DNA from: a virus
Length of the DNA: 40,488 bases
Strand: one strand, 5' to 3'
Virus record (IMG/VR): IMGVR_UViG_3300036770_008159
Coordinates: 1 to 40,488 of that record
The notes under the pieces are model-generated. The model searched no databases. It was not told the origin of the DNA and worked only from the letters and a program-made list of their open reading frames with translations. The number at the start of each line of letters is the position of its first letter. Position 1 is the stretch's first letter. The position numbers were made by a program, and so were the translations under genes. Positions 1 through 40,488 of the stretch are shown in pieces.

Positions 1-1008
1 GGTCAATTTACTAATTGGATTGACTTGTCGGTATCGTCAGATACATCACTATATGAATTAAACAAAAGATTTGTAGGAAGAATTGCAAAAGTCACCCCTC
101 TTATTGCAGATGGAACTGTTTTTGACGCATATGCAACGCCTATTACAGGAAATTCGTACACAAAAAATGGATTTAACGCATCAGTTGATATTGTGCAAGA
201 TATTACTGATGTGAACCCTGTTAATGGATATGTTGGTAGTGGAGATAAATTGTTAATTGGCGGTAGTTTTACAGGAACTGCAAATGGCGAAAGCGTCAGC
301 CATAGCTTGGCATATGCTGAAGGTTCTACTATTTCAGGAAATTTGCAATCAATTATCAATTCAGATTTAATACTTCCTATAAACAGAAATTCGCTAAATG
401 TAATACAATCAAAAACAATTGCAATTGCTTCTACAAATCGTTTACGAAAATACACTACAGTTCCCACTACTAATGCATTAGATGGGATATATGGCTCTAA
501 CGTTGCCATTATTCATCAGGGATATGTAAATAATAGTAGTACTTATACAACAATTTCTAGTAAAATGCAGTATTTTTCATTACGAGTCAGAGGAAATGCG
601 TCTGTTTATCCAATCATTCGTATTCGAAATGGAAGTCAAAGTAGGACAATTTATGAATTACATCAAACCGAAACTGGAGCACGCATTAGGTTTGACCAAT
701 CGGGACTTGTCGTTCTTGCATACGAAGAAATCACTATTAATTTTATACCAGGTCAGCGTTCTGTCACTTCTAATATTCGTGGTAACATGATTTCATTTAT
801 TAGTCCTACTTCTAACTTTATTGATTGGATACTTTTAGGAGCAAATAATTCTGCAGGTAAATATACGCAATCATACGATGATTATCGTGTTAATGTAATT
901 GGAATTCATGCGCAAAATGGCATAACTGCAACTATTAATTACACGCCTCGATTCTGGTCTTTTGACGCAAACAATATGTTCTTTGGCACGACAAAGGCGG
1001 GTCTATGA
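1..1008 (+). CDS. Distal tail (Dit)-like siphovirus tail protein, 5'-truncated by the window edge
   Basis: The frame is open from base 1 (GQFTNWIDLS...), so the gene almost certainly starts upstream; an in-frame TTG at 25 has no ribosome site and is not a convincing start. What remains is 335 residues of Ser/Asn/Thr-rich beta-type sequence. Its end, with YTPRFWSFD about 20 residues from the stop, resembles the closing strand of the siphovirus distal tail/tail-component family. The call rests mainly on position: the stop overlaps the ATG of a Gp37-like tail gene (ATGA), the usual Dit-then-hub order. Such proteins form the ring joining tail tube and tip. The family assignment is moderate; a tail protein is very likely. 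Confidence 0.6.
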   Translation, partial: GQFTNWIDLSVSSDTSLYELNKRFVGRIAKVTPLIADGTVFDAYATPITGNSYTKNGFNASVDIVQDITDVNPVNGYVGSGDKLLIGGSFTGTANGESVSHSLAYAEGSTISGNLQSIINSDLILPINRNSLNVIQSKTIAIASTNRLRKYTTVPTTNALDGIYGSNVAIIHQGYVNNSSTYTTISSKMQYFSLRVRGNASVYPIIRIRNGSQSRTIYELHQTETGARIRFDQSGLVVLAYEEITINFIPGQRSVTSNIRGNMISFISPTSNFIDWILLGANNSAGKYTQSYDDYRVNVIGIHAQNGITATINYTPRFWSFDANNMFFGTTKAGL

Positions 1009-2219
1009 TATTTCCAAATGCAAAATACGAAATATTTGTGTGCGATAACCTTGGCAATATACTTGCACCTTTTAATATTGTAGATTTTAATTTATTTATT
1101 GAAATGTCTATTACAAGAGCAGTTAACGAAATAGGTGCATGTTATATACGACTTAGTGGTGGCGCAAATAGCGCATCAGTGTTAACGTTTATGTCTCGAT
1201 ATGGAATTTTAAAAAAAGACACAATATTGGTCATTTACAGAACTGTCGGTAATCAACGCACATTGTTGCTGGATACTGTATGGTTTGTACGCTCAATTGA
1301 ACAGTTTCGTGAATCAACAGGGTCTTTTGTGATTAAAATAACGGCATATGATACAAATTATTTGTTATCTAGTCGCATTACTAGTGGTCAACAAGGTAGT
1401 AAGCCACAAATTGCATATAAAAACGTAACAATATCTCAAATAATGTATGACTTAGTAAGAAGTAATATTGGATTAAACGCATCAGCTCGACGCATGCCAA
1501 ACATAAGCGAAGGCTCAATACTAAGCAACTACGGATACAATATTAGTCATTATTCTGGCGAAAATGGTATAGCCTTTCCATTTACAAATTTACTTACCGC
1601 ATTGCAAGAGTTGTCTCAAATTACACAAGTTCCCACAAACGTTGACGAAACGTTGTTTCCTGTGTATTTTGATACAGTTGCAACAGATACAGACAAATAT
1701 GTGTTTATGCAATTTTCAAATCAACGAGGATTAGACCGTAGATTCGTTAGAGGAAATGACAAAGCAATATTAATTAGTGATACATCAAATCAATTGCAAG
1801 ATATTCGGTTAATTGTTGATTGGCAAGAAGAAAAAACAGTGATAACGTCTATTTTTCAAGCGGAAAGTGGTACAAACACAACACTAACAACTGCCACTGT
1901 TGCTGATATGACTCGCATTTCTAATTCTGCTTTTGGTTATCGAGAAGCATTATTTCAGTCGCCTACTGCTGATGTTGCTGGCGAAGCAAAAAAGTTTTTA
2001 CGAGAGCCAATTAATTACCCGTCATATTCTGTGTATGCCACATTACAAGATGCGCCTGGTTTTTTATTTGGAACAGATTGGGGTTACGGCGATTTTGTTT
2101 CTATTAACGCATTTGGCACTGTTGTTGACGCTCGAATACATGCAATATCTATTAATGTGTCAAATAAAGCAGAACAAATATCAGTACAAATGCAAGTTTC
2201 TGAAGCATATACACAGTAA
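1005..2219 (+). CDS. ReqiPepy6 Gp37-like tail/baseplate protein
   Basis: This 404-residue protein starts at an ATG overlapping the previous stop by four bases, so translation is probably coupled. The N-terminus (YEIFVCDNLGNILAPFN) and the repeated pattern of short beta strands fit the siphovirus ReqiPepy6 Gp37-like family. So does the C-terminal WGYGDFVSINAFGTVVDARI segment, the usual place where this family has a flow/velocity-like (G/P)D.V.....G...DARI strand. The family occupies the tail-hub or tail-associated position and is probably a structural part of the tip. No peptidase or glycosidase catalytic motif is visible. Assignment is from remembered family features, not a search. Confidence 0.65.
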   Translation: MIFPNAKYEIFVCDNLGNILAPFNIVDFNLFIEMSITRAVNEIGACYIRLSGGANSASVLTFMSRYGILKKDTILVIYRTVGNQRTLLLDTVWFVRSIEQFRESTGSFVIKITAYDTNYLLSSRITSGQQGSKPQIAYKNVTISQIMYDLVRSNIGLNASARRMPNISEGSILSNYGYNISHYSGENGIAFPFTNLLTALQELSQITQVPTNVDETLFPVYFDTVATDTDKYVFMQFSNQRGLDRRFVRGNDKAILISDTSNQLQDIRLIVDWQEEKTVITSIFQAESGTNTTLTTATVADMTRISNSAFGYREALFQSPTADVAGEAKKFLREPINYPSYSVYATLQDAPGFLFGTDWGYGDFVSINAFGTVVDARIHAISINVSNKAEQISVQMQVSEAYTQ

Positions 2220-2228
2220 GGATGCAGT

Positions 2229-2747
2229 ATGACCGACCCGATTATAAGAAAAATTAACTCATTAAGTAAAAATGTTGCACGAATACAATCGTCAACTTCA
2301 GTGCAATCGTCATCTCGGTTGTTATATGCTTCTTTTACAAACTCGGAAACTCAATACACTATTCCTAACGCACTGACATTTCTAGTGTGGGGATATTTTT
2401 TTATTGACAATGATGAAAACTTAAATTCGTCGTCTGTATTTGGTTTTGAAGGAGGTGATTCTGCTATTTACGTACCACAAGAAGGATACTATAACGCAAG
2501 TCTTTCCATAACGTTTGACATAGCACCTGGCTATGTTTCCATTTATCTATATTTAAACGACAATATTTTTCAATCTTCTATTCAATCAGGTCAAATTTCA
2601 AATAGTTTTTCATTTTCTTTTTTTGCAGAACAAGATGCTCAAATTCAATTTGCAATTAAAACTGATGTAAATGTAAGCATTAAATCCGTTGATTCTACAG
2701 TGGATTTAGGCGAATCGCCAATATTAAATCTTGTCAAGATAATATAA
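2229..2747 (+). CDS. Putative tail-tip or receptor-binding protein with jelly-roll-like C-terminus
   Basis: 172 residues. AAGGA at 2218-2222 lies seven bases before the ATG. The first ~30 residues (KINSLSKNVARIQSS) could form a short helix or trimerisation stem. The rest is rich in aromatic beta strands. Around residues 72-105, AIYVPQEGYYNASLSITFDI resembles the F.VP..G.Y..S....F signature of C1q/TNF-like jelly rolls found at phage receptor-binding tips. It lies between the hub gene and the chaperone gene, where fibre or receptor-binding genes usually sit. No close family is recognised, so the role is inferred from fold-like pattern and context. Confidence 0.45.
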   Translation: MTDPIIRKINSLSKNVARIQSSTSVQSSSRLLYASFTNSETQYTIPNALTFLVWGYFFIDNDENLNSSSVFGFEGGDSAIYVPQEGYYNASLSITFDIAPGYVSIYLYLNDNIFQSSIQSGQISNSFSFSFFAEQDAQIQFAIKTDVNVSIKSVDSTVDLGESPILNLVKII

Positions 2748-2758
2748 GGAGGACATAT

Positions 2759-3184
2759 ATGATTACTCGATTTAAAGAACGAGTACAACGTGTGTATTTA
2801 ACTTACCCAATTTATATAAAGCACATTGATTACTACGGAAAAGAATGCGCAATTCCTGAAGATGAATCATTAATTGATGAACCATATTCCAAAGAAGAAG
2901 CTATGCGCATGGTTCGATTGCGTCGAAATGAATTACTATTCGCAACTGATTGGACTCAAATGTCAGATGTTGGTATTGACGACATTACCCGTCAACGATA
3001 CCGTGAATATCGTCAAGCATTGAGAGATTATCCGCAATTAATCAATGTTGACGAATGGACTGCACCTGCATGGCCAACGTTAATTCTTGATATATCACCA
3101 GAAGTTACACCAGAAGTTACACCAGAAGTTACACCAGAAGTTACACCAGAAGTTACACCAGAAGTTACACCAGAAAATATTTGA
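2759..3184 (+). CDS. Tail assembly chaperone-like protein with VTPE repeat tail
   Basis: 141 residues with an excellent ribosome site (AAGGAGG, 2746-2752). Residues 52-95 (MVRLRRNELL, then TDWTQMSDV, then YRQALRDYPQ, then PAWPT) match the phage tail assembly chaperone/XkdW-type signature RN.LL..TDWTQ...YRQALRD.P......WP. Proteins of this family are small, non-virion or tail-fibre-associated assembly factors. Residues ~114-138 are six Glu-Val-Thr-Pro units encoded by a perfect 12-bp tandem repeat, a disordered acidic tail that is unusual for the family. The -35 box of the next promoter overlaps the stop codon. Confidence 0.75.
   Translation: MITRFKERVQRVYLTYPIYIKHIDYYGKECAIPEDESLIDEPYSKEEAMRMVRLRRNELLFATDWTQMSDVGIDDITRQRYREYRQALRDYPQLINVDEWTAPAWPTLILDISPEVTPEVTPEVTPEVTPEVTPEVTPENI
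3098..3175 (+). repeat. 12-bp tandem repeat (CCAGAAGTTACA x6.5)
   Basis: Six exact head-to-tail copies of CCAGAAGTTACA plus a half copy inside the tail chaperone gene, encoding PEVT units. Being a multiple of three, slippage would change tail length without a frameshift. Confidence 0.95.
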
Positions 3185-3209
3185 CAATATATATATTAAA
3201 TGATATATT
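3181..3209 (+). promoter_or_regulatory. Sigma70-type promoter P1
   Basis: TTGACA (3181-3186), 17-base AT-rich spacer, TATATT (3204-3209). It reads into the gene at 3249. The same arrangement recurs at 3858, 4632, 31526, 32583 and 33189, and on the minus strand at 5930, 36904 and 37777. The leader carries TGTAGTT followed by AGAAAGGAAC, shared with the 3858 and 4632 units. Confidence 0.8.
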
Positions 3210-3248
3210 TAGTATGTAGTTTAATCGTAGAAAGGAACGAATAAAACT

Positions 3249-3797
3249 ATGGCTAAATTCAAAGACCTCGAAATTGGTCAAGAGTGGGCGTTGAGTGGCG
3301 AGCGTACATACGCATTCGATGTGCCATGGAACGCTCGTCACGTCAAGATTCTTGACGTTACACCACACAAGAAACGTGGGTATAAGTACATTCCTGTTCG
3401 TGCAAACGAGCGAGGATTGTACGTCAAGGTTGAACATCGGTTTAGTGAAACGCTTCAAGAAGAGCGGTTTGTGTATGTACCGCACTTGTTTATGCGTTGG
3501 GATGAATATTCTCAACGACTGAAAGCGCAAACTGAATTGCGTCAACAGAATGACCAAGCAATTGCAAATATCCATGCGTACAAGCAAAGTGTGCTCCAGC
3601 CAAAATTGGAGCAAATTGCAAGCATCGTGAATTTTATTCACGGTGAAAGAGTGATTAGCTCTTATCCGTTAAAAGGCTTACTCGCTAAAGAGTACGAGCC
3701 AGCAATTGATTTAATACTGGATGTACTGATTCACGCAGAATCAGATAAACGTGAATTCGAGAATACGTTAAAACAACGCACACTTGAACACAAGTAA
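3249..3797 (+). CDS. Conserved-looking phage protein, paralogue of the next gene
   Basis: 182 residues of unknown function. It starts at an ATG after AGAAAGGAAC. The N-terminal ~90 residues (MAKFKDLEIGQEWALS, DVPW, LYVKVEH, FVYVPHLFMRWDEY) align closely with the protein at 3918-4580. The two are tandem paralogues, each with its own promoter and terminator. The C-terminal half is helical. Unlike its neighbour, it has no C-terminal cysteine pairs. No domain is recognised. The strong promoter and small size suggest an early accessory or host-interaction protein, which is inference only. Confidence 0.8.
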   Translation: MAKFKDLEIGQEWALSGERTYAFDVPWNARHVKILDVTPHKKRGYKYIPVRANERGLYVKVEHRFSETLQEERFVYVPHLFMRWDEYSQRLKAQTELRQQNDQAIANIHAYKQSVLQPKLEQIASIVNFIHGERVISSYPLKGLLAKEYEPAIDLILDVLIHAESDKREFENTLKQRTLEHK

Positions 3798-3806
3798 AGT
3801 ATTAAA

Positions 3807-3855
3807 CAAAAAAGACCATGTAGTTACACTAAACGTAATTACATGGTCTTTTTTT
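3807..3855 (+). terminator. Rho-independent terminator
   Basis: Inverted repeat AAAGACCATGTA...TACATGGTCTTT, with extra GTTAC/GTAA pairing inside, followed by a T run. It closes the 3249 unit. Confidence 0.85.
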
Positions 3856-3857
3856 GT

Positions 3858-3886
3858 TTGACAAAATATATATAAAATGATATATT
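3858..3886 (+). promoter_or_regulatory. Sigma70-type promoter P2
   Basis: TTGACA (3858-3863), 17-base spacer, TATATT (3881-3886), directly after the preceding terminator. It drives the gene at 3918. Confidence 0.8.
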
Positions 3887-3917
3887 ATTCATGTAGTTCA
3901 ATAGAAAGGAACTAAAC

Positions 3918-4580
3918 ATGGCTAAATTCAGCCAACTGGAAGTAGGGCAAAAATGGGCACTTTCTGCAAGCTATCAAGGCTTGGCAGACGTGCCATGGAG
4001 TGCGGACTGTGTGGTTGTGTTGGATGTGCAACCGCACTACAAGCACAAGTATCGGTGGGAAACTAAGTATTTTCCTGCTGACAAGGACAACCGTGGTATG
4101 TATGTCAAGGTAGACTTGGTGGGACAAAACCGTCAAGACTTTGTGTACATTAAGCACTTGTTCATGTTGTGGGACGAGTATCGCACTCGCCTCGACAAGC
4201 AAGTTGAGGTGAGCAAGGAAAACCAACGCCTCATTATTGAAAAAGAGGTGTACCGCCAAGAGGTATTTATGCCAAAAGTCAACGAGTTAGTTGACTTGCT
4301 TTCAGCCATCTCAGGAGTTCCAACAGGAGCGTTTCAATACGCTCGCTTGGAAGAGCCTCACATTGATGTGATGCTCAAAGCACTTAAGGCACTTAAAGCA
4401 CCGCAAGACTTTGAAAGTCTTGTTGAAAGGCAAAAGGAATGCGAGAAGTGCGATAAACTTGTATGGGAAGATGATTTACTTCCCTTACATTATGGAGGCA
4501 CACTATCACACGTGTGTGGCACGTGCTATGACCAGTACGTAGAAGACGATGGTCGTCGCAAGCCATACGACCAAGAGTAA
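3918..4580 (+). CDS. Conserved-looking phage protein with C-terminal four-cysteine zinc-ribbon-like domain
   Basis: 220 residues after AGAAAGGAACTAAAC. Residues 1-92 (MAKFSQLEVGQKWALS, DVPW, GMYVKVD, FVYIKHLFMLWDEY) are paralogous to the gene at 3249. This copy adds a C-terminal module with C175-x2-C178 and C200-x2-C203, spaced like a zinc ribbon. It could bind nucleic acid or protein. The middle segment is helical. Function is not known. It has its own promoter and terminator. Confidence 0.8.
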   Translation: MAKFSQLEVGQKWALSASYQGLADVPWSADCVVVLDVQPHYKHKYRWETKYFPADKDNRGMYVKVDLVGQNRQDFVYIKHLFMLWDEYRTRLDKQVEVSKENQRLIIEKEVYRQEVFMPKVNELVDLLSAISGVPTGAFQYARLEEPHIDVMLKALKALKAPQDFESLVERQKECEKCDKLVWEDDLLPLHYGGTLSHVCGTCYDQYVEDDGRRKPYDQE

Positions 4581-4584
4581 CAAC

Positions 4585-4629
4585 AAAAAACCGTCAAATT
4601 GTTAAAAACAACGATTTGACGGTTTTTTT
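4585..4629 (+). terminator. Rho-independent terminator
   Basis: AAAAAACCGTCAAAT...ATTTGACGGTTTTTTT hairpin just after the stop of the 3918 gene. Confidence 0.9.
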
Positions 4630-4631
4630 AT

Positions 4632-4659
4632 TTGACAAAATATATATTTAATATATAAT
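4632..4659 (+). promoter_or_regulatory. Sigma70-type promoter P3
   Basis: TTGACA (4632-4637), 16-base spacer, TATAAT (4654-4659). The leader contains the palindrome CACATATGTG (4673-4682), a possible operator or RNA stem. Confidence 0.8.
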
Positions 4660-4697
4660 AATATCTGTAGTTCACATATGTGTAGAAAGGAACACAA

Positions 4698-5174
4698 ATG
4701 ACTACAGAAGAGCAAAAGTCAACGTTGACAATCGTTGACGTGAGCACTCCCAAAGTCGAAGTTGAGGTCAAGGTCAAGAAAAAGAAGTTGACCGACCGTG
4801 CGTGTAAGAGCATTTACAACAAGGCTCACCACGCTGGAATCCAAGCGTCAAAAAAGTGCAAGCCCACACCAATGATTGTTGGTACGCCAACAACTCCATT
4901 TGGTAACGATATTGATACATCAAAAACAATGTATTATGTCGAAGGTGGGGTGTGCGGATTTGCGTGGATTGAAATTCGCCCTGCACGAGGAAAGTTTGTG
5001 CAGTGGTTGAAGAAAAACGACATTGGAGGGATAGGATATTACGGTGGATGGCAAATCTCCGTATTTATTGGCACTCAGTCGCTTGAGCGCAACGAGGCAT
5101 ACGCCCGTGCGTTCGCACAAGTCTTGCGTGATAACGGAATTGAAAGTGCACGCATGAACTCACGCATCGACTAA
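4698..5174 (+). CDS. Conserved phage hypothetical protein (CGFAW...YYGGW type)
   Basis: 158 residues; GAAAGGAACACAA precedes the ATG. A charged Val/Lys-rich N-terminus (~35 residues) leads into a compact domain containing VCGFAWIEIRPARGKFVQWL, IGYYGGWQISVF and AYARAFAQVLRDNGIE. I recognise this arrangement from uncharacterised proteins of many tailed phages that infect actinobacteria and other hosts. No catalytic motif is evident and no function is known. It is an independent promoter-to-terminator unit. Confidence 0.8.
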   Translation: MTTEEQKSTLTIVDVSTPKVEVEVKVKKKKLTDRACKSIYNKAHHAGIQASKKCKPTPMIVGTPTTPFGNDIDTSKTMYYVEGGVCGFAWIEIRPARGKFVQWLKKNDIGGIGYYGGWQISVFIGTQSLERNEAYARAFAQVLRDNGIESARMNSRID

Positions 5175-5223
5175 CAAAAAGCACGTTTCTTGTCTGGTAA
5201 TCAGACAAGAAACGTGCTTTTTT
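5175..5223. terminator. Bidirectional terminator between convergent genes
   Basis: Near-perfect hairpin AAGCACGTTTCTTGTCTG / CAGACAAGAAACGTGCTT with A and T runs on the flanks. It ends the 4698 (+) and 5237 (-) transcripts. Confidence 0.9.
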
Positions 5224-5236
5224 GTGTGCTTTTGGG

Positions 5237-5689
5237 TTAACTGTTTTTGGCATTTTTGCGAGGCACTTTTATTTTGGCATGCTGTCTATCATATGCATCA
5301 AGTGCCATATCAAGATTGTATTTTTTAGGGTCTCGCCCAATGTACTCAACAATAGTAATTGCCGCACGCACCCATCCATAGCAGACATCTGTTTTCCATC
5401 CCTGTGCCTGTAACACATCAAGCCACACAAGTTGTTCTTTGGTAGTTCGATTGACCCCTGCTTTCATTTCGATAGCAAGACCATGATACTGACCAAATCC
5501 AATTGGGAATAACAAATCGGGCACGCCTCGTTTAACTCCAGCAGATTTCATTTGCGCCGCTACCACAGGGTGACGATGACCGCCATTTGGCACGTGAAAC
5601 AAATACTGCAACATTGGTTCTTGCGATTCAATCATCGCCAGAAACTCAAACAATGTTTTTTGCTCAATTAATTCATTTTGCTTTGCCAC
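5237..5689 (-). CDS. VRR-NUC domain nuclease
   Basis: 150 residues with a GTG start at 5689, chosen because AAAGGAAC lies just upstream. It shows the phage stand-alone VRR-NUC pattern: HVPNGG (32-37), then KRGVPDLLFPI (53-63), then GLAIEMK (70-76), then Q..WLD.L...G and a C-terminal VCYGWVRA strand. D58 and E74-x-K76 are the expected metal-binding PD-(D/E)XK residues and are present. Family members are structure-specific endonucleases in recombination or replication. The gene lies behind a small membrane-peptide gene and a strong terminator, so its expression may depend on read-through. Confidence 0.9.
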   Translation of the reverse strand: MAKQNELIEQKTLFEFLAMIESQEPMLQYLFHVPNGGHRHPVVAAQMKSAGVKRGVPDLLFPIGFGQYHGLAIEMKAGVNRTTKEQLVWLDVLQAQGWKTDVCYGWVRAAITIVEYIGRDPKKYNLDMALDAYDRQHAKIKVPRKNAKNS

Positions 5690-5710
5690 GTTTTGTTCCT
5701 TTCAACAAAA

Positions 5711-5754
5711 AAACACGCTACGTTTCATTATATATGACAACGTAGCGTGTTTTT
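5711..5754 (-). terminator. Terminator or attenuator upstream of the VRR-NUC gene
   Basis: AAACACGCTACGTT pairs with AACGTAGCGTGTTT. In the minus direction the stem runs into TTTTTTTG and ends about ten bases before the nuclease ribosome site. Confidence 0.85.
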
Positions 5755-5772
5755 GCGCCTTACATGTACTTG

Positions 5773-5874
5773 TTAAAAAATCAAACTAATGATTGAATCA
5801 AGCAAGTACATAACACCATATCCTATTATGAATAACAGGATAAATGTAATGACAAGCATTTTTTGTTCGCCCAT
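5773..5874 (-). CDS. 33-residue single-span membrane peptide
   Basis: An ATG at 5874 (MGEQKMLVIT...) is preceded by AAAGGAG about a dozen bases upstream and by a full sigma70 promoter. The peptide is a short polar start followed by an almost continuous hydrophobic stretch (VITFILLFIIGYGVMYLL) and ends ISLIF. It is one predicted membrane helix spanning most of the peptide. An alternative ATG at 5878 in another frame gives a less plausible 26-residue product. Possible roles are a holin-like or superinfection-type membrane peptide, or a leader for the nuclease gene behind it. No family is recognised. Confidence 0.6.
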   Translation of the reverse strand: MGEQKMLVITFILLFIIGYGVMYLLDSIISLIF

Positions 5875-5906
5875 TCATGATGTCTCCTTTCTATTAGCGC
5901 ATGACT

Positions 5907-5935
5907 ATATTACCATTTAATATATACATTGTCAA
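5907..5935 (-). promoter_or_regulatory. Sigma70-type promoter (minus strand)
   Basis: Read on the minus strand: TTGACA (5935-5930), 17-base spacer, TAATAT (5912-5907). It serves the membrane peptide at 5874 and, on read-through, the VRR-NUC gene. Confidence 0.8.
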
Positions 5936-5941
5936 TTTTTA

Positions 5942-6637
5942 TTAGAAGCGACTTAGTAATTGTGTAAGAAAATCTTGAATGCGATTCACAAAATCTGGAG
6001 TTTCTTGTTCTGCAACGTCTTCAACTGTATTCCAACGTCCTCTGTGAATAGAAGATTGCGTAGCTCTTCGCTGAACCCACTTAGCATACGGCACATTATT
6101 CGGAAGGTTAACAGACGCATCTGCATTTGTAATAGATGGAACAGAATCAATAGCAAATGTTGTATCTATGTCAAAAGATATAGTGGCAGTTCTCCATCCT
6201 TGTTGTAATTCAAACGTGCGATTGTACGTACTTCCTGACGGTGCAGGTGGATATTGCATTAATCGAGTGCGCATTTTTTCAGCACTTAATGTGGCTTCTG
6301 CGGAAATGATAGATGGAATACTGTCTGACAATCCATCGCATACGTCTGCAAATTCGTAAAACCCTTGCCCGTACATGTCTGACGAATTTGAACTACGTTG
6401 CGTTGATGAGTAATTTTTGGTTACCGCTCTAGGATTACTTCCTCTAATATCCGATACTCTACTACTAATCATCGACGATAATTTTGCAAAAAAAGTGGAT
6501 GGCGTAACTGAACTCCATGATGTTACGCCACCCCATATTTTTTTTGATTGCGATGCAATTGCATTTGACATTCCACTCATCGCTGATGAGCCTTGTGCCA
6601 TAAAAGAACCGATGCTTTTTGAAATAAAATTAAACAT
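5942..6637 (-). CDS. HK97 gp10-like morphogenesis (head-tail/tail completion) protein
   Basis: 231 residues. The N-terminal ~110 residues are Ser-rich and non-conserved. Residues ~125-230 contain YPPAPSGSTYNRTFELQQGW, then NNVPYAKWVQ, then HRGRWNTVEDVAEQ. This is the K/YPPxPxxSxYxRTxxLxxxW ... NxVxYAxxVQ ... HxGRWxT pattern of phage gp10-like/neck-type proteins that join head and tail. It is the second gene of a two-gene minus-strand operon behind the terminase-small-like gene, 32 bases away. Its separation from the other head and tail genes and its opposite strand are unusual. AAAGAGA precedes the start. Confidence 0.65.
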   Translation of the reverse strand: MFNFISKSIGSFMAQGSSAMSGMSNAIASQSKKIWGGVTSWSSVTPSTFFAKLSSMISSRVSDIRGSNPRAVTKNYSSTQRSSNSSDMYGQGFYEFADVCDGLSDSIPSIISAEATLSAEKMRTRLMQYPPAPSGSTYNRTFELQQGWRTATISFDIDTTFAIDSVPSITNADASVNLPNNVPYAKWVQRRATQSSIHRGRWNTVEDVAEQETPDFVNRIQDFLTQLLSRF

Positions 6638-6669
6638 ACAATCTCTTTGGTGTATAATTATCCATAGGG

Positions 6670-7287
6670 TTACTTGACGTTATTGACAGAGGCGATGTTG
6701 TCAATAGAAAACGAATCTGATTCGTTTGATTCATTTGCCATTTCATCATCATCACCCCAATCTGCATCGTCATCCTCAACATCCTCCCAGTCCTCATTAT
6801 CCCCTCCATTATTGGCATTCATGGCAAGTAACCCTGCATGTTGCATTTGTTGAGCACCACTTGGCTCGTCGTCAAAGTCTTCTGCATATTGCACATCTTC
6901 GTATACGACTTTGATAACTTGACGTACATCGGTTTGTGTTTTCTCGGGTGCGTCAATGCCAGCGATTTTTGCACGACGTTCCATAATTCTTAAACATCTG
7001 TCAACGGCTTGCAATTGTAATGGGTCAGCAGCATTTCGAGCTTTTTGATATACTGACAAAAATAAATCGTCCAACCTGCGCAACTCTACTTCACGTAAAT
7101 CATTTGATGCTTCTTTCTCAGTTGATTCAAGTAACCTACTTACAGCACGATACGCAGCAGTTCGATTAGAATAGTTTAATCGTTGTGCGATTAAATCATA
7201 TGAAATCCCTGCTTTTCGAAGCTCTAACGCCTGTACCGCACGCTCACGCTTGTCAATAACAATTGGCGATGTTCGTGACTTGTGCAT
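6670..7287 (-). CDS. Terminase small subunit-like DNA-binding protein
   Basis: 205 residues with GGGAGAAA ahead of the ATG. Residues 12-55 (DKRERAVQALELRKAGISYD, LIAQRLNYSNRTAAYRAVSR) form a helix-turn-helix like those of phage small terminases. Residues 65-115 (REVELRRLDDLF...DPLQLQAVDRCLRIMERRAKIAGIDAPEK) carry the family's following helical oligomerisation segment. The last ~70 residues are very acidic (DWEDVEDDDADWGDDDE). TerS recognises the packaging site and feeds DNA to TerL, but here TerL starts 33 kb away on the other strand. It could be a TerS or a TerS-like regulator. Confidence 0.7.
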   Translation of the reverse strand: MHKSRTSPIVIDKRERAVQALELRKAGISYDLIAQRLNYSNRTAAYRAVSRLLESTEKEASNDLREVELRRLDDLFLSVYQKARNAADPLQLQAVDRCLRIMERRAKIAGIDAPEKTQTDVRQVIKVVYEDVQYAEDFDDEPSGAQQMQHAGLLAMNANNGGDNEDWEDVEDDDADWGDDDEMANESNESDSFSIDNIASVNNVK

Positions 7288-7310
7288 AGTTTTTCTCCCG
7301 TAGTGTCGTA

Positions 7311-7339
7311 TTGCACAAATTGTCTATTTCTTATATTAT
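7311..7339 (+). promoter_or_regulatory. Putative promoter for the 7374 gene and perhaps the long cluster
   Basis: TTGCAC (7311-7316), 17-base spacer, TATTAT (7334-7339). It resembles the TTGCA-type promoters at 34377 and 37794 rather than the TTGACA class. Confidence 0.5.
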
Positions 7340-7373
7340 ACAGATAGTTGCATATTTATTGTAGGAGGACATC

Positions 7374-7595
7374 ATGTCACAGATTAGCAACATTACCGCT
7401 CATAGTGTTAGTTGTGAGCCATGTGAAGTTGGGTATTACAAGCCAGGAACAAATGCCAAGGACCAAACTCCAAAAACAGGCATTAAGCGTGGTGCAGACA
7501 CCAATACGTTTGGTCCACCTCGTCAGGGGTATCGACCAGTAGACTCGTTGCCAAAAACCAGAGGGGACTATTATATTCCTGGCACAAATAAGTAA
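7374..7595 (+). CDS. Small protein with duplicated YYxPGTN motif
   Basis: 73 residues with a perfect GTAGGAGGA ribosome site. It contains one C-x2-C pair (SCEPCE). A motif occurs twice: GYYKPGTNAK at residues 21-30 and DYYIPGTNK at the very C-terminus. It is Pro/Gly/Thr-rich and probably not globular. It leads into the giant gene cluster and may be co-transcribed with it. No family is recognised. Confidence 0.7.
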   Translation: MSQISNITAHSVSCEPCEVGYYKPGTNAKDQTPKTGIKRGADTNTFGPPRQGYRPVDSLPKTRGDYYIPGTNK

Positions 7596-7722
7596 ATAAT
7601 TACTTGTTTATTGACCCGCACACTTTTATAAAATCTCCTCAAAAAACCTCAAAAAAATTGCTCCCCTCATACAGCAATATCGTGCGCAAGTCAATACGTG
7701 CTCATGCAGAAAGAAAAATAAT

Positions 7723-10644
7723 ATGAGCAAAATGTTTTCCGAAATTCGTCAATTGCCTGGGAATTCAGGAAAAAGCAGTGCGTCATCAGCAATGACACGA
7801 TATGCTGTCAATAAAACACTGGCAAAAGGAGCATATATGTCTGCATCAAAGTTGCACAAAGCAAGAATTCCATCGGGAAGAAAAGTAATTCGAACAACGA
7901 CCGAAACTATCATGAACGCACCATCAAGTGGTTCTCGATATCGTCGAGCGACAAAACCACGAGCTGTGTGGAGCGCACAAATGAAAGAACGTGCACGAGC
8001 TAATCGAGCAAGTAGTTCATCAGGCATGACTGGTGTATCGTCATCTGGCGCACCAAAAGATTATAGTAGTGCGCCAGATAATTACACGGGCGTAGCATCA
8101 TCTGGACCGCCCGCTTCACCCGCTTCACCCGCTTCACCTGCTCCAATTGCCCCTGTAAGCGCAACTGCACCATCAGTGTACGATGAGGAGGTTTGGGGGA
8201 TTACCAGAAGTCTAGCCGAACTTGCTGGTAAAGTTGCTCGGTCTAGAAAAGATTGGCAAGCCAATCGACTTTCTGCAAAAGCAAAAGCGAAAGAAATTAA
8301 AGCAACTAATTTGACTGACAAAGCAAAAGAGCTAAAACAAGAATCGAGCGCAGCAATTGAACAAGCAAATAAAATCGACAAGGAAACTGTTGATTTTATA
8401 GTACGAAATCGTAAAAAATTTAAATATCCTCTTCTCGCTGCTGGTGGTTATTACTTGCTCAGCAATAAAGATGAGAATGAAAAGTCTCCATCATCATCAT
8501 CGTCATCGTCATCATCAAAATCTTCATTTACTGATAAAGTTATAGATGCGGCAAAAAAGTATTTGTCAAACACCAATAAATCAGACAATTCAAAAGTGGA
8601 CAACACAAATGTTTCTCTTACATTAGATTCTGAAAATGCAAACTCTTTTGGAACGGCTCGTCCTCGAAAAATGAATCCTTCATTTTATATAGATTTTCAA
8701 AACAGAAAAAAAATAAAGGATAAAGAAAAATTCGACAAATTGTGGCAAAAAATATTAAACGAAAAAAACGCAAAATCCAATTCAAGTAATTCATCTAATT
8801 CAAAAAATTTGTTTAATAAATCTCATCACAATTCAGCAAGCGTACAAAAACGTATGATTAAAAAAAGTTCTTCAAAAGCATCAATTTCAGACGATATTAA
8901 CAACGCAATTGATTTTATTAATCAATATTTAACACCAAACACAAATACCGTCAAAAATGTATCGCAAAAAACAAAAGATTACGTCAGAACATATGGACCT
9001 GACGCAATTCAAGGTGCAAAAAAATACGGAAACATCGCAGTATCTGAAGGCAAGAAGGTTGGCGGTAAGGCGTACAAAGAATCACTAAATTACGGACAAA
9101 TTGCCGCTCGTGAAGCAGAAAAATTTGGGCGCAAGGCATATGGAGGCGCACACTATTACGGTAAGCAAATTTTAGATTTGATTGGAAAAGAAATTCCTAA
9201 AGGTGGAATTAAAAATTCTAATGCATTTACCGTTTCAATTCCATCAACAGGTTTTTCGCAAACCATTAACTATCCTTCTATGAAAGATTTGGCTTCAAGA
9301 GCAAAAACCTTGGGCGCACGAAAGCAAACTGGTCGCTTTGACGAGTCAACCGCTGTTGAACGAGCGTTGCAAGCAGTGCGAGACTGGGGCGAGTCAATTA
9401 TTCCTACGCCAAAATCAAAAATAAAAGGAATGACTAACGAGTCATTAAAATTACTTCCAACTGGAACACGTCAAAAAATGAAAGTTGTTGATGGTAAATT
9501 GGTGCCAAAATATAAAGATGTACCGATAAGACCTAAAAAGGCAACTCGAGAAGATGATGTGTACAGCGGTAGTTCAATTAACATGTATGTCCCCAAATCT
9601 TCTATGCAAGTGTGGGACACAGCAACAATGAAACCCGCAAGTACGTGGAAACCGCAAAAACAAGTAAAAGATAAAATGGTATACGACCCCAGCAAAAAAC
9701 GATATGTATCAACAAAGCAAAGAGACAGTAATGACATTACTGATTTTGAAAGATACTCTGATTCAAAATCTGTTAAGAAGGGCATCAACATGACAAAGGG
9801 TTCAATGAGAGCACGTACACGTGCCGAATTGTATGGCACATCGCCATCAGGCGGTCGAGCAATGATGAAATCAGTATCACGCATGCGTAGTGCTGGGATT
9901 GAGCATTTGCTTGGTGGCTATCGTGGCGGAAAGAAAATGGCAAAGTCGTCTATGTCCAAACGCACACGAAGAATAACAAAAAATAATCCTTATGGAACAC
10001 CAACTCCAACAGCTGGTCGAGTCATCGGACCAAATGGTGCTATGATAGCTGCGCAAGCAGGTGCAATGCGTGGTCAGCCACAAAACCTATGGGGAAATAT
10101 TATGCAAATGCAAGCGGGGCGTACTATGTCTCCAGAACAATTGGAAGCAATTAAACAAATGGAACAATATGCAACACCGTCCCCTGTTTATCAGCCTGAA
10201 CAGATTTCAACTCATATTTTTCCTAGTAGTACACCAGTCCCTGAGTCATCTTCTCCTAGTGTGCCACCATTCTTTAATCAACCAAAGCCAAATATTTCTG
10301 ATTATGAATCGTATCGCTCAAATCCTTACACAAGCCAAGGTCGTGGATATAGTATGCAAGGTTACGCACCGACAGCAACACCACCAGCTAAGCCTCCTGC
10401 GTATTCTTTTCCCAAACCAATTCCTAGCACAAATGGCGCAATGCAAGGTGCAATGCAAGGCGCAAAAACTTCTAGAAGTGGCATGGGGAGCGGAGGTACT
10501 GCGGGCAGTATGATGAAATCAGTATCACGCATGCGTAGTGCGGGCACAAAGCATGTTGTAGGTGGGTATCGTGGTGGTTCACGCATTCACAAAGCTGCTA
10601 CACCCACGTTGGCAACTCGCAATTCACGAGCAAAGTACGAGTAA
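7723..10644 (+). CDS. Giant disordered basic protein 1 of the cluster
   Basis: 973 residues. The ribosome site is weak (AGAAAG). Mostly low-complexity, Ser/Lys/Ala-rich and basic. Features in order: MTGVSSSG (~101); (SPA)n Pro run; a helical Lys-rich stretch ~170-225; a short hydrophobic segment YPLLAAGGYYLLS (~235) followed by poly-Ser; Tyr/Lys-rich helical repeats ~420-490 (KKYGNIAVSEGKKVGGKAYK type); SGGRAMMKS (~708); two copies of a MMKSVSRMRSAG...GGYRGG module (~712 and ~929); IGPNGAMIAAQA (~767); and C-terminus SRAKYE. It shares these modules with proteins downstream. A virion-internal or ejected DNA-associated protein is possible, but no family is recognised. Confidence 0.75.
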   Translation: MSKMFSEIRQLPGNSGKSSASSAMTRYAVNKTLAKGAYMSASKLHKARIPSGRKVIRTTTETIMNAPSSGSRYRRATKPRAVWSAQMKERARANRASSSSGMTGVSSSGAPKDYSSAPDNYTGVASSGPPASPASPASPAPIAPVSATAPSVYDEEVWGITRSLAELAGKVARSRKDWQANRLSAKAKAKEIKATNLTDKAKELKQESSAAIEQANKIDKETVDFIVRNRKKFKYPLLAAGGYYLLSNKDENEKSPSSSSSSSSSKSSFTDKVIDAAKKYLSNTNKSDNSKVDNTNVSLTLDSENANSFGTARPRKMNPSFYIDFQNRKKIKDKEKFDKLWQKILNEKNAKSNSSNSSNSKNLFNKSHHNSASVQKRMIKKSSSKASISDDINNAIDFINQYLTPNTNTVKNVSQKTKDYVRTYGPDAIQGAKKYGNIAVSEGKKVGGKAYKESLNYGQIAAREAEKFGRKAYGGAHYYGKQILDLIGKEIPKGGIKNSNAFTVSIPSTGFSQTINYPSMKDLASRAKTLGARKQTGRFDESTAVERALQAVRDWGESIIPTPKSKIKGMTNESLKLLPTGTRQKMKVVDGKLVPKYKDVPIRPKKATREDDVYSGSSINMYVPKSSMQVWDTATMKPASTWKPQKQVKDKMVYDPSKKRYVSTKQRDSNDITDFERYSDSKSVKKGINMTKGSMRARTRAELYGTSPSGGRAMMKSVSRMRSAGIEHLLGGYRGGKKMAKSSMSKRTRRITKNNPYGTPTPTAGRVIGPNGAMIAAQAGAMRGQPQNLWGNIMQMQAGRTMSPEQLEAIKQMEQYATPSPVYQPEQISTHIFPSSTPVPESSSPSVPPFFNQPKPNISDYESYRSNPYTSQGRGYSMQGYAPTATPPAKPPAYSFPKPIPSTNGAMQGAMQGAKTSRSGMGSGGTAGSMMKSVSRMRSAGTKHVVGGYRGGSRIHKAATPTLATRNSRAKYE
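9862..9893 (+). repeat. 32-bp direct repeat, copy 1
   Basis: Identical to 10510-10541 (begins ATGATGAAATCAGTATCACG). It encodes MMKSVSRMRSA and is followed in both copies by a divergent stretch coding for GGYRGG. Confidence 0.9.
10510..10541 (+). repeat. 32-bp direct repeat, copy 2
   Basis: Second copy of the 9862-9893 sequence, about 650 bases downstream in the same gene. The exact DNA identity suggests a recent duplication or ongoing recombination. Confidence 0.9.
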
Positions 10645-10654
10645 AGTAATATGA

Positions 10655-10698
10655 ATAAACGTGGGGCGTAAATCCTCAATTTATGTCCCACGTTTTTT
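10655..10698 (+). terminator. Terminator between cluster genes 1 and 2
   Basis: AACGTGGG...CCCACGTT outer stem with an inner GTAAAT/ATTTAT stem, followed by TTTTTT. It would reduce transcription from gene 1 into gene 2. No clear promoter is seen between it and gene 2. Confidence 0.8.
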
Positions 10699-10719
10699 GT
10701 AAACGCAAAGAGGATTTAT

Positions 10720-13700
10720 ATGGCTAAGTCAAAGAAAATGGTGTCATTTCAAGAGTATATGAGTAATCTTTCCAAAAATGCACCTACCAAAAAACGGTCA
10801 CGCATTAAAAAAGATGACGGAAACCCGCAAATCGCACCTACACTAATGCCATATAGAGCACCGTACATTATTGGACCGAATGGCGCAATGCAAGCTGCAC
10901 AAGCCACCGCAACCGCAGTTCCTATACCTGTTGAAGAGCTTTCTGAAATAACAAATACGCCATTGCCAACAAATACGCCATTGCCAACAAATACTCGGGT
11001 GTCAACAAATACTCGAGTGCCAACAGCGGTAATTGAAGACACCGCAACGCCATTGCCAACAAACACTGTGATTCCAACAGCAGTAATTGAAGACACCGCA
11101 ACGTCATTGCCAACAAGCACAAGTGTTCCGTTAGCAACAGCAACACGAACTTTAATGCCAACTACCAAGGCAACAGCAACCTCAATTCCTACTGCGACAA
11201 ATACACCTGTTAATCTGCAATTTCCTGCAGAATACCAACCGCAATTAGATGCGATTAAAGAAATTTCATCTAAAAACCTGAATACTCCACCTTACGTACT
11301 TTTCAATGATAGTAATGGCACTGGCGAAGTGATTGCCACTGCGGTTGGCAATAAGATACCAGTTCGTACTCCGACCTCAACAAGGCCGTATAGACCAGCT
11401 AAAAGCACTTCATCTGACATTCCTCCAACTGCATATCCAATGCCATCAATGACACAACAGGATTCGGTGAACTTGGCAAAGGAGATGAAAGATTTGTTGA
11501 TTGCTGCGGGGGGGCTGGTTGACCCCGAAACTGACTTGACAGAAACTCCTTACACTGGCGACCCAGCGTATCCAATAAGTGCAGGGGAATCAAGAGTTGA
11601 AGGTGGTTCCAATGCAGGACCAAGAACTATCGCCGAGTTGTTAGAGTTGCCAACTGGCAATGGTCGATATGGTCGAAATTTTTACAATGCAGACGACATG
11701 CGTATATTGCAAAATATAGCAGAAGACATAAAATCCCGAGCCGACGCTCAAACGCAAAGTGCAATAACAGCAGCAAATTTGCACAGACAAGGTTTTAGAG
11801 AGGCGGTAAGTGGCGAAAAAGCACTTAAAAATCCAAGGTTTTTGGAATATTTAGGCGGAATATTTGGTGCAAATAATATAAATGACACTGAATTTAATGG
11901 CTTTCCTAGTCGAGAAAGTCTTGAAAGCAGCTATTTATCTCCATATGCTCAAGCATATAGTAACGCATATGACGCAAGTAAAATTGTGGGTGTACCTGCG
12001 CAAAATTTTATTGATAGAGTTGAAGGTTGGAGAAAAAATAAAATCATCAATCCTTCAGGCACACCTGCCACACAAATACCAAGAGTGACGGACGTTCCAA
12101 CTCAATCGCCGACGCCAAATGACCCTGCGGCACAGGCAACAGCTATTGCTGGCATGAGTGAAATAGGTACGCCTATGGCGCAAGCTATTGAAACTCGTGG
12201 ACAAGATGCATTTGCGCCTCCAGGACCAAACACAACAAATCCTAATCTTGAACGGTGGGAGGATTTCGTATCATATGCATCCATGGTTTCACCTCAATTT
12301 AGTCCTTTTAAACGTGATTCGGAAGATTCGCCATGGTACTTTAACACCCCCAGTTATGTTGTGTTCAACGATAATGGAAGCCCCATCGTTGTCAATAATG
12401 CCACAGCAACTGCTTTGGCGCAACCGACCACGACACCAACTCCAACGCCAACTTTAGAGTCAGATGAAGATGGCTATACAGGTGGGTACGACAATTCGGG
12501 CGGTACTGGTGGGTACGACAATTCGGGTGGTACTGATAATGCAGGTGGTACTGATAATGCAGGTGGTACTGATAACACTAGTGGTGCTGGCGGTTACGCT
12601 AGTTGGGAAGAATTTGACAAAGCACGACAAGAAGAAATGAAGTTGTTTGGACCAACTCAAACTGCTGTAATTGACCAAAGTATAAAAGCATTTCAAGCAG
12701 GTGAAAAAGAACGACCAGGTGGCGGACCAAACATGGTGCAACGATTTATTTCGTCAGTAACCCCTGATTGGATTGAAAGTGCTTTTAACGTTGGTTCAAT
12801 TGTGCGACCTGAAGATGAAAATAAATCTGCGTATATTGATTTGCCTAACATTGGAAGAATTTATCTAGATGGAAAACCAGTGTTGGAGGCTCCTACAATG
12901 ACTGCATCAAAAACTCCATCACCAACGCCAACAAGTACTTACGGTCCAAGCCCAACAGCTACAAAAGCACCAGAGTTTAATCCAAGAATTACACGATATC
13001 CTACACCTCCATACATCAATTACATCAGCCCGCAACCTGATGCACCAGGCAATCGTACATGGTTGGACTCAATAAGTGATTGGTGGAGAGATTGGACCGA
13101 TGACAGCCAATCAGGCGCAATGTCAGCTCCAAAAGCATCAGCGGCAAGTCGAAGTTCTATCACTCCAACTGCAACAAGTGGTCAGGGGAATACCAGTGCG
13201 TCACAAAGCTCTTCCACAACACCAACGCAAACAGCAACTTCGACAAAAACAAAAACGGCGTCACCAACACAAACGCAGGTAATACAACCAACCTTAACGC
13301 AACGTACTGCGCCACAAATTACGCCAACAGTGAATCCTGCGCAAGTAGCTGCGGAGCAACAAGAGATGGAGCGTCGCAAAAGACAAGCGCAAGCACAAGC
13401 CGTATTAAACGCATCGCAAAGCAAGGCAGTATCTCGATGGTCAACGCCAAATGGCGCCATGCAAGCTGCTCAAGCACAAGCACAACGACCTGCAACTGCG
13501 CAACCTTTTGACCCATCAAAGTCGGGATATGTTGCGCCTACAGCCACTTCTCAATATGGTTCATCAGCAACTGCTGGTACGCCCGCATCAAGTATGTCGT
13601 CTACGCCCAAATCGTCAACCGTTGTATACGGAGGCGGCTCATCAACTATGAAGCGGAATGCCAAAAAATCAGGTAAATTAAAAAAGGACATTAGCGTTGG

Positions 13701-14088
13701 AACTGGATTGACGGCACATGCAACGCAACCTGTAAAAGAATCGCCAATGCCTAAAACAACAACGTCATATGGGAGATACAAATATCCCAAACCGAGTGCC
13801 ACTTCAAAGTATGGCGTTACTAACGATACATTTAAAAAACAGGACGGAATGGTCTATCCTCGTCAAAACACAATGCCAGCTCCTCCCGCACGTCAACACA
13901 ATAGCGTGCAACAAATGCCAATGAGTTACGAACCTGCGCAATATGTGCGAAAAATGGCTGGTAGCGAATTGATGGGTGACACGCAATTCACATCGCCATC
14001 ACTTCCTTCATTGCCATCATCATCAAAAAATGCAGGAAACACCAAATACAACACGCTTGCATCGGAAAAATACAATAAACGAGGTTGA
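10720..14088 (+). CDS. Giant disordered protein 2 (Thr/Pro-repeat protein)
   Basis: 1122 residues; AGAGGA precedes the ATG. It opens with a basic helix (MAKSKKMVSFQEYMSNL), then IIGPNGAMQAAQA. Residues ~75-165 are Thr-Pro repeats of the type TNTPLPTNTPLPTNT with a duplicated PTAVIEDTAT. Further on: two related segments PPYVLFNDSNGTGEVIATA (~190) and PSYVVFNDNGSPIVVNNATA (~545), a GGTDNAGGTDN repeat (~600), a possible small folded region ~620-720, more TP/TPT repeats, a second PNGAMQAAQA (~910), and the end SEKYNKRG. Thr-Pro runs of this style are common in Chloroflexota surface proteins. Function unknown. Confidence 0.75.
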   Translation: MAKSKKMVSFQEYMSNLSKNAPTKKRSRIKKDDGNPQIAPTLMPYRAPYIIGPNGAMQAAQATATAVPIPVEELSEITNTPLPTNTPLPTNTRVSTNTRVPTAVIEDTATPLPTNTVIPTAVIEDTATSLPTSTSVPLATATRTLMPTTKATATSIPTATNTPVNLQFPAEYQPQLDAIKEISSKNLNTPPYVLFNDSNGTGEVIATAVGNKIPVRTPTSTRPYRPAKSTSSDIPPTAYPMPSMTQQDSVNLAKEMKDLLIAAGGLVDPETDLTETPYTGDPAYPISAGESRVEGGSNAGPRTIAELLELPTGNGRYGRNFYNADDMRILQNIAEDIKSRADAQTQSAITAANLHRQGFREAVSGEKALKNPRFLEYLGGIFGANNINDTEFNGFPSRESLESSYLSPYAQAYSNAYDASKIVGVPAQNFIDRVEGWRKNKIINPSGTPATQIPRVTDVPTQSPTPNDPAAQATAIAGMSEIGTPMAQAIETRGQDAFAPPGPNTTNPNLERWEDFVSYASMVSPQFSPFKRDSEDSPWYFNTPSYVVFNDNGSPIVVNNATATALAQPTTTPTPTPTLESDEDGYTGGYDNSGGTGGYDNSGGTDNAGGTDNAGGTDNTSGAGGYASWEEFDKARQEEMKLFGPTQTAVIDQSIKAFQAGEKERPGGGPNMVQRFISSVTPDWIESAFNVGSIVRPEDENKSAYIDLPNIGRIYLDGKPVLEAPTMTASKTPSPTPTSTYGPSPTATKAPEFNPRITRYPTPPYINYISPQPDAPGNRTWLDSISDWWRDWTDDSQSGAMSAPKASAASRSSITPTATSGQGNTSASQSSSTTPTQTATSTKTKTASPTQTQVIQPTLTQRTAPQITPTVNPAQVAAEQQEMERRKRQAQAQAVLNASQSKAVSRWSTPNGAMQAAQAQAQRPATAQPFDPSKSGYVAPTATSQYGSSATAGTPASSMSSTPKSSTVVYGGGSSTMKRNAKKSGKLKKDISVGTGLTAHATQPVKESPMPKTTTSYGRYKYPKPSATSKYGVTNDTFKKQDGMVYPRQNTMPAPPARQHNSVQQMPMSYEPAQYVRKMAGSELMGDTQFTSPSLPSLPSSSKNAGNTKYNTLASEKYNKRG

Positions 14089-14090
14089 TA

Positions 14091-17000
14091 ATGGCAAAGT
14101 ATACTGCGTCAATGTTTTCTAAATACTTTTCAGACACTTCTATGCCTCGCAAAGCGGTAGGTTCTTTGTTACGAAAAGCACAGCCCAAATCAAAGTCAAA
14201 AAATAAAAGTGCAGACGTAGTTCCTGAATCGGCAACCCCTGTTGTTGGTGAAACTTACAACCCTAAAGTTGCAAAAGAGACTAATGACCGTTTATGGCAA
14301 GAAATGAATGAGCGTCGAGCAAGCGGTCTTCCAATTGAAGGATTGACGTATGTGCCAGAAACGCCTTCGGGACGTATGGTGCGAACAGGACAAGCATCAG
14401 AGCGAAAAGACGTACTTGGAAACAGAATTAATCAACGAATTAGCAACAGTGGCTTTCGTGCTAATACACAACAAGAATTAAATAATATTCAACAATTAAT
14501 AGAAGAGCAAGCTAGGCTTGCGGATTCAATAAAACCTACGCAGTCGTATTCAGAACGAAAAGAAACAGAAAAAAGAATAAAACAAATCGAAGATTTGCTA
14601 TCTGGAATTAGCGATGATTTTACGCCTTCTCGAAAATATAGAGTAGTAGAAAAACCATCACGTGAATACTCAGCAAGTCCTGCGCCAAAAAGAAGTGAAA
14701 TTGCACGATTTATTGCGCCACGTCGAATGCTTCAAGCACAAAGAACTGGACAAGGAACAAGAAGTGCTGACATGGATGGCGTTTCGTCATTTTCTTTTGC
14801 AACCGTAAAACCAGTAGAGAGTGATAGTTCAGTTCCTTCCGAAAAAGCATACTTGCCATCTATTGAGGAAATGCGTGCTGAACAAACAAAATTAGAACAA
14901 CAATTAAAAGCCATGCAAGACGAAGCGGAAAAATTCCGTTCTACCGATTTTGCTTCTATGGACATTGATGACGACCCATTTAGTGAGGCTGAGCGATTGT
15001 CAGACCGCATTGATGCAATGCGGGGGAAAATAAATACCGTACAAAGACGAATTAAAGATGCAGAATCAAATCCGTGGTATGCACAAAACTTAGGTACTGG
15101 CAAAGGAAGAACGCTGACAGTAGAAAGTCAGCCATACGCACGAGTGTATCGGTCTCCCAGAGAACAAGGATTGCAAGAGCCTCCACGTCAAGATGTTGAA
15201 GTAAACATACCTACTAGTAAATATACAAAACCAAATGTCGTTAAACCAGAATACATTTCAGAAACGTTACAAAAATACAACACACACAAAAGTCGAATTA
15301 ACTCAATTGAAAATGAGATTGATAAGTTACTTGAACAAGATTCTCCTGATGTTGACAAAAAGGTTGCAGACTTGTTGTCCGACCGTGACCTTGAAAGGGG
15401 AAGATTAAATACAACATTGTACTTAATTGACGAAATTCGTCAATACAAAAATCGCATTACAGACAGAAAATTGCGTAGTCAAGTTGAAGCGGTTACCGAA
15501 AAACCAGTAACCGTCAAACCTGTAGGCACGCCAATGAGACGTGCAAACACGCCCGTCGTACCGTCTGGAGCAAGACCAACGCAATCTGCAAGACCCGCAC
15601 AAAACACGCAAATGACCGCACAGGTGCGTTCAGCTTCAGGTGTTGATACGCCATCAAGTCGTGAAATTCCGTCAGTTGTACGAAATGAAATAAACACAGC
15701 ACGAAGAGCAAACGCTTCGGGTTCTTTAAGTAACTTAGACCAAGATTTTGAAAACTGGCTTAATACATTGCAATTCAAGCCTTCTACTTCAACGTCGATG
15801 ACAGGTGTAAGTGCAAGTGGAAAACCAAGTGGAAAACCAAGTAAAACACCTTCAACGCCTGTTGCTGAACCAAGAAAAAGACCTTCGGTAACTGAAGTTG
15901 AACGTGATTTAAAAACAAAATCATATCAAAGTGCTAGTTATTTAAGCAATCGAGAACTAGGTATGTTGTACCTAAGACCCGAATTACGCAGCGCATTTTT
16001 TGACAGAAATCCGCATCTCGTATCGCAATTCGAGGCTGAAGTCACAGCACAACCAAAGGGCTCAAGGCGAGATAGAATGCGTGCCATTCTTTCAGGTGCA
16101 CATACTCCAGTAACAAGAGTGCCTTCATCCGCAAGACCAATTGTCGAACCTGTGAGACCACGGAGACAAGTGCAATCAGTCGGTGTTTCATCGCCTTCTG
16201 CACCTTCCACACCTCCCAAATACAATATTGAGAGAACAGGAGATTCCATGAGTGACGCATATTCAAGATATTTCGGAGAACAAGTTAAACGTTCACCTTC
16301 AACACAATCTAAAAAACTAAGTCCGCAAGAATTGTACTTTCAGCGATTGGGTAGAGCGTCATCACTTCGAGAAACGCCATCAACCTCGACTAACGAAACC
16401 ATTCAGGCACTCAATGAATTAATAAATTCAACACCCGAAGTTGATGAAAAAAATGTGGTTAGCCAAGCGCAATCTCGCAAAGCAAATAAACAAAAAGTAT
16501 TAGATATTCAAGACAAACTTTTTCTTTCAAGGTTGCTTGGCGCATCACCACAAGAATTTAATCAAATTCGAAATGAGGTGTATGGAAGAAGAGGAGCTGG
16601 TCAAAATACTCGCACCACTTCTGGCGCAAGACAAACAACGCAATCAGACCCGAAGTATCGAACTGTCAATCCCAATATTTCTTCGGGCGTGTCAAGTGCA
16701 GAAAAACCCTCGACAAAGCCTGAGGTAGTTAGAACGTCAATTACTGTAGGTCCAGATAATGATGTACGCATAGCAACATCAAATGCAGACGCAGACGCAC
16801 CAATTTTAGGACCTGAACCTGCTTCTAAAAAGCCACGTCCTAGAGTGTTTAATCCACGCAATGCTCGAGGTAAAGTTGTATACAATCAAACTGCGCAAGA
16901 GCGAGCACGAATAAAGCGTTCAAAACCATCAGACGACTCCACTCTTGACAGAGATTCTGTCAAAGGCATTAAAAGATTTAACGCACGCAACAGAAATGCA

Positions 17001-17561
17001 ACCGCAGGTGCATTTGAGGAAATTCGACCATCTTCAGGGGCGTTTACCAATATGGGAGACGTCAAACGGACATGGGAAGAACAGGTTGTTAAGCCCATAA
17101 AAAGCATGAAAGACCCACGACAAGGAAAGCTAAATGCAATTGTTGCTGCAAAAGAAGGTGTAGGAAATACCATTGGCGTACTTGGAAAAACACCTGTTGT
17201 GCGAGCAGTAGCCGCGCCTGTGCGAGCGTATCGAAGACTTGGTAAATGGGGTAAAATTCTTGTTGGTGCTACGATAGCAGCTGGCGGTCTTAAAGCATAT
17301 GACACATGGGCTGGAACACTTCCAAGGGCTAAGAAAAAAGATAGCGGTAGTAGCAGTGAAAATCCATATGTCATGGCAAGCGAAATGAATAAACGCTTGA
17401 GTAAAAAAATTTCTAAAAGCGCATATTCAAATAGTTTGATAAAATCTAATAAGTCTATTAAAAAAAGTTCTCCTGCGCCACATGCGTCAAAAAATGTAAA
17501 TCAAAAACAAATTGGGCACTTTACATCAAATGGAGTTCGAGTTAGCACTAAATATTTTTAG
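14091..17561 (+). CDS. Giant basic coiled-coil and disordered protein 3
   Basis: 1156 residues from the ATG at 14091, which has GAGG 6 bases upstream; an in-frame TTG at 14085 is less likely. The gene starts two bases after the previous stop. Charged helical or coiled-coil segments lie at residues ~120-180, ~255-325 and ~395-470, separated by Ser/Pro/Arg linkers. A GMTGVSASGKPSG-like linker sits at ~570. Near the C-terminus is a hydrophobic helix (KILVGATIAAGGLKAYDTWAG, shown broken: KILVGATIAAGG then LKAYDTWAG, ~1052) followed by a basic tail ending STKYF. The layout (basic body, AAGG helix, NKYF-like end) matches other members of the cluster. Function unknown. Confidence 0.75.
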   Translation: MAKYTASMFSKYFSDTSMPRKAVGSLLRKAQPKSKSKNKSADVVPESATPVVGETYNPKVAKETNDRLWQEMNERRASGLPIEGLTYVPETPSGRMVRTGQASERKDVLGNRINQRISNSGFRANTQQELNNIQQLIEEQARLADSIKPTQSYSERKETEKRIKQIEDLLSGISDDFTPSRKYRVVEKPSREYSASPAPKRSEIARFIAPRRMLQAQRTGQGTRSADMDGVSSFSFATVKPVESDSSVPSEKAYLPSIEEMRAEQTKLEQQLKAMQDEAEKFRSTDFASMDIDDDPFSEAERLSDRIDAMRGKINTVQRRIKDAESNPWYAQNLGTGKGRTLTVESQPYARVYRSPREQGLQEPPRQDVEVNIPTSKYTKPNVVKPEYISETLQKYNTHKSRINSIENEIDKLLEQDSPDVDKKVADLLSDRDLERGRLNTTLYLIDEIRQYKNRITDRKLRSQVEAVTEKPVTVKPVGTPMRRANTPVVPSGARPTQSARPAQNTQMTAQVRSASGVDTPSSREIPSVVRNEINTARRANASGSLSNLDQDFENWLNTLQFKPSTSTSMTGVSASGKPSGKPSKTPSTPVAEPRKRPSVTEVERDLKTKSYQSASYLSNRELGMLYLRPELRSAFFDRNPHLVSQFEAEVTAQPKGSRRDRMRAILSGAHTPVTRVPSSARPIVEPVRPRRQVQSVGVSSPSAPSTPPKYNIERTGDSMSDAYSRYFGEQVKRSPSTQSKKLSPQELYFQRLGRASSLRETPSTSTNETIQALNELINSTPEVDEKNVVSQAQSRKANKQKVLDIQDKLFLSRLLGASPQEFNQIRNEVYGRRGAGQNTRTTSGARQTTQSDPKYRTVNPNISSGVSSAEKPSTKPEVVRTSITVGPDNDVRIATSNADADAPILGPEPASKKPRPRVFNPRNARGKVVYNQTAQERARIKRSKPSDDSTLDRDSVKGIKRFNARNRNATAGAFEEIRPSSGAFTNMGDVKRTWEEQVVKPIKSMKDPRQGKLNAIVAAKEGVGNTIGVLGKTPVVRAVAAPVRAYRRLGKWGKILVGATIAAGGLKAYDTWAGTLPRAKKKDSGSSSENPYVMASEMNKRLSKKISKSAYSNSLIKSNKSIKKSSPAPHASKNVNQKQIGHFTSNGVRVSTKYF

Positions 17562-17577
17562 TAAATAAGGTGCAGTG

Positions 17578-19500
17578 ATGGCATATATTAAAAAAGCAAA
17601 AATTAAATCGAGGGGATTAGGAAAAGTAGTTAATTCAATAAAATTTGTTACTACTGGTATTCCTCGTATTGTTAATAAACGCATTAACGCAGCAACTCGA
17701 AGTGTGGTAAATGTTTTAGAAGAAAAAAAAGTACTTCCTCCAAAAACAGCAGCGCAAATGCGTGTAGCAATTGAACTGCAAGCGTCTAAAGATGGAAATC
17801 AATCATGGAAAGACCCAAAAAGTAAAAAATACTTTTTGCAAAGCGGCACAGCAAAGCCATCTGACTTAGAAGATAAACATTTAACTCGATTGGCAAAAAC
17901 AGAATTAAAACGAAAAATTGAAGAAACTCCTGAATTGTTAGATATTTCTGCGTTTGGGGCAAAACCTAAAAATAAATTGTATCGTGTGTTTCCAAAATTA
18001 GAACGTATTGTTCGCTCGTTGAAAGAAGATGCGCTACCCACAGCATCTAGAGAAGCGAGAATTGCATCTAGACAAGGGTACGACGCAGCGTTGCAAAAAC
18101 AAAAAGAAGAGCTTGCAATTGAATTAATGAGTGGAGATAGAAATCCATGGATTGGCAGATATTCAAAAGCCAGAGATTCTGTCAAGGGAAATGTAAATAA
18201 AGTAATAGGAATTAGTGCAATTTGGAATGCATCAAAGCTAGAAGAGGAAACAAAAAGACAAAAAGAAAATGCGTTAAATTTTGCAAGAACATTACAAGGA
18301 AATACACAAAATGCGTTAAAAGAATTAAAGTCACGTACTCGCAGTGCAAAAAATAAAATAATTGAAGCGCCGCAAAAAATAAAACGAAATGCGCAAGAAA
18401 TGGCTGCAAATATTTCTCAACAAATTTCTAATTCATTTGTACCTGTAAGAAAAAGGAGTTTTCAAAAAATGTATACGCCAATGAAATCAGTGTCGGTACC
18501 GTATACACGCACGTTGACAGACGATAGCGTTCCGTCACCCAAAAAGTATGTTAACAAGATGATGGGTGGTAAAACTGGCAGAATGGGTAAAGAATTGACA
18601 GGCGCAGACGGCGTTAAAGGTCGATACTTTCAAAAAAGTCGCAACATGAATAAAATATATGAAGTGGACAAACCACATGCACCGCAAATGCGTGCCATGA
18701 GCATGGGAGGAAGCATGGGGATGGGTAAAATTCAAAAAGCCAAATTGGTAACAAGAATGAAAGTGACACCTCGTTTAGTGACTCGTATGATTCCATTTGA
18801 CCCAACTACATCACGAACACTTCTTTCTACATTTCCAGACAAAACAACATCTGGAAAAATTCGTACTACAATGAATGCAAAGCCATCGTATTCTGATGCT
18901 GAGATTTCAGGTATTTTGCGCACTACAATTGTTCCAAAAAGTAGTCCAAAATCAGATAAATTTCCTAGTAGATTAACGATTGCATCAAAGCCACCTAAAG
19001 GTTATTCGACTGCGTACACGCAAAGAAAACTTGGTGATTTAAAAGAAAGAAATAAATCAATTGCTGGTACTTATAAAGATTTTCGAAATTATGCCAGTTG
19101 GAAATCACAAAATCAAACACCAAAAATGATGCGTGAAAAGTTGATTAACGCAATTAATAGCAGGGGCATAGTTAGTTCAGAGCAACTGTTTCCCAGTTTT
19201 CCAGATTTTATTTATGCGAACGATGCAAGCAACGTAGTTGCCCGCCGAAATCCTAACAGAAACACATTTCGTCGCACAGATGTTATTGGTCGTGACCGTT
19301 CGCTAAGCCAAGAGATTGCTCGCATTCGACGTGCTGAATCAACGCAAGCAAGACGGAATAATCCTGTAGCAAAACGTGCAACATACAAGATGCATGAGAT
19401 TACTGACGAAAATTACTATGGCAATCAAAAACCTCGTCGGAAAGATACATTTCAAAAAACACAGGGTGCATTTATTAACGGTCGTAAGTTAAAATACTAA
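17578..19500 (+). CDS. Giant basic protein 4 of the cluster
   Basis: 640 residues from ATG 17578 (AAGGTG upstream); GTG at 17575 is an alternative. It is very Lys/Arg-rich, with a helical N-terminal half including ELASKD-type and KRKIEETPELLD segments and a weakly hydrophobic stretch (NKVIGISAIWNAS, ~210). A Gly/Met-rich linker lies at ~350-385. The motif SRLTIASKPPKGYSTAYTQ (~463) is repeated as SRLTVLSKPPKGYLHRRTQ in the protein at 29768. The C-terminus reads GAFINGRKLKY, again a K-Y end. A nucleic-acid-binding role is plausible from charge alone. No family is recognised. Confidence 0.75.
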   Translation: MAYIKKAKIKSRGLGKVVNSIKFVTTGIPRIVNKRINAATRSVVNVLEEKKVLPPKTAAQMRVAIELQASKDGNQSWKDPKSKKYFLQSGTAKPSDLEDKHLTRLAKTELKRKIEETPELLDISAFGAKPKNKLYRVFPKLERIVRSLKEDALPTASREARIASRQGYDAALQKQKEELAIELMSGDRNPWIGRYSKARDSVKGNVNKVIGISAIWNASKLEEETKRQKENALNFARTLQGNTQNALKELKSRTRSAKNKIIEAPQKIKRNAQEMAANISQQISNSFVPVRKRSFQKMYTPMKSVSVPYTRTLTDDSVPSPKKYVNKMMGGKTGRMGKELTGADGVKGRYFQKSRNMNKIYEVDKPHAPQMRAMSMGGSMGMGKIQKAKLVTRMKVTPRLVTRMIPFDPTTSRTLLSTFPDKTTSGKIRTTMNAKPSYSDAEISGILRTTIVPKSSPKSDKFPSRLTIASKPPKGYSTAYTQRKLGDLKERNKSIAGTYKDFRNYASWKSQNQTPKMMREKLINAINSRGIVSSEQLFPSFPDFIYANDASNVVARRNPNRNTFRRTDVIGRDRSLSQEIARIRRAESTQARRNNPVAKRATYKMHEITDENYYGNQKPRRKDTFQKTQGAFINGRKLKY

Positions 19501-19513
19501 AAGGAGCTTTTGT

Positions 19514-19816
19514 ATGCGCAAGTCAACATTTCGAAAAAACTATAGTGTCGGCAACTCAATCAACATAGGTGGCGGTATGAGTGATTTTGCGCCAACAAAT
19601 ACAGGTATTCCACGTAAACCAATAATGCAAATGCGACCACCAAGTGTAAAAACTCCATCACCTATGGGTGCGCCATCAAGTCGCCCACTTACACCCAAGC
19701 CAATGGGAGGAAGTGTAAATCGGTTTAATCCATATCCTCGCTCAGGTGGCATGGCAACTGGTATGGGAAATGCTACAATGCGAGGTGGATTTATGAAAAA
19801 CCGTAGAGGTCGATGA
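19514..19816 (+). CDS. Short Gly/Pro/Met-rich basic protein of the cluster
   Basis: 100 residues with an AAAGGAG ribosome site. The composition is Pro, Gly, Met, Arg and Asn with no hydrophobic core, so it is probably fully disordered. It ends MKNRRGR and is the only cluster member without an aromatic C-terminal K/R-Y motif. It sits 13 bases after gene 4 and 34 bases before gene 6. A peptide-like DNA condensing role is possible but unsupported. Confidence 0.65.
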   Translation: MRKSTFRKNYSVGNSINIGGGMSDFAPTNTGIPRKPIMQMRPPSVKTPSPMGAPSSRPLTPKPMGGSVNRFNPYPRSGGMATGMGNATMRGGFMKNRRGR

Positions 19817-19850
19817 TTTATTACAAGTGTTCACAAAGGTAATTTAATTC

Positions 19851-22800
19851 ATGAGTAAACAATCAAGTGCATTGCAAAAAATACGCATCCCCAAGCCAAT
19901 TCGTGCGTTTGGTAGAAAAATTGGCGAAGAAGCTATTGAATTGGGTCGTGATGTAAAAAACATACAAGAATTAATGCGAAACAAACGTCGAAGATTTGAA
20001 ATGGGAGGACTACCTAAAAATGCATTCGACTACGAAAATGAATTTTTGCAAACAGTTGACGATTCAATTAAAAGACGATTAAAGTTTCGATATGGCAAAG
20101 CAATTAAGCCATGGATTGGGCTGGGCGGAATATCGTATGCACAAAGTCAATCAAATCCAACCACAAAAAAACGATTAAAAAAAGGGTTGGTTAATCCCGT
20201 ACTTCACGAAATTCGTCAAGCAAATCCTGCTCCTACTCGGCGTTCGATAAAATACGCACCGTCATCATACTCAGATAGTGTGCAAGGAATGACAGGGCAA
20301 GGACGTCAGCGCAACAGCAATGAACTTCGGCAACTGCGAGAAAACGCATCAACACTTGCAACAGGGGGGAGACCAAATCCTGAACATAATGCCAAACGAT
20401 TTCACGGAATGTTTGGTGTTTCCGCAATAAATGAACCTCAAAAAAGCATGACAAAACTGCAACTAGCGCAAAGAGAAATTAATCAATCTATGCGTTCAGG
20501 TCAGTCAAATCGTCGCATTGCAAAGTCATCAATAACAAAAGGTTCATATAGTAACAGTTTTGTGAGTGGTTCGGCTGTAGACCCTAATATGATTGTGCAA
20601 CCTAAAAAAGGTCGTCGATTTAAAGGTCAAACAATGGGAATGACGCTTGTATCAAAACGTGCAAAATCGTTGAGTAAAAATACAGTTGGCGATAAGCCTG
20701 ACCCCAAAGATGGTGATGCACTCTTAAGTGATTTGTTGTCTTCAACAAATACTGCACCACGCACAATTGAACCAACCACTCGTGTGCGCAGTAAATCTAC
20801 GCCGTGGAGAAGATTTAATCACTATTTGGCGGACATAGAAGCGGGTATTGGCAATAAATCAAAAGACGCATGGAATGCACTGTTGCAAAACAAATCAACA
20901 ACAGCTCCTGCATCATCTCGCCCAAAATCAAAAAGCACACCGTGGCGTCAGTTTAAAAGACAATTAGCCAATATTGAAACAGGTGTCGTAAATACATCTA
21001 AAGATGTGTGGAATACGTCAAAAAATGTATGGAATACATATAATCCTAAATCAACAGCACCTGCGCCAACAACAACATGGGGTAAAGTTAAAAGCGTTGG
21101 CGGAAAAATATTTCCAGGAATTGGATATGCAAATACCTTTTTTGATGCAGCAACTTCTTTAGGAAGCATAACAGGAGGAGCAAAAGCGTCACTTTATGAA
21201 AAAGCCCCAAATAAGACAATAGCTGGAAAACCAGTAAAAGATGATTATTATGTGGTAAATGCCACCAACCCATTGCTTACTTCTTCAAATGTTTCAGGAT
21301 ATCAAAAACCCATTCAAGTTGTAACTGAGCGATATGACGTACCAGATATTCGAAGACAATATTCGCCAGACTACTTCAACAGTTTTTTTGGTAGACCTCC
21401 AACCGTAGAAGACATACGAGCAGGAATAAATGCAGATTATATGGCAACTGCATTCACCGCAACACCATCTGGTGAATTAAAAGTAAATCCACCTTCAAGT
21501 TCTGAATATGCATCAGTAACCAATCCAAACAAAACAATTGGATATGGTGATTCGGATGCATACAGAGTAGCATCAATTGAAGATATTCCTGACGAACGAA
21601 TTAAACAAGAACAAGGAAGATTTGGTTTTCCTGTGGAAGTTCGCATGCGGTCTACTGATGCAACCGCAAAAAATTCTGCATGGCAAGAAGCAATCAATCT
21701 TGTTGACCCTACGGGTTTAAGCTCTGGCGTGATGGGTGTCAATACATATGCAGACTACGGAGAGCCAGTCTTGGGCGGAAAAACAATGTACCGCACATCT
21801 CTTATAAATTCGATTGGCAATGTGCCAACTTCGTATGTAACAGGCTGGGCAAAATCAAGTAGTGCCAACGGATTGCCTTCATTGTCTGCAAAAGGTGCAA
21901 TTAAATTTCATAAAGATAAATACAAAAAAGAATCCGAGTTGGCGCAACAAAAATTAAACGAAACAAAAACTGAAATTTCACAAATTAACAGCGATATTAC
22001 ACAGGCAAATCAACAAATTAAAGACATCAACGACAATATAACTAGATTGCAATTAATGTGGGAAGATATGCAACCCGAAGAAGGTACAGAAGAAGAGCAA
22101 TACTTTATAGATGCATATAAAGATTTGTCATCAAACTTAGCAAATTTAGAGTCAAACGTAAGCATTTATCAAGACGATTTAAAACGATATGAAAATAATA
22201 AAAATGTATTTGACACGTACTACAATGATTTAACAAAAAACGTAACCGCATTGTCGCAAATGGAAGGAAGAGTTGATTCATATGCGGATTTGGAAAGTGA
22301 AATTGATAATGCACGTTCAAATGGAAATAAATATATTGAAAACTTATTAACTAAGCCAATAAATTTAGATGGAAGTGGAGAAGATATGGCTGCTTTGTAT
22401 GCTATGGCTGGATATCAAAATCCATTACGACGCATACAAATTGCTCGAGTTGGCGATAAATATGGAACTAATATTGTTCCATACTCAATACGAAGTGATG
22501 TTCCGCAAACCGTTCGTTATAACGAACCCGACTTGAGCCCAGGGCAAAGTGCAGGAAGTATGGTTGCAAGTTTTGCTGGAGTAACACCTTATGGCAAAGT
22601 AAAACAATCTGATATTGATAATGATTGGTATATTGGTGCAGGTCTTAGTAATTATCGAGGTAACGACCCTAAATATAAAAACATAAATACACAAGCAGTT
22701 TATGTTGATGAAGACCCAAGAGTAAGCGCAACACATCAGCCAATTAATCCTGCAACTGGAAAACCAGTTGACAACAGAAGTTTAGGTGTGATAATTAGTA

Positions 22801-23132
22801 GTAGAGGAAAAAATTTACTTCAAAATCTTGGTTCAATAGTAAATCCCGAAACATACTCTCCTGGATTTTGGCAAAATTACCTACCATACTTAACGCAAAA
22901 CAATGTTTCAAAAAGAAAATCAACAAAGCAGTCACGCCAATCCGTTGCGCAAAAATCTGCTGTGAAAAAATCTTCATTGAAACCATCTTCACTTATGTCT
23001 CCAATGGGAGATGCTCCAAAAGCAGTTGTTAAGCAAAATGACGCATCATCTTCATTAGTTAAATCGTTAAATCCCAATCCAAAACCGATTCAACCAGTCA
23101 CCGCAAAACACAATAACAAATATTTTAAGTAG
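19851..23132 (+). CDS. Giant basic coiled-coil protein 6 of the cluster
   Basis: 1093 residues; AAAGGTAA precedes the ATG. The N-terminal 250 residues are basic and disordered, with a short glycine-hydrophobic segment (KPWIGLGGISYAQ, ~85) and GMTGQG (~147). Residues ~320-400 hold near-duplicate units (KSTPWRRFNHYLADIEAGIG and KSTPWRQFKRQLANIETGVV). A more ordered region runs from ~430 to 690. Residues ~690-820 form the strongest coiled coil in the window (QQKLNETKTEISQINSDI...). A possibly folded C-terminal region follows, then a basic tail ending KHNNKYFK. It could be a structural virion protein. It is too short on hydrophobic helices to be called a tape measure protein. Confidence 0.75.
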   Translation: MSKQSSALQKIRIPKPIRAFGRKIGEEAIELGRDVKNIQELMRNKRRRFEMGGLPKNAFDYENEFLQTVDDSIKRRLKFRYGKAIKPWIGLGGISYAQSQSNPTTKKRLKKGLVNPVLHEIRQANPAPTRRSIKYAPSSYSDSVQGMTGQGRQRNSNELRQLRENASTLATGGRPNPEHNAKRFHGMFGVSAINEPQKSMTKLQLAQREINQSMRSGQSNRRIAKSSITKGSYSNSFVSGSAVDPNMIVQPKKGRRFKGQTMGMTLVSKRAKSLSKNTVGDKPDPKDGDALLSDLLSSTNTAPRTIEPTTRVRSKSTPWRRFNHYLADIEAGIGNKSKDAWNALLQNKSTTAPASSRPKSKSTPWRQFKRQLANIETGVVNTSKDVWNTSKNVWNTYNPKSTAPAPTTTWGKVKSVGGKIFPGIGYANTFFDAATSLGSITGGAKASLYEKAPNKTIAGKPVKDDYYVVNATNPLLTSSNVSGYQKPIQVVTERYDVPDIRRQYSPDYFNSFFGRPPTVEDIRAGINADYMATAFTATPSGELKVNPPSSSEYASVTNPNKTIGYGDSDAYRVASIEDIPDERIKQEQGRFGFPVEVRMRSTDATAKNSAWQEAINLVDPTGLSSGVMGVNTYADYGEPVLGGKTMYRTSLINSIGNVPTSYVTGWAKSSSANGLPSLSAKGAIKFHKDKYKKESELAQQKLNETKTEISQINSDITQANQQIKDINDNITRLQLMWEDMQPEEGTEEEQYFIDAYKDLSSNLANLESNVSIYQDDLKRYENNKNVFDTYYNDLTKNVTALSQMEGRVDSYADLESEIDNARSNGNKYIENLLTKPINLDGSGEDMAALYAMAGYQNPLRRIQIARVGDKYGTNIVPYSIRSDVPQTVRYNEPDLSPGQSAGSMVASFAGVTPYGKVKQSDIDNDWYIGAGLSNYRGNDPKYKNINTQAVYVDEDPRVSATHQPINPATGKPVDNRSLGVIISSRGKNLLQNLGSIVNPETYSPGFWQNYLPYLTQNNVSKRKSTKQSRQSVAQKSAVKKSSLKPSSLMSPMGDAPKAVVKQNDASSSLVKSLNPNPKPIQPVTAKHNNKYFK

Positions 23133-23142
23133 GAGGAATAAC

Positions 23143-24483
23143 ATGAGTCGCATTCAAAAATTTCGCATGTTTAATGCAGGGAATCAATCACAATCAATGA
23201 CACCATATCAAGGACGTTCATTTGACACAGCATTTTCGCCTCAATACTCATCAGCATCATCGTTTTTACCGTCAATGGGCATCGGATTTAACAGAATGTC
23301 AAATATTTCTTCTATGCCTCGAGTAACTAGAATGAAAACAACTCCCAAACCATCTTCAGTCCGTACTCAAACTGTGCAACTTGGCTCTGGAGATGCCAAA
23401 CGCTCCATTAGCGGTGATACATTTCGAATTCCTTTTTCTAAAAGAGCAAAAAAGAAAAAGTCTTCTGAGCCATTGTGCGATTGCGGTATGCCAATTTCAA
23501 AATGCCAATGTGATGGTCATGACCATGCTAAAAAATCTGGTGGTAAGAATATTACAAAAGCTAAAGTTCGCATGCCTACACCGCAATATTCAACACGATA
23601 TCGAGAAGTAGTTAACCGAGAAGCAGTTAACAGAAATATTAGAAATAATCCGAATCCAGTAAGTGAATATGACGTTCCACTTCCTCCAGTAAGTGAATAT
23701 GACGTTCAACTTCCTCCAACATGGGGTTGGACAAATGATGTTTCTGGTAGTTGGCGTAATACGGGTGTCCCTCAAACATCAGCTCAAGATGCTTTGCTTG
23801 GCACACTTTTGGATAGTACACCTCGTGATGTAAAAAGCAAACCAAAACAAAAACAAAAACAAAAAAACACATCTACACCAGGTATGTATACAAGAGCTAA
23901 AAACGCCATAAAAACACCAGTGCAAAACGCAACAAATGCAGTTTTGGACGCTACACTAAAAGACATTGTAATGCTTCCTGTGACTACTACTCGGTATGTG
24001 GGAAGAGGCATACGAGAAATTCCTCAAAAAGTTCAAAATGCTGCTAGAAAAACTCGCAATGCTATGATTGCTGGTAAAATATATGGCAAACAATACCTAT
24101 CAGAATTAACAGCTGGCAAAAAACCAGACAAAGTTGCATTAGGAATTGCTGGGAATCCCAAAGCAAACACCTTTGGACGTAGAATGCAAAACATATCTAT
24201 GGCAGCAAAACTATACGGAAAAGATTACGTGTCTGATTTAGGAAAAACAACAGTGAGAGACATATTAAATTCGGCTAGAAAAATGTCTACACGAAAAAAA
24301 GCACTTGCACTTGGATTAACCGCAGGTGGTTTGTATGCCGCTAACGAATTAATGAACAAGAGACAAAGTTTTAAAAAATCAATTACACCAATGGGAAGAC
24401 ACGTAGTTGGTGGATATAGAGGTAAAATAATTAGTAAAGCAATTCGTTCTTCGCAAGCAAATACAAGCAACAAATATTTATAG
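23143..24483 (+). CDS. Basic protein 7 with CxC zinc-knuckle-like motif and AAGG helix
   Basis: 446 residues after TAGGAGGAA. Residues ~111-125 read LCDCGMPISKCQCDGHDH, a compact Cys/His cluster like MCKCGSGMAKSMCKCG in the protein at 26948, so it is probably metal-binding. Two tandem VSEYDVPLPP / VSEYDVQLPP units lie at ~173-192. Helical basic segments with YGK motifs follow. A short hydrophobic helix (KALALGLTAGGLYAANELM) is at ~386. The C-terminal module GRHVVGGYRGKIISKA is shared with proteins 1 and 8, and the protein ends NTSNKYL. It has the full set of cluster modules. Confidence 0.75.
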   Translation: MSRIQKFRMFNAGNQSQSMTPYQGRSFDTAFSPQYSSASSFLPSMGIGFNRMSNISSMPRVTRMKTTPKPSSVRTQTVQLGSGDAKRSISGDTFRIPFSKRAKKKKSSEPLCDCGMPISKCQCDGHDHAKKSGGKNITKAKVRMPTPQYSTRYREVVNREAVNRNIRNNPNPVSEYDVPLPPVSEYDVQLPPTWGWTNDVSGSWRNTGVPQTSAQDALLGTLLDSTPRDVKSKPKQKQKQKNTSTPGMYTRAKNAIKTPVQNATNAVLDATLKDIVMLPVTTTRYVGRGIREIPQKVQNAARKTRNAMIAGKIYGKQYLSELTAGKKPDKVALGIAGNPKANTFGRRMQNISMAAKLYGKDYVSDLGKTTVRDILNSARKMSTRKKALALGLTAGGLYAANELMNKRQSFKKSITPMGRHVVGGYRGKIISKAIRSSQANTSNKYL

Positions 24484-24505
24484 TTAGCACATTATGCGAG
24501 GTTTT

Positions 24506-26845
<2,340 letters not shown>

Positions 26846-26857
26846 AACGTAATTGTG

Positions 26858-26863
26858 TATAAT
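26858..26863 (+). promoter_or_regulatory. Possible -10 element in the gap before protein 9
   Basis: A perfect TATAAT in the largest gap inside the cluster's second half, but no good -35 box 16-18 bases upstream. The following ~80 bases are AT-rich leader. Weak call. Confidence 0.3.
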
Positions 26864-26947
26864 ACAAATAAACCGTTTTAATTAATTTTTGTGTTTTAAA
26901 AAAATTTAAGTAAGTTAAAGTCAAATAAATTTATGAAGGAGAAAAAC

Positions 26948-28156
26948 ATGCCTCGCAGAATTAACAAAAATCAGTATGGGTACCGACATCCTCAAGAGGA
27001 AATTGAGCGAACAAGAGCAACCGCATATCGTGCACCAAGACGCATTTCTCCCGCTCAAATGGCTGCGCAATCATATGTCAAATCGCCACTACAACTAGGA
27101 CTTACAACGATTGGTCGTCGTGCTGAGCGTGCATACCCTTCAGTTGATGAGTTTGGAAATGCAATGGGTAATGTAATAATGAATACAGGTGGTGTTTTTG
27201 GCGCACCTGTAAAAAGTGGTCTAAAAGCATATTTTCAAAATGCTAATGACAAAGGAGAATTGAAAGACTGGAGTCCAGTGCTAAGCGCAATGGAAGGCGC
27301 TGCATGGCAACAAGCATCGCAACTTCCTGCGAGTTTTGGTCGCTTTGGTCGTGCCACTATGAACGCACGTGAGCCAGTGCAAGATTTTCTAGGTGGAATT
27401 GGTGAACTTGGATACAGCGGTCTATACGGAAGCGCAAAAGCAATTCAACGACAATCCAACAAGTCAGTTCCTGCAATGTATCAAAATACTCGAAACATGA
27501 TTATGCCATTCTTGCAAGACGATACTAATACGGGAGGAAGTAAATCTACAAATAAACGTGCCACAATGTGTAAGTGTGGTAGTGGCATGGCTAAGTCAAT
27601 GTGTAAGTGTGGCGCAAACGATAAATCTTCAAAGCGTTCATCAAGAGGCGGGCGTGCTGTAACAAAGTCAATGCCTGAAACTTTTAATTGGGACGCTATT
27701 CTTGCTGATACAAATCCTCAAAGAAATCAACGTGCAAGGCGAAAGAAGCATGCACCACAACGTGAAGGTTATGTTGCACCATCATTTACGCCATATAGCA
27801 AGCCTAAAACTTCAGGCGGTCGAGCCATGATGAAATCGACTCAGGGTAAATCTTCATCTCGAATTCATCCAGCACAACAAGCTGCGATGTACGATGCAAG
27901 TAAGACATGGGAGCGAAAGCAAAAAGCAGACGCTGCTCAATGGGCAGAATTAGGAAGTAGTCCATGGATGACGGTTGCTGAAATGATACGTGAGTCAATC
28001 CCTGGCTCAACAAAGGGGGGTGGTCCTTTTATTTATATAAAAGGCGCAAATTTAGCGTGGTCTAAAAAGCCAGGTTCAATTTCAGGTAAGCAAAGTGCAA
28101 CCACAAAACGATTGTCAAAGCGTCAAGCAGGTCCAAAACCAAATAAGTACATGTAG
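26948..28156 (+). CDS. Basic protein 9 with CxC zinc-knuckle-like motif, ends GPKPNKYM
   Basis: 402 residues from ATG 26948; AAGGAG lies six bases upstream, so the in-frame ATG at 26933, which precedes that site, is rejected. The N-terminal part (~30-170) looks the most foldable in the cluster. At ~208-222 it has MCKCGSGMAKSMCKCG, a Cys-rich motif like that of protein 7. SGGRAMMKS (~291) is nearly identical in DNA to protein 1. The C-terminal SKRQAGPKPNKYM is nearly identical to protein 10. Arg/Lys/Ser-rich overall; function unknown. Confidence 0.75.
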   Translation: MPRRINKNQYGYRHPQEEIERTRATAYRAPRRISPAQMAAQSYVKSPLQLGLTTIGRRAERAYPSVDEFGNAMGNVIMNTGGVFGAPVKSGLKAYFQNANDKGELKDWSPVLSAMEGAAWQQASQLPASFGRFGRATMNAREPVQDFLGGIGELGYSGLYGSAKAIQRQSNKSVPAMYQNTRNMIMPFLQDDTNTGGSKSTNKRATMCKCGSGMAKSMCKCGANDKSSKRSSRGGRAVTKSMPETFNWDAILADTNPQRNQRARRKKHAPQREGYVAPSFTPYSKPKTSGGRAMMKSTQGKSSSRIHPAQQAAMYDASKTWERKQKADAAQWAELGSSPWMTVAEMIRESIPGSTKGGGPFIYIKGANLAWSKKPGSISGKQSATTKRLSKRQAGPKPNKYM

Positions 28157-28169
28157 TTTGTGATAATAA

Positions 28170-28205
28170 AGTTACTCGTGTAGAAAATTAATTCTGCACG
28201 AGTAA
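28170..28205. other. Perfect intergenic hairpin without T tract
   Basis: GTTACTCGTG / CACGAGTAAC with an inner AGAA/TTCT pair. It is followed by AATAAAAAGGA rather than a T run. It sits 21 bases before the gene at 28226. It could be an RNA processing or stabilising stem, or an operator. Confidence 0.6.
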
Positions 28206-28225
28206 CAATAAAAAGGATAAAAATA

Positions 28226-29752
28226 ATGGCAAAAATAAGAAATGCACCACGCAACCGATTTAGTGGCATCTTTCGTACAACAAGCCCTGAAGAAATTAGT
28301 TTTTTTGGGGAAAATCCTGCTTTAACAATGTTAAATCGAGCTAAGCGTTCCAAATGGGCTTTCAAACCAACTTCTAAAACAGATGAGATGATAGCAGATA
28401 TTGCTGCATCTAGAATTCCTCGTGGAATCAAAATTATTAGGTCTCCTGAGCAACAACCAGGAATTGCAAGTCTTAAAGTACCTGCAATGCAAAAACCTAA
28501 ACGTTATCTAATGTCTGCCGCACAAATAGTCAATAGCGCATTTGGTCGCATTCCTAGAAGAGAGTTGTCATCTGCAAGTTCAGTGCCAACACGACGAGGT
28601 GTTGATACTGGTGCACCTTACAATGCGTCAACGTCTTCTACAAGTACAGTTGCACGACGTAAGCCAAGTAATGCAAGAAATGTTCGTTACACAAAACCTG
28701 CTAAAAATATTGCTTCACGATTATTTTTGTCAAACTCTAAATTCGACCCCGAAATGGAGTATTCATCAAGTGCAGTGCCATTAAGCGTTCGTTCTACGCA
28801 AAGAACTACAACTACACCTGCTCGAAATCCTAAAATGAGCACTGGCAAACAGCAAGTGTATGAAAATACAAATACTCGTAGATTGAATAATATTTTAAAT
28901 GCGCCAAACACGACGATGACAGGTATCAGTCCTGTTAGCACTCGTCCTCCACGTAAAGCTCACGAATACAGAGAATCTATGGTAGACGCACTAAATCGTG
29001 GCAATAAATCTGAAGCCGACCGATTGTACGGTGAAGCAGTAGAACGTGCACTGAAACGTGGTGATAGAGACGAAGTGAGTTTAATACAAAACACTTACTG
29101 GGGTACTGTAAGAGGTGTACCTATTGCACCTCGTCAAGACGTCAAAACGTTACGAGAAGCTTTTGACGATGCTTATAATTTTGCTTCACGAAATCGTAAC
29201 GATGCAAGTGCACAAGCAGAAGTAAATAGGCTTCGAGGGCTCTTAGCTGAAGAAAAAAATCGTCGCTTTCTTGCAGAAAACAATCTGGTTGAGCCTTACT
29301 GGAAAACAGTTGAGAGAGAAAGAGAAATAGCTAACAGAGCAATTGACACTGGCATGTCATACAATGTTAAAAACTTGGATGAATCAGTTGCTGATGCTGT
29401 TGCTCAACGAAATCGAGGTGTTGCAGGTGCTCAAGATGAAGTAAATCGACTTCGTCCGTATTTGTTTCAAGAATATATTGACAGAGCAACTCGACGGGCA
29501 GATGTTGAAAATGAACCAGGTATGTCAATTAGTTCACTAACTCCACAAGAACAGCGTGCTGTTCGTAGAAAACTCGCACTATTAAACTCAGATGCTGACA
29601 ATATTTCATTGCGTGAATATCAGCGAGTTCCTGTTAAAAAACGCATGACAAAACGTTCGTTAAAAAAAGCAGATTACTTTGTCAACAATGCGCCTGCAAT
29701 GAAACAATTGTCAAAGCGTCAAGCAGGTCCAAAGCCAAACAAGTATTTTTAG
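28226..29752 (+). CDS. Basic protein 10 of the cluster, ends GPKPNKYF
   Basis: 508 residues; AAAAGGAT precedes the ATG. The N-terminal half is disordered and Arg/Pro/Thr-rich, with TMTGISPVSTRPPRK (~230), a variant of the MTGVSxSG module. Residues ~245-440 are helical and internally duplicated: QAEVNRLRGLLAEEKNRRFL against QDEVNRLRPYLFQEYIDRAT, each preceded by a DA..A.RNR segment. The C-terminus is MKQLSKRQAGPKPNKYF; its last ~26 coding bases before the NKY codons are identical to those of protein 9. No family is recognised. Confidence 0.75.
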   Translation: MAKIRNAPRNRFSGIFRTTSPEEISFFGENPALTMLNRAKRSKWAFKPTSKTDEMIADIAASRIPRGIKIIRSPEQQPGIASLKVPAMQKPKRYLMSAAQIVNSAFGRIPRRELSSASSVPTRRGVDTGAPYNASTSSTSTVARRKPSNARNVRYTKPAKNIASRLFLSNSKFDPEMEYSSSAVPLSVRSTQRTTTTPARNPKMSTGKQQVYENTNTRRLNNILNAPNTTMTGISPVSTRPPRKAHEYRESMVDALNRGNKSEADRLYGEAVERALKRGDRDEVSLIQNTYWGTVRGVPIAPRQDVKTLREAFDDAYNFASRNRNDASAQAEVNRLRGLLAEEKNRRFLAENNLVEPYWKTVEREREIANRAIDTGMSYNVKNLDESVADAVAQRNRGVAGAQDEVNRLRPYLFQEYIDRATRRADVENEPGMSISSLTPQEQRAVRRKLALLNSDADNISLREYQRVPVKKRMTKRSLKKADYFVNNAPAMKQLSKRQAGPKPNKYF

Positions 29753-29767
29753 TTTTTAAGAAAAAAT

Positions 29768-30523
29768 ATGGCTAGAATTAAATCAATAAACAGCTATGGG
29801 GGGTTTGGAAACATGTCATATGTTTCCAAACCCAAACGCCAATTTCCTTTTCAAACTAAATTTAAGGTACCTAATAGTTCTTTACCTCCAGAACTTCAAG
29901 TCCCAGAAAAAACATCTGATAGTAGATTAACTGTTTTATCAAAACCTCCTAAAGGATATTTACATAGGCGTACACAAAATTTGCTTAGATTATCAAACAA
30001 AAGAGCTTTAAAAAATTCAAGTAATGAAACACTTGCTAATTTGCAATTTTTATATAAAAGAGTGTTTCCCTATGCAAAAAAGGCATTAATTGTTGGAGCT
30101 GCAACTTCAAAGCTTAATGAAAAACTTGAAGAAAGTGAACGCAAAGCACAAAACTATGCACTTCAAGTATCTCAACTTCAAGAAATGTTGCGTAGAGCCA
30201 AACCACAAAACCCTCGAAATATAAATGCAATGTACGGTGCTTCAAAAAAATTTACGCCTGTTTTTCGACCGCCCGAAAACATTATGTATAATGCTTCAAA
30301 AAAATTTACGTCTTTGCCACAATCGTCGTTTTATGAAGATTTTACAAATCGCAAAAATGCAAAAAAACTTAATCCTGTAACACAACCATCGTTTTATGAA
30401 GATTTTGCAAATCGCAAAAAAACAGGTGTACGTCGAATTCAAAACAATACAAACAACATGTCTCAAATTGCATCAAACAACATGCCTCGCATGACCACAA
30501 AGCGAGTCAGTCGTTACAAGTAA
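29768..30523 (+). CDS. Basic protein 11, last gene of the cluster
   Basis: 251 residues; ribosome site poor (TAAGAAAA). It carries SRLTVLSKPPKGYLHRRTQ (~57), shared with protein 4, then a short Ala/Val helix (KKALIVGAATSKL, ~104) leading into a charged coiled coil (~115-145). It ends with two pairs of internal repeats: MYGASKKFT/MYNASKKFT and QSSFYEDFTNRKNAKK/QPSFYEDFANRKKTG. The C-terminus reads TTKRVSRYK, again R-Y. A strong bidirectional terminator follows 25 bases later, marking the end of the cluster. Confidence 0.75.
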   Translation: MARIKSINSYGGFGNMSYVSKPKRQFPFQTKFKVPNSSLPPELQVPEKTSDSRLTVLSKPPKGYLHRRTQNLLRLSNKRALKNSSNETLANLQFLYKRVFPYAKKALIVGAATSKLNEKLEESERKAQNYALQVSQLQEMLRRAKPQNPRNINAMYGASKKFTPVFRPPENIMYNASKKFTSLPQSSFYEDFTNRKNAKKLNPVTQPSFYEDFANRKKTGVRRIQNNTNNMSQIASNNMPRMTTKRVSRYK

Positions 30524-30548
30524 TTGTGTGCACCGCATGCATCAACAC

Positions 30549-30580
30549 AAAAGCCCACATCATAATGATGTGGGCTTTTT
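30549..30580. terminator. Bidirectional terminator ending the giant cluster
   Basis: AAAGCCCACATCA taa TGATGTGGGCTTT with flanking A/T runs. The stop codon of the convergent gene at 30560 lies inside the stem. Confidence 0.9.
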
Positions 30581-31132
30581 CCATTGAAGATAACAAATAT
30601 TATATAAATCGTTTTTGTGTATGTACGACACCAAATCGCCACGGTCTTTGCGTGAATACACGCAGTATTTAGCATATTGCGATACAAGCACTCTACGATT
30701 GAAGTTAATCAGGTCTGCACAGTGCCTCAATAGTCGTTTGCGGTTCACAATGACAAACTCGTCTGACATTTCAAACGCAATCATTGTTGCATCGCCATAA
30801 ATCCACCCATGACGACCAGAACCTAGTGAAAAGTCTGGATTAAGTGGGTCAAATGTGTTTTCAGAGAAGTTTACGATATTGGTTGCAGGGTGGACAACAC
30901 CAACAAACTCAATTACATGCCATTCATCTTGTTGATGTAAATTGCGAGATTCCTTCTTTTGCGCTTTCACATCTACACTATAAGTGTTTCCGTTGGCGTT
31001 AATGAAAAAATCAATATGATTGAACATGTTTTGATAGCGTGTTGCAGAACGAACGTGCCACCCTTTGCTTTTGGCAATAGAAGCAAACTGTAGTTCTGCT
31101 CGTTGTCCTGCAACAAACGCTTCACTCTTCAT
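30560..31132 (-). CDS. PD-(D/E)XK nuclease-like protein
   Basis: 190 residues. The N-terminal half has the nuclease layout: E13 in GQRAELQFASIAKSKGW, D41 in NMFNHIDFFI, then YSVDVKAQKK giving D54-x-K56, followed by EWHVIEFVGV. This matches the PD-(D/E)XK fold of Holliday-resolvase or restriction-like phage proteins whose substrate is often unknown. The C-terminal part (GWIYGDATMIAFEMSDEFVI, NRKRLLRH) continues the same family-like arrangement. Its ATG overlaps the stop of the gene at 31129-31446 by four bases, so the two are translationally coupled. Confidence 0.7.
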   Translation of the reverse strand: MKSEAFVAGQRAELQFASIAKSKGWHVRSATRYQNMFNHIDFFINANGNTYSVDVKAQKKESRNLHQQDEWHVIEFVGVVHPATNIVNFSENTFDPLNPDFSLGSGRHGWIYGDATMIAFEMSDEFVIVNRKRLLRHCADLINFNRRVLVSQYAKYCVYSRKDRGDLVSYIHKNDLYNICYLQWKKPTSL

Positions 31133-31446
31133 GGTCGATTCAAATCATCCTCATCAACGTCGCCGTTTTCAAACTCGTCGTGGTCATCGTCATCGTCGCC
31201 CATGATGTCAAACATGTTTTCAATGTGAGGTATATTGAACGAAGGGTATGCAAAATCGACATAGTTTTTAGCGATTTCCACAACTTCCGCTCCATTATCT
31301 GCTGATAACGCCTTTTGCAAGAATACAGTCGCATGATACGACTTCCCTGACTTCACCAGTGACGCTTGCACAGATGAAACCACGTCAAGTAAACTCGTAA
31401 TGTCAACTTTTGCCAAATCAATTTGCGGTTTCTTATGCTTGTGCAT
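31129..31446 (-). CDS. Small helical protein with acidic C-terminus
   Basis: 105 residues; GAGGAG precedes the ATG and a promoter lies upstream. It has a basic start (MHKHKKP), a helical centre (residues 15-75) and a strongly acidic tail (MGDDDDDHDEFENGDVDEDD). It is the first gene of a two-gene operon with the nuclease-like protein and might be its partner, but no family is recognised. Confidence 0.65.
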   Translation of the reverse strand: MHKHKKPQIDLAKVDITSLLDVVSSVQASLVKSGKSYHATVFLQKALSADNGAEVVEIAKNYVDFAYPSFNIPHIENMFDIMGDDDDDHDEFENGDVDEDDLNRP

Positions 31447-31476
31447 GTCACACTCCTCAATAATCGTAATACTTTA

Positions 31477-31505
31477 ATCCTATGTGATAATGTGCGTTTC
31501 GTCAA
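31477..31505 (-). promoter_or_regulatory. Sigma70-type promoter for the 31446/31132 operon
   Basis: Minus strand: TTGACG (31505-31500), 17-base spacer, TAGGAT (31482-31477). It is divergent from the promoter at 31526. Confidence 0.6.
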
Positions 31506-31525
31506 TAGATTAATTGATAAAAAAC

Positions 31526-31553
31526 TTGACAAACTATATATTTTATGTATAAT
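31526..31553 (+). promoter_or_regulatory. Sigma70-type promoter for the sliding-clamp-like gene
   Basis: TTGACA (31526-31531), 16-base spacer, TATAAT (31548-31553); leader with GAAAGGAAC before the GTG start. Confidence 0.85.
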
Positions 31554-31593
31554 GATACTTGGAGTTCGTTATTAGTGTTGAAAGGAACACAAA

Positions 31594-32385
31594 GTGAAAT
31601 TTAAACTCCAAATTAATGGGCTGAACCTCAAGCAGGTTCAAAAGGTGGTTGCAAAAGACAACGGTCAACGCCCAGCGTTGACCAACGCAAGCATCGAGAT
31701 GTACGACGTGAACAACGTGCGTATGGTCATCGCAAACGGATATTTCATCTCCGACGTGAAAATCACGGCGGTAGACATGGAAAACAATCCGTTGTTAGAG
31801 GAATTTCCTCAAACGTGGCTTGCATTGCCTTTGCAGATTTTTGCGGATAACAAACCGCAAAAATCAAAGAAGTACTACAAATCTCATCACTATGAGATTA
31901 TTGTAGACGCAGAACCGCACGAAAATCTTGCTCGTCCCATGCAAGGGACAGCAACTGTCTTGGTGGATAACGGTACTATGACGTACCAGCTCGCCAAAGA
32001 TGGTGTAACGCCCAACATGACCTATCGAGTCATGGAAAATCGTCAAGTGATTGACGAGATGTCCGAAGAGGACAAGGTAGAGTGGGTTAAGAAGTGGAAT
32101 GGTTTTATCACCCTCAACTTTAACTCAGAATACCTAATGACCATGCTGGAAGCACAGCGTGGGTCTGAAGAGTGGGATAATCTTCAGATTACCGTAGACG
32201 CTTTTGCAGTGTCTATGGACAGAAATCCCCCGATGTGGGTCAACGTGCCCACCAAGGACAAAGACAACCACAACATTGGTTTGTTGATGCCTGTTTTGCT
32301 AAAGGATGGTGTGTATGAGCAAAATAAAGCTTATACTACAGAGCGTAACGCTCAGCGTCGAGACACTGCATCCAAACTTTCATAA
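31594..32385 (+). CDS. DNA polymerase III beta (sliding clamp)-like protein
   Basis: 263 residues with a GTG start after GAAAGGAACACAA. The N-terminal VVAKDNGQRPALTNASIEMY resembles the beta-clamp PxLxNxxIE strand. The C-terminal ITLNFNSEYLMTMLEA, then LQITVDAF, then HNIGLLMPVLL, closely follows the clamp's last domain (FNxxYLxxxLxA ... IxLLMPxxL). Bacterial clamps are about 370 residues with three domains; this one is shorter and would hold about two, so it may form a different oligomer. It would tether a replicative polymerase. It heads a transcript with a promoter and terminator, next to the putative origin region. Confidence 0.55.
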   Translation: MKFKLQINGLNLKQVQKVVAKDNGQRPALTNASIEMYDVNNVRMVIANGYFISDVKITAVDMENNPLLEEFPQTWLALPLQIFADNKPQKSKKYYKSHHYEIIVDAEPHENLARPMQGTATVLVDNGTMTYQLAKDGVTPNMTYRVMENRQVIDEMSEEDKVEWVKKWNGFITLNFNSEYLMTMLEAQRGSEEWDNLQITVDAFAVSMDRNPPMWVNVPTKDKDNHNIGLLMPVLLKDGVYEQNKAYTTERNAQRRDTASKLS

Positions 32386-32518
32386 TTATCCCGCTGAAAA
32401 ACAGCGAGAAATTGTGAAACATTTGGAAGCACGACACATTGACGCTGAGATACGTCGTCAAGACCGACTTTCAATCGAAACAGACAACGAACCTGTTGAG
32501 GTTGATAACGCAGAGTAA
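32315..32518 (+). CDS. Small helical acidic-tailed protein overlapping the clamp-like gene
   Basis: 67 residues from ATG 32315, chosen because AAAGGA lies nine bases upstream; an in-frame ATG at 32306 is too close to it. It overlaps the clamp-like gene by 71 bases in another frame, runs 133 bases beyond it and ends just before the terminator. A helix around HNYPAEKQREIVKHLEARHI is followed by an acidic end (NEPVEVDNAE). No family is recognised. Confidence 0.55.
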   Translation: MSKIKLILQSVTLSVETLHPNFHNYPAEKQREIVKHLEARHIDAEIRRQDRLSIETDNEPVEVDNAE

Positions 32519-32526
32519 CAACAAAG

Positions 32527-32560
32527 AACCGCTATTACCATTGTGTAGTAGCGGTTTTTT
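32527..32560 (+). terminator. Rho-independent terminator
   Basis: AACCGCTA...TAGCGGTT hairpin followed by TTTT; isolates the clamp unit from the tmRNA-like gene. Confidence 0.85.
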
Positions 32561-32582
32561 GTGTCTATTTTTAATTTGGGTA

Positions 32583-32611
32583 TTGACAAAATATATATAT
32601 TTTGGTATAAT
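32583..32611 (+). promoter_or_regulatory. Consensus promoter of the tmRNA-like RNA
   Basis: TTGACA (32583-32588), 17-base spacer, TATAAT (32606-32611): both hexamers perfect. The expected start point (~32618) is only about four bases before the mature 5' G at 32622. Confidence 0.9.
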
Positions 32612-32621
32612 TATTGCAATT

Positions 32622-32755
32622 GGGGATGTTCTGGTATTGACAGGGTTATGTGCGATGCAAGTAATGATAACTGCCCATGGTAAGACATGAACGCACGATA
32701 CCTTAAATGGTAAGCATAATTTTGAACGGGGGTTCGAATCCCCCCATCTCCACCA
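32622..32755 (+). ncRNA. ssrA: Miniature tmRNA-like RNA (tRNA-like domain with reduced insert)
   Basis: 134 nt with both ends of a tmRNA. The 5' end GGGGATG-TTCTGGTATTGACAGGG matches the tmRNA acceptor and D-loop analogue (compare TTCTGGATTCGACGGG in E. coli and GATTCGACAGGG in Bacillus). The 3' end has a T arm GGGGG-TTCGAAT-CCCCC, then CATCTCC-A-CCA, with CCA encoded. The acceptor stem is seven pairs and its third pair is G-U, the alanine identity pair. The insert between the two halves is about 80 nt instead of about 300: TTAT/ATAA (32646/32716) and GTGCG/CGCAC (32650/32692) form a short P2-like stem, with a TACC/GGTA hairpin on the side. There is no room for the four usual pseudoknots. A short frame starting GCA (32657-32683) could be a tag. 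An intron-bearing tRNA fits worse, because no anticodon arm is seen. Confidence 0.8.
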
Positions 32756-32757
32756 CT

Positions 32758-32778
32758 GGTACGCAATATCTGCGTGCC
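32758..32778 (+). other. Hairpin just 3' of the tmRNA-like RNA
   Basis: GGTACGCA-ATATC-TGCGTGCC, eight pairs, two bases after the CCA end. It has no T run, so it is more likely a 3'-processing stem than a terminator, and the RNA is probably co-transcribed with the 32802 gene. Confidence 0.65.
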
Positions 32779-32801
32779 ATTTATACAAGGAGGTTCTCGC
32801 A

Positions 32802-33122
32802 ATGACTATTGCAGAATCAATTCATCTGATGGACACATTTCTCGAATGGAATGTGTCCGACGTGACATTTGTTAAGGAGTTTGACGGCGTATTTGCTGTC
32901 ATCACTCCTAAGTGGGAGGGGAAAGAGGTCGGGTTCACCGACGTCTATACCCTGACGTTTGTTGACAGCCTCGACAACGAGGTGGAAGTCGCCAAAAACG
33001 TCAAGAAGTTGACCATTTTTTCCTTTAAAGGGAAAGAGGTTGACTATGAAAAGCTGTTGCTTAAAGCGCAAAAAGTCCTTAAGCAACTTAAGTTAACACA
33101 TAATATGATTATTATGCGTTAA
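32802..33122 (+). CDS. Small protein co-transcribed with the tmRNA-like RNA
   Basis: 106 residues with a perfect AAGGAGG. It is compact alpha/beta in appearance: a helix (ESIHLMDTFLEW), beta strands (VTFVKEFDGVFAVITPKW, TDVYTLTFVDSL), and a Lys-rich helical end (EKLLLKAQKVLKQLKL). It does not resemble SmpB or any other trans-translation factor. It lies 46 bases after the RNA, with no terminator between, and is followed by one. Function unknown. Confidence 0.75.
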   Translation: MTIAESIHLMDTFLEWNVSDVTFVKEFDGVFAVITPKWEGKEVGFTDVYTLTFVDSLDNEVEVAKNVKKLTIFSFKGKEVDYEKLLLKAQKVLKQLKLTHNMIIMR

Positions 33123-33128
33123 CAAACA

Positions 33129-33164
33129 AAAAACCGTTATCACATTACGTGGTAGCGGTTTTTT
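33129..33164 (+). terminator. Rho-independent terminator
   Basis: AAACCGTTA(TCAC)...(GTGG)TAGCGGTTT with a T run; ends the tmRNA-like/32802 transcript. Confidence 0.85.
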
Positions 33165-33188
33165 GTGTGTAAAAACACAATTTGCCTA

Positions 33189-33216
33189 TTGACAAAATAT
33201 ATATATTGTGTATAAT
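33189..33216 (+). promoter_or_regulatory. Sigma70-type promoter with 5' leader hairpin
   Basis: TTGACA (33189-33194), 16-base spacer, TATAAT (33211-33216). GTAAGAA-TAT-TTCTTAC (33223-33239) follows at the start of the transcript, as an operator or mRNA-stabilising stem. Confidence 0.85.
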
Positions 33217-33258
33217 AATGATGTAAGAATATTTCTTACGTGAAAGGAGCAAAAAGAA

Positions 33259-33654
33259 ATGAACAACAAACTTCATTTCTTGCTTGCGGAAAGCAAGCAA
33301 ATCCACACTCGCTGGTGGCTGTTAGAGCCGTCAGACGAGAAGAGTCCTTTGGTTTCACCACGTGGAAGCCACGTGGTGACGTTGGCGTTCCACTACCGTG
33401 GACTTGACCACCGCTTTGGCGAGTGGTCTGAGCACAGATGGTTGCAGTTCTTCGATGCAAAGAGCATCAAGAACCAAAAAATTTCACTTTCTGTTCCGTA
33501 TTCGGAGCAGTTTGTGGAACTGCAATTCATCAATGGTGTCGAGGACATTACTCAAACCATCCGACAAGCAGAATCACTGCTGTCGAAATATCACTTTGAC
33601 AACGGTCGTTGGGTTTGGAAACAACCAAATGACCACAAGATGGAGGTGAAGTAA
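33259..33654 (+). CDS. Hypothetical phage protein
   Basis: 131 residues after GAAAGGAGC. Rich in Trp, His and aromatic beta strands (THTRWWLLE-like start IHTRWWLLEPSD, then HVVTLAFHYRGLDHRFGEW, then RWLQFF), with a helical segment VEDITQTIRQAESLLSKY near the end. Its stop overlaps the next ATG (TAATG), so the two are coupled. It has the early-type promoter. No family is recognised. Confidence 0.75.
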   Translation: MNNKLHFLLAESKQIHTRWWLLEPSDEKSPLVSPRGSHVVTLAFHYRGLDHRFGEWSEHRWLQFFDAKSIKNQKISLSVPYSEQFVELQFINGVEDITQTIRQAESLLSKYHFDNGRWVWKQPNDHKMEVK

Positions 33655-33869
33655 TGCCAAACATCGACTATGCATTGGAGGAGTCAGTACGACTTCTTCA
33701 ACAAGAAATGGCAAAACTGGACATGGCGACGAAGGACTACGCAAGTAGCCCCACGCCAGCCAACCAAAGTTGGCTTCACCTTCACATTCAGAATGTGCAA
33801 GCCCTGCGCTTGCAGGTTGCACAGTTGAATCGTATCATTACTTACCGCATTCAAGAACACGGTAAGTAA
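33654..33869 (+). CDS. Small helical hypothetical protein
   Basis: 71 residues starting at the TAATG overlap with the previous gene. Two long helices are likely (residues 6-28 and 41-66, heptad-like LHLHIQNVQALRLQVAQLNR), suggesting a helical hairpin. A strong terminator follows. No family is recognised. Confidence 0.7.
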   Translation: MPNIDYALEESVRLLQQEMAKLDMATKDYASSPTPANQSWLHLHIQNVQALRLQVAQLNRIITYRIQEHGK

Positions 33870-33870
33870 C

Positions 33871-33917
33871 AAAAAACCCCTCTCTGTTAAAAAACAACAG
33901 AGAGGGGTTTTTTGTGT
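33871..33917 (+). terminator. Strong rho-independent terminator
   Basis: AAAAAACCCCTCTCTGTT / AACAGAGAGGGGTTTTTT, a 17-18-pair stem, at the left border of the repeat region. Confidence 0.95.
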
Positions 33918-33941
33918 GTAAAAAATATTCACTCAATTTCA

Positions 33942-34232
33942 TGTGCAAAAAATGCAAATCGTTTGCAAAAAATGCAAATCGTTTGCAAAAAATGCAAACT
34001 TAAAAAAATAAACTATTAACACATTTTTTGTTTTTGTTGCACGTATACAGCATACCAATCACGTTTGCAAAAAATGCAAGTAATTTGCAAAAAATGCAAA
34101 TCGTTTGCAAAAAATGCAAATCGTTTGCAAAAAATGCAAACTTAAAATGGCACTTTAAGGCATACCAATCACGTTTGCAAAAAATGCAAATCGTTTGCAA
34201 AAAATGCAAATCGTTTGCAAATAATGCAATCG
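33942..34232. repeat. Iteron-like array: ten 20-bp repeats in three blocks
   Basis: The unit TTTGCAAAAAATGCAAATCG repeats with a 20-bp period. Block A has three copies (33942-34001), block B four (34064-34143), block C three (34174-34232, last copy altered). Each unit is itself an inverted repeat TTTGCA-AAAAA-TGCAAA. Blocks B and C are both preceded by GCATACCAATCACG (34050, 34160), and blocks A and B are both followed by CTTAAAA. A 20-21 bp period puts binding sites on one DNA face, as in replication iterons or centromere arrays. The whole stretch 33918-34430 has no credible gene; its apparent reading frames are repeat artefacts. Confidence 0.9.
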
Positions 34233-34275
34233 TTGATTCTAATGCGGTAAAATGGCAAAAAAATCACGTAAATTG

Positions 34276-34324
34276 GTAATACTATTATAATATAATATTA
34301 TAAATATAATATTATTAGTATTAC
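34276..34324. other. AT-only inverted repeat beside the iterons; candidate duplex-unwinding element/origin
   Basis: GTAATACTA ... TAGTATTAC flank a stretch with A and T only (34283-34317) that is itself a near-palindrome (ATAATATTATAAATATAATA type). It lies 44 bases after the last iteron, the usual placement of an unwinding element. ATTGCG...CGCAAT pairs further on (34332-34356). Confidence 0.55.
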
Positions 34325-34376
34325 AACGTAGATTGCGTTTTTTTCAACAACGCAATTATTGCATTTACACTTTCAG

Positions 34377-34405
34377 TTGCAAGTTGTTACAGTCCGTCGT
34401 ACAAT
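34377..34405 (+). promoter_or_regulatory. TTGCA-type promoter for the 34431 gene
   Basis: TTGCAA (34377-34382), 17-base spacer, TACAAT (34400-34405). Matches the promoter at 37794 (TTGCAT-17-TACAAT). Confidence 0.55.
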
Positions 34406-34430
34406 ATACACAACAGGAAGGGAGAGAGAC

Positions 34431-35252
34431 ATGCCATACTCAATAGCACGAGTGCGATTTGGAAAATACAATGTTATCGACGAGGAGTCAGACAAAGTGG
34501 TAGGTTCGTACCCTACCCGACGACAAGCATTGAATCAAATGCGTGCGATGTATGGAAATGAACCTGGTTATGCGTTGACCAATCGAAATCTTTCTCCATC
34601 AGACCCACCGTTGTGGGAAAAAGCCAAAGAGGAAGCAAAGCGTCGTTTTTCGGTGTATCCATCAGCATATGCAAATGCGTGGGCTGGACGTTGGTACAAA
34701 GAGCGAGGTGGAGAATGGCATCGTTCCAAGAATCCTTTTGTCAATAGTGCGCCAAGTGAAAAAAAGGCGGAAACTAAACAGCAGGATAAAGAAAAACCAC
34801 CAGTTGCATCACCTGATACCAATGTGTATGAATTAACGCCATACGAACGTTTTGTACCAAATGACGACAAATCCAACAAAGAGGAAAAGTCAGTTTCATC
34901 AAATAACGACACTAGTTCGTCTGGCGATACAACACAAAAGTCTGGCGAAAAAGAAAAAAATTATTGGCTTCGAGAACCATGGGTGGATATCAGTCGTCCC
35001 GTCATTGACGAAGCTGGAAGTGTAATTGGCTTTCATCCGTGTGGCAGAAGTACAAAAGAGGTTCGCAGTGCCATGGAAGGATATCGCACATCATATCCTC
35101 GATGTGTTCCACGGTCTAAAGCGATGAAAATGAATGCAATGCAACGAGAAGAATTAATTCGACGCACCCGCAAACATGAAATTGATGCACTGCTCACAAT
35201 GTCAGCATCTGATGAGGAAAGCGGTTCTAGCGGTGAGGGAGATGATGAGTAA
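34431..35252 (+). CDS. DUF5872-like phage protein
   Basis: 273 residues from ATG 34431 (GGAAGGGAGAG upstream); longer in-frame starts into the repeat region lack a ribosome site. Residues ~60-105 read DPPLWEKAKEEAKRRF, YPSAYANAWAGRWYKERGG, the first DUF5872 signature. Then comes a disordered charged linker. Residues ~190-250 read YWLREPWVDISRP, GFHPCGR, YPRCVPRSKAMKM, the second part of the same signature. This architecture is common in phages and large viruses, often near packaging or head genes, and its function is unknown. It ends with a short acidic tail and overlaps the next gene (TAATG). Confidence 0.8.
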   Translation: MPYSIARVRFGKYNVIDEESDKVVGSYPTRRQALNQMRAMYGNEPGYALTNRNLSPSDPPLWEKAKEEAKRRFSVYPSAYANAWAGRWYKERGGEWHRSKNPFVNSAPSEKKAETKQQDKEKPPVASPDTNVYELTPYERFVPNDDKSNKEEKSVSSNNDTSSSGDTTQKSGEKEKNYWLREPWVDISRPVIDEAGSVIGFHPCGRSTKEVRSAMEGYRTSYPRCVPRSKAMKMNAMQREELIRRTRKHEIDALLTMSASDEESGSSGEGDDE

Positions 35253-35599
35253 TGCCACCGTATAAATTGCCAAAATTTACTTACAAGCCAAATTATAATG
35301 TTCCACAATATTCTTCTTCTCGATACGCAAAAGAATCTGCACGTCAAAAAAAAGAAGCGGAACGACTTGAACAGTTGCGAAAAGAAGAGGAACTACGTCA
35401 ACTGGAAGAGTATTTATTGCAAGGCAAACGTTCTGGTTCACTACCAACTCGGTCTGCAAGAAGAAAAGATGAACTTGCATACGTTTCGCCGTTTATAAGA
35501 CAACCTCGATTTGAGAATCCATATGTGTATACTCCAAGTGCGGTTTCGCAATACGCACCTAGGATGATAAAGAATAAAAAAAAGCGGAGTGCTAAATAA
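35252..35599 (+). CDS. Small basic protein with charged helix, partner of the DUF5872-like gene
   Basis: 115 residues starting at the TAATG junction. The N-terminus is Tyr/Pro/Lys-rich (YKLPKFTYKPNYNVPQY), then a single long charged helix (~26-58, KESARQKKEAERLEQLRKEE), then an Arg/Pro/Tyr tail ending MIKNKKKRSAK. The style (basic, tyrosine-rich, mostly disordered) resembles the giant cluster proteins, but the shared modules are absent. The stop codon falls in the loop of the terminator. Confidence 0.7.
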   Translation: MPPYKLPKFTYKPNYNVPQYSSSRYAKESARQKKEAERLEQLRKEEELRQLEEYLLQGKRSGSLPTRSARRKDELAYVSPFIRQPRFENPYVYTPSAVSQYAPRMIKNKKKRSAK

Positions 35600-35616
35600 A
35601 TAGCACTCCGCTTTTT
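35580..35616. terminator. Bidirectional terminator
   Basis: AAAAGCGGAGTGCTA ... TAGCACTCCGCTTTT between convergent genes at 35252 (+) and 35623 (-). Confidence 0.9.
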
Positions 35617-35622
35617 AGTTTG

Positions 35623-36087
35623 CTAGTCTACTCGATAGTTCTCAATTTCTTGCTGAAACCATCGGTAGCACGCATCAACCGTGTTAAATTCCGCCATTGT
35701 GATTCCACGATAATGAGTAAGCTCATTTCGTGCAATCCAAATGCGTGCCTGAAATACCTCACCGATTTGAATGATAGACGTGACAATTGTCAGTGCGTCA
35801 TTCTTTCGTACATCGTGATGTACGACTTTACGAGAGTTTTTGCGCTCCTCAATTACTGGATGAACAGTTTTTTGCGCACCACGACGAACTGTCGTGCGAC
35901 GCAAAGGGTTTTGCAAGTTCATGATTCCACGCTTGTTGCTCAGTGCTCCTGACACCGACGCATGCGTGCGACCCAAGCGACGTGCAATTTCATCCAATGG
36001 AACACCTTCGTTGTACCACGTGGCAAGCGAGTTCATCTCACTTTGTGTCCATCGTGGTCGGTGTTGATTTTTAATATTGTTACCCAT
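35623..36087 (-). CDS. HTH (Myb/SANT-like) DNA-binding protein
   Basis: 154 residues from ATG 36087; AAGGGAAGGG would abut the alternative ATG at 36093. Residues ~12-55 (RWTQSEMNSLATWYNEGVPL, DEIARRLGRTHASVSGALSN) form a Myb/GcrA-type helix-turn-helix: RWT..E...L..WY..G....EIA..LGRT..SV..ALS. The C-terminal half (TIVTSIIQIGEVFQARIWIA, VDACYRWFQQEI) looks like a separate small domain. It is probably a transcription regulator of a phage gene set. The target cannot be told from the sequence. Confidence 0.7.
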   Translation of the reverse strand: MGNNIKNQHRPRWTQSEMNSLATWYNEGVPLDEIARRLGRTHASVSGALSNKRGIMNLQNPLRRTTVRRGAQKTVHPVIEERKNSRKVVHHDVRKNDALTIVTSIIQIGEVFQARIWIARNELTHYRGITMAEFNTVDACYRWFQQEIENYRVD

Positions 36088-36132
36088 ACTCATTCCCTTC
36101 CCTTGTAAATGTATATAAAGTATATCACAAAT

Positions 36133-36169
36133 GAATATAGGGCAGATATTGTCTATCTGCCCTATATTC
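36133..36169. terminator. 16-pair hairpin, probable terminator of the 36176 gene
   Basis: GAATATAGGGCAGATA / TATCTGCCCTATATTC, perfect, five bases beyond the stop of the minus-strand gene. The T tract is weak, so it could also be a processing or regulatory stem in the leader of the 36087 gene. Confidence 0.6.
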
Positions 36170-36175
36170 TACGAA

Positions 36176-36838
36176 TTACTCTTCGTCTTCACTATCGTAT
36201 TCGTCTTCGTCTGTACATTCACAGTACCGCATACCGCATTCTTCACACTTTTCATCACCAGTGTTTACGGTGATGTTTGCAAAGTACAGCATGCCTTCTT
36301 CGTCACTGAAGCATGTGAATGGATGTGTAATAAGCACATCGTTCTTAGCATGCTTGTGGTCGTTTTCTGCGGGTGCAGTAACCACTGCGATACCGCCAGA
36401 ATCCACTCCGATAGAGTGATGCAGACTGCTTGTGAAGCGACCGTCGCCGTGCAGAGTGTTTAACACCCATACAAGACGACCATTTGAAAGACGGAAGAAC
36501 TTTGATTCATTCCATCGAGTTTCCTCGAGGGCAACTAAAAGCAATTCGTTGTATTCACTTTCAGACAGTGAGGTGCATGGGTCAGCGAGGATGTATTTCC
36601 CCGCTGGCAACATGTGCTGGTCTTTTGCCAACATCTGTTGGTCGTTTTCCGCCACTTGCGTTGCGATGGTTTCGTATTTTTGCAAAACCTTCAACGCAAG
36701 AGCGTTCGACTCAGCCGATGTTACCTCCTTGTACATGGCATCTGCCATGTACCCAATTTTTGCTGAGCGCAACTGCTTGCGTACTTCAGCAATTATGGCG
36801 AAAACATTTTCGCCACGCATTGATTGAACAATACTCAT
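36176..36838 (-). CDS. Phage protein with ADPC/GVDSGGI motifs and C-terminal cysteine cluster
   Basis: 220 residues from ATG 36838 (AAAGGA upstream). A GTG at 36874 is rejected because it coincides with the predicted transcription start. Residues 1-75 are helical. Residues 77-155 read LPAGKYILADPCTSLSESEY, then GDGRF, then IGVDSGGIAVV, resembling phage proteins with AGxYxxGDPC ... YGDG ... GVDxGxIxV whose role is unknown. The end has CEECGMRYCEC (198-208), probably metal-binding, then a Glu/Asp tail. It has a full early-type promoter. Confidence 0.7.
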   Translation of the reverse strand: MSIVQSMRGENVFAIIAEVRKQLRSAKIGYMADAMYKEVTSAESNALALKVLQKYETIATQVAENDQQMLAKDQHMLPAGKYILADPCTSLSESEYNELLLVALEETRWNESKFFRLSNGRLVWVLNTLHGDGRFTSSLHHSIGVDSGGIAVVTAPAENDHKHAKNDVLITHPFTCFSDEEGMLYFANITVNTGDEKCEECGMRYCECTDEDEYDSEDEE

Positions 36839-36880
36839 GGTTTCTAGTGTCCTTTCACACTGATAACGAACCACGACATT

Positions 36881-36909
36881 ATATTACCAAATAATATATA
36901 TATTGTCAA
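36881..36909 (-). promoter_or_regulatory. Sigma70-type promoter (minus strand)
   Basis: TTGACA (36909-36904), 17-base spacer, TAATAT (36886-36881); identical design to the promoter at 5930. Confidence 0.8.
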
Positions 36910-36910
36910 T

Positions 36911-36948
36911 AAAAAAGGAGTACCAATTTTCATGGTACTCCTTTTTTG
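36911..36948. terminator. Rho-independent terminator
   Basis: AAAAAAGGAGTACCA ... TGGTACTCCTTTTTT. It ends the 37724/37212 minus-strand operon just before the promoter of the next minus-strand gene. Confidence 0.9.
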
Positions 36949-36954
36949 TTTGAA

Positions 36955-37212
36955 TTACGGAATGTTTATTGCGCAATCCATGTTGTACACACGAATTTCG
37001 TGTGCAGTAATGGTAATAAACGGGATGTTGAGTTTCTTAAAAATCTCAACAAGTTCGGCTTGTTCAATTTCTTCTGGCAAGTTGACATAGCTAAAAAGAA
37101 TCAACTGATTTTCCCCCGAAACTCCCGAAACACTACCGATACTTTTGTCGGAAGCAACAAACGAGTTGATTGGCTCGTTGTTGTTTTCACTTAACAAAGA
37201 AATGATGTTCAT
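36955..37212 (-). CDS. Small hypothetical protein, coupled to the upstream gene
   Basis: 85 residues; AAAGGAAA precedes the ATG, which overlaps the previous stop (ATGA). A Ser/Asn-rich start leads into beta-alpha-beta-like sequence (ENQLILFSYV, EEIEQAELVEIFKKLNIPFI, TITAHEIRVYNM). It may be a small ferredoxin-like fold. No family is recognised. Confidence 0.65.
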   Translation of the reverse strand: MNIISLLSENNNEPINSFVASDKSIGSVSGVSGENQLILFSYVNLPEEIEQAELVEIFKKLNIPFITITAHEIRVYNMDCAINIP

Positions 37213-37724
37213 TCCATTTCCTTTCCGTAATCAATTCGACGCTCGTCGATTTCGTTATCAACGTAGTCATCTCGAGTGCGTTCTAAACACTCGTTACACA
37301 TGCAGTTTGATGCGTGCTTGCCAGATTGGATGCATTCATCCAAAAAGTCCTCGTCATCCTGTTGCCATATGTAAAACGAAACCCATACAGGCTCGTTGTC
37401 CTTTGTTGCAACGCCAACTGATAGGTCATCCCATGAAAGAATGGGATACCAGCGGTCTGTGACGTTCCACTTGGCAAATTCCACGTTGGATATAGTCACC
37501 GACGTGGTTTGAGTATTTTTTAAGATATACTCAAGTACTTTTGCAGTGAACTCGCCATACGTGCCATTTGGCACAAGAATGACATCACGAGCGTGTGCAA
37601 TGGCTTTTCCTGCCAATAACTGCATCGACATGACTTTGTCAGTTTTGAATTCGATACGAATTTCGTGCTCGAATTCTTTGTTCTCTGTAATCGACAGAGC
37701 GTAGACGTTTACGTTGTTTGACAT
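37209..37724 (-). CDS. Hypothetical phage protein with CMCNEC motif
   Basis: 171 residues after GAAAGGAGC and a TTGACA promoter. Beta-rich N-terminal half (VNVYALSITENKEFEHEIRI, DVILVPNGTYGEFTAKVLEY), then RWYPILSWDDLSVGVATKDN and EPVWVSFYIWQQ. The tail has HASNCMCNECLERTRDD, a possible zinc site, similar in spirit to the Cys-ended protein at 36176. It is the first gene of a coupled pair. Function unknown. Confidence 0.7.
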   Translation of the reverse strand: MSNNVNVYALSITENKEFEHEIRIEFKTDKVMSMQLLAGKAIAHARDVILVPNGTYGEFTAKVLEYILKNTQTTSVTISNVEFAKWNVTDRWYPILSWDDLSVGVATKDNEPVWVSFYIWQQDDEDFLDECIQSGKHASNCMCNECLERTRDDYVDNEIDERRIDYGKEME

Positions 37725-37753
37725 TTTTTGCTCCTTTCATTCAACGTGCATTT

Positions 37754-37782
37754 ATTTTACCATTCAATATATATTTTGTCAA
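37754..37782 (-). promoter_or_regulatory. Sigma70-type promoter (minus strand)
   Basis: TTGACA (37782-37777), 17-base spacer, TAAAAT (37759-37754). It is back-to-back with the plus-strand promoter at 37794. Confidence 0.8.
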
Positions 37783-37793
37783 GAAAAATGTGT

Positions 37794-37822
37794 TTGCATA
37801 AAATGAATAGGATTTATACAAT
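37794..37822 (+). promoter_or_regulatory. TTGCA-type promoter for the ParB-DUF4417 gene
   Basis: TTGCAT (37794-37799), 17-base spacer, TACAAT (37817-37822), matching 34377. Confidence 0.6.
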
Positions 37823-37853
37823 ACAAGTAATAGTCACGAAAGGAATAATCGAA

Positions 37854-39014
37854 ATGAAACGAAAAAATTTTGATGAAAAACCTGTACTGCAATCAAAACA
37901 GTGGTCAAATCGCATTGTGTCATACGGCGAAGAAGACCCTGAGCAATTGCTGGCAAACCCGTTAAACTGGCGTGTGCACCCCAAGGCGCAACAGGTTTCG
38001 CTTACAGGCGTATTAGACGATATTGGGTTTATCGCACCAGTCATTGTAAACCGTACAACGGGTCACATGGTTGATGGTCACTTACGTGTATCGTTGGCAC
38101 TGCGAAATAATGTTCCTAGTATTCCTGTAATTTATGTGGAACTAAGTGAACAGGAAGAAAAAGAAGCACTTGTCACGTTAGACCCGATTGCAAACATGGC
38201 GGCTGCAGACATGAAAAACCTTGAAACATTGATTGGCGATATGGGGCAAGTAAATGATGCAGTTCGATTACTTGTAGGAGAGATTCTTCATGAAAGCAAC
38301 AAGAAAGCCGTCAAACAAGATTTGGATGAACTTGACGAGGACGAAGAAGGCGAAAGTGTCTTTGGGGACAATCCTTTTGGGATTACCGAGGACGCAGTTG
38401 CAAACAACCAAGAAGAAGAACGAATCTACCCTGCATTTGAATCGGACAACGAATGGGGAATCCCAACACTTGACTTAAATTATCAGTGTACAAAAGAACA
38501 TGCAGTGATTGAGCGATGGGGAAGACTGTCACGACACAATACACGCATGCCAGGTATGTGGCACTTCTACACCGATGATTACAAGTTTAGTGCGTTGTGG
38601 AAAGACCCAGATGTTGTAGTGCGTACAGGATGTTCTGCATCTATTGAGCCAAATTACACAACATCGTTTTCACACCCAAAAGCTGAAGTGCTATACAACA
38701 TTTGGCGTAAACGATGGCTTGCTCGTTATTGGCAAACCAAAGGGATTAATACAGTTGTCGATTTGAACGTTGAAATACCGTTTTGGGAACTCAATTTTCT
38801 TGGCGTTCCTAAGGGATGGAGTAGTTACGCCACTCGTTGGTATGCAAATTACGATGATGTTGATTTGCAATATAAGCGAGCGCAAGAACATGCAGAAAGA
38901 GAAGATATCACCTTTTTTGTTTTTGCAACAAAAATAAAAGACGTTGAAGAAACGTGCAAAGAAAAAGGATGGATAAATGTCAAAATGGACATGAACACAA
39001 TGAGTATGAAATAA
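37854..39014 (+). CDS. ParB/Srx-like N-terminal domain fused to DUF4417
   Basis: 386 residues from ATG 37854 (GAAAGGAAT upstream); in-frame upstream starts would lie before the promoter. Residues 30-115 match the ParB/Srx-like domain: NPLNWRVHP (35-43), LDDIGFIAPVIVN, then MVDGHLRVSLA with the GHLR (75-78) phosphate-binding turn. An acidic linker (150-195) follows. Residues 203-335 look like DUF4417: MWHFYTDDYKFSALW, YNIWRKRWLARYWQTKGINT, GVPKGWSSYATRWY. ParB-like domains in phages can be CTPases/nucleases or bind DNA near packaging genes. This one is three genes upstream of TerL, so a role in DNA modification, replication or packaging is likely. Confidence 0.8.
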   Translation: MKRKNFDEKPVLQSKQWSNRIVSYGEEDPEQLLANPLNWRVHPKAQQVSLTGVLDDIGFIAPVIVNRTTGHMVDGHLRVSLALRNNVPSIPVIYVELSEQEEKEALVTLDPIANMAAADMKNLETLIGDMGQVNDAVRLLVGEILHESNKKAVKQDLDELDEDEEGESVFGDNPFGITEDAVANNQEEERIYPAFESDNEWGIPTLDLNYQCTKEHAVIERWGRLSRHNTRMPGMWHFYTDDYKFSALWKDPDVVVRTGCSASIEPNYTTSFSHPKAEVLYNIWRKRWLARYWQTKGINTVVDLNVEIPFWELNFLGVPKGWSSYATRWYANYDDVDLQYKRAQEHAEREDITFFVFATKIKDVEETCKEKGWINVKMDMNTMSMK

Positions 39015-39059
39015 GTTGTGAATGTGATAAACTACAAACATGTATAAAGGAGAACAAAA

Positions 39060-39332
39060 ATGACTAAGAAACAAGATGCTTCCAAAAAGACGATTAATGC
39101 GATTAAAAACACCGCAAAGTCGCCTAAAACGGTACGAATTACCGACCTGAAAGATTTGCCTAAAGGGGCGAAACTGAAAGATGGGGGCGGTTCGATTTTT
39201 ATTAATGATGACCCAAGCAAAGTTGATGTGCCATGGAACAGTTCTGAGATGCAACGTCGATTAAAAACAATGACTCCATCTGAATTAAAGCGATTTACCG
39301 AAACATTTGGAACGCTTTATATTGAAGAGTAA
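39060..39332 (+). CDS. Small basic hypothetical protein
   Basis: 90 residues after AAAGGAGAAC. Lys-rich start (TKKQDASKKTINAIKNTAKS), a beta-like centre (KTVRITDLKDLPKGAKLKDG, SIFIND), then a helical end (QRRLKTMTPSELKRFTETFG). It lies in a tight run of packaging-side genes, six bases before the next. No family is recognised. Confidence 0.7.
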   Translation: MTKKQDASKKTINAIKNTAKSPKTVRITDLKDLPKGAKLKDGGGSIFINDDPSKVDVPWNSSEMQRRLKTMTPSELKRFTETFGTLYIEE

Positions 39333-39338
39333 TCTAAT

Positions 39339-40229
39339 ATGACGATTAGACCGCCAAGTGCTCGTGTTTCTTCTCGAAAAAACGGAAGAAAGGCATCGCT
39401 TTCGCAAGGTGCTGTTTTAAACATTTCGCAACCCAATTCGTTTGGGATGCAAAGATTGTTTACTACAACCCCTGACCAAGTGCAGGTTGGAAAATATATT
39501 TATAGTTACGATGCATACGATGCTAGTTTGACTCTTCCAAGCATGTCGGTTCGAGATGATGTCGCATCTCTTCCGTTTGAAGTTATGCAGTTATACAATA
39601 AAGATGGGACTCTATCGTCATTTTCGGTAAATTTCACTCACAATGGAGTGACATATACGTATAGTCCTACCTCGTTCACGAATAACCTTCCTAATGTAGT
39701 GCGAATACCTGTAAATGTTGCTCGTCAATTTAGAGGGAAGTACTTAACTCATAATCACCCAAATGGTTCATCATTTAGTTTTGACGATTTAAAATTTTCT
39801 TATAGTCAACGACTTGCGGGGATTGAAGCACTTCCCAAACGAGATGCGTTTTGGGGGTCTGTCAGGGAATTTAACAATAATCGACAACGGTTACTGCAGG
39901 ACTTAGACAATCTTAGACAAAAAAATTACAGAAATGGTTTAACTTCCGATGCTGATGTCGTAGAGCGAATGATGCGATTTGTCATGCAGACACCGTCAAA
40001 TCCATCGCAACCACAAGTAAGATTTCAAGCTTCTCCCTTGCAAAACAAAAGCTGGCCTTCTTCAATATCGAATAATCCATGGTATCAGGCAGTATATGCA
40101 AAAGCAATTCATGATATGTCGTCGTTTCGATATTTATCGGAAGAAGCAAAATACTTACTTACATCACACGCATTAAATGAGTCTTTTGCGGAAAGAGCTG
40201 GCTTTCGTTATTCATTAGTAGGTTTGTAA
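39339..40229 (+). CDS. Phage protein with JAB/MPN-like metallopeptidase motif
   Basis: 296 residues, six bases after the previous stop, with no strong ribosome site, so probably translated by coupling. The centre reads GKYLTHNHPNGSSFSFDDLK. HNHP (138-141) plus the following S-F-D-D corresponds to the H-x-H-P...S-x-x-D metal site of JAB/JAMM proteins, one residue tighter than in RadC. Flanking sequence is not family-like. Similar domains occur in phage head-morphogenesis proteins and polymorphic toxins, and could cleave an isopeptide or virion precursor. The stop overlaps the TerL start (TAATG). Confidence 0.6.
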   Translation: MTIRPPSARVSSRKNGRKASLSQGAVLNISQPNSFGMQRLFTTTPDQVQVGKYIYSYDAYDASLTLPSMSVRDDVASLPFEVMQLYNKDGTLSSFSVNFTHNGVTYTYSPTSFTNNLPNVVRIPVNVARQFRGKYLTHNHPNGSSFSFDDLKFSYSQRLAGIEALPKRDAFWGSVREFNNNRQRLLQDLDNLRQKNYRNGLTSDADVVERMMRFVMQTPSNPSQPQVRFQASPLQNKSWPSSISNNPWYQAVYAKAIHDMSSFRYLSEEAKYLLTSHALNESFAERAGFRYSLVGL

Positions 40230-40488
40230 TGAGTAATTCATCGTCAACAGTTAAGGTGAGCAAACAAAAACCTGTTATGATGCTTGGCAAAGCCGAGCAA
40301 GGCGAAAAGATTTCATACGAAATCACCTTGCCTCGCTTGTATGATGCGCAACAAGTGGTTCGCAAACAAGCACGTCGTTATAACATGATTTGCTGTGGTC
40401 GTCGTTGGGGAAAAACCACCATGGCGATTAACTTGCTTGCAGAGGTGTTGCTTGCAGGGCAACCTGCTGGATGGTTTGCTCCAAACTA
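40229..40488 (+). CDS. terL: Terminase large subunit, 3'-truncated by the window edge
   Basis: First 86 codons of the gene, starting at the TAATG overlap with the previous gene. Residues 57-64 are GRRWGKTT, the Walker A motif of the packaging ATPase. It is preceded by the typical adenine/Q-motif stretch LPRLYDAQQVVRKQARRYNM and followed by TMAINLLAEVLLAGQPAGWF APN, where large terminases have their first strand after the ATP site. Walker B and the nuclease domain lie beyond the window. TerL pumps DNA into the prohead. Portal and capsid genes would be expected next. Confidence 0.92.
   Translation, partial: MSNSSSTVKVSKQKPVMMLGKAEQGEKISYEITLPRLYDAQQVVRKQARRYNMICCGRRWGKTTMAINLLAEVLLAGQPAGWFAPN

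Follow-up and report, generated by a model that had tools for sequence, protein, structure and literature searches.

Origins of replication are seldom recognised in uncultivated phages, and the locus described here raises the question of what is served by a dense array of short palindromes in one such genome. The array lies in an IMG/VR virus record of 40,488 bp, which was analysed over its whole length (the window) and is a fragment, as both ends are open inside reading frames. An earlier note had read the region as a likely replication origin or partition site made up of iteron blocks. The anatomy of the array and two comparisons, with the distant relative G004 and with O-like initiator genes, suggest that it is probably a lambda-type origin of DNA replication that stands outside the initiator gene.

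Anatomy of the dyad array and its neighbourhood

The array consists of 10 dyads of 17 bp each, with the consensus TTTGCA-AAAAA-TGCAAA, and spans positions 33942-34230 in non-coding DNA. The ten units, their arrangement in three blocks (3+4+3) with a period of exactly 20 bp within blocks, and the non-coding location are as first described. Successive unit starts are 20, 20, 82, 20, 20, 20, 50, 20 and 20 bp apart. The TTTGCA/TGCAAA inverted repeat attributed to every unit is perfect over the full TTTGCA-N5-TGCAAA in 7 of 10 units, but units 1, 4 and 10 deviate and the ten are not identical. Repeated block borders are present, but GCATACCAATCACG precedes only blocks 2 and 3 and CTTAAAA follows only blocks 1 and 2 (Table 1).

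Nine exact TTGC-N7-GCAA dyads are found within ~270 bp, compared with ~1.7 expected per 40 kb in first-order Markov sequences of the same composition. The reversed pattern, used as a control, has 0 matches, and there is no other dyad cluster of this kind elsewhere in the 40,488-bp record. The DNA fold z is -6.1 for the array region and -3.1 for an A/T palindrome that starts 47 bp past the last dyad. This palindrome, which had been called pure A/T and is A/T at 45 of its 47 positions, is the AT-richest 47-mer in the whole record. Over 400 bp, the record reaches its highest AT content at 33923-34322, and this AT peak adjoins the array. GC skew, proposed earlier as a check, has no extremum at the array when followed across the record, and there are no DnaA boxes near the array.

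Table 1. Positions of the array components and neighbouring features in the window.
Feature	Positions	Strand	Remarks
'Clamp-like' protein, putative	31594..32385	+	
Terminator-like hairpin, intrinsic	33869..33915	+	closes upstream genes; 20-bp perfect arms
Dyad block 1	33942..33998		3 units, 20-bp period; unit 1 begins TGTGCA
Right border CTTAAAA	33999..34005		3' of block 1
Left border GCATACCAATCACG	34050..34063		5' of block 2
Dyad block 2	34064..34140		4 units, 20-bp period; unit 4 ends TGCAAG
Right border CTTAAAA	34141..34147		3' of block 2
Left border GCATACCAATCACG	34160..34173		5' of block 3
Dyad block 3	34174..34230		3 units, 20-bp period; final unit (unit 10) degenerate, TTTGCAAATAATGCAAT
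A/T palindrome	34277..34323		45/47 A/T; candidate unwinding element, possible cruciform
Promoter-like TTGCAA-17-TACAAT	34377..34405	+	9/12, weak; for next gene
Downstream gene	34431..35252	+	273 aa; G004 homologue (46781-47650) is distant from the arrays there
HTH_38/GcrA-like protein	35623..36093	-	candidate binder put forward by the earlier note

The strong terminator reported upstream is borne out by a stem paired at 20 of 20 bp. The promoter reported downstream corresponds to a promoter-like site ~150 bp beyond the array, but this site is weak. As the array lies 3' of the terminator and 5' of the next promoter, it is probably not transcribed from upstream.

Protein searches recognised no initiator gene on the 40-kb record, and the earlier statement that no Rep gene is visible in the window holds. 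The protein described as clamp-like aligns over a short stretch with the second domain of the G004 clamp (BLASTP, 41 residues, E 0.023) and has no Pfam or PDB match. Its predicted structure (pLDDT 30) is too poor for use, and it is at most a putative clamp.

Further features were noted in the window. Very large proteins of low complexity are encoded one after another at 7723-30523 (+ strand), with frequent repeats (poly-Gly, poly-Ser, TNN) and common C-terminal motifs (..GGYRGG.. and ..NKYF/NKYM/NKYL). Three perfect TTGACA/TATAAT promoters (31526, 32583 and 33189, + strand) each precede a single gene or RNA, and a conserved AAATATATATAT spacer is present in two of the three.

The dyad in a distant relative and in O-like initiator genes

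Relatives were retrieved by two protein-anchored searches, one with TerL and one with ParB-DUF4417. Scans that used the clamp-like or the ParB protein singly gave no relatives, and no DNA similarity to phage records was found. Conservation in relatives, another check proposed earlier, was found for the dyad but not for the full array. Exact and relaxed array patterns detected no homologous array in viral or genome collections (five genome matches were unrelated), and L009, L010 and L035, which have TerL/ParB in common with the window, carry no array in the stretches examined (8.6 kb in L009). The same dyad is present in G004 (IMGVR_UViG_3300032294_001352, 87,876 bp), a distant relative of the window phage. 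The two have in common the start of TerL (80% over 56 aa), ParB-DUF4417 (52%), tail proteins, a terminase-small-like HTH protein, the array-adjacent gene and a tmRNA-like RNA, and in both the tmRNA-like gene, an array, ParB and TerL follow in this order on one strand.

G004 contains the TTGC-N7-GCAA dyad in three clusters of 3-4 dyads each. In cluster 1 (54860-54914), three dyads follow one another with a period of exactly 20 bp; one of them, TTTGCAAAAAATGCAAT, matches the window 17-mer except for the last base. It is directly followed by a promoter-like sequence and then by a replication operon predicted to encode Rad52 (PF04098), a winged-helix protein, an IstB/DnaC-type ATPase, a glycosyltransferase and a DnaN clamp. 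The winged-helix protein, encoded at 55738-56439, has a TrmB/MarR_2-like N-terminus (E 1.5e-4 / 4e-3) and neither a PHROG match nor a phage homologue, and its predicted structure (pLDDT 43) is unusable. Clusters 2 (81962-82016) and 3 (86404-86525) are upstream of leftward genes, near promoters. Cluster 3 is made up of 42-44-bp repeats of the dyad and a TATATA-type promoter-like sequence, in which the half-site TTGCAA could serve as the -35 of tandem promoter-like units, and its 100 bp are among the most AT-rich of the G004 genome. No A/T palindrome comparable to that of the window is present at the G004 arrays.

The tmRNA-like RNA is 133-134 nt long and is found at 32622-32755 (+ strand) in the window, downstream of a promoter of perfect consensus (32583-32611), and at 52362-52494 in G004 (L065:16362-16494). 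Its 5' and 3' tRNA-like ends are complete, with a G3-U70 alanine-type acceptor pair and CCA, and only ~41-46 nt are present where the model has some 285 positions. It is kept in G004 with compensatory changes and looks like a minimal phage tmRNA.

IMG/VR viral contigs were also scanned with the motif alone, any two tandem TTGC-N7-GCAA dyads counting as a match. Most of the matches listed lie in ordinary coding sequence. Of 80 loci examined among the matches listed, 11, representing about five lineages, have the array inside an O-like replication initiator gene; as these loci were selected for N7 and the count is at least 11 among the matches listed, the enrichment is indicative only. The host genes encode Phage_rep_O proteins (PF04492, E 1e-26 to 1e-28; L073 and L089) or HTH_36 proteins with matches in PHROG families for 'replication initiation O-like'. 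One locus retrieved via ParB only, L027, has five dyads in the middle of a gene for a MarR-type winged-helix protein, where GAGGTTGCGAAAATCGCAACCTC dyads are repeated, mostly every 42 bp (L027:4665-4877); this is likely to be a lambda-style in-gene origin of an unrelated phage.

When spacings of 0-15 were compared in 172 records totalling 1.8 Mb, four or more TTGC...GCAA dyads formed clusters at spacing 7 only, in the window, G004, L073, L089 and L027; as the scanned loci had been picked with this spacing, the count is free of selection bias only for the window, G004 and L027. The same 6-5-6 frame occurs with other half-sites in lambda (TCCCTC-AAAAC-GAGGGA) and Paraburkholderia phage IPK (GTTATC-AAAAC-GATAAC), and an annotated O gene of a Yersinia phage has TTAGC-N7-GCTAA, the period in this set being ~20-24 bp. 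The frame was not seen in the O genes of two Burkholderia phages and SaltyDalty.

Probable origin of replication and alternative functions

Because its layout matches the replication start sites of lambda and its kin, the array is probably where this phage begins to copy its DNA. An O-like initiator of the winged-helix class would occupy the array as dimers, one per 17-bp dyad, and ten of them, nearly on one face of the A-tract-rich DNA, could assemble into an O-some-like structure. The A/T palindrome alongside may then open, by melting or by cruciform extrusion, and the helicase would be delivered by a loader of DnaC/P type. We infer that the O-like initiator is encoded elsewhere in the phage, binds the dyads and starts replication at the array. 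The interpretation of the earlier note is partly supported. Of the two functions it proposed, the origin is the likeliest reading, supported by the G004 array of 20-bp period and the same dyad class in O-like genes. Several findings count against it. No initiator gene is recognised on the record, GC skew gives no support, an A/T palindrome like that of the window is missing from the G004 arrays, searches with the G004 winged-helix protein gave neither a PHROG match nor a phage homologue, and the two further G004 clusters near promoters of leftward genes would also fit a regulon.

The main rival is an operator array, as the other G004 clusters sit at promoters. The dyads would be targets of a transcription regulator by which the phage switches operons, and the ten sites would repress or activate the gene at 34431 or act as a sink. 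All three G004 clusters are upstream of transcription-unit starts, the TTGCAA half-site at 86404-86525 coincides with a possible -35, and HTH dimers typically bind palindromes that share one helix face. However, no good promoters are interspersed among the window dyads, an operator would not need both ten sites and the strongest A/T element of the record, the G004 homologue of gene 34431 is not beside an array, and the dyad class is associated with O-like initiator genes. Operators as the sole function are considered somewhat unlikely. Iteron-binding initiators commonly autoregulate, and in G004 one dyad type accompanies the replication operon as well as two further promoter regions. Both points would suit an initiator for which the array is the origin and the smaller clusters are operators, replication being coupled to the transcription of early genes. 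This combination requires one protein for all clusters, the binding of which is a prediction, and is quite improbable. A wider proposal is that in an undescribed lineage one dimeric initiator-regulator uses the 17-bp dyad as a ten-site stand-alone origin with a cruciform-forming A/T element and as genome-wide early-promoter operators, replication and transcription being coupled; this is unlikely, and the window initiator may in that case belong to a new family.

A parS-like partition site for plasmid-like maintenance, the other function first proposed, found no positive support. The dyads are in tandem and a protein with a ParB-like domain is encoded on the record, but no ParA was recognised among the window proteins searched, and the ParB-like protein is a fusion of a ParB/nuclease N-domain to DUF4417 beside the terminase. 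The fusion is conserved in L009, the 8.6 kb of which has no dyad array, and none of the three G004 clusters is next to ParB, leaving partition highly improbable. The fusion gene (37728-39014, + strand) lies just before the terminase gene, and L009 and G004 are arranged alike. A packaging (pac) site or an element acting as RNA has an equally slight chance; in favour, the dyads could form hairpins and the terminase large gene is 6 kb distant. Against this, the array lies between a terminator and the next promoter, G004 clusters precede genes of both strands, and the TerS-like HTH gene is 27 kb from the array. An origin of lambda type remains the favoured reading, and it provides a concrete DNA site and, in G004, a candidate initiator.

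Comparison with known replication and partition systems

ParABS systems have a linked parA and an HTH-type ParB; the window has no recognised ParA, and its ParB-like N-domain is joined to DUF4417. Iteron plasmid origins (P1, F, R6K) resemble the window in their tandem ~20-bp repeats and AT-rich neighbour, but their iterons are non-palindromic and accompanied by a Rep gene and usually DnaA boxes, whereas the window units are palindromic and neither is seen. The earlier term iteron is therefore apt in the lambda sense of dyad sites but not in the plasmid Rep sense of non-palindromic direct repeats with DnaA boxes.

In lambdoid origins, iterons bound by O dimers lie beside an AT-rich tract that is needed for unwinding (PMC7466680). 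The origins of lambda and of lambdoid/Stx phages share with the window tandem 17-18-bp dyads of 6-5-6 form with an A-rich centre, a 20-24-bp period and a one-sided AT-rich tract. They differ in half-site (TCCCTC in lambda, TTTGCA in the window), and the A/T tract of the window is a palindrome, unlike that of lambda. Lambda has 4 iterons and Stx phages have 6, in gene O, whereas the window has 10 in three blocks of non-coding DNA. No lambda-type initiator or loader is recognised on the window fragment, the candidates (the winged-helix protein and the DnaC-type ATPase) being in G004. In layout the array resembles an O-type origin, but it stands outside an initiator gene, unlike the classical origins, and it cannot be filed as a proven member of the type. 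The arrays of L073, L089, the L081/L085/L104/L098 groups and L027 match the half-site and spacing of the window, (G)TTGC-N7-GCAA(C), but are in-gene, belong to other lineages and have periods of ~20-24 or 42 bp. G004 has the near-identical 17-mer and, at 54860, the 20-bp period, but in three clusters of fewer dyads and without the A/T palindrome. The 6-5-6 frame, A-rich centre and ~20-bp period appear to be common to O-type origins with unrelated half-sites, and the window suggests that an origin of this type need not lie within the gene for its initiator.
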